Of a stretch of DNA of 59,514 nucleotides, positions 1 through 59,514 are shown in pieces. Source of the DNA: Gammaproteobacteria bacterium (GTDB lineage: Bacteria > Pseudomonadota > Gammaproteobacteria > Pseudomonadales > Porticoccaceae); contig QJWQ01000092.1 in the NCBI GenBank assembly GCA_003235325.1, positions 1 to 59,514 of the forward strand. Direction: 5' to 3'. Under the pieces are notes generated by a model, which ran no database searches, was not told where the DNA came from, and saw only the letters and a program-made list of their open reading frames with translations. Each line of letters begins with the position of its first letter. Positions within the stretch are counted from its first letter, which is position 1. Position numbers and translations under genes: made by a program.

Positions 1-38
1 AGGAATTATGCAGACAACCGGAGGATTGCCCGCGGTCA

Positions 39-1721
39 CTATTTATCCCTGCTCTCCATTTGCGCCTTGATCAGGTCACCAATGGTGGTGGGGGACATGC
101 TTTCCGCTTCCTGTTTGCGGTGTTCACGAATAGCCGCTTTTTCTTCGGCCACGTCCTTCGCCTTGATAGACAAACTGATCTGCCGGTTCTTGCGATCGAC
201 GCTGATAATCTTGACCTCGACCTTGTCGCCAACACTGAGGGCATTGCGTGCATCCTCAACCCGATCTCGGGAAATTTCGGATGCTTTCAGGCTGCCTTCA
301 ACGCCGCCTGCAAGGGTAAGAATCGCAGACTTGGCGTCAACTTCCTTAACGATCCCGTTGACTACGTTACCCTTGTCATTCTCGGTCACATAGTTGGTAA
401 AGGGGTCGTCGGCAAGTTGCTTTATTCCCAATGAAATTCGCTCTCTTTCCGGGTCGATGGCGAGGATTACCGTGTCCAGTTCATCACCTTTCTTGAAGTT
501 GCGAATCGCTTCTTCTCCGGTTTCATTCCAGGAAATATCCGACATATGGACCAAGCCGTCTATCCCACCATCCAGGCCAATAAAAATACCGAAATCGGTG
601 ATGGATTTAATATTTCCGGATATCTTGTCGCCCTTGCTATGACTCTTGGCAAACTCATCCCAGGGATTCGGATTGCACTGTTTAATACCCAGGGAAATGC
701 GACGTCGCTCTTCATCAATGTCAAGGATCATAACATTGACCTTGTCGCCTACCTGGACAATTTTGGACGGGTGGACGTTTTTGTTGGTCCAATCCATCTC
801 CGAAACGTGAACAAGGCCTTCAACGCCATCTTCAAGCTCGGCAAAACAACCATAATCGGTAAGATTGGTAATCGTTGCCTGGACTTTGGCGCCTTCTGGG
901 TAACGGGCCTTGATATCTGCCCATGGATCCTCACCCATCTGTTTCAGGCCCAGGGACACCCTGTTACGCTCACGGTCAAATTTGAGGACCTTAACCTCAA
1001 TCTCATCTCCGACATTGACGATTTCACTGGGGTGTTTGATACGTTTCCAGGACATATCTGTAATGTGCAGCAGGCCATCAATACCACCGAGATCGACAAA
1101 GGCGCCATAATCAGTAAGATTCTTGACAATACCCTTGAGAGTCACACCTTCTTCAAGTGACTCCAGCAATTCGTCTCGTTCAGCAGTGTTGACCGCCGCC
1201 ATGACGGCTCTTCGGGAAACAACGACATTGTTGCGTTTTTGATCGAGCTTGATGACCTTGAATTCAAGCGGCTTGTCTTCCAGATGTGCGGTTTCACGCA
1301 TTGGCCGAACGTCCACCAGAGAACCGGGCAGAAATGCGCGGAGACCGCCTATATCTACCGTGAATCCACCTTTGACTTTGCCACTGATAATGCCGGTTAC
1401 GACCTTGTCATCTTTGTGTGCATTCTCAAGTTCGAGCCAGGATTCAGCCCTTCGGGCTTTCTCACGTGACAGCCGGGTAGCACCAAATCCATCCTCCACG
1501 GTTTCGAGCGCAACCTGTACCTGATCACCCACCTTGAGATCAAAATTCCCGTTTTCATCGAGAAACTGCTCAAGTGGAATGACGCCTTCCGACTTGAGGC
1601 CGGCGTAAACAGTCACCCAGTCCTTATCAATATCGAGAATAACGCCGGTGACGATGGAACCGGGGGCCATTTCAACTGTCTTGAGACTTTCTTCAAACAG
1701 TTCAGCAAAACTTTCACTCAT
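39..1721 (-). CDS. rpsA: 30S ribosomal protein S1
   Basis: Ribosomal protein S1 binds mRNA at the small subunit and helps initiation on weakly marked messages. The 560-residue product has six S1 (OB-fold) repeats, at roughly residues 20-90, 105-172, 190-262, 277-349, 364-436 and 450-522. Repeats 3-6 share the pattern [10 protein letters not shown] or [10 protein letters not shown] followed by GLVHVSEM and a run ending in RRISLGIKQ. The length matches the E. coli protein (557 residues), so it is complete. It is the last gene of the gyrA-pheA-tyrA/aroA-cmk-rpsA run and is separated from cmk by 137 bases. Only a short CAGG precedes the ATG, in line with the weak ribosome site known for rpsA. Confidence 0.98.
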
Positions 1722-1858
1722 TAATGTATACCTGTCATTTTGGAATCAATCGATTCCTGCCACGCTACCAGTCGCGGGGGTCTGTTTTGTTAAATGAAAA
1801 ATCAGGGGCATTTCTGGCATAACCCGCCAATTTTCCGATTTTGTTGCCGGTTTGTCGG
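1722..1858 (-). promoter_or_regulatory. rpsA 5' leader with small hairpin
   Basis: This is the 137-base gap between cmk and rpsA. It contains a perfect inverted repeat at 1742-1757 (GGAATC, four bases, GATTCC) about 20 bases before the rpsA start codon. In E. coli the rpsA leader folds into hairpins that S1 uses for autoregulation, so a similar role is possible here. That is inference from family knowledge. I could not pick out a convincing -35/-10 pair. Confidence 0.35.
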
Positions 1859-2548
1859 CTATCTTGACAAGATTTCGCTAACGATGACACAGGCCCTGTC
1901 AAGCACCTGAGAAATGGTCATTCCGGTGGTGTCCAGGACAATAGCATCAGCAGCTGGCCTCAACGGTGACACCTGCCTGTTGCTATCCCGTTCATCCCGG
2001 GTTCTGACCGACTCCACGAGGGCGGCAAGGCTAACACTTTCCCCCTTATCCATCAACTGCTTATAGCGCCTGTCCGCCCTTTCTTCCGGGGACGCGGTAA
2101 GGAAAATTTTAACCCTGGCATCCGGGAATACCACTGTCCCCATGTCCCGACCATCTGCCACCAGCCCGGGTGAGTCGACAAAGGCCCGCTGACGTCCCAA
2201 AAGGGCCTGGCGGACCTCGGGAATGACCGCCACGGTTGAAGCGCCGACGGCCATTTCCTCGGTGCGTATGGTCGAAGATACGTCTTCCCCCTCAAGTATT
2301 ACCACCGGAGCATCGCCATCGCAGTTCATTTCAAAACTGATATCCATGTGGCCAGCCAGGACGGTCAGGGCATCCACGTTGTCAAGGGGCACTTTGTGTC
2401 GCATGGCGGCAAGGGCAAGCAGCCGGTAGAGGGCGCCACTATCGAGATAATGGTATCCGAGCCGTTGAGCCAGCAACTGGCCAATTGTGCCCTTGCCGGT
2501 ACCACTGGGACCATCGACAGTGATGACGTTGATATCTTTATTATTCAT
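1859..2548 (-). CDS. cmk: cytidylate kinase
   Basis: Cytidylate kinase phosphorylates CMP and dCMP with ATP in pyrimidine nucleotide metabolism. The 229-residue product opens [16 protein letters not shown] and has its P-loop GPSGTGKGT at residues 13-21. The family marks [22 protein letters not shown] and the arginine-rich lid segment [13 protein letters not shown] are all present. The frame stays open upstream to 2653, but the ATG at 2548 gives the usual N-terminus and lies 14 bases after the tyrA-aroA stop. The order cmk-rpsA is conserved across many Gammaproteobacteria. Confidence 0.96.
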
Positions 2549-2562
2549 CGAGCAGCTTCTCG

Positions 2563-4875
2563 TTAATTTTGGCGAGCAAGTTCCTGAATCTTGAACCCGG
2601 TTTGACTGGCCAGGCTGACAAATCCTGGAAAGGAAGTGGCGACATTGCTGCAATCCCTGATCAGGATTTCCCCCTGGGACCGCAATCCGGCCACCGCAAA
2701 CGCCATGGCGATTCGATGATCGCCCAAACTATCGACGCTGCCACCGCTGATAACGCCTCCCTCGATGATAATACCGTCGGACTTGGCTGTTGCTTTGATC
2801 CCCAGACTGACCAGGCCGTCGGCCATGGCCTGAATTCGGTCGCTTTCCTTGACGCGCAGTTCCTCGGCACCATTCAGAATGGTCGTACCTCGTGCACAGG
2901 CAGCGGCAACAAACAACACTGGAAATTCATCAATTGCCAAAGGCACCTGATCCTCAGGAATAGTAATTCCGGCAAGAGGAGCTGAACGGACTCTCACATC
3001 GGCAACGGGCTCACCGCCGACATTCTGCGGATTTTTCAGGGTTATGTCGGCGCCCATCAACTTCAGAATGTTGATGACGCCGATGCGGGTCGGATTGATT
3101 CCGACATGTTCCAGGGTGATGTCTGATCCCGGAACAATGGATGCGGCCACCATAAAAAAAGCCGCCGATGAAATATCCGCAGGCACATCGATATTAGTTG
3201 CTGTCAGCTCGCTGCCACCCTCCAGGCTGACTGTGTCGCCCTGGCGATCTACCCGGTAGCCAAAGCCACCCAGCATACGCTCCGTATGATCCCGGGTCGG
3301 CGCAGGTTCTGTCACGGCCGTGGTGCCCTCGGCATAAAGCCCCGCCAGCAACAAAGCAGATTTCACCTGGGCACTGGCCATGGGCAGGCGGTAGACAATT
3401 CCTCGTAACTTTTGACCGCCGCGAATGGTCAGGGGTGGCCTGCCACCATCGCCGGTTTCGATCACAGCACCCATTTCTGCCAGGGGCAGCGCCACCCGGT
3501 TCATGGGTCGTTTAGACAACGACGCATCGCCAGTAAGCACTGTGTCAAAAGACTGTGCCGCCAGCAATCCGGCCAGAAGACGCATGGAAGTACCGGAATT
3601 ACCAAGATAAAGTGGCCCCGGCGGGGGTTGCAAGCCATGCATGCCGGTGCCATGAATCAGTACTCGCCCCTGACTTGGCCCCTCGATCACCACCCCCATA
3701 TCGCGGAAAGCCTGCAGCGTGGCAAGACTATCCTCCCCTTCCAAAAAACCGGTGACCTCGGTCATGCCCTTGGCCAGAGAGCCCAGCATCATGGAGCGGT
3801 GAGAAATAGATTTGTCCCCGGGGACACGGATATGACCGCTGAGTGGTGCCGGTGCCGGCGAAGTTTGGTAGTCAATATGGTTCATGTTCGTCGCTTCAAG
3901 GTAAGACTTGCATTCCAGCATTTTGGCAAAGTGATTACGTGCCTCACGAGCACGAGTAAATACACCCAGCAGGTATTCGCTGTCCTTATGGTCGATGGCG
4001 CTGCGCAATTTCGCCAGGCTGTCGGTTAAACGGTCGAGCATGACCAGGATTGCTTTTCGGTTGGACAGGGCAATGTCGTGCCACATCAGCGGGTCACTGC
4101 CGGCTATACGGGTGAAATCCCTGAAACCGCCGGCGGCGTAACGAAAGATTTCCCTGTTATCTTCCATTTTGGCCAGGGTATCTACCAGAGCATAGGCGAG
4201 CACGTGGGGCAAGTGGCTGGTGGCGGCGAGCACCTCGTCGTGTTCATCCACCGGCATTTCGGTCACTGTGGCCCCAACTGCGGTCCACATCCTGCGCACG
4301 TTATCCAGATGTTTCGGTGATGTGTTCTCGCAGGGTGTCAGTATCACCCTGTGGTCGACAAACAGGGAGGGATTGACCGCCTCGATGCCACTTCTCTCGG
4401 AACCTGCAATGGGATGGCCGGGAATAAAAGCATCGGGCATCGACCCGAAAAGATCTGTTGCCGCAGCAACAACACTACCCTTGACGCTGGCTACATCAGT
4501 GACACTGACTCCCCGGGCCATGATCTCACCCAGTTGAGCCAGGGTTGCCGGCACCGAAAGGGTGGGCACAGCAATGACCACGACGTCTCCGGCTTTCAGC
4601 AAATCCAGAGTCGCAGTCAGGTCAGATTCGGCGTGATCAACCACCCCGTTTTCAAGGGCGAGTTTCAGGGTCGAGGCGCGACGGGATACACCGATCACCT
4701 GGGCGAAACTGCCTCGCTCCCTGGAGGCCCTAGCCAGGCTGCCGCCAATCAGACCCAATCCGATCACCAGCAACTGGCCAGATGCCGATGCGTTTTCGTT
4801 TGTAAATGTGCTCAAGGGTTGGGTCCGCTCATAAGTGCTTGCTGTGTGCAATTGGCGCTCAACAGGACTAGACAA
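2563..4875 (-). CDS. bifunctional prephenate dehydrogenase / EPSP synthase (TyrA-AroA fusion)
   Basis: One 770-residue chain carries two enzymes of aromatic amino acid synthesis. Residues about 34-320 are a TyrA-type prephenate dehydrogenase with the NAD-binding [15 protein letters not shown] and the HPIAGSE motif at 154-160. Residues about 331-770 are 3-phosphoshikimate 1-carboxyvinyltransferase, with [10 protein letters not shown] at 351-360, [26 protein letters not shown] and [14 protein letters not shown]. Pseudomonas and relatives carry the same kind of fusion. The frame has no ATG before the Rossmann motif. TTG at 4875, which overlaps the pheA stop by eight bases, is the longest option, and TTG codons further in are alternatives, so the start is uncertain. 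All catalytic motifs of both halves look intact. Confidence 0.94.
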
Positions 4876-5953
4876 CGGCTCTGGGATAGGACCCGAGAAT
4901 TTTCAAATCGGATACGCGAGAGTGCATTTCCTCCAGGGCGGCGACAATATTTGGATTGCAGCGATGCCCCTTGAAATCAATGAAAAACACATAGTTCCAT
5001 TTACCTGTGATGGAGGGCCGGGTCTCCAGCCGGGTCATGTCCACTCTGTGTTTGCGCAACGGCTCCAACAGTAAATACAGGGCGCCGGGCTCGTTGCGTA
5101 CTGATACCACAATTGATGTTTTGTCATCGCCACTGGGTGGCACATCCTCACGGCCAATGATCAAAAATCGCGTCGAGTTGTCAGGCCGGTCCTCGATTTT
5201 TTCCGCCAGCCTGGTAAGCCCGTAGAGTTGCACCGCCATGTCACCGGCGATCGCCGCCGAATTCCATTCACCGGTAACCCGCCGGGCGGCATCGCCATTG
5301 CTGCTGACCGGAACCCGTTCAATTTTCGGATAATGAGAATCCAGCCACTTACGACACTGGGCCAGGGCCTGAGGGTGGGAATAAACTCGGGAAATATTCT
5401 CATTGCGGGTATTGGGACCCACCAGTAAGTGGTGGTGGATACGCAATTCCACCTCTCCACAAATTCGCAGAGATGAGTCGATAAAGCTGTCCAGGGTGTG
5501 ATTGACCACGCCCTCGGTGGAATTTTCAACCGGCACTACACCATAGTTGGCGGCACCGGATTCCACTTCCCGAAAAATTTCGTCGATCGCCGCCATCGGC
5601 ACGGTGAGGGCGGCGTGGCCGAAATGTTTGAGTGCCGCCTCCTGGGTAAAGGTGCCTTCCGGTCCCAGAAAAGCAACTCGGATCGGCTTTTCCAGTGCCA
5701 GGCAACTGGACATGATTTCCCGAAACAAACGGGCCACGTCCTCACTCTCCAGTGGTCCCGGATTATTGGCCATGATCTCCCGCAAAACCTGGGCTTCCCG
5801 CTCCGGGCGATAAAAATTGTCAGTGCCGGCCGCCGATTTGACCCTGGCGATTTCCTGGGCGCAGGTGGCGCGCTGATTAATCAGCACCAGCAATTGCCGG
5901 TCCAGACCGTCGATTTGCTCTCTCAATCGGGCGAGTTCATTGGTATCTGACAT
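4868..5953 (-). CDS. pheA: chorismate mutase / prephenate dehydratase (P-protein)
   Basis: This bifunctional enzyme turns chorismate into prephenate and then phenylpyruvate, the phenylalanine branch. Of its 361 residues, about 1-90 form the AroQ chorismate mutase helices (LARLREQIDGLDRQLLVLI). Residues about 93-270 are the dehydratase domain (VAFLGPEGTFTQEAALKHFG, NSTEGVVNHTLD, TRFLIIG). Residues about 277-360 are an ACT domain whose NEPGALYLLLEPL and ETRPS mark the phenylalanine feedback site. The gene starts 7 bases after gyrA and overlaps tyrA-aroA, so the three are probably co-transcribed. The length is normal for the Pseudomonas type. Confidence 0.97.
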   Translation of the reverse strand: MSDTNELARLREQIDGLDRQLLVLINQRATCAQEIARVKSAAGTDNFYRPEREAQVLREIMANNPGPLESEDVARLFREIMSSCLALEKPIRVAFLGPEGTFTQEAALKHFGHAALTVPMAAIDEIFREVESGAANYGVVPVENSTEGVVNHTLDSFIDSSLRICGEVELRIHHHLLVGPNTRNENISRVYSHPQALAQCRKWLDSHYPKIERVPVSSNGDAARRVTGEWNSAAIAGDMAVQLYGLTRLAEKIEDRPDNSTRFLIIGREDVPPSGDDKTSIVVSVRNEPGALYLLLEPLRKHRVDMTRLETRPSITGKWNYVFFIDFKGHRCNPNIVAALEEMHSRVSDLKILGSYPRAVV

Positions 5954-5960
5954 GGCCGGT

Positions 5961-8510
5961 TTACTCCTGATCGCTGTCTTCAGTCGTTTCCTCTACACGA
6001 GCGACACCGACCAGTTGCTCGCCCTCCCTCACTTTGATCAGGCGCACGCCCTGAGTATTCCTGCTCAGGATTGAAACCTCGCTGACTCGGGTCCGCACCA
6101 GGGTGCCCTGGTCCGATATAAGCATGATTTCATCGTTGTCACTCACTTGCACCGCACCTACCAGGGCTCCATTTCGGGCCGATGTCTGCATGGCTATCAC
6201 ACCCTGGCTGCCGCGGTTGTATACAGGGAAATCCTCGACACCGGAGCGCTTGCCAAAGCCGTTGGCACTGATGGTCAGCACCTGATAACCCGGCTCTGGA
6301 ATGATCAGCGAGATAACTTCCTGCCCCTCGGGCAGGCGAATTCCACGCACACCACGGGCGCCTCGCCCCATGGGCCTGACATCATTTTCGTTGAATCGGA
6401 TAGCCTTGCCGCCGGTAGTAAACAGCATGACGTCTGAATTGCCGCTGGTGATGGCAGTGCCGATCAGGCGATCATTGCCCTCCAGTTCCACCGCCCGCAA
6501 ACCGACACTTCTGGGCCTGGAGAAGGATTCCAGCGAAGTCTTCTTGACGGTGCCGTTTGCCGTGGCCATGAATATATATTGATCTTCTGTGTACTCAGTA
6601 ACCGGTAAAATAGAGGTGACCCGTTCACTGTCCTCAAGGGGCAGCAGGTTGACCATGGGGCGTCCTCGGGAGTTTCGTCCCGCCACCGGAATCTGGTAGA
6701 CCTTGAGCCAGAACACCTTGCCGGCGTTGGTAAAGCAGAGAATGGTCTGGTGGGTATTGGCGATCAGCAGATGTTCGACAAAGTCCTCGTCCTTGACCGA
6801 TGTCGCCGATTTGCCGGTGCCGCCGCGGCGCTGGGCCTGGTAGCTATCCAGTGGCTGGGTTTTGGCATAGCCTCCATGGGAAATAGTCACCACCCGCTCT
6901 TCCTCCGGAATCAGGTCGGCGATGGTGAGGTCGTGCTGGGATTCAATAATTTCAGTACGGCGTTCATCGCCGAACTCCCGGGAAATTTCTTCCAGTTCCT
7001 GGCGAATCACTGTCATCAGCCGCTCGGGATCTGCCAGTATTTCGAGGTATTCGCCAATCTCGGTAAGCCGTTCCTGGTATTCGGCCAGAAGCTTGTCGTG
7101 TTCCATGCCGGTGAGGCGATGCAGACGCAATTCCAGGATGGCCTGGGCCTGAGCCGGTGACAGAAAATAGCTGCCCTCGTGAAAGCCATAGCGGCTTTCC
7201 AATTCCTCGGGGCGGGAGGCATCGCTACCGGCCCGTTCCAGGAATTGCATTACGGCGTCGGCAGACCAACCGGTTTCGACCAGTTTTTCCCGTGCCTCCG
7301 CGGGAGACGGCGAGGCCTTGATCAGGGCAATAACCGGGTCGATATTTGCTATGGCGACCGCCAGTCCCTCGAGGATATGACCGCGCTCCCTGGCTTTTTT
7401 GAGCAGGAACACCGTGCGGCGCGTCACCACTTCCCGGCGGTGGCGGACAAAGGCTTCCAGCATCTGTTTCAGGTCCAGAATGCGCGGTTGACCGTCCACC
7501 AGGGACACCATGTTGATACCAAAGACACTTTGCAGCTGAGTGTGGGCGTAGAGGTTGTTGAGTACCACATCCCCCAGCTCGCCCCGTTTCAATTCAATGA
7601 CAACCCGCAGACCGTCCTTGTCAGACTCATCCCTGAGTTCCGATATACCCTCGATTTTCTTTTCCTTGACCAGTTCTGCAATTCGCTCGATCAGACGTGC
7701 CTTGTTCAGCTGGTAGGGAATTTCGTGAATGATGATGGTTTCACGGTGAGTCTTGTCATCGACCTCGATTTCCGCTCGCGCCCTGACATAAATCCGACCG
7801 CGACCGGTGCGGTAGGCCTGGATGATGCCAGCCCGCCCATTAATGATGGCGCCGGTGGGAAAATCGGGGCCGGGCACATGAAGCATCAACTCGTCGACAC
7901 TGATATCTCCATTGTCTATCAGCGCCAGGCAGGCAGTAATCACCTCACGCAGGTTGTGGGGCGGTATATTGGTGGCCATGCCCACTGCAATACCGGAAGA
8001 GCCGTTAACCAGAAGATTCGGCACCCGCGTCGGTAAAACCGTCGGTATCTGCTCGGTTTCATCGTAGTTGAGAACGAAATCTACTGTTTCCTTTTCCAGG
8101 TCCGCCAGCAGCGAGTGAGCAATTTTTGCCATGCGGATTTCGGTATAGCGCATGGCGGCGGCGGAATCGCCGTCAATGGAACCAAAATTCCCCTGACCGT
8201 CGACCAGCATGTAGCGCAGGGAAAATGGCTGCGCCATTCGGACAATAGTATCGTACACAGCGGTGTCGCCGTGGGGGTGATACTTACCGATGACATCGCC
8301 GACCACGCGGGCCGACTTTTTATAGGGCTTGTTCCAATCGTTGTTGAGTTCGCTCATGGCGAACAATACCCGGCGATGAACCGGTTTGAGGCCATCCCTG
8401 ACATCGGGCAGTGCGCGCCCGACAATCACACTCATGGCATAGTCGAGATAAGACTGGCGCAGCTCGTCTTCAATATTGACGGGCTGAATCTCTCTGGCAA
8501 TTTCACCCAT
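5961..8510 (-). CDS. gyrA: DNA gyrase subunit A
   Basis: GyrA is the breakage-rejoining subunit of gyrase, which introduces negative supercoils with GyrB. The product is 849 residues from the ATG at 8510 ([18 protein letters not shown]); an upstream extension of the frame is not family-like. Numbering coincides with E. coli: catalytic Tyr122 in RYTEIRM, and quinolone-region residues Thr83 and Asp87 in GDTAVYD. Threonine at 83 is also the wild-type state in P. aeruginosa, so it is not evidence of resistance. The C-terminal beta-pinwheel carries a GyrA box, QRRGGTG. It is the first gene of the pheA-tyrA/aroA-cmk-rpsA run. Confidence 0.98.
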
Positions 8511-8603
8511 AAAACTAAATGATCCCCGAAATATCCAATGCTTGGCTCGAGACAAGAAATTCGGTGTCGACAACACCCGGAAGCCGGCGCGCAGCCCTTA
8601 AAG

Positions 8604-8627
8604 AAAAGTCAGGGTAAAAACCCTGAC
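8604..8627 (-). promoter_or_regulatory. hairpin plus T-rich tail in gyrA leader
   Basis: On the minus strand GTCAGGG, a six-base loop and CCCTGAC form a perfect 7-bp stem, followed directly by TTTTCTTT. It lies about 95 bases upstream of the gyrA ATG and downstream of a candidate extended -10 at 8650-8655. It looks like a weak intrinsic terminator or attenuator inside the gyrA leader. The structure is seen directly; regulation is inferred. Confidence 0.4.
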
Positions 8628-8649
8628 CCCGCCCGAACACAAGCGGCGA

Positions 8650-8658
8650 ATTGTAACA
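8650..8658 (-). promoter_or_regulatory. candidate gyrA promoter, extended -10
   Basis: The minus strand reads TGT followed by TACAAT, an extended -10 with five of six consensus bases. No good -35 lies at 16-18 bases, which is tolerated for extended -10 promoters. It would give gyrA a leader of roughly 130 bases that includes the hairpin at 8604-8627. Confidence 0.4.
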
Positions 8659-8700
8659 CAGCTTTGCATGGCAGACTTACCGCCAAACTCGGCCAGCAAC

Positions 8701-8728
8701 CTTACAAGACTTCGATTTCCGGTATACT
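8701..8728 (+). promoter_or_regulatory. candidate sigma-70 promoter for mtaD operon
   Basis: CTTACA at 8701-8706 and TATACT at 8723-8728 are separated by 16 bases, matching consensus at four and five positions. It points into mtaD about 85 bases further on. The gap between gyrA and mtaD (305 bases) therefore holds two divergent candidate promoters and no gene that I can see. Confidence 0.45.
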
Positions 8729-8815
8729 TTGGTACCTGTAACCAGCCACGGCCAAACACTGTTACCAGGCAGCTCGAATCAGCAACCTCGAAGCCATCAC
8801 CTCGAATGAGACTCC

Positions 8816-10138
8816 ATGACACCAACACCCGTTGACCTGCTTATCAGCCCCGAATGGATTATCCCCGTGGTGCCGGAACGCACGACGCTGACGGACTGTT
8901 CTGTGGCGGTTAGTGACGGTGTAATCCAGGCCATCGTGCCCACGGCCGAGGCCATGCGAAAGTACTCCCCGGAACAGCACCTGACACTACCCGGTCACGC
9001 CCTGATACCCGGCCTGGTCAACTGCCATGGCCACGCCGCAATGAGCCTGTTGCGAGGCTACGCTGACGACCAGCCACTCCAGGACTGGCTGCAAAAAAGT
9101 ATCTGGCCGGCGGAGTCCCGCTGGGTCAGCGACAGCTTCGTTCGGGACGGTACCGAACTGGCCATCGCCGAGATGCTTAAGACCGGTACAACCTGTTTTT
9201 CCGACATGTATTTCTTTCCCGATCAAGTGGCTGCTCTGGCACAAAAGATTGGCATTCGCTGCCAGATCGCCTTTCCCGTCATCGACTTTGCCACTGCCTG
9301 GGCCCGGGATGCCGAGGAATACATCCACAAAGGCCTGGCGGTACACGACAACTTTCGCGATGAGTCACTGATCCGTGTAGTCTTCGGCCCCCATGCCATC
9401 TATACCGTTGCCGACCGCCATCTGGAACGCATAGGCATCCTGGCGGAAGAACTGGATAATGCCATCCACATCCATCTCCATGAAACCGCCCGGGAAGTAA
9501 CCGATTCCGTTACAGCCAGAAATCAGCGGCCCCTTCGCCATCTCGACTATCTGGGTCTGCTCAATACCACTACCCAGTGTGTACACATGACCCAGATCGA
9601 TGCCGAGGATCTGGCCCTGCTCAGGCGCAGCAACGCCCAGGTGATTCACTGTCCGAAATCCAATCTGAAGCTGGCCAGCGGCTTTTGCCCGGTAAACCTG
9701 CTGCTGGAATCCGGCATCAATGTCGCCCTGGGGACGGATGGTGCCGCCAGCAACAACAGCCTGGACCTGCTGGACGAGACCCGTTTTGCGGCCCTGCTGG
9801 CCAAAGGGCAAAGTGGTGATGCTGCGGTCATCGATGCCCACCAGGCACTGAAAATGGCCACGTTAAACGGCGCCCGGGCGCTCAATATCGACCGCATCAC
9901 CGGCAGCATCGAGCCCGGCAAATCCGCAGACCTGGTAGCGGTAGCGCTGGATAAAATAGACAGCCAGCCCCTGTATAATCCCGTGTCGCAACTGGTCTAC
10001 ACCCAGGCTGGCAACAACGTCAGTCATGTCTGGATTGCGGGACGGGCCCAGGTGGCGGAGGGCGAACTGCTGACAATAAACCAACAGGACCTGCTTGCCA
10101 GAACCCGCCTTTGGCGTCAACGCATTGCCGGACAATAG
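8816..10138 (+). CDS. mtaD: 5-methylthioadenosine / S-adenosylhomocysteine deaminase family amidohydrolase
   Basis: This member of the TRZ/ATZ branch of metal-dependent amidohydrolases probably deaminates methylthioadenosine or related nucleosides in methionine salvage. The 440-residue chain shows CHGHAAMSLLRG (first metal ligands), IHIHLHETA, a later HCPKSNLKLASG, and ALGTDGAASNNSLDLLDE with the final aspartate ligand. In P. aeruginosa the equivalent gene (PA3170) sits between mtnA and ubiG. Here mtnA is missing, but ubiG, mupP and yciK follow in the same order. The start at ATG 8816 fits. Exact substrate preference cannot be read from sequence. Confidence 0.85.
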   Translation: MTPTPVDLLISPEWIIPVVPERTTLTDCSVAVSDGVIQAIVPTAEAMRKYSPEQHLTLPGHALIPGLVNCHGHAAMSLLRGYADDQPLQDWLQKSIWPAESRWVSDSFVRDGTELAIAEMLKTGTTCFSDMYFFPDQVAALAQKIGIRCQIAFPVIDFATAWARDAEEYIHKGLAVHDNFRDESLIRVVFGPHAIYTVADRHLERIGILAEELDNAIHIHLHETAREVTDSVTARNQRPLRHLDYLGLLNTTTQCVHMTQIDAEDLALLRRSNAQVIHCPKSNLKLASGFCPVNLLLESGINVALGTDGAASNNSLDLLDETRFAALLAKGQSGDAAVIDAHQALKMATLNGARALNIDRITGSIEPGKSADLVAVALDKIDSQPLYNPVSQLVYTQAGNNVSHVWIAGRAQVAEGELLTINQQDLLARTRLWRQRIAGQ

Positions 10139-10144
10139 GCCCCT

Positions 10145-10984
10145 ATGACAGATTCAAAAGCGACATCGGACCAGAGCCCCCCAATTGACGAGTCCCGGAT
10201 CGGGACGGCGCCCAGACCCGGGCAGGTCGAGCCACAACATCTCGAGGGAAATCCTGTCGACGGCAATGTCGATCCGGCAGAAATTGCCAAGTTCGAGGCC
10301 CTTGCCAGCCGCTGGTGGGACCCCGAAAGCGAATTCAAGCCGCTTCACGAGATCAATCCACTGCGGGCAAACTGGGTAGACCTGTATTCCCCCGTCGCCG
10401 GCAAGAAACTGCTGGACGTCGGGTGTGGCGGCGGCATTTTCTGCGAGGCCATGGCCCACCGGGGTGCCCTGGTCACCGGTATTGACATGGGCGAGGCGCC
10501 ACTGGCGGTTGCGCAGTTGCACCAACTGGAAACGGGCGTATCGGTCACCTACCAGCGTACCACCGCCGAGCAACTGGCGGCGGAGACGCCGGGCAGTTTT
10601 GATATTGTCACCTGCCTTGAAATGCTGGAGCACGTGCCGAGCCCGGCTTCGGTGATTCGCGCCTGTGCCACCCTGATCAAGCCCGGCGGCCACCTCTACT
10701 TCTCCACCATCAATCGAAACCCCAGAGCCTATCTTTTCGCCGTGTTGGGTGCCGAGTACCTGCTCAAACTGTTGCCTAAGGGTACTCATGATTACGCCAA
10801 ATTCATTCGGCCATCGGAACTCGGCACCTGGCTCAGGGACGCGGGGCTGGATCTGCAGGGCATGACCGGTCTGGTTTATAACCCGTTGACTCGCAAATAC
10901 CGACTCACCGACCAGGATGTCAAGGTCAACTACATGGTCCATGCCATCAGGGCCGATGCCGACAATAGCGAGGGCGATCGATGA
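10145..10984 (+). CDS. ubiG: ubiquinone biosynthesis O-methyltransferase UbiG
   Basis: UbiG performs the two SAM-dependent O-methylations of ubiquinone synthesis. The core is typical: [30 protein letters not shown], then SAM motif [17 protein letters not shown] near residue 90, [11 protein letters not shown] and a C-terminal [10 protein letters not shown]. The 279-residue product has about 40 extra, proline-rich N-terminal residues compared with the usual 235-240. The ATG at 10145 is 6 bases after mtaD and is the only ATG before the conserved region, but a later GTG could be used. The stop overlaps the mupP start in ATGA, indicating translational coupling. Confidence 0.95.
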
Positions 10985-11646
10985 CTGCGCCTCGCTTTTC
11001 AGCCGTTCTGTTTGACCTCGATGGCACCCTCCTCGATACGGCGCCGGATTTCATTACTTCCCTCAATCTGCTGCTGGCAGCCAGAAACAGGGAGCCGCTT
11101 CCGGGTGAACTTATTCGCGCGGCGGTCACCCACGGCTCCCCCGGCTTGATCACCCTCGCCTTTGGTTATGGTCCCGGAGACCCCGCCTTTGAACCGGTGC
11201 GCCGGGAACTCCTGGATATCTACATGGATAACCTGACCCGGGAAACCCGGCCATTTCCCGGCGTCGAAGACCTGTTGTCCCGGCTCGAGGCTGCGGCAAT
11301 TCCCTGGGGCATCGTAACCAACAAGCCCTCCATCTTTACCTTTGCCATCCTCGATCAGTTGCCGTTTGCCGTCGCTCCCGCTGCGGTGGTCTGTCCGGAT
11401 CATGTGAAAAACAGCAAACCTGACCCGGAACCGGTATTACTGGCCTGCAACCAGTTGGGGATTACGCCTGGCGAATCCCTGTATGTCGGCGATCATCGGC
11501 GTGATATCCAGTCCGGCCTCAACGCCGGCACCAGAACAGCAGCCGCCGCATACGGTTATATCGATGCCACCGAAGACCCGTTCAGCTGGGGCGCCGACCA
11601 TGTTGTCAGCAGTTTCCCTGAAATTGAATCCATTGTATTTCAATAA
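10981..11646 (+). CDS. mupP: HAD phosphatase, probable MurNAc-6-phosphate phosphatase MupP
   Basis: This is a haloacid dehalogenase-type phosphatase of 221 residues. It has the nucleophile motif [10 protein letters not shown] at residues 11-20, VTNKP (motif II), Lys in [12 protein letters not shown] and [16 protein letters not shown] (motif IV). Its place directly after ubiG and before yciK matches P. aeruginosa PA3172, shown to be the N-acetylmuramate-6-phosphate phosphatase of the peptidoglycan recycling bypass. The close relative phosphoglycolate phosphatase (Gph) is the alternative call. The AmgK/MurU partners are not in this window. Confidence 0.85.
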
Positions 11647-11678
11647 ATTATGTTAAGTAGTTAACCAAATTTATAAGA

Positions 11679-12434
11679 ATGAACGCTGATCTCGCAAAGA
11701 ACTATTCGGCACCCGCGGACTGCCTCGCGGACCGGGTCATCCTGGTTACCGGCGCCGGTGACGGCATCGGACGCGCCGCGGCGCTCTGCCTGGCTGAACA
11801 CGGGGCCACGGTCGTCCTCGCCGGTCGCACCGTCCCCAAACTGGAACAGGTTTACGACCGAATCGAGGAGTGTGGCTGGCCGCAAGCGGCGATATACCCG
11901 GTGGACCTGCTGGGGGCAAACGAGCAGGACTACCAAAGTCTGGCGGAAAGCGTCAGTTCCCTGTTCGGTCGGCTGGATGGTCTCTTGCACAATGCCGGCG
12001 AACTGGGCGAGCGCACGCCTCTGGCCAATTACTCACTGGCCAGTTGGCAGAAGGTGTTGCAGGTGAATGTTACCGCCCAGTTTCTGTTGACCCGGGCATT
12101 GATTCCGCAACTGGAAAAATCCGTCGACGCGTCCATCGTATTCACCAGTTCCGGTGTCGGCCGTCGGGGGCGGGCGTTCTGGGGCGCCTATGCCGTCTCC
12201 AAGTTTGCCACCGAGGGTCTGGCGCAAACCCTTGCTGATGAACTCGAAGAAACCACCCGGATCAGGGTCAATTGCATCAATCCGGGGCCGACCCGGACCC
12301 GTATGCGGGCAACGGCCTATCCGGCGGAAAATCCCGGAACACTGAAAACGCCGGAACAGATCATGGCCGCCTATCTCTACCTTCTGGGGCCGGCGAGCCG
12401 GGACGTCACCGGACAGTCCCTGGATGCCCAGTAA
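11679..12434 (+). CDS. yciK: YciK-type short-chain dehydrogenase
   Basis: This NAD(P)-dependent short-chain dehydrogenase/reductase has 251 residues. The cofactor motif is ILVTGAGDGIGRAAALCL, followed by HNAGELGERTPL and the catalytic pair in YAVSKFATEGL preceded by SSGVGRRG. The sequence and the ubiG-mupP-yciK order identify it with the YciK subgroup, whose substrate is unknown. It lies 32 bases after mupP, probably in the same transcript. The 142 bases to the convergent rluB hold no clear terminator. Confidence 0.9.
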   Translation: MNADLAKNYSAPADCLADRVILVTGAGDGIGRAAALCLAEHGATVVLAGRTVPKLEQVYDRIEECGWPQAAIYPVDLLGANEQDYQSLAESVSSLFGRLDGLLHNAGELGERTPLANYSLASWQKVLQVNVTAQFLLTRALIPQLEKSVDASIVFTSSGVGRRGRAFWGAYAVSKFATEGLAQTLADELEETTRIRVNCINPGPTRTRMRATAYPAENPGTLKTPEQIMAAYLYLLGPASRDVTGQSLDAQ

Positions 12435-12576
12435 GCGGAATTTCAAATCGGTTTAAAAAAGACGTGTTCGATTCGGGAATGGGGACCTGGCAGCCGGGAT
12501 GGCATCCGAACCGATTCAATGTGACAGTGACAGTTTCAAAAAGCCATCTCAAACGGGCTCTGCCAAACCACCTGTC

Positions 12577-13407
12577 TCAATCAGCTCTGGGATTGGCCCC
12601 ACGGGAGCGCAACTTGCGCATCTGGCGCTGATAGCGAAAACGTTCCTCCGGGGTCAGGGTCCAGTCGACTGCCGCCTTGACCCCCGCCAGCTTGCACAGG
12701 CTTTTTACATCGGCAGGTTCCAGTTCGAGCCACTCGCCCCTTCGGACATAGGAAGGCAATTCAACGTTGCCGTAGCGTATCCGTTTCAAACGGTTGACCT
12801 CGACGCCCTGGGATTCCCACAGGCGCCGCACTTCCCGGTTGCGACCTTCAGCCATCACCACCGAGAACCAGCGGTTGGCATTGCCGCCGCTGCCGACGGA
12901 AATCTTGCTGAATTTGGCAGCACCGTCCTCCAGCAAAACGCCCTCGGTGAGCCGGTCCAGCATGGCTTCGTCCACCAGGCCGTGTACACGCACCAGGTAC
13001 TCCCGCTGGATTTCCCGCGAAGGATGCATCATGGCATTGGCCAGTTCGCCGCTGTTGGTAAACAATAACAGGCCCGCCGTATTGATATCCAGACGACCGA
13101 CGGTAATCCAGCGCCCCGGATGCAGGGGCGGCAGGCGGTCAAATACCGTCGGTCTACCTTCCGGGTCCTTTCGGGTGCAGATTTCCCCTTCCGGTTTATT
13201 GTAGATCACGACCCGTATCCGCTCCCGGTGCCCCGACTGTTTGACCGGTTTGCCATCGACGCGAATCTCATCCCGGCCGGTGACCCGGTCACCGATGTGA
13301 GCCAACTGGCCATTGACCTGGACTCGTCCGGAGATAATCCATTTCTCCAGTTCCCGGCGGGAGCCGAGACCCGCCTGGGCCAGGACCTTCTGTAATTTTT
13401 CGCTCAT
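12577..13407 (-). CDS. rluB: 23S rRNA pseudouridine synthase RluB
   Basis: RluB makes pseudouridine 2605 in 23S rRNA. From the ATG at 13407 the protein is 276 residues. It has an N-terminal S4 RNA-binding domain (LQKVLAQAGLGSRRELEKWI) and the RsuA-family catalytic motif VGRLDINTAGLLLFTNSGEL with the active aspartate. The motif EGRNREVRRLWESQG follows. The tail is basic (KLRSRGANPRAD). The frame extends upstream to 13494, but that would overlap the scpB 3' end and is not family-like. The gene follows scpB by 22 bases, and the rluB-scpB-scpA linkage is widely conserved. Confidence 0.95.
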   Translation of the reverse strand: MSEKLQKVLAQAGLGSRRELEKWIISGRVQVNGQLAHIGDRVTGRDEIRVDGKPVKQSGHRERIRVVIYNKPEGEICTRKDPEGRPTVFDRLPPLHPGRWITVGRLDINTAGLLLFTNSGELANAMMHPSREIQREYLVRVHGLVDEAMLDRLTEGVLLEDGAAKFSKISVGSGGNANRWFSVVMAEGRNREVRRLWESQGVEVNRLKRIRYGNVELPSYVRRGEWLELEPADVKSLCKLAGVKAAVDWTLTPEERFRYQRQMRKLRSRGANPRAD

Positions 13408-13429
13408 GCGAATTTTTACTCGTGGAAAT

Positions 13430-14206
13430 TCAGGATTCCGTGCCGGCGTCACCACCCTGAACGGGTTTATCGACCGGTGCCGGCTTGCTGGCAACCAGGG
13501 ACAGGGCCGGTCGGGTCGCGCCGGGGCGGGTTGTTATTGCCCGGGCTGTGACTTCATGGCCGGGGATCTCGGCAACATTTGCCAGGGGTGGTTCGGTCTT
13601 GCCGATGGTGGCCTGTTCATCGACGTCACCACCGTCCTCACCCATATTCTGGCCAAGATCCAGGGTCACGTTGATCTCATCCAGGTCCCGAATCTCACCC
13701 AGGGCCGGCAGTTCGTCGAGACTGGAAAGGTTGAAGTAATCGAGAAACTGCCGAGTGGTGGCATACAGTGCCGGCCGCCCGGGTACATCCCGATGCCCCA
13801 CAATCCGCACCCACTCCCGTTCCATCAGGGTGCGCACAGTGTCGGAGCTGACGGAAACACCGCGAATCTGTTCGATATCACCCCGGGTCACCGGCTGGCG
13901 GTAGGCGATCAGCGCCAGGGTTTCCAGCAGCGCCCGGGTATATTTTTTCGGCTTTTCCTCCCACAACCGGCTGATCCAGCGGGACAGGTTCTGGCGCACC
14001 TGAAACCGGTAACCACTGGCGGTTTTCTTCAATTCGTAACCCCGGTTCGAGCAATCACTGTCAATGGCTGCAAGGGCCGCTTCAAATTCGCCCGTATCCG
14101 GCCGCTCATGGTCATCAAACAGTGACTGCAGGCGTGTCAGGCTGAGGGGTTCACCCGCAGCCAACAGGGCGCCTTCTATGACGTTCTGAAAGGTGGCTTT
14201 ATCCAT
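13430..14206 (-). CDS. scpB: segregation and condensation protein B
   Basis: ScpB forms, with ScpA and an SMC protein, the condensin-like complex for chromosome compaction. The 258-residue product has two winged-helix domains, with LLAAGEPLSLTRLQSLF at the start and the conserved ALLETLALIAYRQPVTRGDIEQIRG and REWVRIVGHRDVPGRPALYATT in the second. The C-terminal 60 or so residues are acidic then Ala/Pro-rich and look disordered. No smc gene is in the window. Confidence 0.95.
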   Translation of the reverse strand: MDKATFQNVIEGALLAAGEPLSLTRLQSLFDDHERPDTGEFEAALAAIDSDCSNRGYELKKTASGYRFQVRQNLSRWISRLWEEKPKKYTRALLETLALIAYRQPVTRGDIEQIRGVSVSSDTVRTLMEREWVRIVGHRDVPGRPALYATTRQFLDYFNLSSLDELPALGEIRDLDEINVTLDLGQNMGEDGGDVDEQATIGKTEPPLANVAEIPGHEVTARAITTRPGATRPALSLVASKPAPVDKPVQGGDAGTES

Positions 14207-14306
14207 CAGGCAATTCTATTCGCTAGTAGTATCAACACAATCCGGTGGTTGGGCGTCAAGGTTCAGGGTGAACGCCGTTTCGATGACAAGAAATCTCTCG
14301 ACATTG

Positions 14307-15179
14307 TCAGGAGGTTCTCGCCTTGACATGAATCGGACCGAAACCCTCGCTCTGCACTATTTCCACCAGTGATTCCTTGATCAGCTCCAAAATGGCCAGA
14401 AAGGTGACAACCACCCCCTGACGCCCTTCCTGAGCAGTAAAAAGGGCGACAAAGGGTACGAACGGTTGACCCCGAAGCCGGTCAAGGACACAGGCCATTC
14501 GCTCCCGGGTGGACAGCTTCTCAAAATGCACATGGTGGCTCTCATACATTTTCGCCCGCTGCAATACTTCGGCCAGCGCCACCAGCACCTGGCGCAGATC
14601 CACATCCGGATGGGGTCTTTCACTGTTGATATCCGGCGGCCTGGCGCTGACGAGGAAGGTATCCCGCCCTATTCGCGGTAACCGGTCCAGGTCTTCGGCG
14701 ACAATCTTGTAACGCTCGTATTCCTGCAGTCGTCGGATCAATTCGGCTCGAGGATCGTCCTCTTCCTCCTCTTCTTCCTGCCTGGGGAGAAGCATTCTGG
14801 ACTTGATTTCCGCCAGCATTGCCGCCATCAGCAGATATTCAGCGGCCAGTTCCAGTTGCATGGCCTGCATCAGTTCGACATATTCCATGTATTGCCGGGT
14901 GATTTCGGCTACATTCACCTGAAGCACATCAATGTTCTGCCGCCTAATCAGGTACAGGAGCAGATCCAGGGGGCCTTCAAAGGCCTCGATAAAAACCTCC
15001 AGCGCTTCCGGAGGAATGTACAGATCCTTTGGCAGTTCCGTTATTTCCCGGCCATTGACGATGGCGAAATGCATTTCCCCCTGTCGGGGTGCCATTGGCG
15101 GGCCTTGTTTCTGCTCCGGGATGTCAACTCCCGGGGTAGGGTCCGGGGTCTCCCCTGCGATTTCAGCTGTCACTGGCAC
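14307..15179 (-). CDS. scpA: segregation and condensation protein A (kleisin)
   Basis: ScpA is the kleisin subunit bridging SMC heads. The core begins LEVFIEAFEGPLDLLLYLIRRQNIDVLQVN, continues with YMEYVELMQAMQLELAAEYLLMAAMLAEIKSRMLLP, an acidic linker of consecutive Glu and Asp, and a C-terminal winged helix (VVTFLAILELIKESLVEI). It has 290 residues from GTG 15179. A later ATG at 15095 would remove a 28-residue Pro-rich lead and is an equally plausible start. scpB begins 100 bases downstream. Confidence 0.94.
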   Translation of the reverse strand: MPVTAEIAGETPDPTPGVDIPEQKQGPPMAPRQGEMHFAIVNGREITELPKDLYIPPEALEVFIEAFEGPLDLLLYLIRRQNIDVLQVNVAEITRQYMEYVELMQAMQLELAAEYLLMAAMLAEIKSRMLLPRQEEEEEEDDPRAELIRRLQEYERYKIVAEDLDRLPRIGRDTFLVSARPPDINSERPHPDVDLRQVLVALAEVLQRAKMYESHHVHFEKLSTRERMACVLDRLRGQPFVPFVALFTAQEGRQGVVVTFLAILELIKESLVEIVQSEGFGPIHVKARTS

Positions 15180-15302
15180 TCCGGTTCAAATTAATCGGCC
15201 ATTATAGCGGCGATTCCCGGCGGGCGACATGGCTGTGGTAGCCGCGATCCAGTGCAGATCCGAATCGGGTAACCGCCGCGCCCCTGGCGGACGTCACTGT
15301 CA

Positions 15303-15926
15303 TTAACTGGCAAAGGGGGTAAAGCTTCCCAATCCCTGTCGCAGTAGTTGTGGCAGTTCTCCGGTCATGTCAATTACCGTGGTCGGCTCCATGCCGCAAT
15401 AACCACCATCAATGATGGCATCTACCCGGCGCTCGAGCACGGCACGGATATCATAGGGGTCAGTCAGGGGATACTCGTCGCCGGGCATAATCAGGGTGAC
15501 GCTCATCAATGGCTCGTTCAGTTCGGCCAGGATTGCCAGCGTGATGGGGTTATCGGGCACCCGAATACCAATGGTCTTGCGCTTGGGGTGCATCAATCGT
15601 CGGGGGACTTCCGATGTCGCCTCCAGTATGTAGGTATAAGGCCCGGGGGTATTGGCCTTGAGCATTCGAAAAACCGGATTGCTGACCTTGGCGTAGGTGG
15701 CGAGTTCGCCCAGATCGCGGCAGACCAGGGTGAAATTATGGTTCTTATCCAACTGGCGAATCTGACGAATCCGTTCCATGGCGGATTTTTCACCCAGGTG
15801 GCACCCCAACGCGTAGGCAGAGTCAGTCGGATAGACGATGACGCCGCCGTCACGAACCACATCTGCAGCCTGTTGAATCAGTCGCTGCTGGGGATTTTCG
15901 GGATGAATATAAAGGTAAAGACTCAT
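15303..15926 (-). CDS. yciO: YciO, Sua5/YciO/YrdC family protein
   Basis: This 207-residue protein is of the YrdC-fold family that includes threonylcarbamoyl-AMP synthase. YPTDSAYALGCHLGEKSAMERI, the KNHNFTLVCRDL stretch and PKRKTIGIRVPDN are characteristic of the YciO branch rather than TsaC. YciO has a nucleotide/RNA-binding pocket, and its role in tRNA t6A synthesis is minor or unproven. It sits upstream of scpA in the same direction, as in many relatives, though the PHP-domain gene (rnm/yciV) commonly found beside it is missing. The separate tsaB at 53991-54701 belongs to the main t6A pathway. Confidence 0.9.
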   Translation of the reverse strand: MSLYLYIHPENPQQRLIQQAADVVRDGGVIVYPTDSAYALGCHLGEKSAMERIRQIRQLDKNHNFTLVCRDLGELATYAKVSNPVFRMLKANTPGPYTYILEATSEVPRRLMHPKRKTIGIRVPDNPITLAILAELNEPLMSVTLIMPGDEYPLTDPYDIRAVLERRVDAIIDGGYCGMEPTTVIDMTGELPQLLRQGLGSFTPFAS

Positions 15927-16048
15927 AATGTACCGCGCCCGGGCACTGAGCCGGTTTCGCCCTGGAAATTGTTGCCGGCACTATAAGGGCGGCCGGACAG
16001 AAAAAACAACCGAATACGCCGGTAGCAGCTGGATTTTCGGTATTTCCA

Positions 16049-16077
16049 TTGTGAAAGCCTCGCCATAAACCTAGAAT
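16049..16077 (+). promoter_or_regulatory. sigma-70-type promoter upstream of membrane protein gene
   Basis: TTGTGA at 16049-16054 and TAGAAT at 16072-16077 are separated by exactly 17 bases. It points at the VC0807-type gene. Transcription would begin near 16084, which rules out a TTG start at 16077 and favours the ATG at 16131. Confidence 0.55.
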
Positions 16078-16130
16078 TGGCAGCCTTCAGAACTGAGCAT
16101 GGCCGCAGTCAGACCGCTGCACGATTCAAT

Positions 16131-16883
16131 ATGGAAAAATCCGGACAACAAACGTCATTTGAGCAGGCAGAAAAGCCGACAGTACAGACGCGCCCCCCGC
16201 AACAAAAAGAAAGCCTGCTTCTGAACCTGCTTCTCAATCTGGTTGCTCCAACCCTGGTGTTGACCAAGTTCAGCGGCGATGAATACCTCGGTACTACTTA
16301 TGCCATCGTTGTCGCCCTGGCGTTCCCTATCGGTTACGGTCTGCGGGATTTTTATCGACGCCGGAAAATCAATCTGTTTTCGGCCCTGGGGGTGCTCAGC
16401 GTCTTTCTTACCGGCGGCATCAGCTTGCTGGGACTCGCGCCAGAATACCTGGCCATCAAGGAAGCCGCCATTCCCGGAATATTCGGCCTGGCTACCATAC
16501 TGTCAGTGAAGACGCCCTATCCCCTGGTGCGCACCCTGCTCTATAACGATACCGTGCTTGAAGTCGAGGCGATCGACGCCAAGCTCTCCGAAAACAACAA
16601 TCACCAGGCCTTTGAACGCCGGCTGGTCAAAGCCTCCTGGCTGGTGGCAAGTTCATTTTTCCTGTCATCCGCCCTGAACTATTTGCTGGCGATTACCATC
16701 GTTACCAGCACGCCGGGAACGGTGGAATATAATGAACAGCTGGGTAAAATGACCGCACTGAGTTTTCCGATTATTGCCCTGCCGGCAACGCTGGTGATGA
16801 TGGCTGCGATGTTTTACCTTTTCCGTGGCATCACCGCCCTGACCGGGCTGCAGGTCGAAGATATTATTCGTCACCAACACTAA
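16131..16883 (+). CDS. VC0807-family integral membrane protein
   Basis: This inner-membrane protein of 250 residues has about five or six hydrophobic segments: [19 protein letters not shown], the stretch containing [34 protein letters not shown], a region around [19 protein letters not shown] and a final [16 protein letters not shown]. It resembles the VC0807 family, whose function is unknown. It is followed at 19 bases by the YciI gene; a septation-related membrane protein next to yciI is a familiar arrangement. The start was chosen because a promoter -10 covers the only upstream alternative. Confidence 0.7.
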
Positions 16884-16902
16884 CCGACACCGGGTCAGAC
16901 TT

Positions 16903-17202
16903 ATGTGGTATGCCATTATTGCCGAGGACGTCGACAACAGCCTGGAAAAACGCCGGGCTGTGCGTCCGGCGCACCTAGTCCGGTTGGAACAACTGAAAAG
17001 CCAGGGACGACTGCTGGTTGCCGGTGCCCACCCGGCAATTGATGCCGAGGATCCCGGCGAAGCAGGCTTTAGTGGCAGTCTGGTGATTGCAGAATTCGAC
17101 AGCCTGGTTGAGGCAACGGCCTGGGCTGACGAGGACCCCTACAGGTCTTCCGGCGTCTACAAGAAAGTCACTGTCAAACCCTATCGCATCGCCCTGCCCT
17201 GA
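16903..17202 (+). CDS. yciI: YciI family protein
   Basis: This is a small 99-residue ferredoxin-like fold protein of the YciI/YCII family. It begins [20 protein letters not shown] and contains the family's conserved His-Asp type pocket residues in [11 protein letters not shown], then [23 protein letters not shown] and [12 protein letters not shown]. The biochemical role is unsettled; relatives are described as putative dehydratases or lactone-type hydrolases. The length is typical and the protein is complete. It likely shares a transcript with the membrane protein before it. Confidence 0.9.
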
Positions 17203-17309
17203 GTTGTACAACCTCAGAGGCGCCAATCCGGATGATGGTTTCGTCAAGTACCCGGAATTCCGCTTGAAGCAGTTGACTGAATCAAGGAACAAAACAGGTT
17301 TCATCACAA

Positions 17310-17978
17310 ATGAGTAACAAACCAGCCGTCTTTATTTTTTTCCTTCTCGCTTTTGCCTCCATGCCGGGTCGAGGCCAGACCCTGTATATTTCCGACGAAC
17401 TCCATGTCCCCCTGCGCAGCAGCCCCTGTCGCCGTTGCACCATTCTTCATCAGGGACTGCCTGCCGGGACCGAGTTGTATCTGGTAAAAGAAAAAGATGG
17501 CTGGAGTCATGTAAAAACCCCGGGCGGACTCGATGGCTGGCTGGAATCCCAGTACCTGGTCAAGCAGCCCATTGCCAGGGACCGGCTGGCCAAGGCTGAG
17601 ACCCGGCTGCAGACACTGGAAAAGGAAAATGCCTCCCTGAAGCAGCAACTGGAGGACATTCAGGCTGCCAGTAGCACTCTGGAATCGGAGTTGAAAGCGA
17701 CCCAGGAGCAAAAAGGCAGTATCGATGAGGAATTGGCTAACATTCGCCAGATGTCTGCCAACGCCATTAACCTGCACGAACAAAATCAGGAATTGCTGAA
17801 ACGTAATCGGATATTACAAAGTGAAATCGATGTGCTGACCGCCGTTCGGGAACAGCTGGAGTCAGACCAGACACAGAAGTGGTTTCTCTACGGCGCACTG
17901 GCAGTTTTCCTGGGTGGCTTGCTGTCCGTGCTGATCCCTAAGCTCAAACCCCGCAAGAAATTTTCCGAATGGGCCTAG
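17310..17978 (+). CDS. SH3-domain membrane protein (TIGR04211 type)
   Basis: This exported protein of 222 residues is anchored at its C-terminus. Residues 1-23 are a signal sequence (FIFFLLAFASMPGRG). Residues about 25-90 form a bacterial SH3 domain (LYISDELHVPLRSSP, GWSHVKTPGGLDGWLESQYL). Residues about 95-185 are a Glu/Gln/Leu-rich coiled coil. A transmembrane helix (WFLYGALAVFLGGLLSVLIP) and a basic tail KLKPRKKFSEWA close the chain. This architecture matches TIGR04211, usually annotated as an SH3 domain protein of unknown function. The periplasmic orientation is inferred. Confidence 0.88.
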   Translation: MSNKPAVFIFFLLAFASMPGRGQTLYISDELHVPLRSSPCRRCTILHQGLPAGTELYLVKEKDGWSHVKTPGGLDGWLESQYLVKQPIARDRLAKAETRLQTLEKENASLKQQLEDIQAASSTLESELKATQEQKGSIDEELANIRQMSANAINLHEQNQELLKRNRILQSEIDVLTAVREQLESDQTQKWFLYGALAVFLGGLLSVLIPKLKPRKKFSEWA

Positions 17979-17997
17979 CCGTCCATCGGGGGAGCCT

Positions 17998-18591
17998 GTG
18001 ATTGCCATGAGAAGGATATCCGTAAAGATTCTTGCCCTGGTTCTGCTGCTGTGCAGTGTCAATCTGCCCACCATTGCCGAGGAACAGAAACCGTCGGTCC
18101 AGGTCCTGTTGAAAACGAACCTGGGGGAAATCCGCCTGGAACTGGACCCGGCAAGAGCGCCACTGACAGTGGACAACTTTCTCCAGTACGTGAATCGCTA
18201 TTACTACGACGGCCTGATTTTTCACCGGGTGGTCAAGGGCTTCATGATCCAGTCCGGCGGTTATACCTTCGACCTGGTGGCCAAAACTCCCGGGGACCCG
18301 GTGATCAATGAGTCCGGCAATGGTTTGCTCAACCGGCGCGGCACCGTGGCCATGGCGAGAACCAGCGATCCCGACAGCGCCATGGCCCAGTTCTTCATCA
18401 ATGTCGCCGACAATCACAGCCTGGATCCAAAAGGAGATCGTCCCGGGTACACTGTTTTTGGCCGGGTTGTAGCGGGCATGGAGGTCGTGGATGCCATCGC
18501 GGCGGTTCGCATCCAAAGTTTCGATCGGTTCCAGCATATTCCGGTGGATCCGGTGCAAATTCTCTCAGCCAGAGTGGTGACTCCTCCGTGA
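17998..18591 (+). CDS. periplasmic peptidyl-prolyl cis-trans isomerase, cyclophilin type
   Basis: This secreted cyclophilin of 197 residues probably catalyses proline isomerisation during folding in the periplasm. A signal peptide (ILALVLLLCSVNLPTIA) precedes the domain. Active-site marks are FHRVVKGFMIQSGGY (catalytic Arg), AMARTSDPDSAMAQFFINVADN and GYTVFGRVVAGMEVVD. The GTG at 17998 sits 4-5 bases after GGGGGAG; the in-frame ATG at 18007 is possible but further from that site. The stop overlaps the pdxJ start by four bases (GTGA). Confidence 0.92.
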   Translation: MIAMRRISVKILALVLLLCSVNLPTIAEEQKPSVQVLLKTNLGEIRLELDPARAPLTVDNFLQYVNRYYYDGLIFHRVVKGFMIQSGGYTFDLVAKTPGDPVINESGNGLLNRRGTVAMARTSDPDSAMAQFFINVADNHSLDPKGDRPGYTVFGRVVAGMEVVDAIAAVRIQSFDRFQHIPVDPVQILSARVVTPP

Positions 18592-19358
18592 CCAGCCTCA
18601 GTGTCAATCTCAACAAAATTGCCCTGATTCGCAATTCCAGGGAAGGAAATTATCCCGATGTCTGCGATCACGCCAGGATTTGCCTCCACGCCGGAGCAGA
18701 TGGCATCACCGTGCACCCGCGCCCCGATCTGCGCCACATTCGACCGGATGACGTTCGTGCGCTGTCCGAGCTGGTGAAACAGTCACCGGGGATAGAGTTC
18801 AATGTCGAGGGCAACCCGTTTTCCGGTGCCAGCGATCACTACCCGGGCTTTATGGCACTGGTAACAGAAGCTCACCCGCACCAGTGCACGCTGGTGCCGG
18901 ACAGCGAAAGCCAGCTTACTTCGGATCACGGCTTTGATCTGCGAACCAGCGGCGCCCAGGTCGAACCCCTGGTGCGCACGTTAAAGGATAGAGGTATTCG
19001 GGTCAGCCTGTTTATGGACCCTGATATCGACCAGATTCAATGTGCCAGGGACATCGGCGTCGATCGCATTGAGCTTTATACCGGGCCCTATGCCGCAGCC
19101 TGGAACGATAACCACGCCCTGGAATACCAGTTCCAGCGTTATCAACAGGCGGCCGAATTTGCCAATGGCATTGGTCTCGGGGTCAATGCCGGTCACGACC
19201 TGAACCTGTTCAATCTCGCCAGGTTTGCCACTATTCCCGAACTGCTGGAAGTCTCCATCGGCCACGCCCTGATCGTGGATGCCATCGGCATGGGTCTGGC
19301 TAACGCGGTCAGGGCCTACAAGGCCCTGTTGCCACAGTCTCAACGGCATCCTGGCTGA
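18588..19358 (+). CDS. pdxJ: pyridoxine 5'-phosphate synthase, divergent PdxJ type
   Basis: PdxJ condenses 1-deoxy-xylulose 5-phosphate with 3-amino-2-oxopropyl phosphate to make pyridoxine phosphate. Its 256 residues keep the TIM-barrel landmarks: GADGITVHPRPDLRHI (catalytic His), FNVEGNP (Glu), CTLVPDSESQLTSDHG, VSLFMDPD, ELYTGPYA, GLGVNAGHDL and EVSIGHALI. The N-terminal motif is SVNLNKIALIRNSR instead of the GVNIDHVATLRQAR of the E. coli and Pseudomonas type, so it belongs to the second PdxJ subgroup. It is translationally coupled to the cyclophilin gene. Confidence 0.9.
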   Translation: MTSLSVNLNKIALIRNSREGNYPDVCDHARICLHAGADGITVHPRPDLRHIRPDDVRALSELVKQSPGIEFNVEGNPFSGASDHYPGFMALVTEAHPHQCTLVPDSESQLTSDHGFDLRTSGAQVEPLVRTLKDRGIRVSLFMDPDIDQIQCARDIGVDRIELYTGPYAAAWNDNHALEYQFQRYQQAAEFANGIGLGVNAGHDLNLFNLARFATIPELLEVSIGHALIVDAIGMGLANAVRAYKALLPQSQRHPG

Positions 19359-19366
19359 CCTGCTGC

Positions 19367-20368
19367 GTGGCTGCTGTGGCAGACACCGGCGTCATCAACC
19401 CGCCGACCCTCACAGTCATCGGTACCGGCAAACTGGGAATCACGCTGCCTCGACTGATGGTTGACGCCGGTCAGGTTAGAGTCCGGCAGATATTCAACCC
19501 TAACCTTCAGAGCGCCCTCAAGGCGGCCCATTTTATTGGCGACGGCAGCACCGGTCCCGACCATGTCGTAACCGAATTAGACCATCTCGCCGCCGCCGAC
19601 CTGTGGTTGCTGGCCGTGCCTGACAGTCAGATCGAGCCGGTGGCCGCCGACCTGGGCGAGTTGGCTTTACCCTGGGACCGCAGTATGGTATTCCATTGCA
19701 GCGGTATTCTCGGCGCCCGGAGCCTGAAAGCACTGGCCACCCGGGGCGCCTGTACCGCCAGTGTTCACCCGGCACACAGTTTCGCCGATCCCCGTCGTTC
19801 CCTGTCGTCCTTTGCCGGCAGTTTCTGCAGCATCGAGGGTGACCCGAAGGCGATAGCCCTCCTGATAAACCTGTTTGAGGCGATCGGTGGCCGGGTTCTG
19901 ATTATCAACAGTGACGCCAAGCCCCTTTACCACGGGGCCATGACCGTCGCCTCCAACCACCTGGTGGCTCTACTGGAAAGCAGTCTGCGCCTGCTTGAAG
20001 CCGCCGGCATTGAACGCGACACCGGCCTGCAACTGATCGCGCCCCTGGTGCGACAGACCGCCGACAATGTTTTTGCAGCGGATACCACCGACGCCCTGAC
20101 CGGCCCCATCCTTCGCGGTGATGCCGACACCATTGACCAGCACCTGCAGTCGATCCGGACGGCGATACCCGAGATGTTGCCCGGCTATCAGGCCCTGGGT
20201 CTGATCACCTGCGATATCGCCACAGTTCGCCAGGCCAGGCAAGATACCGGCACGACTGAATCCGGGAGGCCACGGACCGGAAAGCCACTGCGGCAGCAGG
20301 AGAAACTGCAACAGGATATGATCAGGATCGAGGCTTTGCTTCGAGACAGCAGCATCGGCAGAGAATAG
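19367..20368 (+). CDS. Rossmann-fold protein with DUF2520 domain
   Basis: This 333-residue protein starts at GTG 19367. The N-terminal NAD(P)-binding domain is LTVIGTGKLGITLPRLM, followed by DLWLLAVPDSQIEPVAADL and VFHCSGILGARSLKALATRGA. The DUF2520 half contains ASVHPAHSFADP and a helical segment with YHGAMTVASNHLVALLES. It resembles pyrroline-5-carboxylate or ketopantoate reductases in plan; the substrate is unknown. It lies 8 bases after pdxJ in the same direction, so a vitamin-related reductase is a guess only. The last 35 residues are polar and may be unstructured. Confidence 0.8.
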   Translation: MAAVADTGVINPPTLTVIGTGKLGITLPRLMVDAGQVRVRQIFNPNLQSALKAAHFIGDGSTGPDHVVTELDHLAAADLWLLAVPDSQIEPVAADLGELALPWDRSMVFHCSGILGARSLKALATRGACTASVHPAHSFADPRRSLSSFAGSFCSIEGDPKAIALLINLFEAIGGRVLIINSDAKPLYHGAMTVASNHLVALLESSLRLLEAAGIERDTGLQLIAPLVRQTADNVFAADTTDALTGPILRGDADTIDQHLQSIRTAIPEMLPGYQALGLITCDIATVRQARQDTGTTESGRPRTGKPLRQQEKLQQDMIRIEALLRDSSIGRE

Positions 20369-20498
20369 CCGGTAGAAATCAGGCCGGTAAAGATACGTTA
20401 ATCTCATCCGAATTGTCCCGCAAACGGGTACAATCCCGCTTTTTACGGTAGGCTTTTCCCGCTGTTTCCGGCCCCGACCAAACCAGATAGCCAATCCC

Positions 20499-21932
20499 AT
20501 GCCATTGAACGAATTCACCATGAACGAACGTGACAAATCGATTTCCACTGAACAGAAAGCCCTGAGTATCAATCTCGACGAGCACAAATACGGCACCATT
20601 GTCGAAATCGGCGCCGGCCAGGAAGTCGCTCGCCAGTTTTTCAGTGCCGGCGCCGCGGCGGGCACCATTGCCAAGACCTCGTCCGCCTATGACATGCGTA
20701 TCAGCGATTCGATATACGGCAAGGCCGCGCGCTACGTCAGCCGGGAACGCCTGGGTCAGATGCTGACCCATGAATACGATTTGCTGATCGAGCGCCTGTC
20801 CGGCAAGAGATCCCGCAACACCACTTTTTTCAGTTTCGCCGATACCGTTACGGCAAAGAGTTTCAGGCAACAGAACGAGTGCCACGGCTGGATGGGGGTC
20901 ATGGTGCAGTTGTACCCCGGGGCACCAGCCAGTGAAATCGTGATGCATGTCCGAATGCTCGATGAGACCAACCGGCTACAGTCCGAGGCGCTGGGCATAC
21001 TCGGTGTCAACCTGCTCTACGGCGCCTTTTATTATCCCCAGCGACCGGAATGGATCATTGACAGCCTGCTGGACAACCTGGAACAGGATCGTCTTGAAGT
21101 TGACATGATCAACTTCAGTGGCCCCTATTTTGAAGAACTGGACAACCGCCTGATGAACCTGCACCTTGTCCGCAGCTGGTGCTGTCGGGCGGTCATGTTC
21201 AATGCCGAAGCCAGACCCGTGGTTCCGGGACAGGTACTGCGCAAGAAAAACACCCTGGTCATTCGCGGTTCCTACCGGCCGCCGACCAAAGTCCACGTGG
21301 ATATGTTCAATGCCGGGCTGCGCCAGTTCGTCGAAGTAGAGGGTATTGAAAGGGAAAATGTGTTGCTGGTGGCGGAAATCACCATGGCCGATATCAATGC
21401 CGACCAGAGCCGGGATGATGAAGCCTTTCTGAGCCGGATCGAGCTGCTGGCCAAGCTGGGTTACAGCGTCCTGGTTTCCGATTACCTGCGCTATTTTCGA
21501 CTGCGCTCATGGATTCGCCGCTACACCAGCAATACCCTGGGCATCGTTCTGGGGGTGCTTGATTTCGACCAGCTCTTTGACGAGAAGTACTACGAGGGCC
21601 TGGAGGGAGGCATTCTCGAGGCCATGGGCAAGCTGTTCTCTGACAACACCCATGTCTATGTCTACCCGGCCAGAATTGACGGCAAACTGATCACCCTGGA
21701 CAACGTCGAAGTCAGCGCCGACGAAAACCATCTGCTCAAGCACCTGATTCAGCACCGGGCCATGGTTCACGCCCAGTACTACAACGAGGAGCACCTGGAC
21801 ATCAGGCCGGGCAAAATACTCAGGGAAATTGCCCGAGGACGCGGCGACTGGGAACAGCAGTTACCGGAAGAAATAACCCGGGAAATTATCGATCGTCACC
21901 TGTGCGGATTTCCATCCAACGACCAGGAGTAA
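20499..21932 (+). CDS. large conserved protein of unknown function
   Basis: This 477-residue soluble protein has no signal peptide. Conserved blocks are ALSINLDEHKYGTIVEIGAG, QEVARQFFSAGAAAGTIAKT, SAYDMRISDSIYG, YVSRERLGQMLTHEYDLLI, FFSFADTV, ECHGWMGVMVQL, EALGILGVNLLYGAF and a middle region with FNAEARPVVPGQVLRKK. I recall this family from many databases under the labels nicotinate-nucleotide adenylyltransferase or TonB-dependent receptor, and neither is supported by anything visible here (no HxGH nucleotidyltransferase motif, no beta-barrel). A TACAAT at 20429-20434 may serve as -10. The ATG at 20520 is an alternative start. Confidence 0.75.
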   Translation: MPLNEFTMNERDKSISTEQKALSINLDEHKYGTIVEIGAGQEVARQFFSAGAAAGTIAKTSSAYDMRISDSIYGKAARYVSRERLGQMLTHEYDLLIERLSGKRSRNTTFFSFADTVTAKSFRQQNECHGWMGVMVQLYPGAPASEIVMHVRMLDETNRLQSEALGILGVNLLYGAFYYPQRPEWIIDSLLDNLEQDRLEVDMINFSGPYFEELDNRLMNLHLVRSWCCRAVMFNAEARPVVPGQVLRKKNTLVIRGSYRPPTKVHVDMFNAGLRQFVEVEGIERENVLLVAEITMADINADQSRDDEAFLSRIELLAKLGYSVLVSDYLRYFRLRSWIRRYTSNTLGIVLGVLDFDQLFDEKYYEGLEGGILEAMGKLFSDNTHVYVYPARIDGKLITLDNVEVSADENHLLKHLIQHRAMVHAQYYNEEHLDIRPGKILREIARGRGDWEQQLPEEITREIIDRHLCGFPSNDQE

Positions 21933-21998
21933 CAACACCGCCTGCCGCCATGTCGGGTTAGATACCACCTCACCATGCCAGCCGCGATTCGGCTCTTT

Positions 21999-22556
21999 CT
22001 AGAACGAGCTTCCCGGCTGCTCCAGAAACCTCTGCTCCTCCGGAGTCGATGGCCGGCCGAGAACCTGATTGCGGTGGGGATAGCGACCAAAACGGTCGAT
22101 GATGGCCTTGTGCCGCAACTCGAAGTTCAGGGAATACTCGAGACCCGGTTCCGAAAACAGTTGCACGGCCCGCCGGTGAATCAGCGATGATTCACTGTGC
22201 ATGAAGGGCATGTACAGGAATCCCCGTCTGTGCGGATGCAGATGCGCAGCAACACCGCTCGCCACAGCCTCCTGAGCCAGGCCGAGGGCCAGGGCGTCCT
22301 GGGCAAAAGCCCGGGCATCGCCCCGGAAAATATTGCGGGAAAACTGATCCAGCACAATGATCTCCGCCAGCCGCCCCTCCGGTGATGCGCGCCAGCCGTA
22401 GAGCTCGCAGCAGCTGGCCGCCCGGTGCAGGCTGGAAAAACGACGGCGTATCAGGTCGTCGAGGGCGGCATCTTTTTTGTACCAGTCGGCCGGCCTCAAC
22501 TGGTCGAACCAGAAACCCAGAACGACTGAAGCCTGCGGCCGGGATTCATCGTCCAT
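21999..22556 (-). CDS. DUF924 family protein
   Basis: This 185-residue protein starts at the ATG at 22556. It carries the family signature VLGFWFDQLRPADWYKKDAALDD, ILDQFSRNIFRGDARAFAQD (here IVLDQFSRN), GFLYMPFMHSES and GRYPHRNQVLGR near the end. DUF924 proteins have an all-helical, TPR-like fold and no established activity. The frame continues upstream to 22622 but that part is not conserved in character. The gene is probably transcribed alone; about 285 bases separate it from the next minus-strand gene. Confidence 0.88.
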   Translation of the reverse strand: MDDESRPQASVVLGFWFDQLRPADWYKKDAALDDLIRRRFSSLHRAASCCELYGWRASPEGRLAEIIVLDQFSRNIFRGDARAFAQDALALGLAQEAVASGVAAHLHPHRRGFLYMPFMHSESSLIHRRAVQLFSEPGLEYSLNFELRHKAIIDRFGRYPHRNQVLGRPSTPEEQRFLEQPGSSF

Positions 22557-22841
22557 TGCCGGGAGCCCGCCGTCGGCCATCGCAACCATCAACCCTGGGC
22601 AAATACCGGTCGAACCGGGCAAGGCCGGTGACCCGACCCGGTCCCGGGCCCAACAGAACTTGCCCTGCCGGGCTACGGGTCAGCAAAATACCATCCTCAA
22701 AGTACCTTCGTTCCCGGCCGGACAACGTACAGGGCAATTCTCTAATCGGTACTGGAGGGAATTTAGCAGTCCAGTGGCGATCCTTGCGTGCACTGGCAAC
22801 GACTGTTGTTGATTACCGGGTTTTGTTTACAGCCTTCTATA

Positions 22842-23147
22842 TTAAAGCGAGACGACGGAATTTTCTCCGGGACCGGAACCCGCCCGGTAGCTGTCGGCGG
22901 CCCAGTCGTTTTCCCATTTTTCGTTGTCGATCAGATAGCGAAACTCGTAATCACGCCCGGTTTCGAGGCTGACCTCCACCTTGAATTCACCGGTTTTGAG
23001 TTGTTTCATCGGCGTCGCCTGAGTGTCCCAGTTATTGAAATCCCCGACCAGAAAGACGGATTCGGATTCGGGCGCAGCCTCCTTGGGCAGGCGGAAGGTA
23101 CATTTGCAAATATTTTTGGATTTAAGAAATTTCTTGGTCAAGCTCAT
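22842..23147 (-). CDS. single-domain early-set / CBM48-type glycogen-binding protein
   Basis: This 101-residue protein is almost entirely one isoamylase N-terminal (E-set, AMPK-beta-like) domain: CTFRLPKEAA, VFLVGDFNNWDTQATPM, GEFKVEVSLETGRDYEFRYLID and WENDWAADSYR. In this family the GDFNNW and EFRYLID strands form a glucan-binding surface. The ATG at 23147 is preceded by AGGA eight bases away; the frame continues upstream without support. It follows fadD on the same strand, and no glycogen enzymes lie nearby. Its partner is unknown. Confidence 0.85.
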   Translation of the reverse strand: MSLTKKFLKSKNICKCTFRLPKEAAPESESVFLVGDFNNWDTQATPMKQLKTGEFKVEVSLETGRDYEFRYLIDNEKWENDWAADSYRAGSGPGENSVVSL

Positions 23148-23307
23148 GGGGGAGTCCTGGAATAATCTTCGAAATTGTGTGTTGAATGTGATCGTCCCGG
23201 CTGATGGGGTACCGGGAGAGTTTTCGCAGGGCGCAAGGATAAACCATCCTGTCAAGGAAAATCCAGACCGCAGGAACCCGTGCAACCCCATCTCCGGCAG
23301 GCGGTCA

Positions 23308-24903
23308 TCATTTGTCACGCAGTTCCTTTCTCAACACCTTGCCGACATTGGATTTGGGCAGGTCATCGGCAAATTCCACATATTTCGGCACCTTGTAGCC
23401 GGTGAGTTGCTGCCTGGCAAAATTGCGGACATCGGCTTCGGTCAGCGCGGAGTTGCTGCTGACCACGAACAATTTCACGGCCTCAACCGTCTCGGCGTCG
23501 GCGACACCGACGGCGGCACACTCGATGATGTCGGGATGCAGGCTGATGGCGTCCTCCACCTCATTGGGATAGACGTTGAAGCCGGAGACGATAATCATGT
23601 CCTTGATGCGGTCGACAATGCGCAAGTAACCATCGGCTTCCTGCACGGCGATATCGCCGGTACTGAACCAGCCGTCGGCGTCCACCACCTCTTTAGTTGC
23701 CTCGGGACGCTGCCAGTAACCCTGCATCACCTGAGGACCGCGCACCTGTAGTTCGCCCGGTTCTCCCGGCGACACCGGTTGTCCGTTACTGACCAGCCTG
23801 ACCTCGGTGTCCTCAAGTGGCTTGCCGATAGTGCCTACACGGGGCGCATCCACCGGGTTCAGAGCCACCACAGGACTGGTTTCAGTCAGGCCATAGCCTT
23901 CGACGATGCGGTTGCCGGTGACCTGTAACCACTTTTCCGCTGTATCCGAGGTCAGGGCCATGCCGCCGGACACAGTCAGTTTCAGGCTGCTGAAATCGAG
24001 CTTGTGGAATTCCTCGTTTCTGCAGAGGGCATTGAAAAGGGTGTTGAGTCCCATGAAAAGCGTAAAACGGTGCCGGCGCAGCTCCCGGACAAAACCCGGT
24101 ATGTCCCGGGGATTGGGAATCAGTAAAACGTTGGCGCCGCCCCTGATGCCCAGCAACATGCAGGCCAGACAGGCAAAAATGTGGTACAGCGGCAAGGGCG
24201 CCACCAGCACTTCCCGGCCGGGCAGCCAGATGGAACTCAGGGCTGCCATCACCTGCCGGAGATTGGCGACCAGATTGCCGTGACTGAGCATCGCGCCCTT
24301 GGCGACACCGGTGGTGCCGCCAGTGTACTGCAAAAAGGCCAGGTCACCGGCGACAATCCCGGGGGCATGGAAAACAGAACTGCCACGTCCCCGGGACATG
24401 GCCTGGCGAAAGCGAATGGCGCCTTCGGGCAAATGCCCCCGGCTTTTTCGATTGCGCCATCGCAGCAGACCATTGATCAGCCATCGCCTGGGTGCCGAAT
24501 GCAGGTCGGCCACCTCGGTGACGATCACGAACTCGATCCCGGCCTGCTTTTGCACCGCAGCGACTTTGCCCTGGAAATCCACCAGCACCAGCACGGCGCG
24601 CACCCCGGCATCGGCAAACTGGTGCAGCATTTCAGATTCGGTATAAAGGGGGTTGGTGTTTACCACCGCCAACCCGGCGCGAAGAGCACCGAAAACCGCC
24701 ACCGGAAACTGCAGAATGTTGGGCAGTTGTATCGCTATGCGGTCGCCCTTGACCAGTCCAAGCTGCTGCAGGAATCGGGCGAATTCACTGACTGCAAGTT
24801 CGAGTTCGGAAAAACGGATGCTCTGGCCAAGACAGGAAAAAGCCGGTTCTTCGGCATAATCGCGACAGGCCTGGTCAAAAATCTGAATCAGTGTCTGGTT
24901 CAT
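23308..24903 (-). CDS. fadD: long-chain fatty acid-CoA ligase
   Basis: This AMP-forming ligase activates long-chain fatty acids to acyl-CoA at the inner membrane for beta-oxidation or phospholipid use. Its 531 residues include the P-loop-like motif LQYTGGTTGVAKGAMLSHGN, VEGYGLTETSPVVALNP, DGWFSTGDIAV, RIVDRIKDMIIVSGFNVYPNEVE and the closing SNVGKVLRKELR with the catalytic lysine. It is about 30 residues shorter than E. coli FadD, mainly at the N-terminus. The ATG at 24903 (MNQTLIQIFDQACRDY) was chosen because a strong promoter lies just upstream, inside the longer reading frame. Confidence 0.92.
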   Translation of the reverse strand: MNQTLIQIFDQACRDYAEEPAFSCLGQSIRFSELELAVSEFARFLQQLGLVKGDRIAIQLPNILQFPVAVFGALRAGLAVVNTNPLYTESEMLHQFADAGVRAVLVLVDFQGKVAAVQKQAGIEFVIVTEVADLHSAPRRWLINGLLRWRNRKSRGHLPEGAIRFRQAMSRGRGSSVFHAPGIVAGDLAFLQYTGGTTGVAKGAMLSHGNLVANLRQVMAALSSIWLPGREVLVAPLPLYHIFACLACMLLGIRGGANVLLIPNPRDIPGFVRELRRHRFTLFMGLNTLFNALCRNEEFHKLDFSSLKLTVSGGMALTSDTAEKWLQVTGNRIVEGYGLTETSPVVALNPVDAPRVGTIGKPLEDTEVRLVSNGQPVSPGEPGELQVRGPQVMQGYWQRPEATKEVVDADGWFSTGDIAVQEADGYLRIVDRIKDMIIVSGFNVYPNEVEDAISLHPDIIECAAVGVADAETVEAVKLFVVSSNSALTEADVRNFARQQLTGYKVPKYVEFADDLPKSNVGKVLRKELRDK

Positions 24904-24936
24904 GGATGCTATAGTCAGGTTCCGAACAAGCGAGCC

Positions 24937-24965
24937 TTTATAATGGTTTAAGGGAGAACTGTCTA
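24937..24965 (-). promoter_or_regulatory. sigma-70 promoter of fadD
   Basis: On the minus strand TAGACA (24965-24960) and TATAAA (24942-24937) are separated by 17 bases, each with five of six consensus bases. It is among the strongest promoter matches in the window and sits about 35 bases before the fadD ATG. I found no clear FadR or PsrA operator next to it. The 261-base gap to yaiI holds no gene that I can see. Confidence 0.65.
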
Positions 24966-25164
24966 CCAAGTGGTCTGTTCGAATCCGGTTGCGCCAATGG
25001 TTACCACTGCCATTCGTGACTGCCGTTTCCCCGGGCATTCCTGCTGTCAGCAGCACCATCCTGAAACCAGTGCGAATACGGAATCCTGGCCGGAATACAG
25101 GGTTTAGGCTGATGCAGATCACCCCGATGACCGACCTTCGTCACCCTGAGCTATTGGAGCAATC

Positions 25165-25620
25165 ATGCAGATCTGGGTAGATGCGGATGCCTGCCCCCGG
25201 GCGATAAAGGATATCCTTTACCGGGTTGCCACTCGCCGGGGCATCGCCGTGACCCTGGTGGCCAACCAGCACCTGCAGGTGCCCTCTTCACCGCTTATCC
25301 GGTCGGTTCAGGTGCCATCCGGCTTTGATGTTGCCGATAATTATATCGTCCGACAGCTTCAGGCCGGCGACCTGGTGATTACCGCCGATATCCCGCTGGC
25401 GGCTGAAGTGATCCAGGGCAAGGCCGAGGCTATCAATCCCCGGGGCGAACTCTACACCCGGGAAAATATTAGACAGCGACTGGCCATGCGGGATTTTATG
25501 GAACAACTGCGCAATAGCGGCGAAGTGAGCGGCGGCCCCCAGGCCTTCAGCCAGTCCGACCGCCAGCAGTTTGCCAATGCCCTTGACCGCTGGCTGGCCA
25601 GAAACACCAGGACCGGATGA
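25165..25620 (+). CDS. yaiI: YaiI/DUF188 (UPF0178) family protein
   Basis: This 151-residue protein of the UPF0178 family has a PIN-like fold. It starts [20 protein letters not shown] and contains [41 protein letters not shown] and [10 protein letters not shown]. Conserved acidic residues suggest a metal-dependent nuclease-like site, but no activity is established. The start is supported by TTGGAG six bases before the ATG. It is complete and reads towards the helicase gene. Confidence 0.9.
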
Positions 25621-25668
25621 CAGCCGCCCGCCAGAGACTCGCCTGTATCTATGTGCCCCGGATTTGCG

Positions 25669-25674
25669 TATAAT
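25669..25674 (+). promoter_or_regulatory. perfect -10 box (TATAAT) before deaD
   Basis: The sequence TTGCGTATAATTCCCGCCC contains a perfect TATAAT. No good -35 lies at 16-18 bases (best is TATCTA). It would give the helicase a leader of about 75 bases, in keeping with the long leaders usual for cold-shock helicase genes. Confidence 0.5.
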
Positions 25675-25753
25675 TCCCGCCCTTTTATTGCACGCCTGCG
25701 CGCAACAATGCCAGCGACTGCATTTGCCCGCGCACACTCAGGTTTTTCACTCC

Positions 25754-27574
25754 ATGTCAGCTCCCGATTTCGCCTCTCTCGGTGTAACCGCCAGGTTGCT
25801 CGATGCACTTCAGTCCCTGGGTTATGAACAGCCCACGCCGATCCAGGCCCAGAGTATTCCACTGTTACTCGAGGGCAAGAATCTGCTGGGCACGGCCCAG
25901 ACCGGCACCGGCAAAACTGCCGCTTTTGCCCTGCCCCTGTTGAGCCGGCTCGATCCCGCCCAGCGAACACCGCAAATTCTGGTGTTGACCCCCACCAGGG
26001 AACTGGCAATCCAGGTGGCTGAAGCGTTTCAGGGTTACGCCCGTTTTATGAAGGATTTTCACGTGCTGCCCATCTATGGCGGCCAGGACATGCTGTCGCA
26101 GTTGAAGGCCCTGAAGCGGGGCATCCAGGTTGTGGTGGGCACCCCGGGCAGAATTCTGGATCACCTCCGACGGCGCAGCCTCAATTTGAGTGAGCTCAGG
26201 GCAGTGGTCCTGGACGAGGCCGATGAAATGCTGAGAATGGGCTTTATCGACGACGTCGAAACCATTCTTGCCGAAACCCCGGCAACCACCCAGAGGGCAC
26301 TGTTTTCCGCCACCATGCCGCCGGCCATACGGCGCATTGTCGGCAATTACCTGGGGGATGCGTCCGAGGTCAAAATCGAGAACAAAACCCGCACGGTGGA
26401 ACGAATCAACCAGGTCTACCTGATGGTCAACAGCCGCCACAAGCTGGACGCCCTGACCCGCATCCTGGAGGTAGAGAATTTCGATGGCATGATCATTTTT
26501 GTTCGCACCAAGTCCGCCACCGTCGAACTGGCCGAACGCCTGGAAGCCAGGGGATTCGCCGCCAGCGCCCTCAACGGCGATCTCAACCAGCAACTGCGGG
26601 AGCGCACCATCGACCGTCTCAAGAAGGGCACGCTGGATATCCTGGTGGCCACAGACGTCGCAGCCCGGGGCCTGGACGTGGATCGCATCAGCCACGTTAT
26701 CAACTATGACATCCCCTACGACAACGAATCCTACGTGCACCGCATCGGCAGAACCGGTCGCGCCGGACGCGAGGGCAAGGCCATCCTGTTTGTTACCGAT
26801 AAGGAACGGCGTCTGCTCAGGTCCATCGAAAGCACTACCCGCCAGCCGATCACGCCGATGTCACTGCCCACCGGGCAGCAGGTCAGTGATCAGCGCATTC
26901 AGGACTTCCAGCAGCGCATTGTCAAAAACCTGAACGCTGAAGGCCTGGAGAAATTTCGCGACCTGCTGCGGGCGATGGCCCGGGAACAGGATATCGATAT
27001 TGCCGACATTGCCGCTTCACTGGCCATGCAGGCGCAACTGGAGAGACCCCTGTTTCCAAAACTGGCAGAAATCCGCAGCCCGGTAGCGGCTCCGGAACGA
27101 AAACCACGCCCACCTGTGCGGGAGCCGGAAGTGGCGGTCGGCAAGCGCGAACCGCGTAAACGGCCGCCGGCTCACAGTGATTTCCCGGAACTGAAAATGG
27201 AACGCTTTCGCATCGAGGCGGGGCGCAACCAGGGCGTGCAGCCAAAGGATATTGTCGGCGCCATTGCCAATGAGGCCGATATAGAGAGCCAGTATATCGG
27301 CCGCATCAGTCTGCACGACGATTACAGCACCGTGGATCTGCCCGAAGGCATGCCCAGAGACCTGTTTGAGCACCTGAAAAAGGTCCGGGTCTGCCAGCAC
27401 CCGATGAATTTGCGCCGAATTGACATCACCGAAAATGTCGGGATACCAGGTGAAGGCGATAAACCGCCCAGACGCAAATTCACCGGGCCTGAGGCATCAA
27501 ACCGAAAGTCTGCCCGATCCGGCCCGAGAAAGCGTAAGGCGGAATCAAACGCCGGGAAACACCCGCGTCGATAG
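25754..27574 (+). CDS. deaD: DEAD-box ATP-dependent RNA helicase DeaD/CsdA
   Basis: This cold-shock and ribosome-assembly RNA helicase has 606 residues from the ATG at 25754 ([16 protein letters not shown]). Motifs in order are the Q-motif [24 protein letters not shown] (I), PTRELAIQV (Ia), DEAD in [12 protein letters not shown] (III), [16 protein letters not shown] and [10 protein letters not shown] (VI). After a basic linker, residues about 480-560 form a DbpA-type RNA-binding domain ([24 protein letters not shown] is its first strand region, quoted in part). The tail is Arg/Lys/Pro-rich. The frame extends upstream over the yaiI 3' end, but the promoter at 25669 and homology favour 25754. 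Confidence 0.95.
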
Positions 27575-27639
27575 TACCGGAGACAATCCATCCGGCAACT
27601 CTGATCACGGCAACCACTCTCCCCTCATCGGCATATCCC

Positions 27640-29925
27640 ATGGCAACAGCGACTCCGCTTTTTGACTATTCGAGGTACTGGGCCGAGTGCTACGGCATCG
27701 CCCCGTTCCTGCCCACCAGTCGCAGGGAAATGGACGACCTGGGCTGGGACAGTTGCGACATCATCATTGTCTCCGGCGATGCCTACGTCGATCACCCCAG
27801 CTTTGGTATGGCAGTTATTGGTCGGGTGCTGGAGGCCCAGGGATTTCGGGTGGGTATCATTCCCCAACCGGACTGGACCTCCAAGGCGGCATTTCAGCAA
27901 CTGGGCAAACCAAACCTGTATTTCGGCATCACTGCGGGCAACATGGATTCCATGATCAACCGCTATACCGCCGATCTGAAGATTCGTAAGGACGATGCCT
28001 ACACGCCGGGCAATATCGGCGGCAAGCGCCCGGACCGGGCGGTGACCGTCTACGCCCAGCGCTGCCGGGAAGCCTATCGGGGCGTGCCGGTGGTCATCGG
28101 CGGCATCGAAGCCAGTCTGCGCCGTATCAGCCATTACGATTACTGGAGCGATACCGTCAAGCGTTCCGTGTTGCTGGACGCCAAGGCCGATATGCTGCTC
28201 TATGGCAATGCCGAGCGGGCCATTGTCGAATTGTCCCACCGCCTCGCCCGGGGCGAGACTATCGACAGCCTCCGGGACATTCGTGGCACGGCTTTTGTTC
28301 GCAAGACCTTGCCGCCCGGCTGGTTGCAGGTGGATTCCACCGCAGTCGATCGCCCCGGCACCGTGGAGCCGATTCCGGACCCCTATCTGGACACCTCTGC
28401 CGGCGACGCCAACTGCAGTTCAGCCAGCGACGCCGAAGCGCCCCGGGTTGAGGAGTACCGGCCGGTGCAACTCCTTGACCTGTCTGCAGAAAAAAAGCTG
28501 CGCCAGCAGAAACGCCAGTATGGCGACAAGACCTTTATTCGATTGCCCTCTTTTGAACAGGTCAGGGATGACCCGGTGCTCTACGCCCATGCCTCTCGCG
28601 TGCTGCACCTGGAAACCAATCCGGGCAACGCCAAGCCCCTGGTGCAACGACACGGCAACCGGGATGTCTGGTTGAACCCGCCCCCGATCCCTCTCACCAC
28701 GGATGAAATGGACTGGGTCTTCGAACAACCCTATGCCCGTGCGCCACACCCTCGTTATGGTGAGGCAAAAATTCCCGCCTGGGACATGATCCGTTTTTCC
28801 GTCAATATCATGCGTGGCTGTTTTGGCGGTTGTACTTTCTGTTCCATCACCGAGCACGAGGGTCGCATCATCCAGAGTCGCTCCGAGGACTCTATCGTAC
28901 GAGAGGTGGAAGCCATTCGCGACAAAACCCCGGGCTTTACCGGTGTCATTTCCGACCTGGGTGGGCCCACGGCCAACATGTGGCGCCTGGCCTGCAAGAG
29001 CCAGGAGATCGAACAGAGTTGCAAGCGACTATCCTGCGTCTATCCCGGTATTTGCAAAAATCTGGATACAGACCAGACCCCGCTGATCAACCTCTATCGG
29101 CGAACCCGCAATATAACCGGGATAAAGAAAGTGCTGATCGCCTCCGGCCTGCGTTATGACCTGGCGGTGGAGACTCCCGACTATGTCAGGGAACTGGTCA
29201 GCCACCATGTGGGCGGGTACCTGAAAATTGCGCCGGAGCACACCGAACAGGGCCCACTGTCAAAGATGATGAAACCCGGTATGGGCAGCTACGATCGCTT
29301 CAAGGCCATGTTCGAACAGTACAGTCGCGAAGCCGGGAAAAAGCAGTACCTGATTCCCTACTTTATTGCCGCCCACCCGGGAACCAGCATCGAGGATATG
29401 GTTAACCTGGCATTGTGGTTAAAACAGAACGGCTTCCGAGCCGATCAGGTGCAGACCTTCTATCCCTCGCCCATGGCTATCGCCACTGCCATGTACCGGA
29501 CCGGCAAAAATCCCCTGCGACGGGTTTCCCGCAAGCAGGGTGAAGTGGTGGAGACGGCCAAAGGCCTTAGAGCCCGGCGACTGCACAAGGCCTTTTTACG
29601 CTACCACGACCCGGACAACTGGCCGCTGTTGCGGGAAGCGTTGCAACAACTGGGCCGCGACGATTTGATCGGCAATGGCAAACAACAATTGATTCCCCGT
29701 TTTCAGCCACGAAGCCAGGGGTTGAAGGCCGAACCCGGCAAACCTTTTCTGACCCGCCATACCGGCCTGCCCCCCATGCCAACCGACGTGGGTTCAAAAA
29801 AAAGCCCGACTGGACCCGGACGGACCAGCGCTGCTGGACCTGGTAAAAAGCCGTCGGGCACAAGGCAAGTCATTGGCCGAAAACCCGCCGGTCCTCGCTC
29901 CGGATCAAGGCGTGGCCCGCGCTAG
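27640..29925 (+). CDS. YgiQ family radical SAM protein
   Basis: This large radical SAM enzyme of the UPF0313/YgiQ family has 761 residues. The N-terminal region reads [16 protein letters not shown] and [19 protein letters not shown], like a B12-binding-type domain. The iron-sulfur cluster motif CxxxCxxC is in [18 protein letters not shown] around residue 395. Further marks are [15 protein letters not shown] before it, and [10 protein letters not shown] and [18 protein letters not shown] after it. The reaction is unknown. The C-terminus (about 70 residues) is rich in Lys, Gly, Pro and Arg and probably disordered. It starts 65 bases after deaD. Confidence 0.92.
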
Positions 29926-30213
29926 ACCGCCCGTGCACCGGTGAACACCTATCCCTGCCTGCATCTTTGGGCAGGACGCTCTGGCCTGTTCGGACCAGGA
30001 ACCGGCAACGTCCCCGAGGCAAGCGGACCCGGTGCCCGGGGCTTTCCCGGAAAATGCCGACTACCGAATCGAACAGGATCTCGCAAGCCTGCCATTGCTT
30101 ATCCAGCCTGGGGGCGCGCTTATTTCTTCTCAAAATTACCTTTTTCGCCTTTCATGTTCTATAAATCAGTCTACGGGTATTTTTATCTCTCTGATTTTTT
30201 TCAAGTTATGATT
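29926..30213 (+). other. gene-free stretch before phasin promoter
   Basis: Nothing coding is convincing here. A short inverted repeat lies at 29954-29975 (CCTGCC, ten bases, GGCAGG) without a T-run, so it is only a weak terminator candidate for the radical SAM gene. From about 30120 the sequence becomes AT-rich and runs into the phasin promoter region, where it could act as an UP-like element. Confidence 0.4.
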
Positions 30214-30228
30214 TTGTGCATTGCACAA
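30214..30228 (+). promoter_or_regulatory. upstream operator palindrome (PhaR-like)
   Basis: A perfect 15-bp palindrome: TTGTGCA, T, TGCACAA. Its core TGC-N3-GCA matches the core described for PhaR operators (CTGC-N3-GCAG) in PHA-producing bacteria. A sister copy lies at 30275-30289 and the phasin promoter lies between them. Confidence 0.65.
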
Positions 30229-30236
30229 CGTGTTTC

Positions 30237-30265
30237 TTGACATATACTTCTCGGACCCGTAAAGT
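30237..30265 (+). promoter_or_regulatory. phasin promoter
   Basis: A consensus TTGACA at 30237-30242 is followed after 17 bases by TAAAGT at 30260-30265 (four of six). The start of transcription would fall near 30272, directly at the downstream palindrome, so a repressor bound there would block initiation. Confidence 0.7.
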
Positions 30266-30274
30266 GACACCCTG

Positions 30275-30289
30275 TTGTGCGTCGCACAA
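30275..30289 (+). promoter_or_regulatory. downstream operator palindrome (PhaR-like)
   Basis: A perfect 15-bp palindrome: TTGTGCG, T, CGCACAA. It differs from the copy at 30214-30228 only at the bases flanking the centre. The centres are 61 bp apart, which would allow looping by a dimer or tetramer across the promoter. Confidence 0.65.
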
Positions 30290-30320
30290 TACCAACTAAC
30301 CATAATACCGGAGAAACAAC

Positions 30321-30761
30321 ATGGCAACAGACTTCACCCCAGCCAAATTTCAGGAATATTTCGAAAAAGTCACCGAGGCCAACACCAAGGCCCTCGAGGC
30401 TCAAACCAAGTACTATGAAGGTTTGGTCAAGCGCAGTGGTTCCGTCATCGCTGAACTGGCTGACGCCCGCGTCTCCAGCCTGCAGGATCTTTCCGGCGCC
30501 AAAACCTTTACTGACGCCCTGGAAACCAATTCGTCCTTTGAGGAGGCCCTGCGCACCAAGCTCACCGCCCTCTATGAAGAAAACACCAAGGCTCTGGAAG
30601 ATCTTCAAGCTGAACTGAAGGAACTGTATTCCCTCGATAACGACCTTCTCGCCCAGGTACAACGGGTTTCAGAGGAAGTGGTGGCCTCAGCCAAGAAAGC
30701 CGCTGAAGATGCCGTTGCCGCCGCTCAGGAAGCTGCTGAAGCCTTTATGCCGAAGAAGTAG
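30321..30761 (+). CDS. phaP: phasin family protein
   Basis: Phasins coat polyhydroxyalkanoate granules. This 146-residue, almost wholly helical protein begins MATDFTPAKFQEYFEKV and has the amphipathic phasin segment EANTKALEAQTKYYEGLVKR. It ends in an Ala/Lys-rich helix (AKKAAEDAVAAAQEAAEAF) and the tail MPKK. GGAG precedes the ATG by six bases. Strong consensus -35, paired operators and a strong terminator mark it as a highly expressed, tightly controlled single gene, as expected of a granule coat protein. No phaC or phaR is in the window, so the polymer link rests on family and operator similarity. Confidence 0.85.
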   Translation: MATDFTPAKFQEYFEKVTEANTKALEAQTKYYEGLVKRSGSVIAELADARVSSLQDLSGAKTFTDALETNSSFEEALRTKLTALYEENTKALEDLQAELKELYSLDNDLLAQVQRVSEEVVASAKKAAEDAVAAAQEAAEAFMPKK

Positions 30762-30830
30762 TACGCGTAACGCGCGTGTTCAGTGTGTCTGTCATTCGCC
30801 GTGAACCGGCGACGGACACCGAAAAATCAG

Positions 30831-30862
30831 AAAAAGCATTGCTTCAGAGCAATGCTTTTTTT
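30831..30862 (+). terminator. intrinsic terminator of phasin gene
   Basis: A near-perfect 13-bp stem (AAAAAGCATTGCT and AGCAATGCTTTTT) with a TCAG tetraloop runs into seven Ts. The upstream A-run means it can also act on the minus strand, where it would end the exporter operon. A second hairpin, GTGTCTGTC with GACGGACAC enclosing GCCG/CGGC, lies just before it at about 30785-30820. Confidence 0.92.
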
Positions 30863-30941
30863 GTGTTCGAATCCGGGGTCTGCGGACGCAAACGACAGCA
30901 GGCAACTGAAATTCAGAAAAATTTTATTACAGTTAAAGTGC

Positions 30942-32138
30942 CTACTCGGCCCGCAGTGCATCAATGGGACTCAGGCGAGTGGCATTCAGGGCCGGCCTGA
31001 CGCCGGCAACCAACCCGATCAGCATCGATAGCAAGAGTGCTCCGAGGATGATGGCGGGTTCAAAGCCGATGGGCAGCCCGGGCACCAGCAGGCGCAGACA
31101 GACAAGGATGACGACAATCGCCAGCAATCCCGCCAGCCCGCCAATCAATCCCAGAACCACCGCTTCGCCCAGAAATAGATTGCGCACCTGGGCGCGGGTA
31201 CCGCCGAGCGCACGAATCAGGCCCACTTCACCGGTCCGTTCGGTGACAGTAATCATCAGAATGGTGGTGATACCGACACCGCCCACCAGCAGTGAGATGG
31301 CACCGAGGCCGGCACCGGCATACTTGAGAATCTGCAGGATGTTATCCATGGTTTTCAGCATCTGGTCCTGGGTGATCAGGGTGAAATCCTCGAAACCGTG
31401 GCGCTTTACCAGAAGGTCCCGAACCCGCCGACTCATGGTGGCCGCTGTACTGGACGGACTGTAGAAAATATCCACCTCCATCAGGCTTTCCCGGTTAAAC
31501 AGTTGCAAGCCCTTGATGGCCGGTATGTAGATCATGTCGTCCAGGTCGGTGCCGAGAAAATCCCCCTTGGAATGCATCACCCCGACGACTCGAAACCGGT
31601 TGCCACCGACATGGACGAACTGGCCGAGAGGATTGTTATTGCCAAACAGTTCAGCTTTCAGGGTACTGCCGAGCACCGCGAAGGCCCGGGCACGGTTCAG
31701 GTCTTCCGCCGGCAGGAAGGTCCCCTGGGCCACGTCCAGGCCCCAGGCCTTGTCGGCTCTGGGACCGACACCGGCAACATTGGTATAGCGATTGCGCCCG
31801 ACGGCCCGAACCTGGGCGGTACCCATCACCACCGGCACCACTTCCTCGACCCCGGAAAGTCGGGTCAGGGCCTCGGCGTCTTCGAGGGTCATTGGTCTGG
31901 TGGTGTTGAGGATGCCACTCATGCCGAATGTCTCGGTCTTGCCCGGGGTCACCGCAATGATATGGCTGCCAAACTGGGTGAATTCCTCGAGCACATACAG
32001 CCTCAAGCCCTCACCCAGGGAACTGAGCAGGACCATGGCGGCGATACCGATGGCAAAGCCGATAATTGTCAAAAGGGTTCGCACCCGTTGCACCCAGAGC
32101 GCCCGGATTACCCAGAACAGCCCGTCACCGATTCTCAC
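30942..32138 (-). CDS. MacB-like ABC transporter permease (second copy)
   Basis: This FtsX/MacB-type permease has 398 residues. The N-terminal transmembrane helix (VRTLLTIIGFAIGIAAMVLLSSLG) is followed by a MacB_PCD periplasmic domain of about 200 residues (ALTRLSGVEEVVPVV, RFRVVGVMHSKG, DDMIYIPAIKGLQLF). Three more helices in the FtsX core follow, with TERTGEVGLIRALGGTRAQV and RLSPIDALRAE at the end. It starts at GTG 32138, overlapping the first permease stop in GTGA. The two permeases share the plan but are clearly diverged, so they probably form a heterodimer. Last gene of the four-gene exporter operon. Confidence 0.9.
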   Translation of the reverse strand: MRIGDGLFWVIRALWVQRVRTLLTIIGFAIGIAAMVLLSSLGEGLRLYVLEEFTQFGSHIIAVTPGKTETFGMSGILNTTRPMTLEDAEALTRLSGVEEVVPVVMGTAQVRAVGRNRYTNVAGVGPRADKAWGLDVAQGTFLPAEDLNRARAFAVLGSTLKAELFGNNNPLGQFVHVGGNRFRVVGVMHSKGDFLGTDLDDMIYIPAIKGLQLFNRESLMEVDIFYSPSSTAATMSRRVRDLLVKRHGFEDFTLITQDQMLKTMDNILQILKYAGAGLGAISLLVGGVGITTILMITVTERTGEVGLIRALGGTRAQVRNLFLGEAVVLGLIGGLAGLLAIVVILVCLRLLVPGLPIGFEPAIILGALLLSMLIGLVAGVRPALNATRLSPIDALRAE

Positions 32139-33346
32139 CCGACAACTCCGCGCATGGCAAGGACCGGATCGAGGGCGGCGGCACGTTTGGCCGGCAACCA
32201 GGAAAAAAACAGCCCCGACAGCAAGGCGGTGATGACTGCTGCCGGTATTGCCCAGAGGGGCGGCGCCAGGGGAAAGTCGGGCCAGATCGTGGCCAGAAGG
32301 GACACAACCAGCAAGGCGAAGGCAATGCCCAACAAGGACCCCAGTGATACCAGGAGCAGGGATTCACCGAGGAACAGTGTTCTGACCTGGCGTCCGGAGG
32401 CGCCCAGAGCCTTTAGCAAGCCGATCTCCTGACGGCGCTGGGTGACGGAAATCAGGCTGATGTTCATGATCAAAATGCCGGCCACCAGCAAGCTGATGGC
32501 GGCGATGGCGCCAATGGCCAGTGTCAGGGTTGTCAGAATGTTGTTGAAGGCGGCGATAATGGAATCCTGGCTGACAATGGTGATGTCATCTTCACCCTCA
32601 TGGCGATCGCGGATCACAGCTCGCAAATGGTCCTGGGTTTCCGTCTCGCTGGCGCCCTCACGCAGTTCCAGCATCAGGCGAAACAGTCCCTGGGTATTGA
32701 ACAGTTGCTCGGCAGTGCGCACCGGAATGATGACCAGGTCCCGCATATCCAGCCCCAGTGATTCACCGCGCTCCCCCAGTACGCCAATCACCCGCATGCG
32801 ACGATCGCCAATACGCACCCATTCACCCACGGCGGAGCGATTGCCGAACAGCTCGTTTTTCAGTTTTGCGCCCAGTACGCAGATAGCCATGGCTTCGAAA
32901 TCGGCCCGTGCCGGCAGAATTGCGCCGGCGCCGACGGTCAGTTGTCGAACCTCAAAAAAACCCCGGGTAGTGCCGATGGTAATGACTTCCCGGTCGCGGC
33001 TATCCCGGGCAACCAGAGCGGTGCCGGCGATGATCGGTGCAATTTGCCTTATATCCCTTACCCGGCCGAGAGCCAGGGCATCCTCCAGCGTCAGGTCCCG
33101 GGGCGCGGTGCCGTAAACAGGAGGGCCACCACCGGTTGTTTCCTTGCGCCCGGGAAAAACAATCAGCAGGCGATTGCCCAGACTGGAAAATTCCCGGTCG
33201 ATATAGCGTCGGGCGCCCTCCCCCAGGCTGGTGAGCATGATCACCGAGGCGACGCCAATGGCGACCGCCACCAGCATCAAAACAGTGCGAACCCGGTGGC
33301 CATGGAACAATTGCCAGTTAAAGTGAATCTGGTCAGTGAGGCGCAC
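32135..33346 (-). CDS. MacB-like ABC transporter permease (first copy)
   Basis: This FtsX/MacB-type permease has 403 residues from GTG 33346. The start is chosen because GGGGGGGAA lies five bases before it; the frame continues upstream over the end of the ATPase gene. Helix 1 contains VRTVLMLVAVAIGVASVIMLTSLG, the periplasmic domain has RDIRQIAPIIAGTALVAR and RRMRVIGVLGERG, and the C-terminal core has TQRRQEIGLLKALGASGRQVRTLFLG. It partners the second permease and the separate ATPase. In E. coli MacB the ATPase and permease are one chain. Confidence 0.9.
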   Translation of the reverse strand: MRLTDQIHFNWQLFHGHRVRTVLMLVAVAIGVASVIMLTSLGEGARRYIDREFSSLGNRLLIVFPGRKETTGGGPPVYGTAPRDLTLEDALALGRVRDIRQIAPIIAGTALVARDSRDREVITIGTTRGFFEVRQLTVGAGAILPARADFEAMAICVLGAKLKNELFGNRSAVGEWVRIGDRRMRVIGVLGERGESLGLDMRDLVIIPVRTAEQLFNTQGLFRLMLELREGASETETQDHLRAVIRDRHEGEDDITIVSQDSIIAAFNNILTTLTLAIGAIAAISLLVAGILIMNISLISVTQRRQEIGLLKALGASGRQVRTLFLGESLLLVSLGSLLGIAFALLVVSLLATIWPDFPLAPPLWAIPAAVITALLSGLFFSWLPAKRAAALDPVLAMRGVVG

Positions 33347-34139
33347 CGGATTCCCCCCCGGTAGCCTTGCCACTATTGGCATTCGGGCCGGCATCGCTTT
33401 GAGCGGAAGAAGAGAGATCTGCTACCGGACTTGCGGATCTTTCTCCGGTTGCCCCGGCCACACCATCGCCGGCGATATCCTCGACGATTACACCGTCGAC
33501 CATGCGCAGGCGGCGTCCGGCCCGGCGCCCTATATTGATATCGTGTGTGACCACCAGAAGGGTAATGCCTTCCCGGTTGAGTTGCTCGATTACGCCGATC
33601 ACATCCTGACCGGCCGCCTGGTCGAGGTTGCCGGTGGGTTCATCGGCGAGCAAGAGTCGGGGTTTCATCACCAGTGCCCTGGCAATCGCCACGCGCTGCA
33701 GCTGGCCCCCGGATAGCTGGCCGGGACGGTGGCCGGCCCGCTCCGCCAGTCCCACCTGGGCCAGTACCGCAGTGGCTGTCTGACGACGCTCCCTGGGATT
33801 GACGCCGGCCAGCATCATCGGCAACTCGATATTTTCCAGTGCGGTCAGACGATTGATAAGCTGGAAAGACTGAAATATAAAGCCGATATTTTCGCCCCGT
33901 AGCCGCGCTCTCTCCTCTTCCTTTAGCGTTTCCGTGGCCAGGCCATTGAGCCGGTAGCTACCGCTGTCCGGTCGGTCCAGCAAGCCGAGCATATTGAGCA
34001 GGGTTGACTTGCCAGAACCGGATGGCCCCATGACCGAAATATATTCACCCGGGGCCACCGACAGGTCGACCTGACACAGAGCGCGAACCGGTTGCCCCCC
34101 CATGGTGTAGGTCTTGGTGACCCCCTGCAGTTCAATCAT
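33333..34139 (-). CDS. MacB-like ABC transporter ATP-binding protein
   Basis: This ABC ATPase of the LolD/MacB subgroup has 268 residues from ATG 34139 ([18 protein letters not shown]). Walker A is [12 protein letters not shown], the Q-loop [19 protein letters not shown], the signature [16 protein letters not shown] and Walker [13 protein letters not shown], followed by [14 protein letters not shown]. The last 50 residues are a low-complexity Ser/Ala/Gly tail not seen in LolD. The start overlaps the adaptor stop by eight bases (ATGATTGA on the minus strand). It would power the two FtsX-type permeases for export of a peptide, antibiotic or lipid; the substrate is unknown. Confidence 0.93.
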
Positions 34140-35277
34140 CGCCGGTCCCGGCAGTGGCGACTGCGGCCCGGGCCCCGGGCAGGACACCGCTGTCGCCGAT
34201 ATTGCCGACGATCAGATCGCCATTATTCAGGCCATCCAGCACTTCGGTATAGCGCCAGTTGGACAAGCCCCTGCTGATCGATCGTTTGCGCAGGTAACCG
34301 TCTTCGAGAACAAGCACATAGCTATCCTCGATCACCAGTTCCGATGGCACTCGCAGTGTCTCCGGACGCGTCTCCAAAATGATTTCCATATCGGCGCTGT
34401 AACCGGCCAGCAGTTTGAGTTGATCCGGCAGCGAATCGAAATCCGCTTCCACGTCGACTGTTCTGGCCTGTTTTTCATAGTCGAGGACATAGGGGGCAAT
34501 GCGCCTGACAGTGGCGGCAAAGTCCTGATCCCGAAAGGCGTCCATGGTAATTCTGACCGGCATGCCGGATTGAATTTCGGAGGCATCAACCTCATCGATG
34601 GGAGCGGTAACGTAGTGGCAGTCGTCGGTGAGCAGGTCGATGGCTGGAGGCGTGGCCACGCCGGGAGGAGACGGCGTCGAGTACTCTCCAACTTCCCCCG
34701 ACACCTCGGCAACCACGCCGGCAAAGGGCGCCCGCAGTTCAGTCTGTTCCAGCGCGGCCCGGGCCACGTCCACGGCAGCGGCAGCCTGGAGGTCTCTGGC
34801 TCTTGCGGCGTCGCAGGCAGAACGGCTGGCGTCGGCCTTGGACCTGGCCAGATCGGCGGATTCGGCGGACACCAGTCGCTGCTCCGCCAGGTGCGTCAGC
34901 CGCCTGGCCTCACGACTATCTGAATCGGCGGCAATACAGAGGCTTTCCCGTTCCTTGGCAATTGACGCCTGGGAAGAGATAACTTCCTGAAGCCGGGCAG
35001 CCCTGTCCAGGTTCCAGAGACTGATCAACAGTTGACCGCGCTGCACCCGGTCGCCTTCCTTGACGGACAACTTGTCAATCTGGCCACCGATAGCCAGGGA
35101 CAGGCGCGAGCGGGCGCAGGCCTCGACAGTACCGGCACGGGTATTGGCAACGGTTTTTTCCACCAGCCCTGTTTCGGCGGCGACCAGTGTCACTTGCACT
35201 ATCTCCGGTCGAGACAAATACCAGTAACCCAGCACCAGAATCGCCAATGCCAACCCGCCCACCAACCAACGCTTCAC
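34132..35277 (-). CDS. HlyD/MacA family periplasmic adaptor
   Basis: This membrane-fusion protein of 381 residues links an inner-membrane ABC pump to an outer-membrane channel. It begins with a signal anchor (WLVGGLALAILVLGYWYLS). The lipoyl half-motif GGQIDKLSVKEGDRVQRGQLLISL is followed by a long alpha-hairpin of about residues 85-170, rich in Ala and Arg. The second lipoyl half is LEQTELRAPFAGVVAEVSGEVGEY, and beta-barrel segments follow. It is the first gene of the operon, starting at GTG 35277 after GGGAG. A TolC-like partner is not encoded nearby. Confidence 0.9.
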   Translation of the reverse strand: MKRWLVGGLALAILVLGYWYLSRPEIVQVTLVAAETGLVEKTVANTRAGTVEACARSRLSLAIGGQIDKLSVKEGDRVQRGQLLISLWNLDRAARLQEVISSQASIAKERESLCIAADSDSREARRLTHLAEQRLVSAESADLARSKADASRSACDAARARDLQAAAAVDVARAALEQTELRAPFAGVVAEVSGEVGEYSTPSPPGVATPPAIDLLTDDCHYVTAPIDEVDASEIQSGMPVRITMDAFRDQDFAATVRRIAPYVLDYEKQARTVDVEADFDSLPDQLKLLAGYSADMEIILETRPETLRVPSELVIEDSYVLVLEDGYLRKRSISRGLSNWRYTEVLDGLNNGDLIVGNIGDSGVLPGARAAVATAGTGDD

Positions 35278-35497
35278 GGTCGTTCTCCCAGCAGCTCCAA
35301 TGGTTGAAGACTACAACATCGTCGAGGCTTTGACCCCTGATATAGAGCAAACATCGGGATTTTAAAGGGAATTAAGGCCTGGAAACCCCTGTCTCTGACT
35401 GGCGCTCTATTTCGGGATTGATTTAGAGGCCTCGAAAAACCGGCGTCTGGGTTGGCACCGATTCAGAAACACGTTCCCATTGGATTGACCTGGCCGG

Positions 35498-36667
35498 TCA
35501 GCCGCCCACCAGGCTGATCATGACGCCGGCCGCCACTGCCGAACCGATAACACCGGCAACATTGGGGCCCATGGCATGCATCAAAAGAAAGTTGTGAGGG
35601 TTGGCTTCGAGGCCGAGCTTGTTGGATACCCGGGCGGCCATGGGCACCGCGGAGACACCGGCGGAACCGATGAGAGGATTGATCGGGTGCCTGGAAAAGC
35701 GGTTGAGCAGTTTGGCCATCAGTACCCCGGCGGCAGTGCCGATACAGAAGGCGATCATGCCCAGGGTGAGAATGCCCAGGGTTTCGGCATTGAGGAATTT
35801 CTCGGCGCTCATCTTCGACCCGACCCCCAGACCCAGAAAGATAGTGACCGAATTGATCAACGCATTTTGGGTGGTGTCGCTCAATCGCTCGACAACGCCG
35901 CACTCTCGCATCAGATTGCCGAAACAGAACATGCCAAGCAGGGGCGCGGCGCTGGGCAATAAAAGCGCCACCAGGGTGAGCAGGATCAGAGGGAAGACAA
36001 CCTTTTCCAGTTTGTATACCGGCCGCAGTTGCTCCATCTTGATTTGCCGTTCCGCCGGTGTCGTCAGCGCTCGCATAATCGGCGGCTGAATGATGGGCAC
36101 CAGGGCCATGTAGGAATAGGCGGCAACAGCAATGGCCCCCAGCAGGTCCGGTGACAGTTTGCTGGTGACAAAAATCGCAGTGGGACCGTCGGCGCCGCCG
36201 ATAATACCGATAGCGGCAGCATCACGGATATCAAAATCGAGAATTCCTGATGCCCCGAGTCCAGCGGCGCCAAGGACCGTGGCAAAAATGCCAAACTGGG
36301 CGGCGGCACCGAGAAACAGAGTACGGGGATTGGCAAGGAGTGGGCCAAAGTCGGTCATGGCTCCCACGCCCATGAAAATCAACAGGGGAAACAGTCCGGT
36401 TTCGATTCCCGCGTGATAAATGTAATAGAGTAATCCTCCCGGACTCTCCAGGTGGCCAAGGGAGTCAAAGACCGGAGCCGCCTCGAAACCGGCGCCGGGC
36501 ATGTTGACCAGCAAGGTACCAAAGCCTATGGGCACCAGCAATAGCGGTTCAAATCCCCTGCGAATTGCCAGGTACAGAAGCACCAGGCCAACGGCCATCA
36601 TCAGCAGTTGACCCAGAGTGATCTGGGCAAGTCCGGAATCGAACCAGAGGCCGAGAAAATTATTCAT
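35498..36667 (-). CDS. oadB: sodium-translocating decarboxylase, beta subunit
   Basis: This membrane subunit couples decarboxylation of carboxybiotin to Na+ export. Its 389 residues are largely hydrophobic, with about nine helices. The conserved [27 protein letters not shown] region holds the aspartate needed for Na+ transport. Other landmarks are [37 protein letters not shown] and the C-terminal [19 protein letters not shown]. It follows oadA by 15 bases with GGAG before its ATG. Gene order gamma-alpha-beta matches oxaloacetate decarboxylase operons. Which acid is used (oxaloacetate or methylmalonyl-CoA) depends on the alpha subunit, which is of oxaloacetate type. Confidence 0.95.
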
Positions 36668-36682
36668 GATCGGTCTCCGGAA

Positions 36683-38476
36683 TCAGGCGATGGAAATCAG
36701 GGGGTCACCGACGGCAACCTTGTCGCCGACCTTGACATGAATCTCGGAGACAACACCTTCGCGGCTGGCGCTAATTGCGGTTTCCATTTTCATGGCCTCG
36801 AGAATGACCACATTCTCCCCCTCCCGCACCTTCTGGCCAGGTTTGACCAGTATTTTGAAAATAATACCGGAGAGAGGTGAGACCAGTGGTTCACCGCCGG
36901 CAGGCACCCCGGTCGTGGTTGCGGCATCGGCACGGCCACCGGCCATATCATCAACCGGCACAATTCCCGAGATATCTCCGCCGCTGGCAACTGTGACCAC
37001 ATACTTTTTCCCTTCCACGGTCACGGTATAGACTTCTTCGGTAGCGGCAGTGCCGGCTTTCGGAGGTTCGCTGCCATCGGGTGCCGGTTCAAAGGCGGCG
37101 GCATCCCCCCGATTTTTCAAAAATTTCAACCCGGCCTGGGGAAACAGGGCATAGGTCAGGACATCATCGATCCGGCCATCACCCCCGGTCAAATTGATAT
37201 CCTGTTCTGCAGCCTTTCCTTCCAGTTCCACCGTCAGCCTGTCAAGTTCCGGTGCCAGCAGGTCTGCGGGACGACAGGTAATCGGAGCCACTCCGTCCAG
37301 TACACGTTCTCTCAGTTCGACATTGACCGGCGCCGGCGTCTCGCCATATTCACCCTTGAGCACTGCCGCCGTTTCCTTGGATACGGTTTTATAGCGCTCG
37401 CCAGTCATGACATTCAGCACAGCCTGGGTACCGACAATCTGGGACGTGGGAGTTACCAGAGGCAAATAACCAAGATCCTTACGCACCTGCGGAATCTCCT
37501 CAAGTACCTGATCCAGCTTATCGGTGGCGCCCTGCTCCCTTAACTGGTTTTCCATGTTGGTCAGCATGCCGCCCGGCACCTGGGCCACCAGGATGCGGGA
37601 GTCTATTCCCCGAAGGGCGCCTTCAAATTTGGCATATTTCTTCCGCACTTCACGGAAATAGGCGGCAATTTCTTCCAGCAGATAGATATCGAGACCGGTA
37701 TCCCGATCAGTACCCTCCAGAATGGCCACCAGGGACTCTGTCGGTGAATGGCCGTAGGTCATGGACATGGACGAAATGGCGGTATCCACATTATCTATGC
37801 CGGCCTCGATACACTTGAGATAGGTTGCGGTGGACAGGCCGGTGGTGGCATGACATTGCATGTGCACCGGTATCGACAAGGTTGCCTTCAACCTGGAAAC
37901 CAGTTCGTAACCCTCGTAGGGGCGCAACAGGCCAGCCATGTCCTTGATACAGACGGAATCAGCGCCCAGGTCCTCGAGTCGGCGACCCAGATCAACCCAC
38001 AGATCAATGGTGTGTACCGGGCTGACGGTGTAGGAAATGGTGCCCTGGGCGTGCTTGCCCTGCTTTTTGACAGCATTGAGGGCCGTTCGCAGGTTGCGCA
38101 CATCGTTCATGGCATCAAAGACACGAAACACATCGACGCCGTTTACGGCTGCCCGCTCGACAAATTTTTCAACCACATCGTCGGCATAGTGACGGTAGCC
38201 AAGAATGTTCTGGCCTCGAAACAGCATCTGCTGGGGTGTTTTCGGCATCGCCTTTTTCAATTCGCGAATCCGATCCCAGGGATCTTCACCCAGAAAGCGA
38301 ATACAGGCGTCAAACGTGGCGCCGCCCCAGGTTTCCAGGGACCAGTAGCCCACCTGATCGAGTTTTTCGGCGATAGGCAGCATGTCGTCGATGCGCATGC
38401 GAGTGGCAAACAGTGACTGGTGGGCATCTCTCAATACGACATCTGTGATGCCCAGAGGGTTTCTCTGTTCAGACAT
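36683..38476 (-). CDS. oadA: oxaloacetate decarboxylase, alpha subunit (biotin protein)
   Basis: This carboxyltransferase plus biotin carrier has 597 residues. The N-terminal TIM barrel has [18 protein letters not shown] (metal and substrate site), [43 protein letters not shown] and the metal ligands in [10 protein letters not shown]. After an Ala/Pro-rich linker, the C-terminal 70 residues are a biotinyl domain with EAMKMETAI, whose lysine carries biotin. It is soluble and binds the membrane subunits through OadG. It could also be read as pyruvate carboxylase subunit B, but the flanking oadG and oadB settle the call. Confidence 0.96.
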
Positions 38477-38529
38477 TCAAGGGCTCCCCTAAAATCGGTT
38501 AAGTGCTGTAGGTTCTGTTCAGAGAGCCT

Positions 38530-38772
38530 CTAGTGACGATGTCGATGCCTGTCGATAGCTGTCTGGATAGCCTTCAGGATATCCGGAGGCACCGGGGTTT
38601 TGGCAGGTACCTCTCGGCTGGGTATCCGGGGTGGCTCGTCCACAGGGAAAAACCGTTGTACCAGAGACGAAGTGGCGGCGGTGGCAAAGACCAGCAGGGT
38701 GAGAAAGACGAAGACAGTGCCCATGCCGTACAACATGAGGTCCATTCCACCTTGCATCAGGGTCGACTGCAT
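38530..38772 (-). CDS. oadG: oxaloacetate decarboxylase, gamma subunit
   Basis: This small membrane subunit of 80 residues assembles the decarboxylase and binds zinc. A single transmembrane helix (LMLYGMGTVFVFLTLLVFATAATSS is its region, quoted once) is followed by a proline-rich stretch and a His/Arg tail ending HRHRH, which fits the metal-binding role described for this subunit. The ATG at 38772 is chosen because AGGAG lies seven bases before it; a TTG 15 bases upstream is poorer. A TACAAT on the minus strand at 38837-38832 may be the operon -10. Confidence 0.9.
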   Translation of the reverse strand: MQSTLMQGGMDLMLYGMGTVFVFLTLLVFATAATSSLVQRFFPVDEPPRIPSREVPAKTPVPPDILKAIQTAIDRHRHRH

Positions 38773-38881
38773 ACCTGTCTCCTGCAATTCAATAATGGCC
38801 GTTCGCGATTGTTCGGATCGGGCAAAAAGTCATTGTACACCAAGAAATTTGGCCGCAGTAACCGCAAGAGGCCTGATTCTG

Positions 38882-38909
38882 TTGCAATCGTTGATGTTGT
38901 CTCTACAAT
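38882..38909 (+). promoter_or_regulatory. candidate argS promoter
   Basis: TTGCAA at 38882-38887 and TACAAT at 38904-38909 are separated by 16 bases, with four and five consensus matches. It lies about 40 bases before the argS ATG, in the divergent region shared with oadG. Confidence 0.55.
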
Positions 38910-38951
38910 CCTCGGCCCGGTGTTTTGCAGATAATCTGGATAGTAACCACC

Positions 38952-40691
38952 ATGCGTATACGAGATTTCCTAGCCAGTAGAGTGCGACAGGCGATGACCG
39001 CTGCCGGAATTCCGGATCAGTGCCCGGCCAGTGTCGCCATCAGTGCCCGCCCGGAATTTGGTGACTTTCAGGCCAACGGCGCCATGGCCGCCGCGAGACT
39101 GATGAAAACCGCTCCGAGAAACCTTGCTCAGGACATCGCCGCCAATCTCGACCTGGATGGCGTCGCCAGCCACATAGAGATAGCCGGACCGGGATTTATC
39201 AATATCCACCTGGCTAATGACTTCATCGGTGACCAGGTCAATGCCCTTGCTTCGGATGCGAAACTAGGTGCGGCCACCGATCATCAGCCTGAAACGGTTG
39301 TCGTGGATTACTCCTCTCCCAATCTCGCCAAGGAAATGCATGTTGGACACCTGCGCAGCACCATCATTGGCGATGCCCTGGCCCGGGTGCTTGAGTTTAT
39401 TGGCCACAAAGTGATTCGGCAGAATCATATGGGCGACTGGGGCACCCAGTTCGGCATGCTGATTGCCGAACTGGAAGAACATCTGGGTGTCGGCGAGAAA
39501 CCGGAAATGGCCCTCAATGACCTGGAGGTTTTTTACCAGCAGGCCAAACAGCACTTCGACCGGGATTCAATTTTCGCCGATAAGGCCCGGGCCTATGTGG
39601 TCAAACTGCAGGCGGGTGACCGGCACTGCCGCGATCTGTGGCAGATGTTCATTGCCATTTCCGAGGCCCACAGCGAGCAGATTTACCGCGATCTCAATGT
39701 CAGTCTGAAACACACGGACATCAGGCCGGAGAGCGCCTACAACGATGACCTGGCGCCCCTGGTGCAGGAATTGAGGGATCAGAAGCTCGCAGTAATGGAC
39801 CAGGGCGCCCAGGTGGTATTCCTGCCGGAACTGGCGGACAAAAACGGTAATCCCAGCCCGGTGATCATTCAGAAATCCGGCGGCGGCTACCTGTATGCCA
39901 CCACTGATCTGGCGGCCATCCGTTACCGGTGCCAAACTCTGAAGGCGGACAGGATCCTGTATTTTATCGATGCCCGCCAGAGCCTGCATATGAAACAGGT
40001 GTTTACCCTTGCGCGCAAAGCCGGCTTCGTCAGACCCCGGGTTCGACTTGAACACCACGCCTTTGGCACCATGATGGGACCGGACGGCAAGCCCTTCAAA
40101 ACCCGCGATGGGGGAACGGTGAAATTGCACCAGTTGTTACTGGAAGCCATTGACCGGGCTGACCGGCTGATTGCCGCCAAAGATCCGGACCTGAATCCCG
40201 GAGAGAGGGCGGCAGTAGCCCGCAAGGTCGGTATCGGCGCGGTGAAATATGCCGATCTCAGCAAGACCCGAAGCAACGACTACATTTTCAACTGGGATGC
40301 AATGCTCAGTTTCGAAGGTAATACCGCACCCTATCTACAGTATGCCTATACCCGCATACGCAGTATTTTCCGGCGCGCCGGCTTCGATGCCGACAGCTTC
40401 CCCGTGGCGATTAAGATTGTCGACGACCGGGAAAAGCAGTTGGCCCTGCGCTTGCTGCAGTTTGGCGAAATGCTCGACCAGGTGGCGGCCGATGCCTACC
40501 CTCACCTGCTTTGCAACTATCTCTACGACCTGGCCAGCGCCTTCATGGCATTTTACGAACACTGCCCCATTCTCAAGGAGGAGATATCCGAGATCGAGCG
40601 ACAAAGCCGCCTCGGTCTCTGCAGGCTCAGCGCTTCGGTACTGGCTACGGGACTGGATTTGCTGGGCATCGAGGTTATGGAGCGGATGTAG
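38952..40691 (+). CDS. argS: arginyl-tRNA synthetase
   Basis: This class I synthetase charges tRNA-Arg. It has 579 residues from ATG 38952 ([15 protein letters not shown]). An N-terminal Add-1 domain is followed by the HIGH-type motif in [22 protein letters not shown] and [36 protein letters not shown] and [18 protein letters not shown], the degenerate KMSK region, follow. A C-terminal DALR anticodon-binding domain ends the chain with [26 protein letters not shown]. The 3' end overlaps the convergent NADAR gene by 17 bases. Confidence 0.97.
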
Positions 40692-41166
40692 GCGGTTGGT
40701 TCTCCCCGTTTTCCCGAAGCCGTTTGCGAACCGTCATTAGCAGTTTGCCATAGATATTGTGGCCCCTGCCATCCCGGCCACAGCCCCAGTAGTAATCATA
40801 TTGACTGGTTTCGACAATGGGCCGGTCGGCGCTGTCCAGGAGTGTCTGCCTGACCACATTATGACTCCTGCACTTGACATATAGCCCCCGTGTCATCATG
40901 ACCTGCCGGATTTTTTTCCAGTCCCTGCGGACTTTCCAGAATTGCCATCGGGCCATATCCTGGGCCTGATGGGGGCTGGATGCCTGAGCAATTCGCTGCC
41001 AGAGTTCCCTGTCCTCAAATTTCATCGCCTGGAAATAATGCTCGACCGATGGCCACAGACAGCCCTCCAATTCGATAGCATATTTTGAGTAGGTGGACAG
41101 GGGATGAAGGACATCGTAGCGGGACAGGAACAGGGTATCTTCGGCAAATTTTGTAAATAGCGGCAC
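40675..41166 (-). CDS. NADAR (YbiA-like) family ADP-ribose protein
   Basis: This 163-residue protein is of the NADAR/DUF1768 family. Landmarks are [78 protein letters not shown] and the closing LLMTVRKRL. Family members include YbiA/RibX, an N-glycosidase acting on riboflavin intermediates, and NADAR enzymes that remove ADP-ribose from guanine in DNA or RNA. The GTG start at 41166 follows GGGGGAGGG, 15 bases after the macro-domain gene, so the two are surely co-translated. The pairing favours ADP-ribose metabolism over the riboflavin role, but that is inference. Confidence 0.85.
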
Positions 41167-41181
41167 CAGCGGCCCTCCCCC

Positions 41182-41724
41182 TCAGGAATCTACAGCATCA
41201 CCCTGACTACGGTCGATCTCCGCCAGGTGCCGGCGGTACAGTTCAGCCATGTCCTCGGAAAAACAGCAGAAAATGATTTTTTTCAACGACCTGGCCTGTT
41301 CGGTGGCAGCTCGAACCTGTTTTACGGCAATGGCTACTGCCTCTACCGGTGGGAAACGGTAGATACCGCAACTGATCGCCGGAAATGCTATAGACGCCAA
41401 ACCCCTTTTACCGGCCTCCAATATGGCATTGCGATAACAGGAGGCCAGCAATGCCGCTTCATTGTGTTTGCCCCCGTGCCAGACTGGACCCACTGCGTGA
41501 AATATATAGCGGGCTGGCAGCTTAAAACCCGGGGTAACGCGGACCTCGCCGGTGGGACACCCCCCCAAAGCTCTACAGGCAGTCTGGAGTTGCTCATAAC
41601 CGGCCGCCCGGTGAATGGCACCATCAACTCCACCGCCACCCGCCAGCTGAGAGTTTGCGGCGTTGACAATAGCGTCAACTTTCAATTGGGTAATGTCGCC
41701 AAGTTCGACACAAAGTTGTAACAT
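41182..41724 (-). CDS. macro domain O-acetyl-ADP-ribose deacetylase / ADP-ribosylhydrolase
   Basis: This 180-residue MacroD-type macro domain has AIVNAANSQLAGGGGVD, then GAIHRAAG with the catalytic-site glycines and aspartate, CPTGEVRVTPGFKLPARYIFHAVGPVW and the second phosphate loop FPAISCGIYRFPPVEAV. Relatives hydrolyse O-acetyl-ADP-ribose and remove mono-ADP-ribose from proteins. GGGAGG sits six bases before the ATG. It precedes the NADAR gene as a two-gene unit. No DarT or other ADP-ribosyltransferase is visible next to them. Confidence 0.92.
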   Translation of the reverse strand: MLQLCVELGDITQLKVDAIVNAANSQLAGGGGVDGAIHRAAGYEQLQTACRALGGCPTGEVRVTPGFKLPARYIFHAVGPVWHGGKHNEAALLASCYRNAILEAGKRGLASIAFPAISCGIYRFPPVEAVAIAVKQVRAATEQARSLKKIIFCCFSEDMAELYRRHLAEIDRSQGDAVDS

Positions 41725-42108
41725 TCGTTTCCTCCCACCTATTGATCAAGGTTACATGGAACAACCATTTTTCAGACGCCAGTAAACTGATTGGTAGTGC
41801 ATTGAACATCCCGCCAAATGGAAAACAGTCTATCCGCGCCGTTTGTACACTGAATAATGACATCTGTCGGATCAATCTTGCAAAAAATGCCAGCACTATC
41901 TATATATTAGTTGAATATTAGAGCGTAACACATTAAAAATTCATATATTTTTGTATGGGTTTTTTATCAAAAATTAGAGAAGCGTTTGAATTTGGGCTTG
42001 ATTTTTCAGGTCATAAGGGAAAGGGAGGTGGCGAGAGCCAGCGACGCGGGATAGTGAAATGAGTAAGCGACTTGACCGGTAACAGTATCAGCAACAGGGG
42101 AAATAGCT
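41725..42108 (+). other. AT-rich gene-free stretch between macro and lysozyme-like genes
   Basis: This is a 384-base divergent region without a credible gene. From about 41895 to 42010 it is clearly more AT-rich than its surroundings (for example ATATATTTTTGTATGGG followed by a T-run), then becomes purine-rich (GGGAAAGGGAGG) before the next gene. The base composition shift suggests a junction of acquired DNA. I could not assign a firm promoter on either strand. Confidence 0.4.
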
Positions 42109-42597
42109 GTGATCTTCTCAGCCGATGATTTGAGAAAACTCGTTATTCGCGACACACTGAAGTACCTGCACGATTGGTCACCTGCGGCAGAAAATCTGCT
42201 TCTGGGGACGGCGATTCAGGAATCAGGGCTGGGTTTCAGCCTCAGAGAGGGCCGATGTTCCGGCATCTATCATATTTCCGCCGCCACCCACAAGGCGATT
42301 TGGGACAGATACCTTATCGACGAACCTGAAATTGCCAGTCGGGTTCGGGGGCTTGCCGGGCAACACAGTTTTTTTGAAGACCCCCACGGGGAACTGACCA
42401 CGAATATGAAATATGCCACAGCTATCGCCTGGTATGTCTATAAACGCTCAGGAAAGGAATTGCCCGATGCAGATGATCTAGAGGCTCTGGCAACATTCTG
42501 GCACCGCCATTTTCACTCCAGGGCCACGGGGTCCGTGAAAGAATTTGTCCGAAACTACCGGGAACTGGCCGATCAGAAAAGAGAAATTGCCGCCTGA
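42109..42597 (+). CDS. lysozyme-like / transglycosylase-like protein of phage type
   Basis: This 162-residue soluble protein has no signal peptide. It reads ENLLLGTAIQESGLGFSLRE, then GIYHISAATHKAIWDRYL and later MKYATAIAWYVYKRSGKELP. The pattern of a Glu-Ser after a helix (Glu38), a glycine-rich turn leading to a G-x-Y-x-I/M-x-x-x-T-H strand, and a late helix with a conserved Tyr resembles transglycosylase-like proteins in marine phages and prophages. It starts at GTG 42109 after AGGGGA. No other phage genes flank it. Function is inferred from motif layout only. Confidence 0.6.
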   Translation: MIFSADDLRKLVIRDTLKYLHDWSPAAENLLLGTAIQESGLGFSLREGRCSGIYHISAATHKAIWDRYLIDEPEIASRVRGLAGQHSFFEDPHGELTTNMKYATAIAWYVYKRSGKELPDADDLEALATFWHRHFHSRATGSVKEFVRNYRELADQKREIAA

Positions 42598-42723
42598 ATT
42601 CAGCCCGTAGCCGACATTGCCGCAAAGCCGACAGCCCCTACTGATCCAAGCCAATCCGAAAGCCCTACAGGGCTGCTCTCCGAGCGACATCACTAGCCAG
42701 AAAGAAAGACCATTCCATTGAAA

Positions 42724-44652
42724 TCAGAGCCTGGTTTTGAACTCATCGGCAAATGCCTGCTGACGCTCCTCGATTTCCTCTTGTTGTTGAAGCCACCGCT
42801 CTTCCAGGTCAGTTAACCGGGAACGATATTTTCCCTGTTGCTGCAAGAGGCTTTGGAACTGTTCCTGGGAAGTCGTGTTGTAGAGGTTTTCGCTGCCTAG
42901 TGCCTGATCAATTCGATCGATTTCCGCTTGAAGCCCGTGTATTTGTTTTTCCAGGGATTCCACCGCCTTCTTCAGTGGACTGATAGTCTGCCTGAATTCG
43001 GCTTCCCGACGTTTGCGGACTCTCGAATCGGTTTGTCGGGTTTCCAGACCCACAGCACTTGATTCGGAGGCTGCCCGGCGTTCCGATTCTTGCAGACGAC
43101 GGTTCTGATAGGTTGCCAGGTCTCCGTCATAAGGCTCGACAACACCATTTTCGACCGTATAAAACTGGTCGACTACTGTTTTCAACAGGTAGCGGTCGTG
43201 GGACACCAGGATCACCGCCCCGGCGAAATCCTGAAGGGCCATGACCAGCGCTTGGCGCATCTCCAGGTCCAGGTGGTTTGTGGGTTCATCCAGCAGGAGC
43301 AAATTGGGGCGGCTCCAGATCAGTAATGCCAGAGCCAGCCGGGTTTTTTCACCGCCGGAAAGCGGGCCAACCGGTGCTTCAGCCTCGCGCCCACCAAAGC
43401 CAAAGCCACCCAGATAATCCCGCAAACCCTGTTCGGGCTTATCCGGGGCCAGCCGCTTCAGGTGGATCAGCGGGCTGGCCTCGATGTCCAGAGCATCCAA
43501 CTGGTGTTGGGCGAAATATCCTGTCCGCAACTGTTTGCCCGCCGTCAGGGTACCAGTCAACGGTGCCAACTGCCCCGCCAGGATTTTCACCAGGGTCGAC
43601 TTGCCGGCACCATTTCGACCAAGAAGGGCAATTCTTGACCCCGGCAGAAGATCCAGGTGAATTCGCTTCAAAACCGGCGTGTCGCCGTACCCGGCTACCA
43701 CTCGATCGAGACTGATCAGGGGAGAAACCAGGGCATCTGGTTGAAAAAAATTAAATTTATAGCCGCTGGCCGCATGTGCCGGTGCAGAAGCGGTTAATTT
43801 CTCCAGGGCTTTCAGACGGCTTTGAGCCTGCCTGGCTTTCGTGGCTTTGGCTCGAAATCGGTCGACAAAGCTTTGCAGGTGAGCGCGCTGCTGTGCCTGC
43901 TTTTCAAATACCACCTGCTCCTGGCTCAATCTCTCGGCATATTGTCGTTCGTAGCTGCTGTAGTTGCCGCGATAGGTCTGCAGGCGACCCTTGTCGAAAT
44001 GGACAATGCTGTCCACCAGGACATCGAGGAATTCCCGGTCATGGGAAATGATCAGCAGGGTTCCCTGGTAGCTCCTCAGGAACTGCTCCATCCAGACCAG
44101 AGCTTCCATGTCCAGGTGGTTGGTGGGCTCATCCAGTAGCAACAGGTCGCTGGGGCGAATCAGGGCCCTTGCCAGGTTGATACGCATACGCCAGCCACCG
44201 GAGAAGCTGGCGACCGGCCGGCTTTGTGCAGTTTGATCAAAACCGAGACCTGCCAGCAGCCGGGATGCCCTGGCGTCCATGCTGTAGCCGTCCATTTCCT
44301 CAAAGCGATGATACAACCGCGCCAGTTCACTGCCGCCCTCACCGGCTTCACATGCTGCAATATTCCTTTCCAGTTCCCTCAAAACCATATCGCCATCAAT
44401 ACAGTGCTGTAAAACCGAGGCGTCGATGGCAGGAGTTTCCTGCTCTACCCAGCTCATTCGCCAGTGCTCGGGGATCTCTACCTCGCCGAGGTCAGCGGTC
44501 AGTTGCCCGCGCAGTAATTGAAACAGGGACGATTTGCCACATCCGTTGGCACCGACAATGCCAACTTTTTGTCCAGGATTGACTACCAGGCTGGCTTCCT
44601 GCAAAAGAATGCGCGAGCCTCGAAGCAATTGCAGCCCATTGACCCTGATCAT
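42724..44652 (-). CDS. yheS: ABC-F ATPase, YheS type
   Basis: This soluble protein of 642 residues has two ABC domains and no membrane segments; ABC-F proteins act on stalled or initiating ribosomes. ABC1 has GANGCGKSS, FSGGWRMRINLARAL and LLLDEPTNHLD. The linker (P-site tRNA interaction motif region) is YGNYSSYERQYAERLSQ-like, here YRGNYSSYERQYAERL. ABC2 has GRNGAGKSTLVKIL, LSGGEKTRLALALL and LLLDEPTNHLDLE. A C-terminal coiled coil (about residues 535-642) is rich in Glu and Gln. Length and tail match YheS rather than EttA or Uup. Confidence 0.92.
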   Translation of the reverse strand: MIRVNGLQLLRGSRILLQEASLVVNPGQKVGIVGANGCGKSSLFQLLRGQLTADLGEVEIPEHWRMSWVEQETPAIDASVLQHCIDGDMVLRELERNIAACEAGEGGSELARLYHRFEEMDGYSMDARASRLLAGLGFDQTAQSRPVASFSGGWRMRINLARALIRPSDLLLLDEPTNHLDMEALVWMEQFLRSYQGTLLIISHDREFLDVLVDSIVHFDKGRLQTYRGNYSSYERQYAERLSQEQVVFEKQAQQRAHLQSFVDRFRAKATKARQAQSRLKALEKLTASAPAHAASGYKFNFFQPDALVSPLISLDRVVAGYGDTPVLKRIHLDLLPGSRIALLGRNGAGKSTLVKILAGQLAPLTGTLTAGKQLRTGYFAQHQLDALDIEASPLIHLKRLAPDKPEQGLRDYLGGFGFGGREAEAPVGPLSGGEKTRLALALLIWSRPNLLLLDEPTNHLDLEMRQALVMALQDFAGAVILVSHDRYLLKTVVDQFYTVENGVVEPYDGDLATYQNRRLQESERRAASESSAVGLETRQTDSRVRKRREAEFRQTISPLKKAVESLEKQIHGLQAEIDRIDQALGSENLYNTTSQEQFQSLLQQQGKYRSRLTDLEERWLQQQEEIEERQQAFADEFKTRL

Positions 44653-44670
44653 GGCAAAACAACGGCGGAC

Positions 44671-45516
44671 TTAATGGTGCAGATTGACGACATTGATACC
44701 GGACTGATTAACGGTATCCCGTTCGACTTGAAGATTATGAAAATCGAACAGGGTAGTATCGCCCAACTGGGACAGGGATACATTTCTGGTGGCGTTGAAT
44801 ATGGTGTCGATTCGCCCAGGATGCCGTTTTTCCCATCCCTGGAGCATGTCCTTGATTACCTGGCGTTGAAGATTATCCTGGGAACCACAGAGATTGCAGG
44901 GAATAATCGGGAATTGCCTGAGTTCTGCATAATTTGCCAGATCCCGTTCCCGACAATAGGCCAGGGGTCGGATGACAATATTCTTTTTGTCATCACTCAG
45001 CAGTTTTGGCGGCATGGCCTTTAGCTTGCCTCCATGGAACATGTTAAGAAAAAGTGTTTCGACAATATCGTCCCGGTGGTGACCCAGGGCAATTTTGGTG
45101 GCGCCGATCTGTTCTGCAAATCCGTAGAGTGTACCCCGGCGTAACCGGGAACAGAGACCGCAGTAGGTTTTGTTTTCCGGGATCAGGTCGGTGACGATAC
45201 TGTAGGTATCCTTTTCGATAATATGAAACGGTACGCCGAGGCCGCGCAGGTACTCGGGCAATACCTGCTCCGGAAAGCCCGGCTGTTTCTGATCCATGTT
45301 GACCGCGACCAGCTCGAAATTCACCGGAGCCGTCTTTTGCAGGTTGAGCATGATATCCAGCATACAGTAAGAGTCTTTCCCACCGGACAGGCAAACCATA
45401 ATCCGGTCGCCATTCTCGACCATATTGTAGTCAGCAATGGCACTACCGACGTTTCTGCGCAAGCGCTTCTGCAATTTATTGAATTCGAGTCGCTCTTTTC
45501 TGGACTGGTCGTACAT
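44671..45516 (-). CDS. ttcA: tRNA 2-thiocytidine synthetase TtcA
   Basis: TtcA thiolates cytidine 32 of several tRNAs using a 4Fe-4S cluster. The 281-residue product has the PP-loop [15 protein letters not shown], the cluster cysteines in [13 protein letters not shown] and the third in [11 protein letters not shown], plus [19 protein letters not shown] and [11 protein letters not shown]. The length is a little under the E. coli protein (311), mostly at the C-terminus. It sits 18 bases before yheS in the same direction, so they may share a transcript. Confidence 0.96.
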
Positions 45517-45653
45517 GATGGCAAAAAGTTGTCAGCAGGATTTATTGGGGGCGCTATTGTACGGTCTCCGGGGAATTTGCAACAGGGTGCCTACCCTTTC
45601 TGCCAAAGGCTCAACACCCTTACCGTAGCTGTCGTTTTATGAAGATTGCGACC

Positions 45654-45684
45654 AAAAAAAAGCGCCATGAAAATTCAATGGCGC
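45654..45684 (-). terminator. intrinsic terminator of the DUF547 gene
   Basis: On the minus strand GCGCCAT, a nine-base loop and ATGGCGC form a 7-bp stem followed by eight Ts. It lies about 30 bases after the DUF547 stop codon. Confidence 0.85.
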
Positions 45685-45715
45685 CGAAGCGTACTTCTTG
45701 GGGGGGAGGAAAAAA

Positions 45716-46585
45716 TCAGGGGGAATTCAATCGCCAGTCGTACTGGTAGTCGATGGCACCGCTGAAACCCAGCAGGTAAAGGGCCTTGGAGTCATCGGCG
45801 TAATAGGCAAACAGTTTGAGAAGACCTTTCTGGTCGGCGGCAAAATCCTCACGATACCAGTCAAAAATTCGTGACACCCTCAATTTGCCGTCCGCGTAAT
45901 AGACACCGCGATCATCATTCACAAACAGTCTGCCGGCGTCTTTCAACTGGGACTTCAGGGTTCGCCCCGACAGCGCACGGGGCAGCATGTTGGGACAGCC
46001 GAGCGTGGCGCAGTTGAGGCCAAAATGGATTCGGTGATCCTTCCAGATTGGCCGGAGTATCCTGTGCTCTATGTCGTTGAGGGACAATTTCTTGCCCGCC
46101 ACCTTGACGCGATCTGCATTCCAGGCCTCATCCAGGGCGGAGGTATTGCCGGTGCTGGCGCTGAGCGCTGCCTGATAATTTTCCCGTATGGCCTGAACAG
46201 AGACAGCGTTGTAAAGGTTCATCCAGTAGGCTTGTTGTTCGAGGCGGTTATAATCTCTCGGATCTAGGCCGGACATATTCCGAATATAGTCCTGAAGGCT
46301 CTTTACATCCGGGTCCGCCATCGCTTCATAGTCAAAGCGATTGATACCCGACCTGTCACCGGACAACACGTAGCGTGTCAGCAGGCTATCCCAGGCGGAA
46401 TGGTCAATCACCTTCAGGTTCGTTTCGTTACTCTTATCCCAAAACGCCCAGTAGTCTGCCCTTGGCACGGGGTCGATGCCGGCATTGGCACCGACAGAAA
46501 GTAAAAGCAAAAATAGATACATCAAACCGGGCTTTTTCACAGGTGAAACCTTTTGGTTTTGATTGCTGAGTTCCTTTGGTAACAC
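45716..46585 (-). CDS. secreted DUF547 protein
   Basis: This exported protein of 289 residues has a signal peptide (LMYLFLLLLSVGANAG). The DUF547 domain has GINRFDYEAMADPDVKSLQDY, the conserved QAYWMNLYNAVSVQAI, LNDIEHRILRPIW, the cysteine-containing HFGLNCATLGCPNM and SRIFDWYREDF. Some DUF547 proteins are suspected to be cysteine-dependent hydrolases, and the NCATLGCP motif would supply the cysteine. Function is otherwise unknown. A later in-frame ATG at residue 22 would leave a shorter signal peptide. Confidence 0.87.
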   Translation of the reverse strand: MLPKELSNQNQKVSPVKKPGLMYLFLLLLSVGANAGIDPVPRADYWAFWDKSNETNLKVIDHSAWDSLLTRYVLSGDRSGINRFDYEAMADPDVKSLQDYIRNMSGLDPRDYNRLEQQAYWMNLYNAVSVQAIRENYQAALSASTGNTSALDEAWNADRVKVAGKKLSLNDIEHRILRPIWKDHRIHFGLNCATLGCPNMLPRALSGRTLKSQLKDAGRLFVNDDRGVYYADGKLRVSRIFDWYREDFAADQKGLLKLFAYYADDSKALYLLGFSGAIDYQYDWRLNSP

Positions 46586-46605
46586 TATTGTCGCTACCTT
46601 ACAAT
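46576..46605 (+). promoter_or_regulatory. candidate bioA promoter
   Basis: TTGGTA at 46576-46581 and TACAAT at 46600-46605 are separated by 18 bases, with four and five consensus matches. It lies about 40 bases before the bioA ATG, in the divergent region with DUF547. The region does not fit a BirA operator (spacing and half-sites are wrong). Confidence 0.5.
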
Positions 46606-46645
46606 TCGGGCTTCATTTCCTGCGAACCCGATAGCGACTGAAACC

Positions 46646-47962
46646 ATGAATGCGTCACAAATTGCCCGAATTGATCGGCAACATATCTGGCACCCCTACT
46701 CCTCGTTGACCCGGCCAATTCCGACCTATGAAGTCAGCCGTGCCGACGGTGTCCGGCTTCAGCTGGCAGACGGCCGAACCCTGATCGATGGGATGTCTTC
46801 CTGGTGGTGTGCCATTCACGGCTACAACCACCCGGCACTGAATTCCGCCATAAAAAAACAGGTCGACGACATGGCCCATGTCATGTTCGGCGGCATCATA
46901 CACCAGCCTGCCGCCGGCCTTGCCCAACGACTGGTGGCGATCACGCCTGAAGGCCTGGAAAAAATCTTCCTCTGTGATTCCGGCTCGGTCAGCGTCGAGG
47001 TTGCCATTAAAATGGCCATCCAGTATTGGCTGTCCGTCGGCAGGCCCGAAAAGTGCCAGCTATTAAGCCTGAGGAACGGCTATCACGGTGACACCTTTGG
47101 CGCCATGTCGGTCTGTGACCCGATCACCGGTATGCACCACCTGTTCAGCAAGGTTCTCAGCCAGCAGATTTTTGCCCCGGCGCCGGGTCCCGGGTTCGAT
47201 GATGACAGCGGAGATAACAGCGCAATTTCCGAATTCGAGAAACTGATCAACCGTAACGCCGACAAACTTGCCGCGGTCATCCTCGAACCCGTCTGTCAGG
47301 GAGCCGGCGGCATGCGTTTCTATTCCCCCCGCTACCTCCGCCAGGTCAGGGCTCTGTGCGATCAATACGATGTGCTGTTGATTGCCGATGAGATTGCCAC
47401 CGGCTTTGGACGAACCGGCAAACTGTTTGCCTGTGAATGGGCCGGTATTGCTCCAGACATTCTCTGTCTGGGCAAGGCCCTGACCGGCGGTTATCTGAGT
47501 CTGGCGGCCACACTTTGTACGGAAAAGGTCAGCCGGGGCATCTGCGAGGGCGAAGCGGGCGTGCTAATGCATGGCCCGACATTCATGGCGAACCCTCTGG
47601 CCTGTGCGGTAGCCAATGCCAGTATCGATCTCTTGCTGGCCCAGGACTGGCAGGCCAACATTGCTCGACTGCAGTCCCGATTGCAAACCGGACTGGCACC
47701 GGCCAGAGAATCATCCGCTGTGGTCGAGGTCCGTATTCTTGGCGGTATCGGCGTTATCGAGTTGAAGCTTCCCGTGGATCTGGCGGTCATCCAGAAACAG
47801 TTCGTCGACAAAGGCGTCTGGATACGTCCCTTTGGCAAACTGGTCTACACCATGCCGCCCTATTGCATTAACGATGCGGACCTGGATTTCCTGTGTCGGC
47901 AGATGGTCGATGTGGTAACTGCCAATGGGGGAACAGAAGCACTTAACAGTGAAGCCATCTGA
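46646..47962 (+). CDS. bioA: adenosylmethionine-8-amino-7-oxononanoate aminotransferase
   Basis: This PLP-dependent transaminase of biotin synthesis converts KAPA to DAPA with SAM as amino donor. Its 438 residues include HIWHPYSSLTRPIP, MSSWWCAIHGYNHP (BioA hallmark), FLCDSGSVSVEVAIKMAIQYW, RNGYHGDTFGAMSVCDP, LLIADEIATGFGRTGKLFACE and the PLP lysine in LCLGKALTGGYLSLAA, then HGPTFMANPLACAVA. It is isolated from bioBFCD here. Biotin made this way would feed OadA (36683-38476). Confidence 0.96.
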   Translation: MNASQIARIDRQHIWHPYSSLTRPIPTYEVSRADGVRLQLADGRTLIDGMSSWWCAIHGYNHPALNSAIKKQVDDMAHVMFGGIIHQPAAGLAQRLVAITPEGLEKIFLCDSGSVSVEVAIKMAIQYWLSVGRPEKCQLLSLRNGYHGDTFGAMSVCDPITGMHHLFSKVLSQQIFAPAPGPGFDDDSGDNSAISEFEKLINRNADKLAAVILEPVCQGAGGMRFYSPRYLRQVRALCDQYDVLLIADEIATGFGRTGKLFACEWAGIAPDILCLGKALTGGYLSLAATLCTEKVSRGICEGEAGVLMHGPTFMANPLACAVANASIDLLLAQDWQANIARLQSRLQTGLAPARESSAVVEVRILGGIGVIELKLPVDLAVIQKQFVDKGVWIRPFGKLVYTMPPYCINDADLDFLCRQMVDVVTANGGTEALNSEAI

Positions 47963-48009
47963 CTGATTGCATTGAAGATGCCGTCAACGCCTATACCCTT
48001 CGAAAATCG

Positions 48010-49575
48010 TCAGCCCAGAAGGTCGGTCGCCACGTGGTAATTGGGGTCTTCCAGCACATTGACCTCGCAAAGATTGCCCGCCCGCTTTAACAGTTTTCTG
48101 CATTCCGGCGCAAGGCCACGCAAATGTAATTCCTTGCCGGCAGCCAGATAGCGTTCTGCAAGGTAGTCCAGAGCTTCGATGGCTGAATGATCACTGACCC
48201 TGGCCGTGCGAAAGTCGATAACCACATCCTTGGGGTCGTCTTCCGGGTTGAAAAGCTCCTTGAAATTGGCCACGGAACCGAAAAATATCGGACCCCGCAA
48301 GACGTAAACCCGATGGTTTTCGTCCTCGTCCTCGATACTGATTTCAATATTCTTGGCATGTTTCCAGGCAAAAACCAGCGCCGAGGTTATTACGCCCACC
48401 AGAACAGCTGTTGCCAGATCAGTGATCACGGTGACGGCGGAAACCAACACCAGAATAAAAGCGTCGGTTCCAGGAATCTTGCGAATGATTCGCAGTGAAG
48501 ACCACTCGAAAGTCCCCAGCACCACCATGAACATTACGCCCACCAGTGCAGCCAGGGGAATCAATTCGATTAGGGCTGCGGCAAACAGGATAAGCAGCAA
48601 AAGGACAGTGCCGGCCGTAATGCCGGATAAACGGCCACGGCCGCCGGAATTGATGTTGATCATGCTCTGGCCGATCATGGCGCAACCACCCATGCCTCCA
48701 AAAAAGCCATTGGTGAAGTTACCCAGTCCCTGGCCGATACACTCCCGGTTTCCATGTCCCCGGGTATTGGTCAGATCGTCGATCAGCGACATGGTCAATA
48801 GCGATTCAATCAGACCGACAGCAGCCAGAACGATGGCGTACGGCAGGATGATATAGAAGGTATCGAGACTGAAAGGCACTGCGGGCACCGCAAACGAGGG
48901 CAATTCACCCTCCAGGGTCACCGCAGCCGCTTGCGAAGGTGGCACCATGTCACGCACGAATTCAATCACGGTTCTGGCGTCGAGATTGAGCAGATGCACC
49001 AGGATAGTAACCACGATGATGGCCACCAACGAGGAAGGAACCGCGGTGGTCAATTTCGGCAAAAAGTGGATGATAAGCATAGTAAGCGCCACAAGCACCA
49101 CCATGGTCGTCATCATGCCCCCTTGCATTAGTACCATGTTGCCCGCGGCGTCCTTGACATGGAACTGCTCCAGTTGAGCCAGGAAGATGACGATGGCCAG
49201 GCCATTGACGAAGCCGAGCATAACCGGGTGGGGCACCATTCGAATAAATTTGCCCAGTTTAAGAATACCGGCACCAATCTGGATGACGCCTGCCAGAACC
49301 ACGGCAGCAAACAGGTATTGCACGCCATGGCTGGCCACCAACGCCACCATGACCACGGCCATGGACCCGGTTGCCCCTGAAATCATGCCTGGGCGCCCGC
49401 CAAAAACAGCGGCAATGATAGCCATCATAAAGGCGGCATAGAGACCGACCATGGGCTCGACGCCGGCGACAAAGGCAAAGGCCACGGCTTCCGGCACCAG
49501 GGCCAGGGCCACTGTAATGCCGGACAGCACATCAATCCGGGCATTTGTGCTGTTGCTTCTGATCAGATCAAACAT
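48010..49575 (-). CDS. SulP family anion transporter with STAS domain
   Basis: This inner-membrane anion (sulfate, bicarbonate or similar) transporter has 521 residues from ATG 49575. The transmembrane part starts VLSGITVALALVPEAVAFAFVAGV, with GLYAAFMMAIIAAVFGGRPGMISGATGSMAVV and NTRGHGNRECIGQGLGNFTNGFFGGMGGCAMIGQS. This last stretch matches the bicarbonate/sulfate SulP type. The cytosolic STAS domain occupies roughly residues 420-515 (DPKDVVIDFRTARVSDHSAIEALDYL). No carbonic anhydrase gene adjoins it, so the substrate is not fixed. Confidence 0.92.
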   Translation of the reverse strand: MFDLIRSNSTNARIDVLSGITVALALVPEAVAFAFVAGVEPMVGLYAAFMMAIIAAVFGGRPGMISGATGSMAVVMVALVASHGVQYLFAAVVLAGVIQIGAGILKLGKFIRMVPHPVMLGFVNGLAIVIFLAQLEQFHVKDAAGNMVLMQGGMMTTMVVLVALTMLIIHFLPKLTTAVPSSLVAIIVVTILVHLLNLDARTVIEFVRDMVPPSQAAAVTLEGELPSFAVPAVPFSLDTFYIILPYAIVLAAVGLIESLLTMSLIDDLTNTRGHGNRECIGQGLGNFTNGFFGGMGGCAMIGQSMININSGGRGRLSGITAGTVLLLLILFAAALIELIPLAALVGVMFMVVLGTFEWSSLRIIRKIPGTDAFILVLVSAVTVITDLATAVLVGVITSALVFAWKHAKNIEISIEDEDENHRVYVLRGPIFFGSVANFKELFNPEDDPKDVVIDFRTARVSDHSAIEALDYLAERYLAAGKELHLRGLAPECRKLLKRAGNLCEVNVLEDPNYHVATDLLG

Positions 49576-49766
49576 GGCGACAACCTGCTTGGTTATTATT
49601 TTCAACCGCACGAAACCAGCGACGCAGCGCTGACAACTACCGACAGTTCGGAAATTAGAAGGTGCAAGACCGGCCAGGGAATTATTACAGCAACAGTATA
49701 TTGCCTGTTATTAGTCACCCACCCCAGGTAGACCCCACCAGAGCCCTGATCATAACGCAAAGGGTT

Positions 49767-49782
49767 GCCTCGATCGAGGCAG
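49767..49782 (+). promoter_or_regulatory. 16-bp perfect palindrome in divergent region
   Basis: TGCCTCGATCGAGGCA is a perfect palindrome located in the 292-base region between the SulP gene (minus) and the amidotransferase gene (plus), about 190 and 85 bases from the start codons. It could be a dimeric repressor site. A TAGAAT at 49834-49839 nearer the amidotransferase gene may be a -10. Confidence 0.35.
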
Positions 49783-49867
49783 ACAGCCTCTGGTATCAGC
49801 GGAGAGCGTTGTATGAAGATCGCGAATACCGGTTAGAATGACGGCCGGGAGAGGTAGGAGGCCGTCG

Positions 49868-50617
49868 ATGAGAATTCACTATTTACAGCATATCGCCTCG
49901 GAAGGCCCTGGTTATATGAAGCGATTCATGGCCGCCAATGGTCATGTAGTAACGGCAACACGCCTGTTTGATGGTGAATTGCCGCCTCCAGTCGAAGAAT
50001 TCGACTGGCTGATCATCATGGGCGGCCCCATGGGCATCCACGATGAAAAAAGGTTCTCCTGGTTGAGCCTGGAAAAAAAATTCATTTTGCAGGCCATCCG
50101 TGCCGACAAACTGGTACTCGGCATCTGCCTGGGAGCCCAACTGGTGGCGAATGTGCTTGGCGCAAGGGTGTCAAAAAATCCCTCTCGTGAAATTGGCTGG
50201 TTCGAGATCAACAGCCATCCCCTCGCGGCCAACTCCATACCCGGACAGATATTTCCGCAACGGTTTGAAGCCCTTCACTGGCATGGCGACACCTTCGACA
50301 TACCGGACGGGGCCACCCCCCTGGGAGCCAGTGAAGCCTGTGAAAATCAGGGGTTCGTGATCGACAACCGAATCCTCGGAATGCAATTTCACCTGGAATT
50401 TACCCCCAAGACCACCCGGGATCTGATTGCTGCCTGTAGCGATGAACTGGATAATTCACGCTATGTACAGACTGCGGAGGAGATTCTCAGAGACCGCAGG
50501 CGTTTTACTCACGCCAACATGCTGATGGAAAAACTTCTCTCTGCCATCTCCGAGGAATACGGACACAGCCACTCAATCGACGGCTTCATTCACACCGAAT
50601 CGGATAGAAATTCCTGA
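49868..50617 (+). CDS. class I glutamine amidotransferase (GMP synthase-like)
   Basis: This stand-alone type 1 GATase domain has 249 residues from ATG 49868 (MRIHYLQHIASEGPGYM). The active-site set is the oxyanion region IIMGGPMGIHDE, the nucleophile in LGICLGAQLVANVLGA, and the His-x-Glu pair in LGMQFHLEFT. Such proteins are usually listed as GMP synthase-like; some are gamma-glutamyl hydrolases of polyamine catabolism. No synthase partner is adjacent. TAGGAGG lies six bases before the ATG, the best ribosome site in the window. Confidence 0.9.
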   Translation: MRIHYLQHIASEGPGYMKRFMAANGHVVTATRLFDGELPPPVEEFDWLIIMGGPMGIHDEKRFSWLSLEKKFILQAIRADKLVLGICLGAQLVANVLGARVSKNPSREIGWFEINSHPLAANSIPGQIFPQRFEALHWHGDTFDIPDGATPLGASEACENQGFVIDNRILGMQFHLEFTPKTTRDLIAACSDELDNSRYVQTAEEILRDRRRFTHANMLMEKLLSAISEEYGHSHSIDGFIHTESDRNS

Positions 50618-50679
50618 CCAATCATAACCCTGGGAAGATTAAATGTCCGAGAGTCTGGTTTAGGGGAATAAAGTCGCCG

Positions 50680-51747
50680 TCAGCATTCCAGGCTGCTTAT
50701 CCCAACCGCCTCCCTGAGCCTTGCATAAAAGGGTTCGGCCTGGGCACGAGCCTTTTTTGCCCCCTCCTGCAGTGTACGTTCAATATGTGCCGGATTCTCG
50801 AGCAATGCACTGTAGGACTCGCGCGCATCCCGAATCTGGTCATTGATTAACTCGAACAACTGCTTCTTGGCCTCACCCCAGGCAATGCCGTTGGCATATG
50901 CCCGGCGCATTTCCTCCGTCTGCTCCACAGAGGCAAATGCCCGCCATATCTGAAACACCGTTGAAGAGTCCGGATCCTTGGGTTCTCCCGGTTCAAGCAG
51001 ATTGGTTTTGATCTTGTTAATGAATTTTCGCAACTGCTTTTCCGGCAGGAAAAGGGGGATGGTATTATTGTAACTCTTGCTCATCTTGCGACCATCGAGA
51101 CCCTGAAGAACCGCGGTGTCAGCATCCACCACCGCCTCCGGTAGGGTGAAGTGTTCGCCGTAGAGAAAATTGAAACGCTGAGCGATATCCCGGGCCATTT
51201 CCAGATGCTGAATCTGGTCCCGACCCACCGGCACTTTGCTGCCATGAAAGAGCAAAATATCCGCCGCCATCAGGATCGGGTAGCTGAACAGGCCCATATT
51301 GATGCCGAAATCCGGATCTTCATTCTCATCCAGGTTCTTTTGCACTGAATCCTTGTAGGCATGGGCCCTGTTCATCAGGCCCTTGGCAGTGACGCAGGTC
51401 AGCAACCAGGTCAATTGAGTAATCTCGGGCACATCCGATTGTCGATAAAAAATAACATTATCAGTATTCAATCCCAGCGCCAGCCAGGTGGCAGCAATTT
51501 CCCGAGTCGACTGGTGTACCCGCGCCGGATCCTGGCATTTAATCAGTGCATGCAGGTCCGCCAGAAAATAGAAGGCCCGGTGCGCGGGATTCTGACTGTT
51601 CTCAATCGCAGGACGAATAGCGCCGACGTAATTTCCCAGATGGGGTGTTCCGGTTGTGGTTATTCCAGTGAGATATGTTTCCCCGATTGACTGAGTGCTG
51701 TTCAAGAAATCTGTACTCCGGTCTGAATTCGATGTCGTTTCCACCAA
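50680..51747 (-). CDS. trpS: tryptophanyl-tRNA synthetase
   Basis: This class I synthetase charges tRNA-Trp. Its 355 residues have the HIGH-type motif TPHLGNYVGAIRPAI, FYFLADLHALI, MAADILLFHGSKVPVGRDQIQHLEMARDIA in the middle and LQGLDGRKMSKSYNN. The frame has no ATG before the conserved core; the candidate starts are TTG 51747 or GTG 51744, with a GGG stretch a few bases upstream. About 15-20 residues at the N-terminus are not family-like. I saw no tryptophan-rich leader peptide. Confidence 0.95.
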   Translation of the reverse strand: MVETTSNSDRSTDFLNSTQSIGETYLTGITTTGTPHLGNYVGAIRPAIENSQNPAHRAFYFLADLHALIKCQDPARVHQSTREIAATWLALGLNTDNVIFYRQSDVPEITQLTWLLTCVTAKGLMNRAHAYKDSVQKNLDENEDPDFGINMGLFSYPILMAADILLFHGSKVPVGRDQIQHLEMARDIAQRFNFLYGEHFTLPEAVVDADTAVLQGLDGRKMSKSYNNTIPLFLPEKQLRKFINKIKTNLLEPGEPKDPDSSTVFQIWRAFASVEQTEEMRRAYANGIAWGEAKKQLFELINDQIRDARESYSALLENPAHIERTLQEGAKKARAQAEPFYARLREAVGISSLEC

Positions 51748-51819
51748 TTACCCGTTCCAGGCAATTTAATATGGGCGAACAAACAGTGAAAAATAACAGC
51801 CATAATAGCGGGATGGCAG

Positions 51820-53145
51820 TTAATTTGTCGCCTCTGCAACCTGCAGCGGTCCGGACTCGTTGTTCAGACGAGACAGAATCAGATACAAATGGAAGGCGTC
51901 GTCGACGCCGGCCAGTTCCCGAATCGAATGCATGGCAAAAGTGGGCACTCCGACATCAAGGGTCTGCACGCCCACAGCTGCAGCTGTAATTGGACCAATA
52001 GTGCTGCCACAGCCCATATCGGTCCTGGCCACAAAGCTCTGCAAGGGAATATCAAGATCAGCCGCCAGTTGACGAAACAGAGCGGCAGTGGTACCGGTGG
52101 TGGCATAGCGTTGTCTGGCATTTACCTTGATCACGGGGCCGCCGTTTAAAAGGGGTCCATGGTTACTGTCATGCTTTTCAGGATAATTGGGATGCACCCC
52201 GTGAGCATTGTCTGTTGACACCATCAGGGACTTGTCGAGAATTCGGCTCAATTGTTGTTCATCCGTCACCAATCTGCACAGCAGAGCCTTCAACATCGGA
52301 CCGTCGGCCCCGCAGGCAGACCTACTGCCAACTTCCTCATGATCATTGCATACCAGAAGACAGGTTTGCTCTCCATCCGCCGCCAATAACGCCTTGAGGC
52401 CAACAAAACAACTGAGCAGATTATCGATTCGCGCCGAAGCGATAAAATCCTGGTAAAGACCAACTAATGAAGGTGACTGGCTGTCATAAAATGACAATTC
52501 ATAGTCCAAAACCTCCGCCACGTCATTACGTCCGGAGAGAATCGTACCGGCCAGCATATCCCGAAAATTCCCGAAGCGGCCATCCTCGACTCGAAACAAG
52601 ACAGGAGGAATATCAGTCTGGGCATTGATACTTCGGCTGTCATTGGCTTTTCGGTCCAGATGTATGGCCAGGCTGGGAATGACAGCGACAGGACTTTTAA
52701 AATCAACCAGTGTCTGCTTCAGGGTTCCCTGCTGATCCCTGTAGACGACCCGGCCTGCCAGGGACAGATCCCGATCGAACCAGGGATTTAACAAGGCACC
52801 GCCATAAACCTCGACGCCCAACTTGAAGTAGTTGTTGGTCACCAGTTCCGGATTCGGCTTTACCATCAGGCAGGGGCTGTCGGTATGCGCACCTATCATA
52901 CGAATGCCGTTATCAAGCATCGAATGCCGCCCCACCACAAGGGCAATGATAGAGCTGCCATTGCGGGTCGTGTAGTACCGGCCCCCAGGTTGCAGATCCC
53001 ACTGATCGGATTCAGACAGGTACTTGAAGCCGGAATCCTCCAGTGCTACCTGGATATTTTTGACTGCGTGAAACGGGGTCGGTGAATCTCCCAGGTAGGC
53101 CATGAGTTCATGGTTGAAATCCGGTTTTAATGCCTGATCAGTCAT
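51820..53145 (-). CDS. apeB: M18 family aminopeptidase
   Basis: This zinc aminopeptidase of the M18 (aspartyl aminopeptidase) family has 441 residues. Metal and catalytic motifs are MIGAHTDSPCLMVKPNP (His, Asp), VCNDHEEVGSRSACGADG (Glu pair, Asp nearby) and STDNAHGVHPNYPEKHD, with a final His in FAMHSIRELAGV. The N-terminus FNHELMAYLGDSPTPFHAVKNI is typical. It is cytosolic and complete. It lies on the minus strand between trpS and uppP. Confidence 0.95.
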   Translation of the reverse strand: MTDQALKPDFNHELMAYLGDSPTPFHAVKNIQVALEDSGFKYLSESDQWDLQPGGRYYTTRNGSSIIALVVGRHSMLDNGIRMIGAHTDSPCLMVKPNPELVTNNYFKLGVEVYGGALLNPWFDRDLSLAGRVVYRDQQGTLKQTLVDFKSPVAVIPSLAIHLDRKANDSRSINAQTDIPPVLFRVEDGRFGNFRDMLAGTILSGRNDVAEVLDYELSFYDSQSPSLVGLYQDFIASARIDNLLSCFVGLKALLAADGEQTCLLVCNDHEEVGSRSACGADGPMLKALLCRLVTDEQQLSRILDKSLMVSTDNAHGVHPNYPEKHDSNHGPLLNGGPVIKVNARQRYATTGTTAALFRQLAADLDIPLQSFVARTDMGCGSTIGPITAAAVGVQTLDVGVPTFAMHSIRELAGVDDAFHLYLILSRLNNESGPLQVAEATN

Positions 53146-53193
53146 CGCCCGCCCCGTAAATAGTTTCTCGCGTTATTGACCACCTGAATGATT

Positions 53194-53994
53194 TCATCTT
53201 GCCGCCAACACTACAACCAGCACAGCCCCCAGGAGCAACCGGTACCAGACAAAGGGCATCATGCCAATACGGTTAATCCAGGTCAGAAAGGTGTGTATAC
53301 ACAGGTAAGCGGTTACAGCAGAAATCAATGCTGCCGTGGCTATGTTAGCCCATGGTACATGTTCCACCTGGCTCAGTTGCAGTCCCTTGTAGCCACCGCT
53401 GAGAACGATGATCGGAATGGCCAGTAGAAATGAAAACCTGGCTGCAGTTACCCGATCAAATCCCAGCAATAATGCCGCAGTGATTGTGATACCCGACCGG
53501 GAAGTTCCAGGAATCAAAGCCACTGCCTGGGCCAGACCGACTATTAGTGCGGTAGTCCAGGTAAACTGGTTGATATCCCTGGATCGCTTGCCAAACCTGT
53601 CTGCGAGACCCAGTAGCAGCCCAAAGAGTATCGTCGTGGAAGCGATAACCCCGACGTGACGCAGGTTCGATTCAATAAAGTCATCTAGCAACAGACCGGC
53701 AATGCCAGCGGGAATAGTGGCCAGAATAAGGTACCAGCCCATTCTGCTTTCGGCACTGGTCCCGCGGCCGACCAGGCTGGCAGTCCAGGCAATGACTAAT
53801 TCAGCTATGTCTCTCCTGAAGTAAACCATCACTGCCATCAAGGTACCGACGTGGACCGCCACATCAAAAGCCAACCCCTGGTCAGGCCAGTGCAGCAATG
53901 CAGAAGGCAAGATCAGGTGAGCGGAACTGGAAATAGGCAGAAACTCTGTCAGCCCCTGAATGATCGCCAGAAATATTTCTTGAAATAAAGTCAC
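53194..53994 (-). CDS. uppP: undecaprenyl-diphosphatase
   Basis: UppP (BacA) recycles the peptidoglycan lipid carrier by dephosphorylating undecaprenyl pyrophosphate; family members confer some bacitracin tolerance. The 266-residue protein has about eight transmembrane helices. Motif 1 is IIQGLTEFLPISSSAHLIL and motif 2 VALIPGTSRSGITITAALLLGFDR. It starts at GTG 53994, overlapping the tsaB stop in GTGA, so the two are translationally coupled. Confidence 0.96.
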   Translation of the reverse strand: MTLFQEIFLAIIQGLTEFLPISSSAHLILPSALLHWPDQGLAFDVAVHVGTLMAVMVYFRRDIAELVIAWTASLVGRGTSAESRMGWYLILATIPAGIAGLLLDDFIESNLRHVGVIASTTILFGLLLGLADRFGKRSRDINQFTWTTALIVGLAQAVALIPGTSRSGITITAALLLGFDRVTAARFSFLLAIPIIVLSGGYKGLQLSQVEHVPWANIATAALISAVTAYLCIHTFLTWINRIGMMPFVWYRLLLGAVLVVVLAAR

Positions 53995-54701
53995 GTTTTC
54001 TCCGGGCTCTCAGGGCGCAATTTTTGACGTTTTTTCCATGAAATATTTTCTCGCAAATAGCTGAGTTCGACTGTATCCACAGCAACGATATCTCCCGCCT
54101 GATAGCGGTTAAGAGCCAGAACCAGGAGGTCCTCGGCATTGGGTTCCAGTGAAACGTCGACCAGATTCGCGGAGATACCCTGGCCAAGGTTGTACGACCA
54201 ACCGCTACCTATGCCGGCGGCAATTGATTCACGAACCAGGGTCGGTATTACTTCAGGCGTGGAGATTCTGTCCGGTTGTATTACCGTTGTATTTTTCTCC
54301 CCCGCCCTATAAACCCCCCAATAGACTTCATTCATCCTTGCGTCCAGAGCTGGCAGTATAAGGGCATCTTCCGGCAGGTTATATTTATGAAACGCGGACA
54401 GGGCCATGACTTCAAGGGTGGAAACCGGAATGACCGGCAGGTTGGCACCGAATGCAAGTCCCTGAACCACACCGAATCCGATCCTGAGGCCGGTGAAGGA
54501 TCCTGGACCTGATGTAAAGGCAACCGCATTAACCTCGGACAGCACAATGCCTGCTTGCCCAAGTATTTGAGCTATCATGGGCAGAATTTTCTGACTATGG
54601 CCGCGCTGCAGTGTTTCTTTTCTGGCAAAGATCCTTCCGTCGACCCACAAGCCTGCGGAACAGGCTTCCATCGATGTGTCCAGAGCCAGAATGGTCGTCA
54701 T
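53991..54701 (-). CDS. tsaB: tRNA threonylcarbamoyladenosine biosynthesis protein TsaB
   Basis: TsaB is the scaffold partner of TsaD in making t6A at position 37 of ANN-decoding tRNAs. The 236-residue ASKHA-fold protein begins ILALDTSMEACSAGLWV and has ILPMIAQILGQAG, AFTSGPGSFTGLRIGFGVVQGLAFG and VYWGVYRAG. It is the usual degenerate paralogue of TsaD, lacking the metal histidines. Length is normal. It is coupled to uppP. Confidence 0.94.
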   Translation of the reverse strand: MTTILALDTSMEACSAGLWVDGRIFARKETLQRGHSQKILPMIAQILGQAGIVLSEVNAVAFTSGPGSFTGLRIGFGVVQGLAFGANLPVIPVSTLEVMALSAFHKYNLPEDALILPALDARMNEVYWGVYRAGEKNTTVIQPDRISTPEVIPTLVRESIAAGIGSGWSYNLGQGISANLVDVSLEPNAEDLLVLALNRYQAGDIVAVDTVELSYLRENISWKKRQKLRPESPEKT

Positions 54702-54761
54702 AATTTACCTGTTAAGCGCCTTTGGAGGCGAAACCACTAAGCGGAAATCAGCTAACCCATC

Positions 54762-54790
54762 AAAAAAATCCCCCGATTGGCGGGGGATTT
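54762..54790 (-). terminator. intrinsic terminator after the AlgP-like gene
   Basis: A 9-bp stem (AAATCCCCC and GGGGGATTT with a seven-base loop) is followed on the minus strand by a T-run at 54768-54762. It lies about 37 bases after the AlgP-like stop and separates it from tsaB. A T-run also follows on the plus strand. Confidence 0.9.
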
Positions 54791-54826
54791 ACTTTTTTTA
54801 TCCAGTCAAGTCCAAATGGACAACAA

Positions 54827-55921
54827 CTATTTCTTCTTCGGTGGACGCCCCCGCCGCTTGCGCACCACGGGTGCGGCAGATACGGCGTCGGTGCCAGTCG
54901 CTGCTTTCTTGGGTGGTCGCCCTCTTCTTGTAGCAGGTTTTTTCACAGTATCACCCTGGGCGGACTGCGCCGGCGGCCTACCTCTGCGACCCGGCTTCTT
55001 GGCCCTGGTTGTGGCGGGCTCTGCAGCTTTTGCTTCACTGGCTTTCTTTATGGCTGCTGCCTTTGATTCATGCCTTTTTGCGACAACTGCCGCTTTCGAC
55101 TTGGCTACCTTGCTAACTGCCTTGACTTTTTTTGCATCGGTAGACTTTCTGGCTTTAAGCCATCTTTGCTCGAACTTTTTAACAGCCTTGGCCAGATCGG
55201 CCTTCGCCTTTTCCTCAAGCTTTTTCTCAACCTGGAGCACCTTGGCCACGGCCTTTTCTTCAGCCAGTCTGGCGGCGGCGGCTATTTTCTGTACCCTGAT
55301 TTCCAGTTTGGCACTTCGCAGTTCATCACGCACTTTTGCCACTTCGGCATTGATCAGTCTGAACTCTTCCTTGGCCTTATCAAGCGCTTTTACTGCAGCA
55401 ACAGTGGGTTTCCGGGCAATCCTGGTTTTAGCGGTTTCGATTTTGTTCTTTGTCGTTGCCAGCTTTTTCTGGTGCTGTGTCAATCCCTTGATCAGGTCTT
55501 TGACCACAGATTCTGCCTTGGCCAGTTCCGGGTGGGCGGAACTTCGGGATGCAACAGTAGCCTTTTTTGCTGCTTTAACAGCTGCTGGAGAGGGTACGGC
55601 GCGTTTGGCCGAAGTTGATTTACGCGCCGCCGTTCTGCGACTGGTAACTTTTTTCGTCGCTACAGCTGGCTTGGATCTGGTTGCAGACTTTCGAGCCGTC
55701 GTTTTCGCCGCCACAGCTTTTTCATTAGCCGGTTTTCTTGCGGTTTTCCGTGGAGCGGATTTTCTGGTGGCCTTTTTCCCCGTCGCTTTTCCAGAAGCCC
55801 CCTCTGCGACTGTTGCCGTTTCAACCGGGGCCTTTTCAGGCGGTGACTTTTCAGCTGCTGCCTGTTCTACAGGCAGTTGGGTAACGGTTGCCTCGTCGTT
55901 ATCAGCCGGACTATTGATCAT
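54827..55921 (-). CDS. AlgP-like histone H1-type protein with AT-hooks
   Basis: This 364-residue protein is extremely rich in Lys, Ala, Arg and Thr. Residues 1-40 are acidic and polar. Residues 40-125 are a KKATRKSAPRKTARK-like basic tract. Residues about 130-270 form a helical, heptad-like middle (VVKDLIKGLTQHQKKLATTK, AKADLAKAVKKFEQRW). The C-terminal 65 residues carry three AT-hook cores, RRGRPP, the last at the very end followed by KKK. This layout resembles Pseudomonas AlgP/AlgR3, a histone H1-like DNA-binding protein linked to alginate regulation. GGGAG lies seven bases before the ATG. It is likely a nucleoid-associated protein. Confidence 0.82.
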   Translation of the reverse strand: MINSPADNDEATVTQLPVEQAAAEKSPPEKAPVETATVAEGASGKATGKKATRKSAPRKTARKPANEKAVAAKTTARKSATRSKPAVATKKVTSRRTAARKSTSAKRAVPSPAAVKAAKKATVASRSSAHPELAKAESVVKDLIKGLTQHQKKLATTKNKIETAKTRIARKPTVAAVKALDKAKEEFRLINAEVAKVRDELRSAKLEIRVQKIAAAARLAEEKAVAKVLQVEKKLEEKAKADLAKAVKKFEQRWLKARKSTDAKKVKAVSKVAKSKAAVVAKRHESKAAAIKKASEAKAAEPATTRAKKPGRRGRPPAQSAQGDTVKKPATRRGRPPKKAATGTDAVSAAPVVRKRRGRPPKKK

Positions 55922-56651
55922 TATCTGTCTCCCAACGCGTATAATTAAGTTAATTCAGGTTCTTATTAATTAAACAAATCGAATCACACTAAATTCTAAG
56001 CAAATAGGCCATCGCTTTCAAAGGAAATTATCGTTAATCACTTTATTTTTTTGCATTTTTTGGTGTATTTTTAATTTTTAACCGATGATTACCCTTTTTT
56101 ACCCGATTATTAATCGCAGACAAATTCCTGCCGTGCATTCACCCATTCGGAGATTTTGTTTCTGCAGGTCACGCCCCGAAACGAATCCCTTCAATTCCCA
56201 ATAGTAAATTCTCTATCTGTTTGGCTATTCGGGTTCGACCAGATTTCTGTTACTTGAGCGGAAATTGAAGGCTGGATGGAAACTAATAGTGAAATAAGTC
56301 CGGCAGTAAACGCTGGCATTTCTGGTCAACTGGTCGGAAACAGCCAAACTCCCGGTGTCTCCCGTCCCGATTTCTAATCCTGCAGACGACCGCATATCAC
56401 CAGGAAATTTGCCGCCGGAATCAATACTGGATGGCAATATCAAGCCCGGAACTCATTTTGGGTGGCAGGGATGGAACCTTCGGAACGGGATTAGTTTCAA
56501 GCTGTAACAGGTGAGAAGTCGAAACTGACATCGACAATTACAGGTCAAACCCCCTATCCAAGTGTCAATGCAAGTCACACATTATCAAACATTCTCACGG
56601 GATAAGTTCCAGGGACTATAAAAAAGATTCGAGATCAGCGCTATTAACCCG
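55922..56651. other. long AT-rich non-coding region
   Basis: About 730 bases hold no credible gene. From 55940 to 56140 the sequence is strongly AT-rich with many A and T runs (for example TTTATTTTTTTGCATTTTTTGG), fitting the promoter region of the AT-hook gene on the minus strand and possibly a binding site for its own product. A 72-codon minus-strand frame at 56225-56443 looks spurious. I could not recognise a decayed gene. Confidence 0.5.
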
Positions 56652-56684
56652 GCGACTAAATAGGCATCCTTCCTATTTGGTCGC
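56652..56684 (-). ncRNA. stable hairpin with AAGGATG loop (minus strand)
   Basis: A 13-bp inverted repeat with one G-T pair (GCGACTAAATAGG and CCTATTTGGTCGC in plus-strand sense) encloses seven bases. On the minus strand the loop is AAGGATG, containing the GGA typical of CsrA/RsmA targets. It is part of a dense hairpin array up to about 56880. Confidence 0.5.
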
Positions 56685-56693
56685 GCGCCATTA

Positions 56694-56880
56694 AAATACT
56701 GGCGGAATTGTGCGAAATTCCTTGTATTTGAATGGTTTGCATTGGCCTTTGGCCAATGGCGGCACGTCCATGTGCCGCATTAACCCTGCATAGAATCTCG
56801 CTGGGTTAATAATACAAACCGACTTTTGGTTCGTTAATGGGCAACATTTATATTGAAACCTGGCCGTCTCGCCATTAACC
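56694..56880 (-). ncRNA. candidate structured RNA with four-way junction
   Basis: Inverted repeats follow one another almost without gaps. First, AAATAC/GTATTT encloses GGAATT/AATTCC (56694-56729). Second, an outer stem GGTTTG/CAAACC (56734-56739, 56815-56820) encloses three abutting hairpins: CATTGGCC/GGCCAATG (56740-56758), GCGGCAC/GTGCCGC (56759-56778) and ATTAACCC/GGGTTAAT (56779-56810). Third, GTTAATGG/CCATTAAC (56833-56879). On the minus strand the middle hairpin loop is ATGGAC, and ATACAAGGA lies at about 56728-56718. Strand and transcription are inferred; the fold is read directly. Confidence 0.55.
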
Positions 56881-57260
56881 ATTAGTCCTGAGCCAAATTC
56901 CACAACAGATTTTCCCTGAAAGCTATCCATCTCAGCCCTGAGACCAAGACCGAAACATAAAATACCATGTCATCGATTTCATTAAAAAATCCAGAGAAAG
57001 ATCCAGACCAAAGTGCAGCATTTGTCCGGGTCGTGAAAGTATGCAAACCCGTAGTGGCAATTGCCACCACTACTGAAATATCTCTTTTGGGGGATCAGAG
57101 TATGCTATTGGCTTTCTTTGACTACAGCCCGTCTGGCGCATCGCCGCCACTTTTCGTTTTTTTTCACGGGCGCCTTAACGATGTCTTCCCATAAGATTGT
57201 CTATGCACCACAACTCTACCAGTACCAGTCTGCACGCTGTAACACCGTGCTGAAGGACAC
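56881..57260. other. non-coding region downstream of adk
   Basis: No gene is recognised. Two more inverted repeats lie here: TCTCAG/CTGAGA at 56930-56943, and GTAGTGG/CCACTAC at 57051-57073 around a perfect 14-bp palindrome, GTGGCAATTGCCAC. Short frames on both strands (75 and 62 codons) have no family character that I can name. Confidence 0.4.
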
Positions 57261-57286
57261 AAAAAAGAGGAGGCCACGGCCTCCTC
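57261..57286 (-). terminator. intrinsic terminator of adk
   Basis: On the minus strand GAGGAGG, a six-base loop and CCTCCTC (extendable by two pairs) are followed by six Ts. It lies about 30 bases past the adk stop codon. Confidence 0.9.
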
Positions 57287-57315
57287 TCTTTCTATTGGCA
57301 ATCGGCAGCGAGCTT

Positions 57316-57969
57316 TCAGTCCAATTGTTCGACCAATCGCCTTTGCACATCTTCCAACTCACCTACGCCGTCGATTCGCGTGTACTTTGGCGCTGCCGTC
57401 GAGTCTTGCTCAGCGTACTTTTTGTAGAAGTTTACCAGAGGTTCCGTCTGATCGTGATAGACCTTCAGCCTGTTACGTATGGTCTCTTCCTGATCGTCAG
57501 CGCGCTGGATAAGCGGCTCACCTGTCAAGTCGTCGACGCCTGATTTTTTTGGCGGGTTATGTTTAATGTGGTAGATTCTCCCGGAGGACTCGTGCACACG
57601 TCGGCCACTGAGTCGCGCGACGATCTCCTCATCCTCAACTGCAATTTCCACGACCTGATCTATAGCAATGCCCTCATTAATCAGCGCCTGGGCCTGGGGA
57701 ATGGTTCGCGGAAAGCCGTCAAAAAGAAAGCCATTTACGCAGTCCGGCTGTTGTATGCGTTCCTTGACCAGTGCGATGATCAAATCATCGGAAACCAGTC
57801 CTCCAGAAGCCATGATTCCCTGGGCCTTTTTTCCGAGTTCAGTGCCTGCCTTGACCGCGGCACGCAGCATGTCTCCGGTGGAGATTTGTGGTATTCCATA
57901 TTTTTCCTTAATAAATTGCGCCTGGGTACCCTTTCCGGCCCCTGGTGGGCCCAATAAAATAATTTTCAT
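57316..57969 (-). CDS. adk: adenylate kinase
   Basis: Adenylate kinase interconverts AMP, ADP and ATP. It has 217 residues from ATG 57969. The P-loop is [18 protein letters not shown], followed by [19 protein letters not shown] (AMP site), [18 protein letters not shown], the LID segment with [16 protein letters not shown] and the closing [13 protein letters not shown]. It is the long, four-domain-lid form without zinc cysteines (the LID has His, Ser, Asp), as in Enterobacteria. AGAGGAA lies about 11 bases upstream of the ATG. An in-frame TTG at 57990 is less likely. A hairpin at 58064-58085 lies in its upstream region. Confidence 0.97.
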
Positions 57970-58194
57970 GTCTGTTTGATTCCTCTTCAATTAAGTGAGA
58001 TTTCGTGTCATCGTCCGGCAGAACGCATTAGATAATGCCAGGATTTGATTAACTTAACGTCCTGTGGCATATCCGGTCATGCCACGACAGTGGATTCCGC
58101 AATGCCCGGATTAGTAAGGACCAGTTCGATCCTGATGATCGGGGCGAAACCGCATGAGGTAGAGTTGCGGTTGTAAATTCAGCCCATTGACACT

Positions 58195-59007
58195 TTATTC
58201 TTTCTTTGCCATCTCCCAGTAACGGTTTTTGGTCTCTGGATCGAGCAATTCCAGTTGTTCACCATCCCGGACCATAGCCTGTTCCATCAGGTGAAAACGC
58301 TCTTCGAATTTTCGTGTCGCACGACGCAACGCGCTCTCGGCGTCCACCTGCAGGTGCCTGGCAAGATTAACACAGGTGAAAAGCAAATCCCCAAGTTCAT
58401 CCTCGATTCGCGATGCCTCGGCTTCATTGACCGCCTCCCTGAGTTCGGCATATTCCTCCTGGAACTTGTCGAATACCCCGGACAGGTGCTGCCAGTCAAA
58501 CCCTGATCGGGAAGCCCGTTTCTGAATTTTTTCTGCCCGGATCAGTGAAGGCAAATTGGGTGGAATATCGGCCAGCAGGGTACTTTTACCTTTTTGCGCA
58601 CGTTCCTGCTTCTTTAGCGTCTCCCAGTTCTTGCTGACTTCGTCTTCCCGTGTTTGCCCCTGGGCCGATCTGACACTGTGAAGTGTACCGTCGGGAAAGA
58701 CATGGGGATGTCTGGAAACAAGTTTTTCCACCAGGCCATGAACAACATCATTAAAGTGAAAGTGCCGGTCCTCGAACGCGAGTTGAGAATAAAAAACAGT
58801 TTGAAACAACAAGTCCCCCAGTTCCTCTCTCAGGTGGGGGTAATCTTCTCGCTCAATGGTATCGATGACCTCGTACACTTCCTCCAGGGTAAAGGGAACG
58901 ATGGTTTTATATGTCTGCCTGGCGTCCCATGGGCAACCGGTATCGGGATCGCGCAGCCGGCCCATCAGATAGAGCAGGTCATCAATGGTGTATTGCCGTC
59001 TTTCCAT
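58195..59007 (-). CDS. mazG: nucleoside triphosphate pyrophosphohydrolase MazG
   Basis: MazG hydrolyses NTPs to NMPs and can lower ppGpp during starvation. The 270-residue product starts at ATG 59007 and has two tandem MazG domains. The first has LLYLMGRLRDPDTGCPWDARQTY, EEVYEVIDTIEREDYPHLREELGDLLFQ with the EExxE and ExxD metal-binding pattern. The second has FQEEYAELREAVNEAEASRIEDELGDLLFTCVNLAR, again quoted for its EExxE/ExxD pattern in parts. It starts 4 bases after the relA stop, the same relA-mazG order as in E. coli. Confidence 0.95.
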   Translation of the reverse strand: MERRQYTIDDLLYLMGRLRDPDTGCPWDARQTYKTIVPFTLEEVYEVIDTIEREDYPHLREELGDLLFQTVFYSQLAFEDRHFHFNDVVHGLVEKLVSRHPHVFPDGTLHSVRSAQGQTREDEVSKNWETLKKQERAQKGKSTLLADIPPNLPSLIRAEKIQKRASRSGFDWQHLSGVFDKFQEEYAELREAVNEAEASRIEDELGDLLFTCVNLARHLQVDAESALRRATRKFEERFHLMEQAMVRDGEQLELLDPETKNRYWEMAKKE

Positions 59008-59011
59008 GAAA

Positions 59012-59514
59012 TCAGTCGCTGACACGCTGAACGTCAATCACATTTGCCACTTGTCGTAGCCTGGATATAACGGTGCTCAATTGTTCCACATCAGCCACCT
59101 CAACCTTGACAAAGACAGTAGCGATACCCGCTTTCGTTTCACCGGAAAACAATGAAAGAATAAATACCGAAGACTTGTCCATGACGGTCGTAATATCTCT
59201 TAATAAACCGGAGCGATCGTAGGCCTTTACTCGGATGGGTACAGAGTAAACTTTTTTTGGCGCACTACCCCAACTGACCTGGATTACCCGTTCGGGGTCT
59301 ACACTGCGCAGACGAAGCATATTGCCACAATCCTGACGATGAATACTGACGCCCTGGCCCGAAGTAATGTAACCGCTAATGTCATCCCCCGGCAAAGGAT
59401 TGCAACAATGGGCGACCTTTGTGAGCAAATTGCCGACCCCGTAGATATAAAATCCTGACTCGCCGACATTTGAGGCTTCTGCCTTTCTATAGACCGATCG
59501 CCGTGCTTTTTTAC
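59012..59514 (-). CDS. relA: GTP pyrophosphokinase RelA, C-terminal part (cut by window edge)
   Basis: The frame is open to the window end, so only about the last 167 codons are present. It contains the zinc-finger/CC region (NLLTKVAHCCNPLPGDDISGY, IHRQDCGNM) and the C-terminal ACT domain (YDRSGLLRDITTVMDKSSV and VIDVQRVSD at the end). These regulate the ppGpp synthetase domain, which lies outside the window. RelA rather than SpoT is preferred because mazG follows at once, as in E. coli, and gmk/rpoZ partners of spoT are absent. Confidence 0.92.
   Translation of the reverse strand, partial: KKARRSVYRKAEASNVGESGFYIYGVGNLLTKVAHCCNPLPGDDISGYITSGQGVSIHRQDCGNMLRLRSVDPERVIQVSWGSAPKKVYSVPIRVKAYDRSGLLRDITTVMDKSSVFILSLFSGETKAGIATVFVKVEVADVEQLSTVISRLRQVANVIDVQRVSD

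What the first reader, a model, noticed from the sequence alone, without database searches (positions are those of the whole stretch)
56640..56880. Contiguous four-way-junction RNA fold in the largest non-coding gap
Between 56734 and 56820 an outer stem encloses three perfect hairpins (8, 7 and 8 bp) that abut each other with no unpaired base between them; only AATA separates the last from the closing stem. Further stems flank it on both sides (56652-56684, 56694-56729, 56833-56879). ATTAACCC at 56643-56650 is a second copy of the left arm of the third hairpin and could pair alternatively with GGGTTAAT at 56803-56810, which would give a switchable structure. Nearly every base of about 230 is accounted for by pairing. 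That is far from chance and matches no family I can name.
Basis: partly seen in the sequence, partly recalled or inferred. Interest (0 to 1): 0.8.

Follow-up and report, generated by a model that had tools for sequence, protein, structure and literature searches.

The report
Mobile DNA carrying paired regulator-binding hairpins
The folded stretch is one of about 65 copies of a small jumping DNA element that spreads with an IS630-type transposase, and in distant gammaproteobacteria its evolutionarily constrained hairpins carry, on one strand, two loops that match the binding site of the global regulator CsrA/RsmA, so it may be a mobile handle on bacterial gene control.

Summary
The fold is real (z about -7) but is not a lone RNA with a four-way junction. 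Window 56642-56811 is one copy of a roughly 166-bp dispersed repeat with about 65 copies in this genome. It has 10-bp terminal inverted repeats (TTAACCCGGC/GCCGGGTTAA) flanked by TA. A relative carries a 1.1-kb IS630-family element with exactly these ends, so this is a new IS630-type MITE family. The 'second ATTAACCC' is the left terminal repeat. Five hairpins (H1-H5) are constrained across Gammaproteobacteria: 56 of 57 pairs show changes on both sides. A second group of elements with different ends shares the architecture. The unexpected part: on the minus strand the H4 loop reads CANGGANG, the CsrA/RsmE high-affinity site, in 24 of 34 representatives under 70% identical, and H1 presents A(N)GGA in 28 of 34, while the stems vary. 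All 48 element-bearing genomes in a class-wide sample have csrA. I judge it a mobile CsrA/RsmA-binding module (about 0.5; MITE identity about 0.97). Against: no significant orientation bias, and a plus-strand UNCG loop in this lineage. CsrA binding is inferred, not shown.

The parts
56642..56643 (.). left TA dinucleotide (target-site duplication)
   Evidence: 28 of 30 full copies have TA here
56644..56653 (+). left terminal inverted repeat TTAACCCGGC
   Evidence: identical to the end of the 1,096-bp IS630-family element of relative G419; 128 such ends (up to 1 mismatch) against 13 for the reversed pattern in this genome
56652..56684 (-). H1 hairpin, 13 bp; minus-strand loop AAGGAUG
   Evidence: 10 of 13 pairs with changes on both sides in A1, 13 of 13 in A2; minus-strand GGA in 29 of 34 representatives under 70% identical
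56687..56736 (-). H2 hairpin: outer 13-bp stem, internal loop TGGC/TT, inner 6-bp stem 56704-56721, apical loop GTGCGA (plus)
   Evidence: covariation; conserved apical and internal loops; a 15-16 nt hairpin is inserted at the apical loop in some copies
56740..56758 (.). H3 hairpin, 8 bp
   Evidence: 97% of cells paired in 42 other copies; covariation
56759..56778 (-). H4 hairpin, 7 bp; minus-strand loop AUGGAC inside ACAUGGACGU (= ACANGGANGU)
   Evidence: CANGGANG in 24 of 34 representatives under 70% identical; the two N positions are the variable ones
56779..56810 (.). H5 hairpin: internal ATTAACCC pairs with the right terminal repeat; competes with end-to-end pairing
   Evidence: 91% of cells paired in other copies; alternative folds
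56800..56809 (+). right terminal inverted repeat GCTGGGTTAA (family consensus GCCGGGTTAA)
   Evidence: alignment of 43 copies; IS630-family element end
56810..56811 (.). right TA dinucleotide (target-site duplication)
   Evidence: 25 of 30 full copies

Best explanation
The feature is one copy of a non-autonomous IS630-type mobile element (a MITE) of about 166 bp. A transposase supplied in trans recognises the 10-bp ends and inserts the element at TA in intergenic DNA, mostly just after stop codons. This part is well supported. Between the ends lies a constrained array of hairpins. My preferred function, which is inferred: when a neighbouring transcript reads through the element on its minus strand, the RNA displays two CsrA/RsmA sites in apical loops. 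H4 is a hexaloop ANGGAX closed by C-G; H1 is usually a pentaloop AGGAX. That RNA would bind CsrA/RsmA dimers and either titrate the protein, as the CsrB/RsmZ RNAs do, or bring the host mRNA under Csr control. Shown: repeat, ends, TA flanks, donor-type IS in a relative, covarying hairpins, conserved GGA loops that are unpaired in silico. Inferred: transcription, CsrA binding, effect on the host.
For: Mobility: about 65 dispersed copies; element/flank identity 85% against 24-26%; YTA...TAR flanks; IS630-family element in G419 with DDE_3 and HTH domains and exactly the same TTAACCCGGC ends. Structure: 33 of 57 pairs with changes on both sides in 17 copies, 56 of 57 in 91, 0 of 500 shuffles. CsrA motif: H4 minus loop R-C-A-N-G-G-A-N-G-Y with C 96, A 99, G 95, G 96, A 95, G 99 of 101, and free N positions; in 34 representatives under 70% identity CANGGANG in 24, H1 A(N)GGA in 28, GGA in both loops in 26; the closing C-G pair is nearly fixed (0.39 bits) while the rest of the H4 stem varies (0.91-1.93 bits); both GGAs have median unpaired probability 1.0, other GGAs of the same RNAs 0.006. 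This matches the published high-affinity rule, hexaloop ANGGAX on a stem, and RsmZ stem-loops A(N)GGAX closed by C-G (PMC4005645). Strand: mismatches tolerated as G-U on the minus strand exceed those on the plus strand, 199:125, p 5e-5 uncorrected for relatedness. All 48 element-bearing genomes of the class sample have csrA, against 313 of 369 overall (hypergeometric 2e-4). In several relatives copies sit in mRNA-sense minus orientation between truB and rpsO, or upstream of trpB.
Against: No expression or binding data. Orientation relative to genes is not significantly biased: genes running into the element read its minus strand in 34+41 cases and its plus strand in 24+37. The strand asymmetry of wobble pairs loses significance after clustering at 80% (86:77). 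H3 is a cUNCGg tetraloop on the PLUS strand in 26 of 40 own-lineage representatives (7 of 71 elsewhere), a plus-RNA-like feature. In this very copy the minus strand folds slightly less well than the plus strand (z -6.2 against -7.0). Two sites per element is few compared with the eight GGA motifs of RsmZ. H2 has conserved loops that the CsrA reading does not explain.
Confidence: 0.5

Rival explanations
1. An IS630-type MITE whose hairpins act at the mRNA level in another way, as reported for ERIC and Correia elements: protecting or processing mRNA 3' ends through RNase III/E. The GGA loops would serve another protein or none.
For: Copies lie just after stop codons in both orientations (median 16 and 10 bp in relatives, 59 and 92 bp in the own genome); 0 of 144 copies inside genes; ERIC and Correia precedents (PMC10969869; PMC2229807).
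Against: Does not explain why exactly A, G, G, A and the closing C-G are fixed while the two N positions and the stems vary, in two different hairpins on the same strand.
Confidence: 0.3
2. DNA-level maintenance: template switching within quasi-palindromes, or a need for cruciform or single-stranded DNA hairpins in transposition, keeps the arms complementary without any RNA function.
For: Arms are mostly perfect Watson-Crick with few wobble intermediates; template switching can create changes on both sides without selection (general knowledge); IS630 ends at the borders.
Against: Conserved loop motifs with free N positions; excess of mismatches of one strand sense; the architecture persists between element groups with different ends.
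Confidence: 0.15
3. A stand-alone structured RNA with a four-way junction and a switch.
For: Strong folding z-score; competing pairings exist.
Against: The closing stem is outside the element and not conserved; about 65 dispersed copies with transposon ends.
Confidence: 0.03

Closest known systems
IS630-associated MITEs such as RUP (S. pneumoniae) and the Correia/NEMIS elements
   Same: 100-200 bp, dispersed, intergenic, short inverted ends, TA flanks; for RUP the ends match those of an IS630 element (PMC2229807).
   Different: Different ends and sequence. Here the interior is a five-hairpin array conserved by compensatory change across many genera and carrying conserved GGA loops; nothing like this is reported for RUP in that review.
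ERIC/IRU elements of enterobacteria
   Same: Structured intergenic repeats next to genes; orientation-dependent effects on mRNA reported (PMC2229807).
   Different: No sequence relation was seen; five separate hairpins here instead of one long imperfect palindrome.
CsrA/RsmA-sequestering sRNAs (CsrB/C, RsmX/Y/Z)
   Same: Apical loops A(N)GGAX closed by C-G, as in RsmZ (PMC4005645).
   Different: Only two strong sites, no terminator or promoter identified, mobile and multicopy; no Rfam match to these families.
Coxiella QMITE1/QMITE2 and MITE-derived sRNAs CbsR3, CbsR13, CbsR16
   Same: MITEs that give rise to sRNAs; QMITE2 is mainly in 3' untranslated regions (PMC5896051).
   Different: QMITE2 has 7-11 nt direct repeats and contains a GTAG REP; no CsrA motif is named in the passages read.

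Membership tests
MITE | short, no coding capacity, dispersed multicopy | tested here: met
   166-188 bp, about 65 copies in the genome; 0 of 60 copies inside predicted genes
MITE | terminal inverted repeats | tested here: met
   TTAACCCGGC/GCCGGGTTAA, 86% of end-to-end cells paired in other copies
MITE | target-site duplication | tested here: met
   TA on the left in 28 and on the right in 25 of 30 copies
MITE | empty orthologous site | tested here: inconclusive
   the orthologous site of L147 in G389 lacks the element but keeps a short TTAACC...GGTTAA hairpin at the same TA
IS630-mobilised element | same ends as an IS630 transposon | tested here: met
   G419: 1,096-bp element, 346-aa DDE_3 ORF, identical 10-bp ends
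IS630-mobilised element | transposase in the same genome | tested here: not met
   no DDE_3 hit in this 94.5%-complete genome; found in relatives
CsrA/RsmA-binding RNA | A(N)GGAX loop on a stem closed by C-G | tested here: met
   H4 and H1 on the minus strand
CsrA/RsmA-binding RNA | transcribed and binds CsrA | not testable with these tools
   no RNA-seq or binding data on hand
CsrB/RsmZ-type sRNA | match to the Rfam models | tested here: not met
   no match at gathering, none of these families even at E up to 10

The most novel reading that the evidence does not exclude
A superfamily of mobile elements across Gammaproteobacteria, using at least two different kinds of transposon end, disperses CsrA/RsmA-binding hairpin pairs through host transcripts, so that transposition itself rewires or titrates the Csr/Rsm global regulatory network.
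Probability: 0.4. Interest if true: 0.85.

Novelty: new variant of a known kind. Interest (0 to 1): 0.66.

Why it matters
MITEs are usually seen as inert leftovers of insertion sequences. Here the interior is held by compensatory changes across many genera and carries a recognisable binding site for one of the main post-transcriptional regulators of Gammaproteobacteria. If the RNA binds CsrA/RsmA, tens of dispersed decoys or cis sites per genome could set the free level of the regulator, and transposition would be a direct route to new Csr regulon members. This is testable with one gel shift and existing RNA-seq. At the least, the family and its covariance model give an annotation for a repeat that breaks assemblies (several contigs of this genome end inside it).

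Tried and rejected
Rfam at gathering and permissive thresholds: nothing credible. tRNA/tmRNA: none. Phage and plasmid collections: no real match. Integron attC site: considered from the AAC/GTT-like ends and dropped because the ends match an IS630-family element and TA flanks. Four-way junction: rejected. Own-genome IS630 transposase: none found; other transposase families were not searched. Clean empty site: the one ortholog found retains a 34-bp remnant. Orientation bias as proof of minus-strand function: too weak. Literature search by sequence words found only unrelated papers; the MITE papers read describe other elements. Gene contexts rest on a simple codon-score gene caller of my own.

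Full report
WHAT IS THERE. The stretch folds far better than shuffled sequence on both strands and the three abutting hairpins are present as described. Searching the window's own genome (3.26 Mb, 189 contigs) with 56600-56920 gave about 42 further places at 75-94% identity, all covering only window 56641 to about 56815. An alignment of 43 copies with flanks shows sharp borders. Inside, other copies match the window at 85% of positions; outside, at 24-26%. The unit begins TTAACCCGGC and ends GCCGGGTTAA (GCTGGGTTAA in the window copy) and is flanked by TA, with YTA on the left and TAR on the right. The genome has 128 end sequences (up to one mismatch) against 13 for the reversed pattern. A covariance model R1 of 17 copies from four genera finds about 65 copies in the genome.

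WHAT MOVES IT. The own genome has no DDE_3 (IS630) transposase. A search of 15 element-bearing relatives found IS630-type transposases in five. In G419, which also carries the element, at least four of these are nearly identical 1.1-kb elements with a 346-aa ORF (DDE_3 E 7e-39, HTH_33), and most copies end in exactly TATTAACCCGGC and GCCGGGTTAATA. A second relative (G075, L275) has the same type of end with one change. TA flanks and shared ends identify the repeat as an IS630-mobilised MITE. The interior does not look like the IS interior, so it does not appear to be a simple deletion derivative. One orthologous site (L147 in G314, compared with G389) lacks the element but keeps TTAACCCGGC-10 nt-GCCGGGTTAA at the same TA, inside what looks like a terminator palindrome. 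Such short units are rare but present in relatives.

STRUCTURE. Five hairpins, not a four-way junction. In 17 copies 33 of 57 pairs have changes on both sides (0 of 500 shuffles). In 91 sequences from across the class it is 56 of 57 (covariation score 0.63 against 0.16 shuffled and at most 0.11 slid, on an alignment fitted to the model). H5 and end-to-end pairing are alternatives. Some copies have an extra 15-16 nt small hairpin in the H2 loop.

DISTRIBUTION. R1 hits at E <= 0.01 in 10 of 112 genomes of the family, and at E <= 1e-4 in 28 of 391 of the order and 48 of 369 of the class, patchily and often in many copies. A DNA pattern scan names Microbulbifer, Marinobacterium, Marinagarivorans, Cellvibrionales and unnamed Gammaproteobacteria among the carriers; a few hits outside that class were not followed up. 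The class hits reveal a second group with other ends (AAGGAAGCTCTGA...TCAGAGGTTCCTT) and the same order of hairpins. Common descent of the two groups is likely from model scores up to about 69 bits but was not proved.

THE LOOPS. In 111 representatives under 90% identity (101 with a 10-nt H4 apex), the minus-strand apex of H4 reads R-C-A-N-G-G-A-N-G-Y: C 96, A 99, G 95, G 96, A 95, G 99 of 101, with both N positions free. In 34 representatives under 70% identity, CANGGANG is intact in 24, GGA in 28; H1 has A(N)GGA in 28 and GGA in 29; both loops have GGA in 26. The stems around them vary by 0.9-2.8 bits per pair, except the closing C-G of H4 (0.39 bits). Both GGAs are unpaired in silico (median 1.0), while other GGAs in the same RNAs are paired. 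This is the published high-affinity CsrA/RsmE site: a hexaloop ANGGAX directly on a stem; the RsmZ stem-loops are A(N)GGAX closed by C-G, and two of them lack the N (PMC4005645); the Rsm motif is given as CANGGANG in PMC6849547. H4 matches the hexaloop form; H1 mostly matches the pentaloop form. I infer CsrA/RsmA binding of the minus-strand RNA; nothing here shows it.

WHICH STRAND. Mismatches that would be G-U on the minus strand outnumber those that would be G-U on the plus strand, 199:125 in 133 sequences and 167:110 at 90% clustering, but only 86:77 at 80%. The direction fits the loop reading; the strength after correction for relatedness does not. Against it, H3 in this lineage is a cUNCGg tetraloop on the plus strand (26 of 40 representatives; 7 of 71 elsewhere).

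CONTEXT. None of 144 copies examined lies inside a predicted gene. Copies sit close behind stop codons: in relatives the median distance from a gene end is 10-16 bp, from a gene start about 110 bp. Genes running into the element read its minus strand in 75 cases and its plus strand in 61, not significant. In four genomes of two families a copy sits between truB and rpsO, and in three genomes of a third family upstream of trpB, in each case with the minus strand in mRNA sense (Pfam identities; for the trpB case Pfam gives only the PALP family and the name trpB is my reading of the sequence). The truB-rpsO copies lie at different distances from truB (61 and -16 bp), so separate insertions are possible. 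The own genome has one 64-aa csrA. The window copy lies between adk (57316-57990, minus strand, confirmed by Pfam) and an unidentified 364-aa minus-strand ORF. A terminator-like palindrome follows adk at about 57270 (seen by eye), so read-through from adk may be weak for this copy.

VERDICT. MITE identity about 0.97. Minus-strand CsrA/RsmA-binding function about 0.5. The main rival is another mRNA-level role of the ERIC/Correia kind. The family was not found in Rfam or in the papers searched; no exhaustive check against ISfinder or the subscription literature was possible.

Noticed in passing
L179-L191, L193-L196, L199, L200 (class-wide relatives): A second group of elements with ends AAGGAAGCTCTGA...TCAGAGGTTCCTT, the same hairpin order and CA(N)GGANG in both H1 and H4 loops; its transposase was not sought.
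   Followed up: partly
L262, L267, L270, L272, L274 (G419): A multicopy 1.1-kb IS630-family element with ends identical to the MITE: the likely type of autonomous partner.
   Followed up: yes
L136:1501-1673, L152:1501-1665, L153:1501-1671, L162:1501-1665: In four genomes of two families an element copy sits between truB and rpsO with its minus strand in mRNA sense; either repeated insertion or an old, retained copy.
   Followed up: partly
L154:1501-1649, L158:1501-1665, L166:1501-1654: A copy retained upstream of a trpB-like gene in three genomes of one genus, minus strand in mRNA sense.
   Followed up: partly
window 56704-56721 and relatives: The H2 apical loop (minus YCRCRY) and internal loop TGGC/TT are also conserved, and the CsrA reading does not explain them.
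   Followed up: no
L147 and its ortholog L278 (G389): The orthologous site carries only a short TTAACCCGGC-10 nt-GCCGGGTTAA hairpin at the TA in the middle of a terminator-like palindrome: a solo end-hairpin remnant.
   Followed up: partly
G000 contigs C7, C77, C108, C116, C119, C155, C186, C188: Several contigs end inside an element copy; this repeat breaks the assembly.
   Followed up: no
L201:1501-1987: A GGA-hairpin array (H1/H2/H3/H4 units) repeated in tandem, at least three times, without the MITE ends.
   Followed up: no
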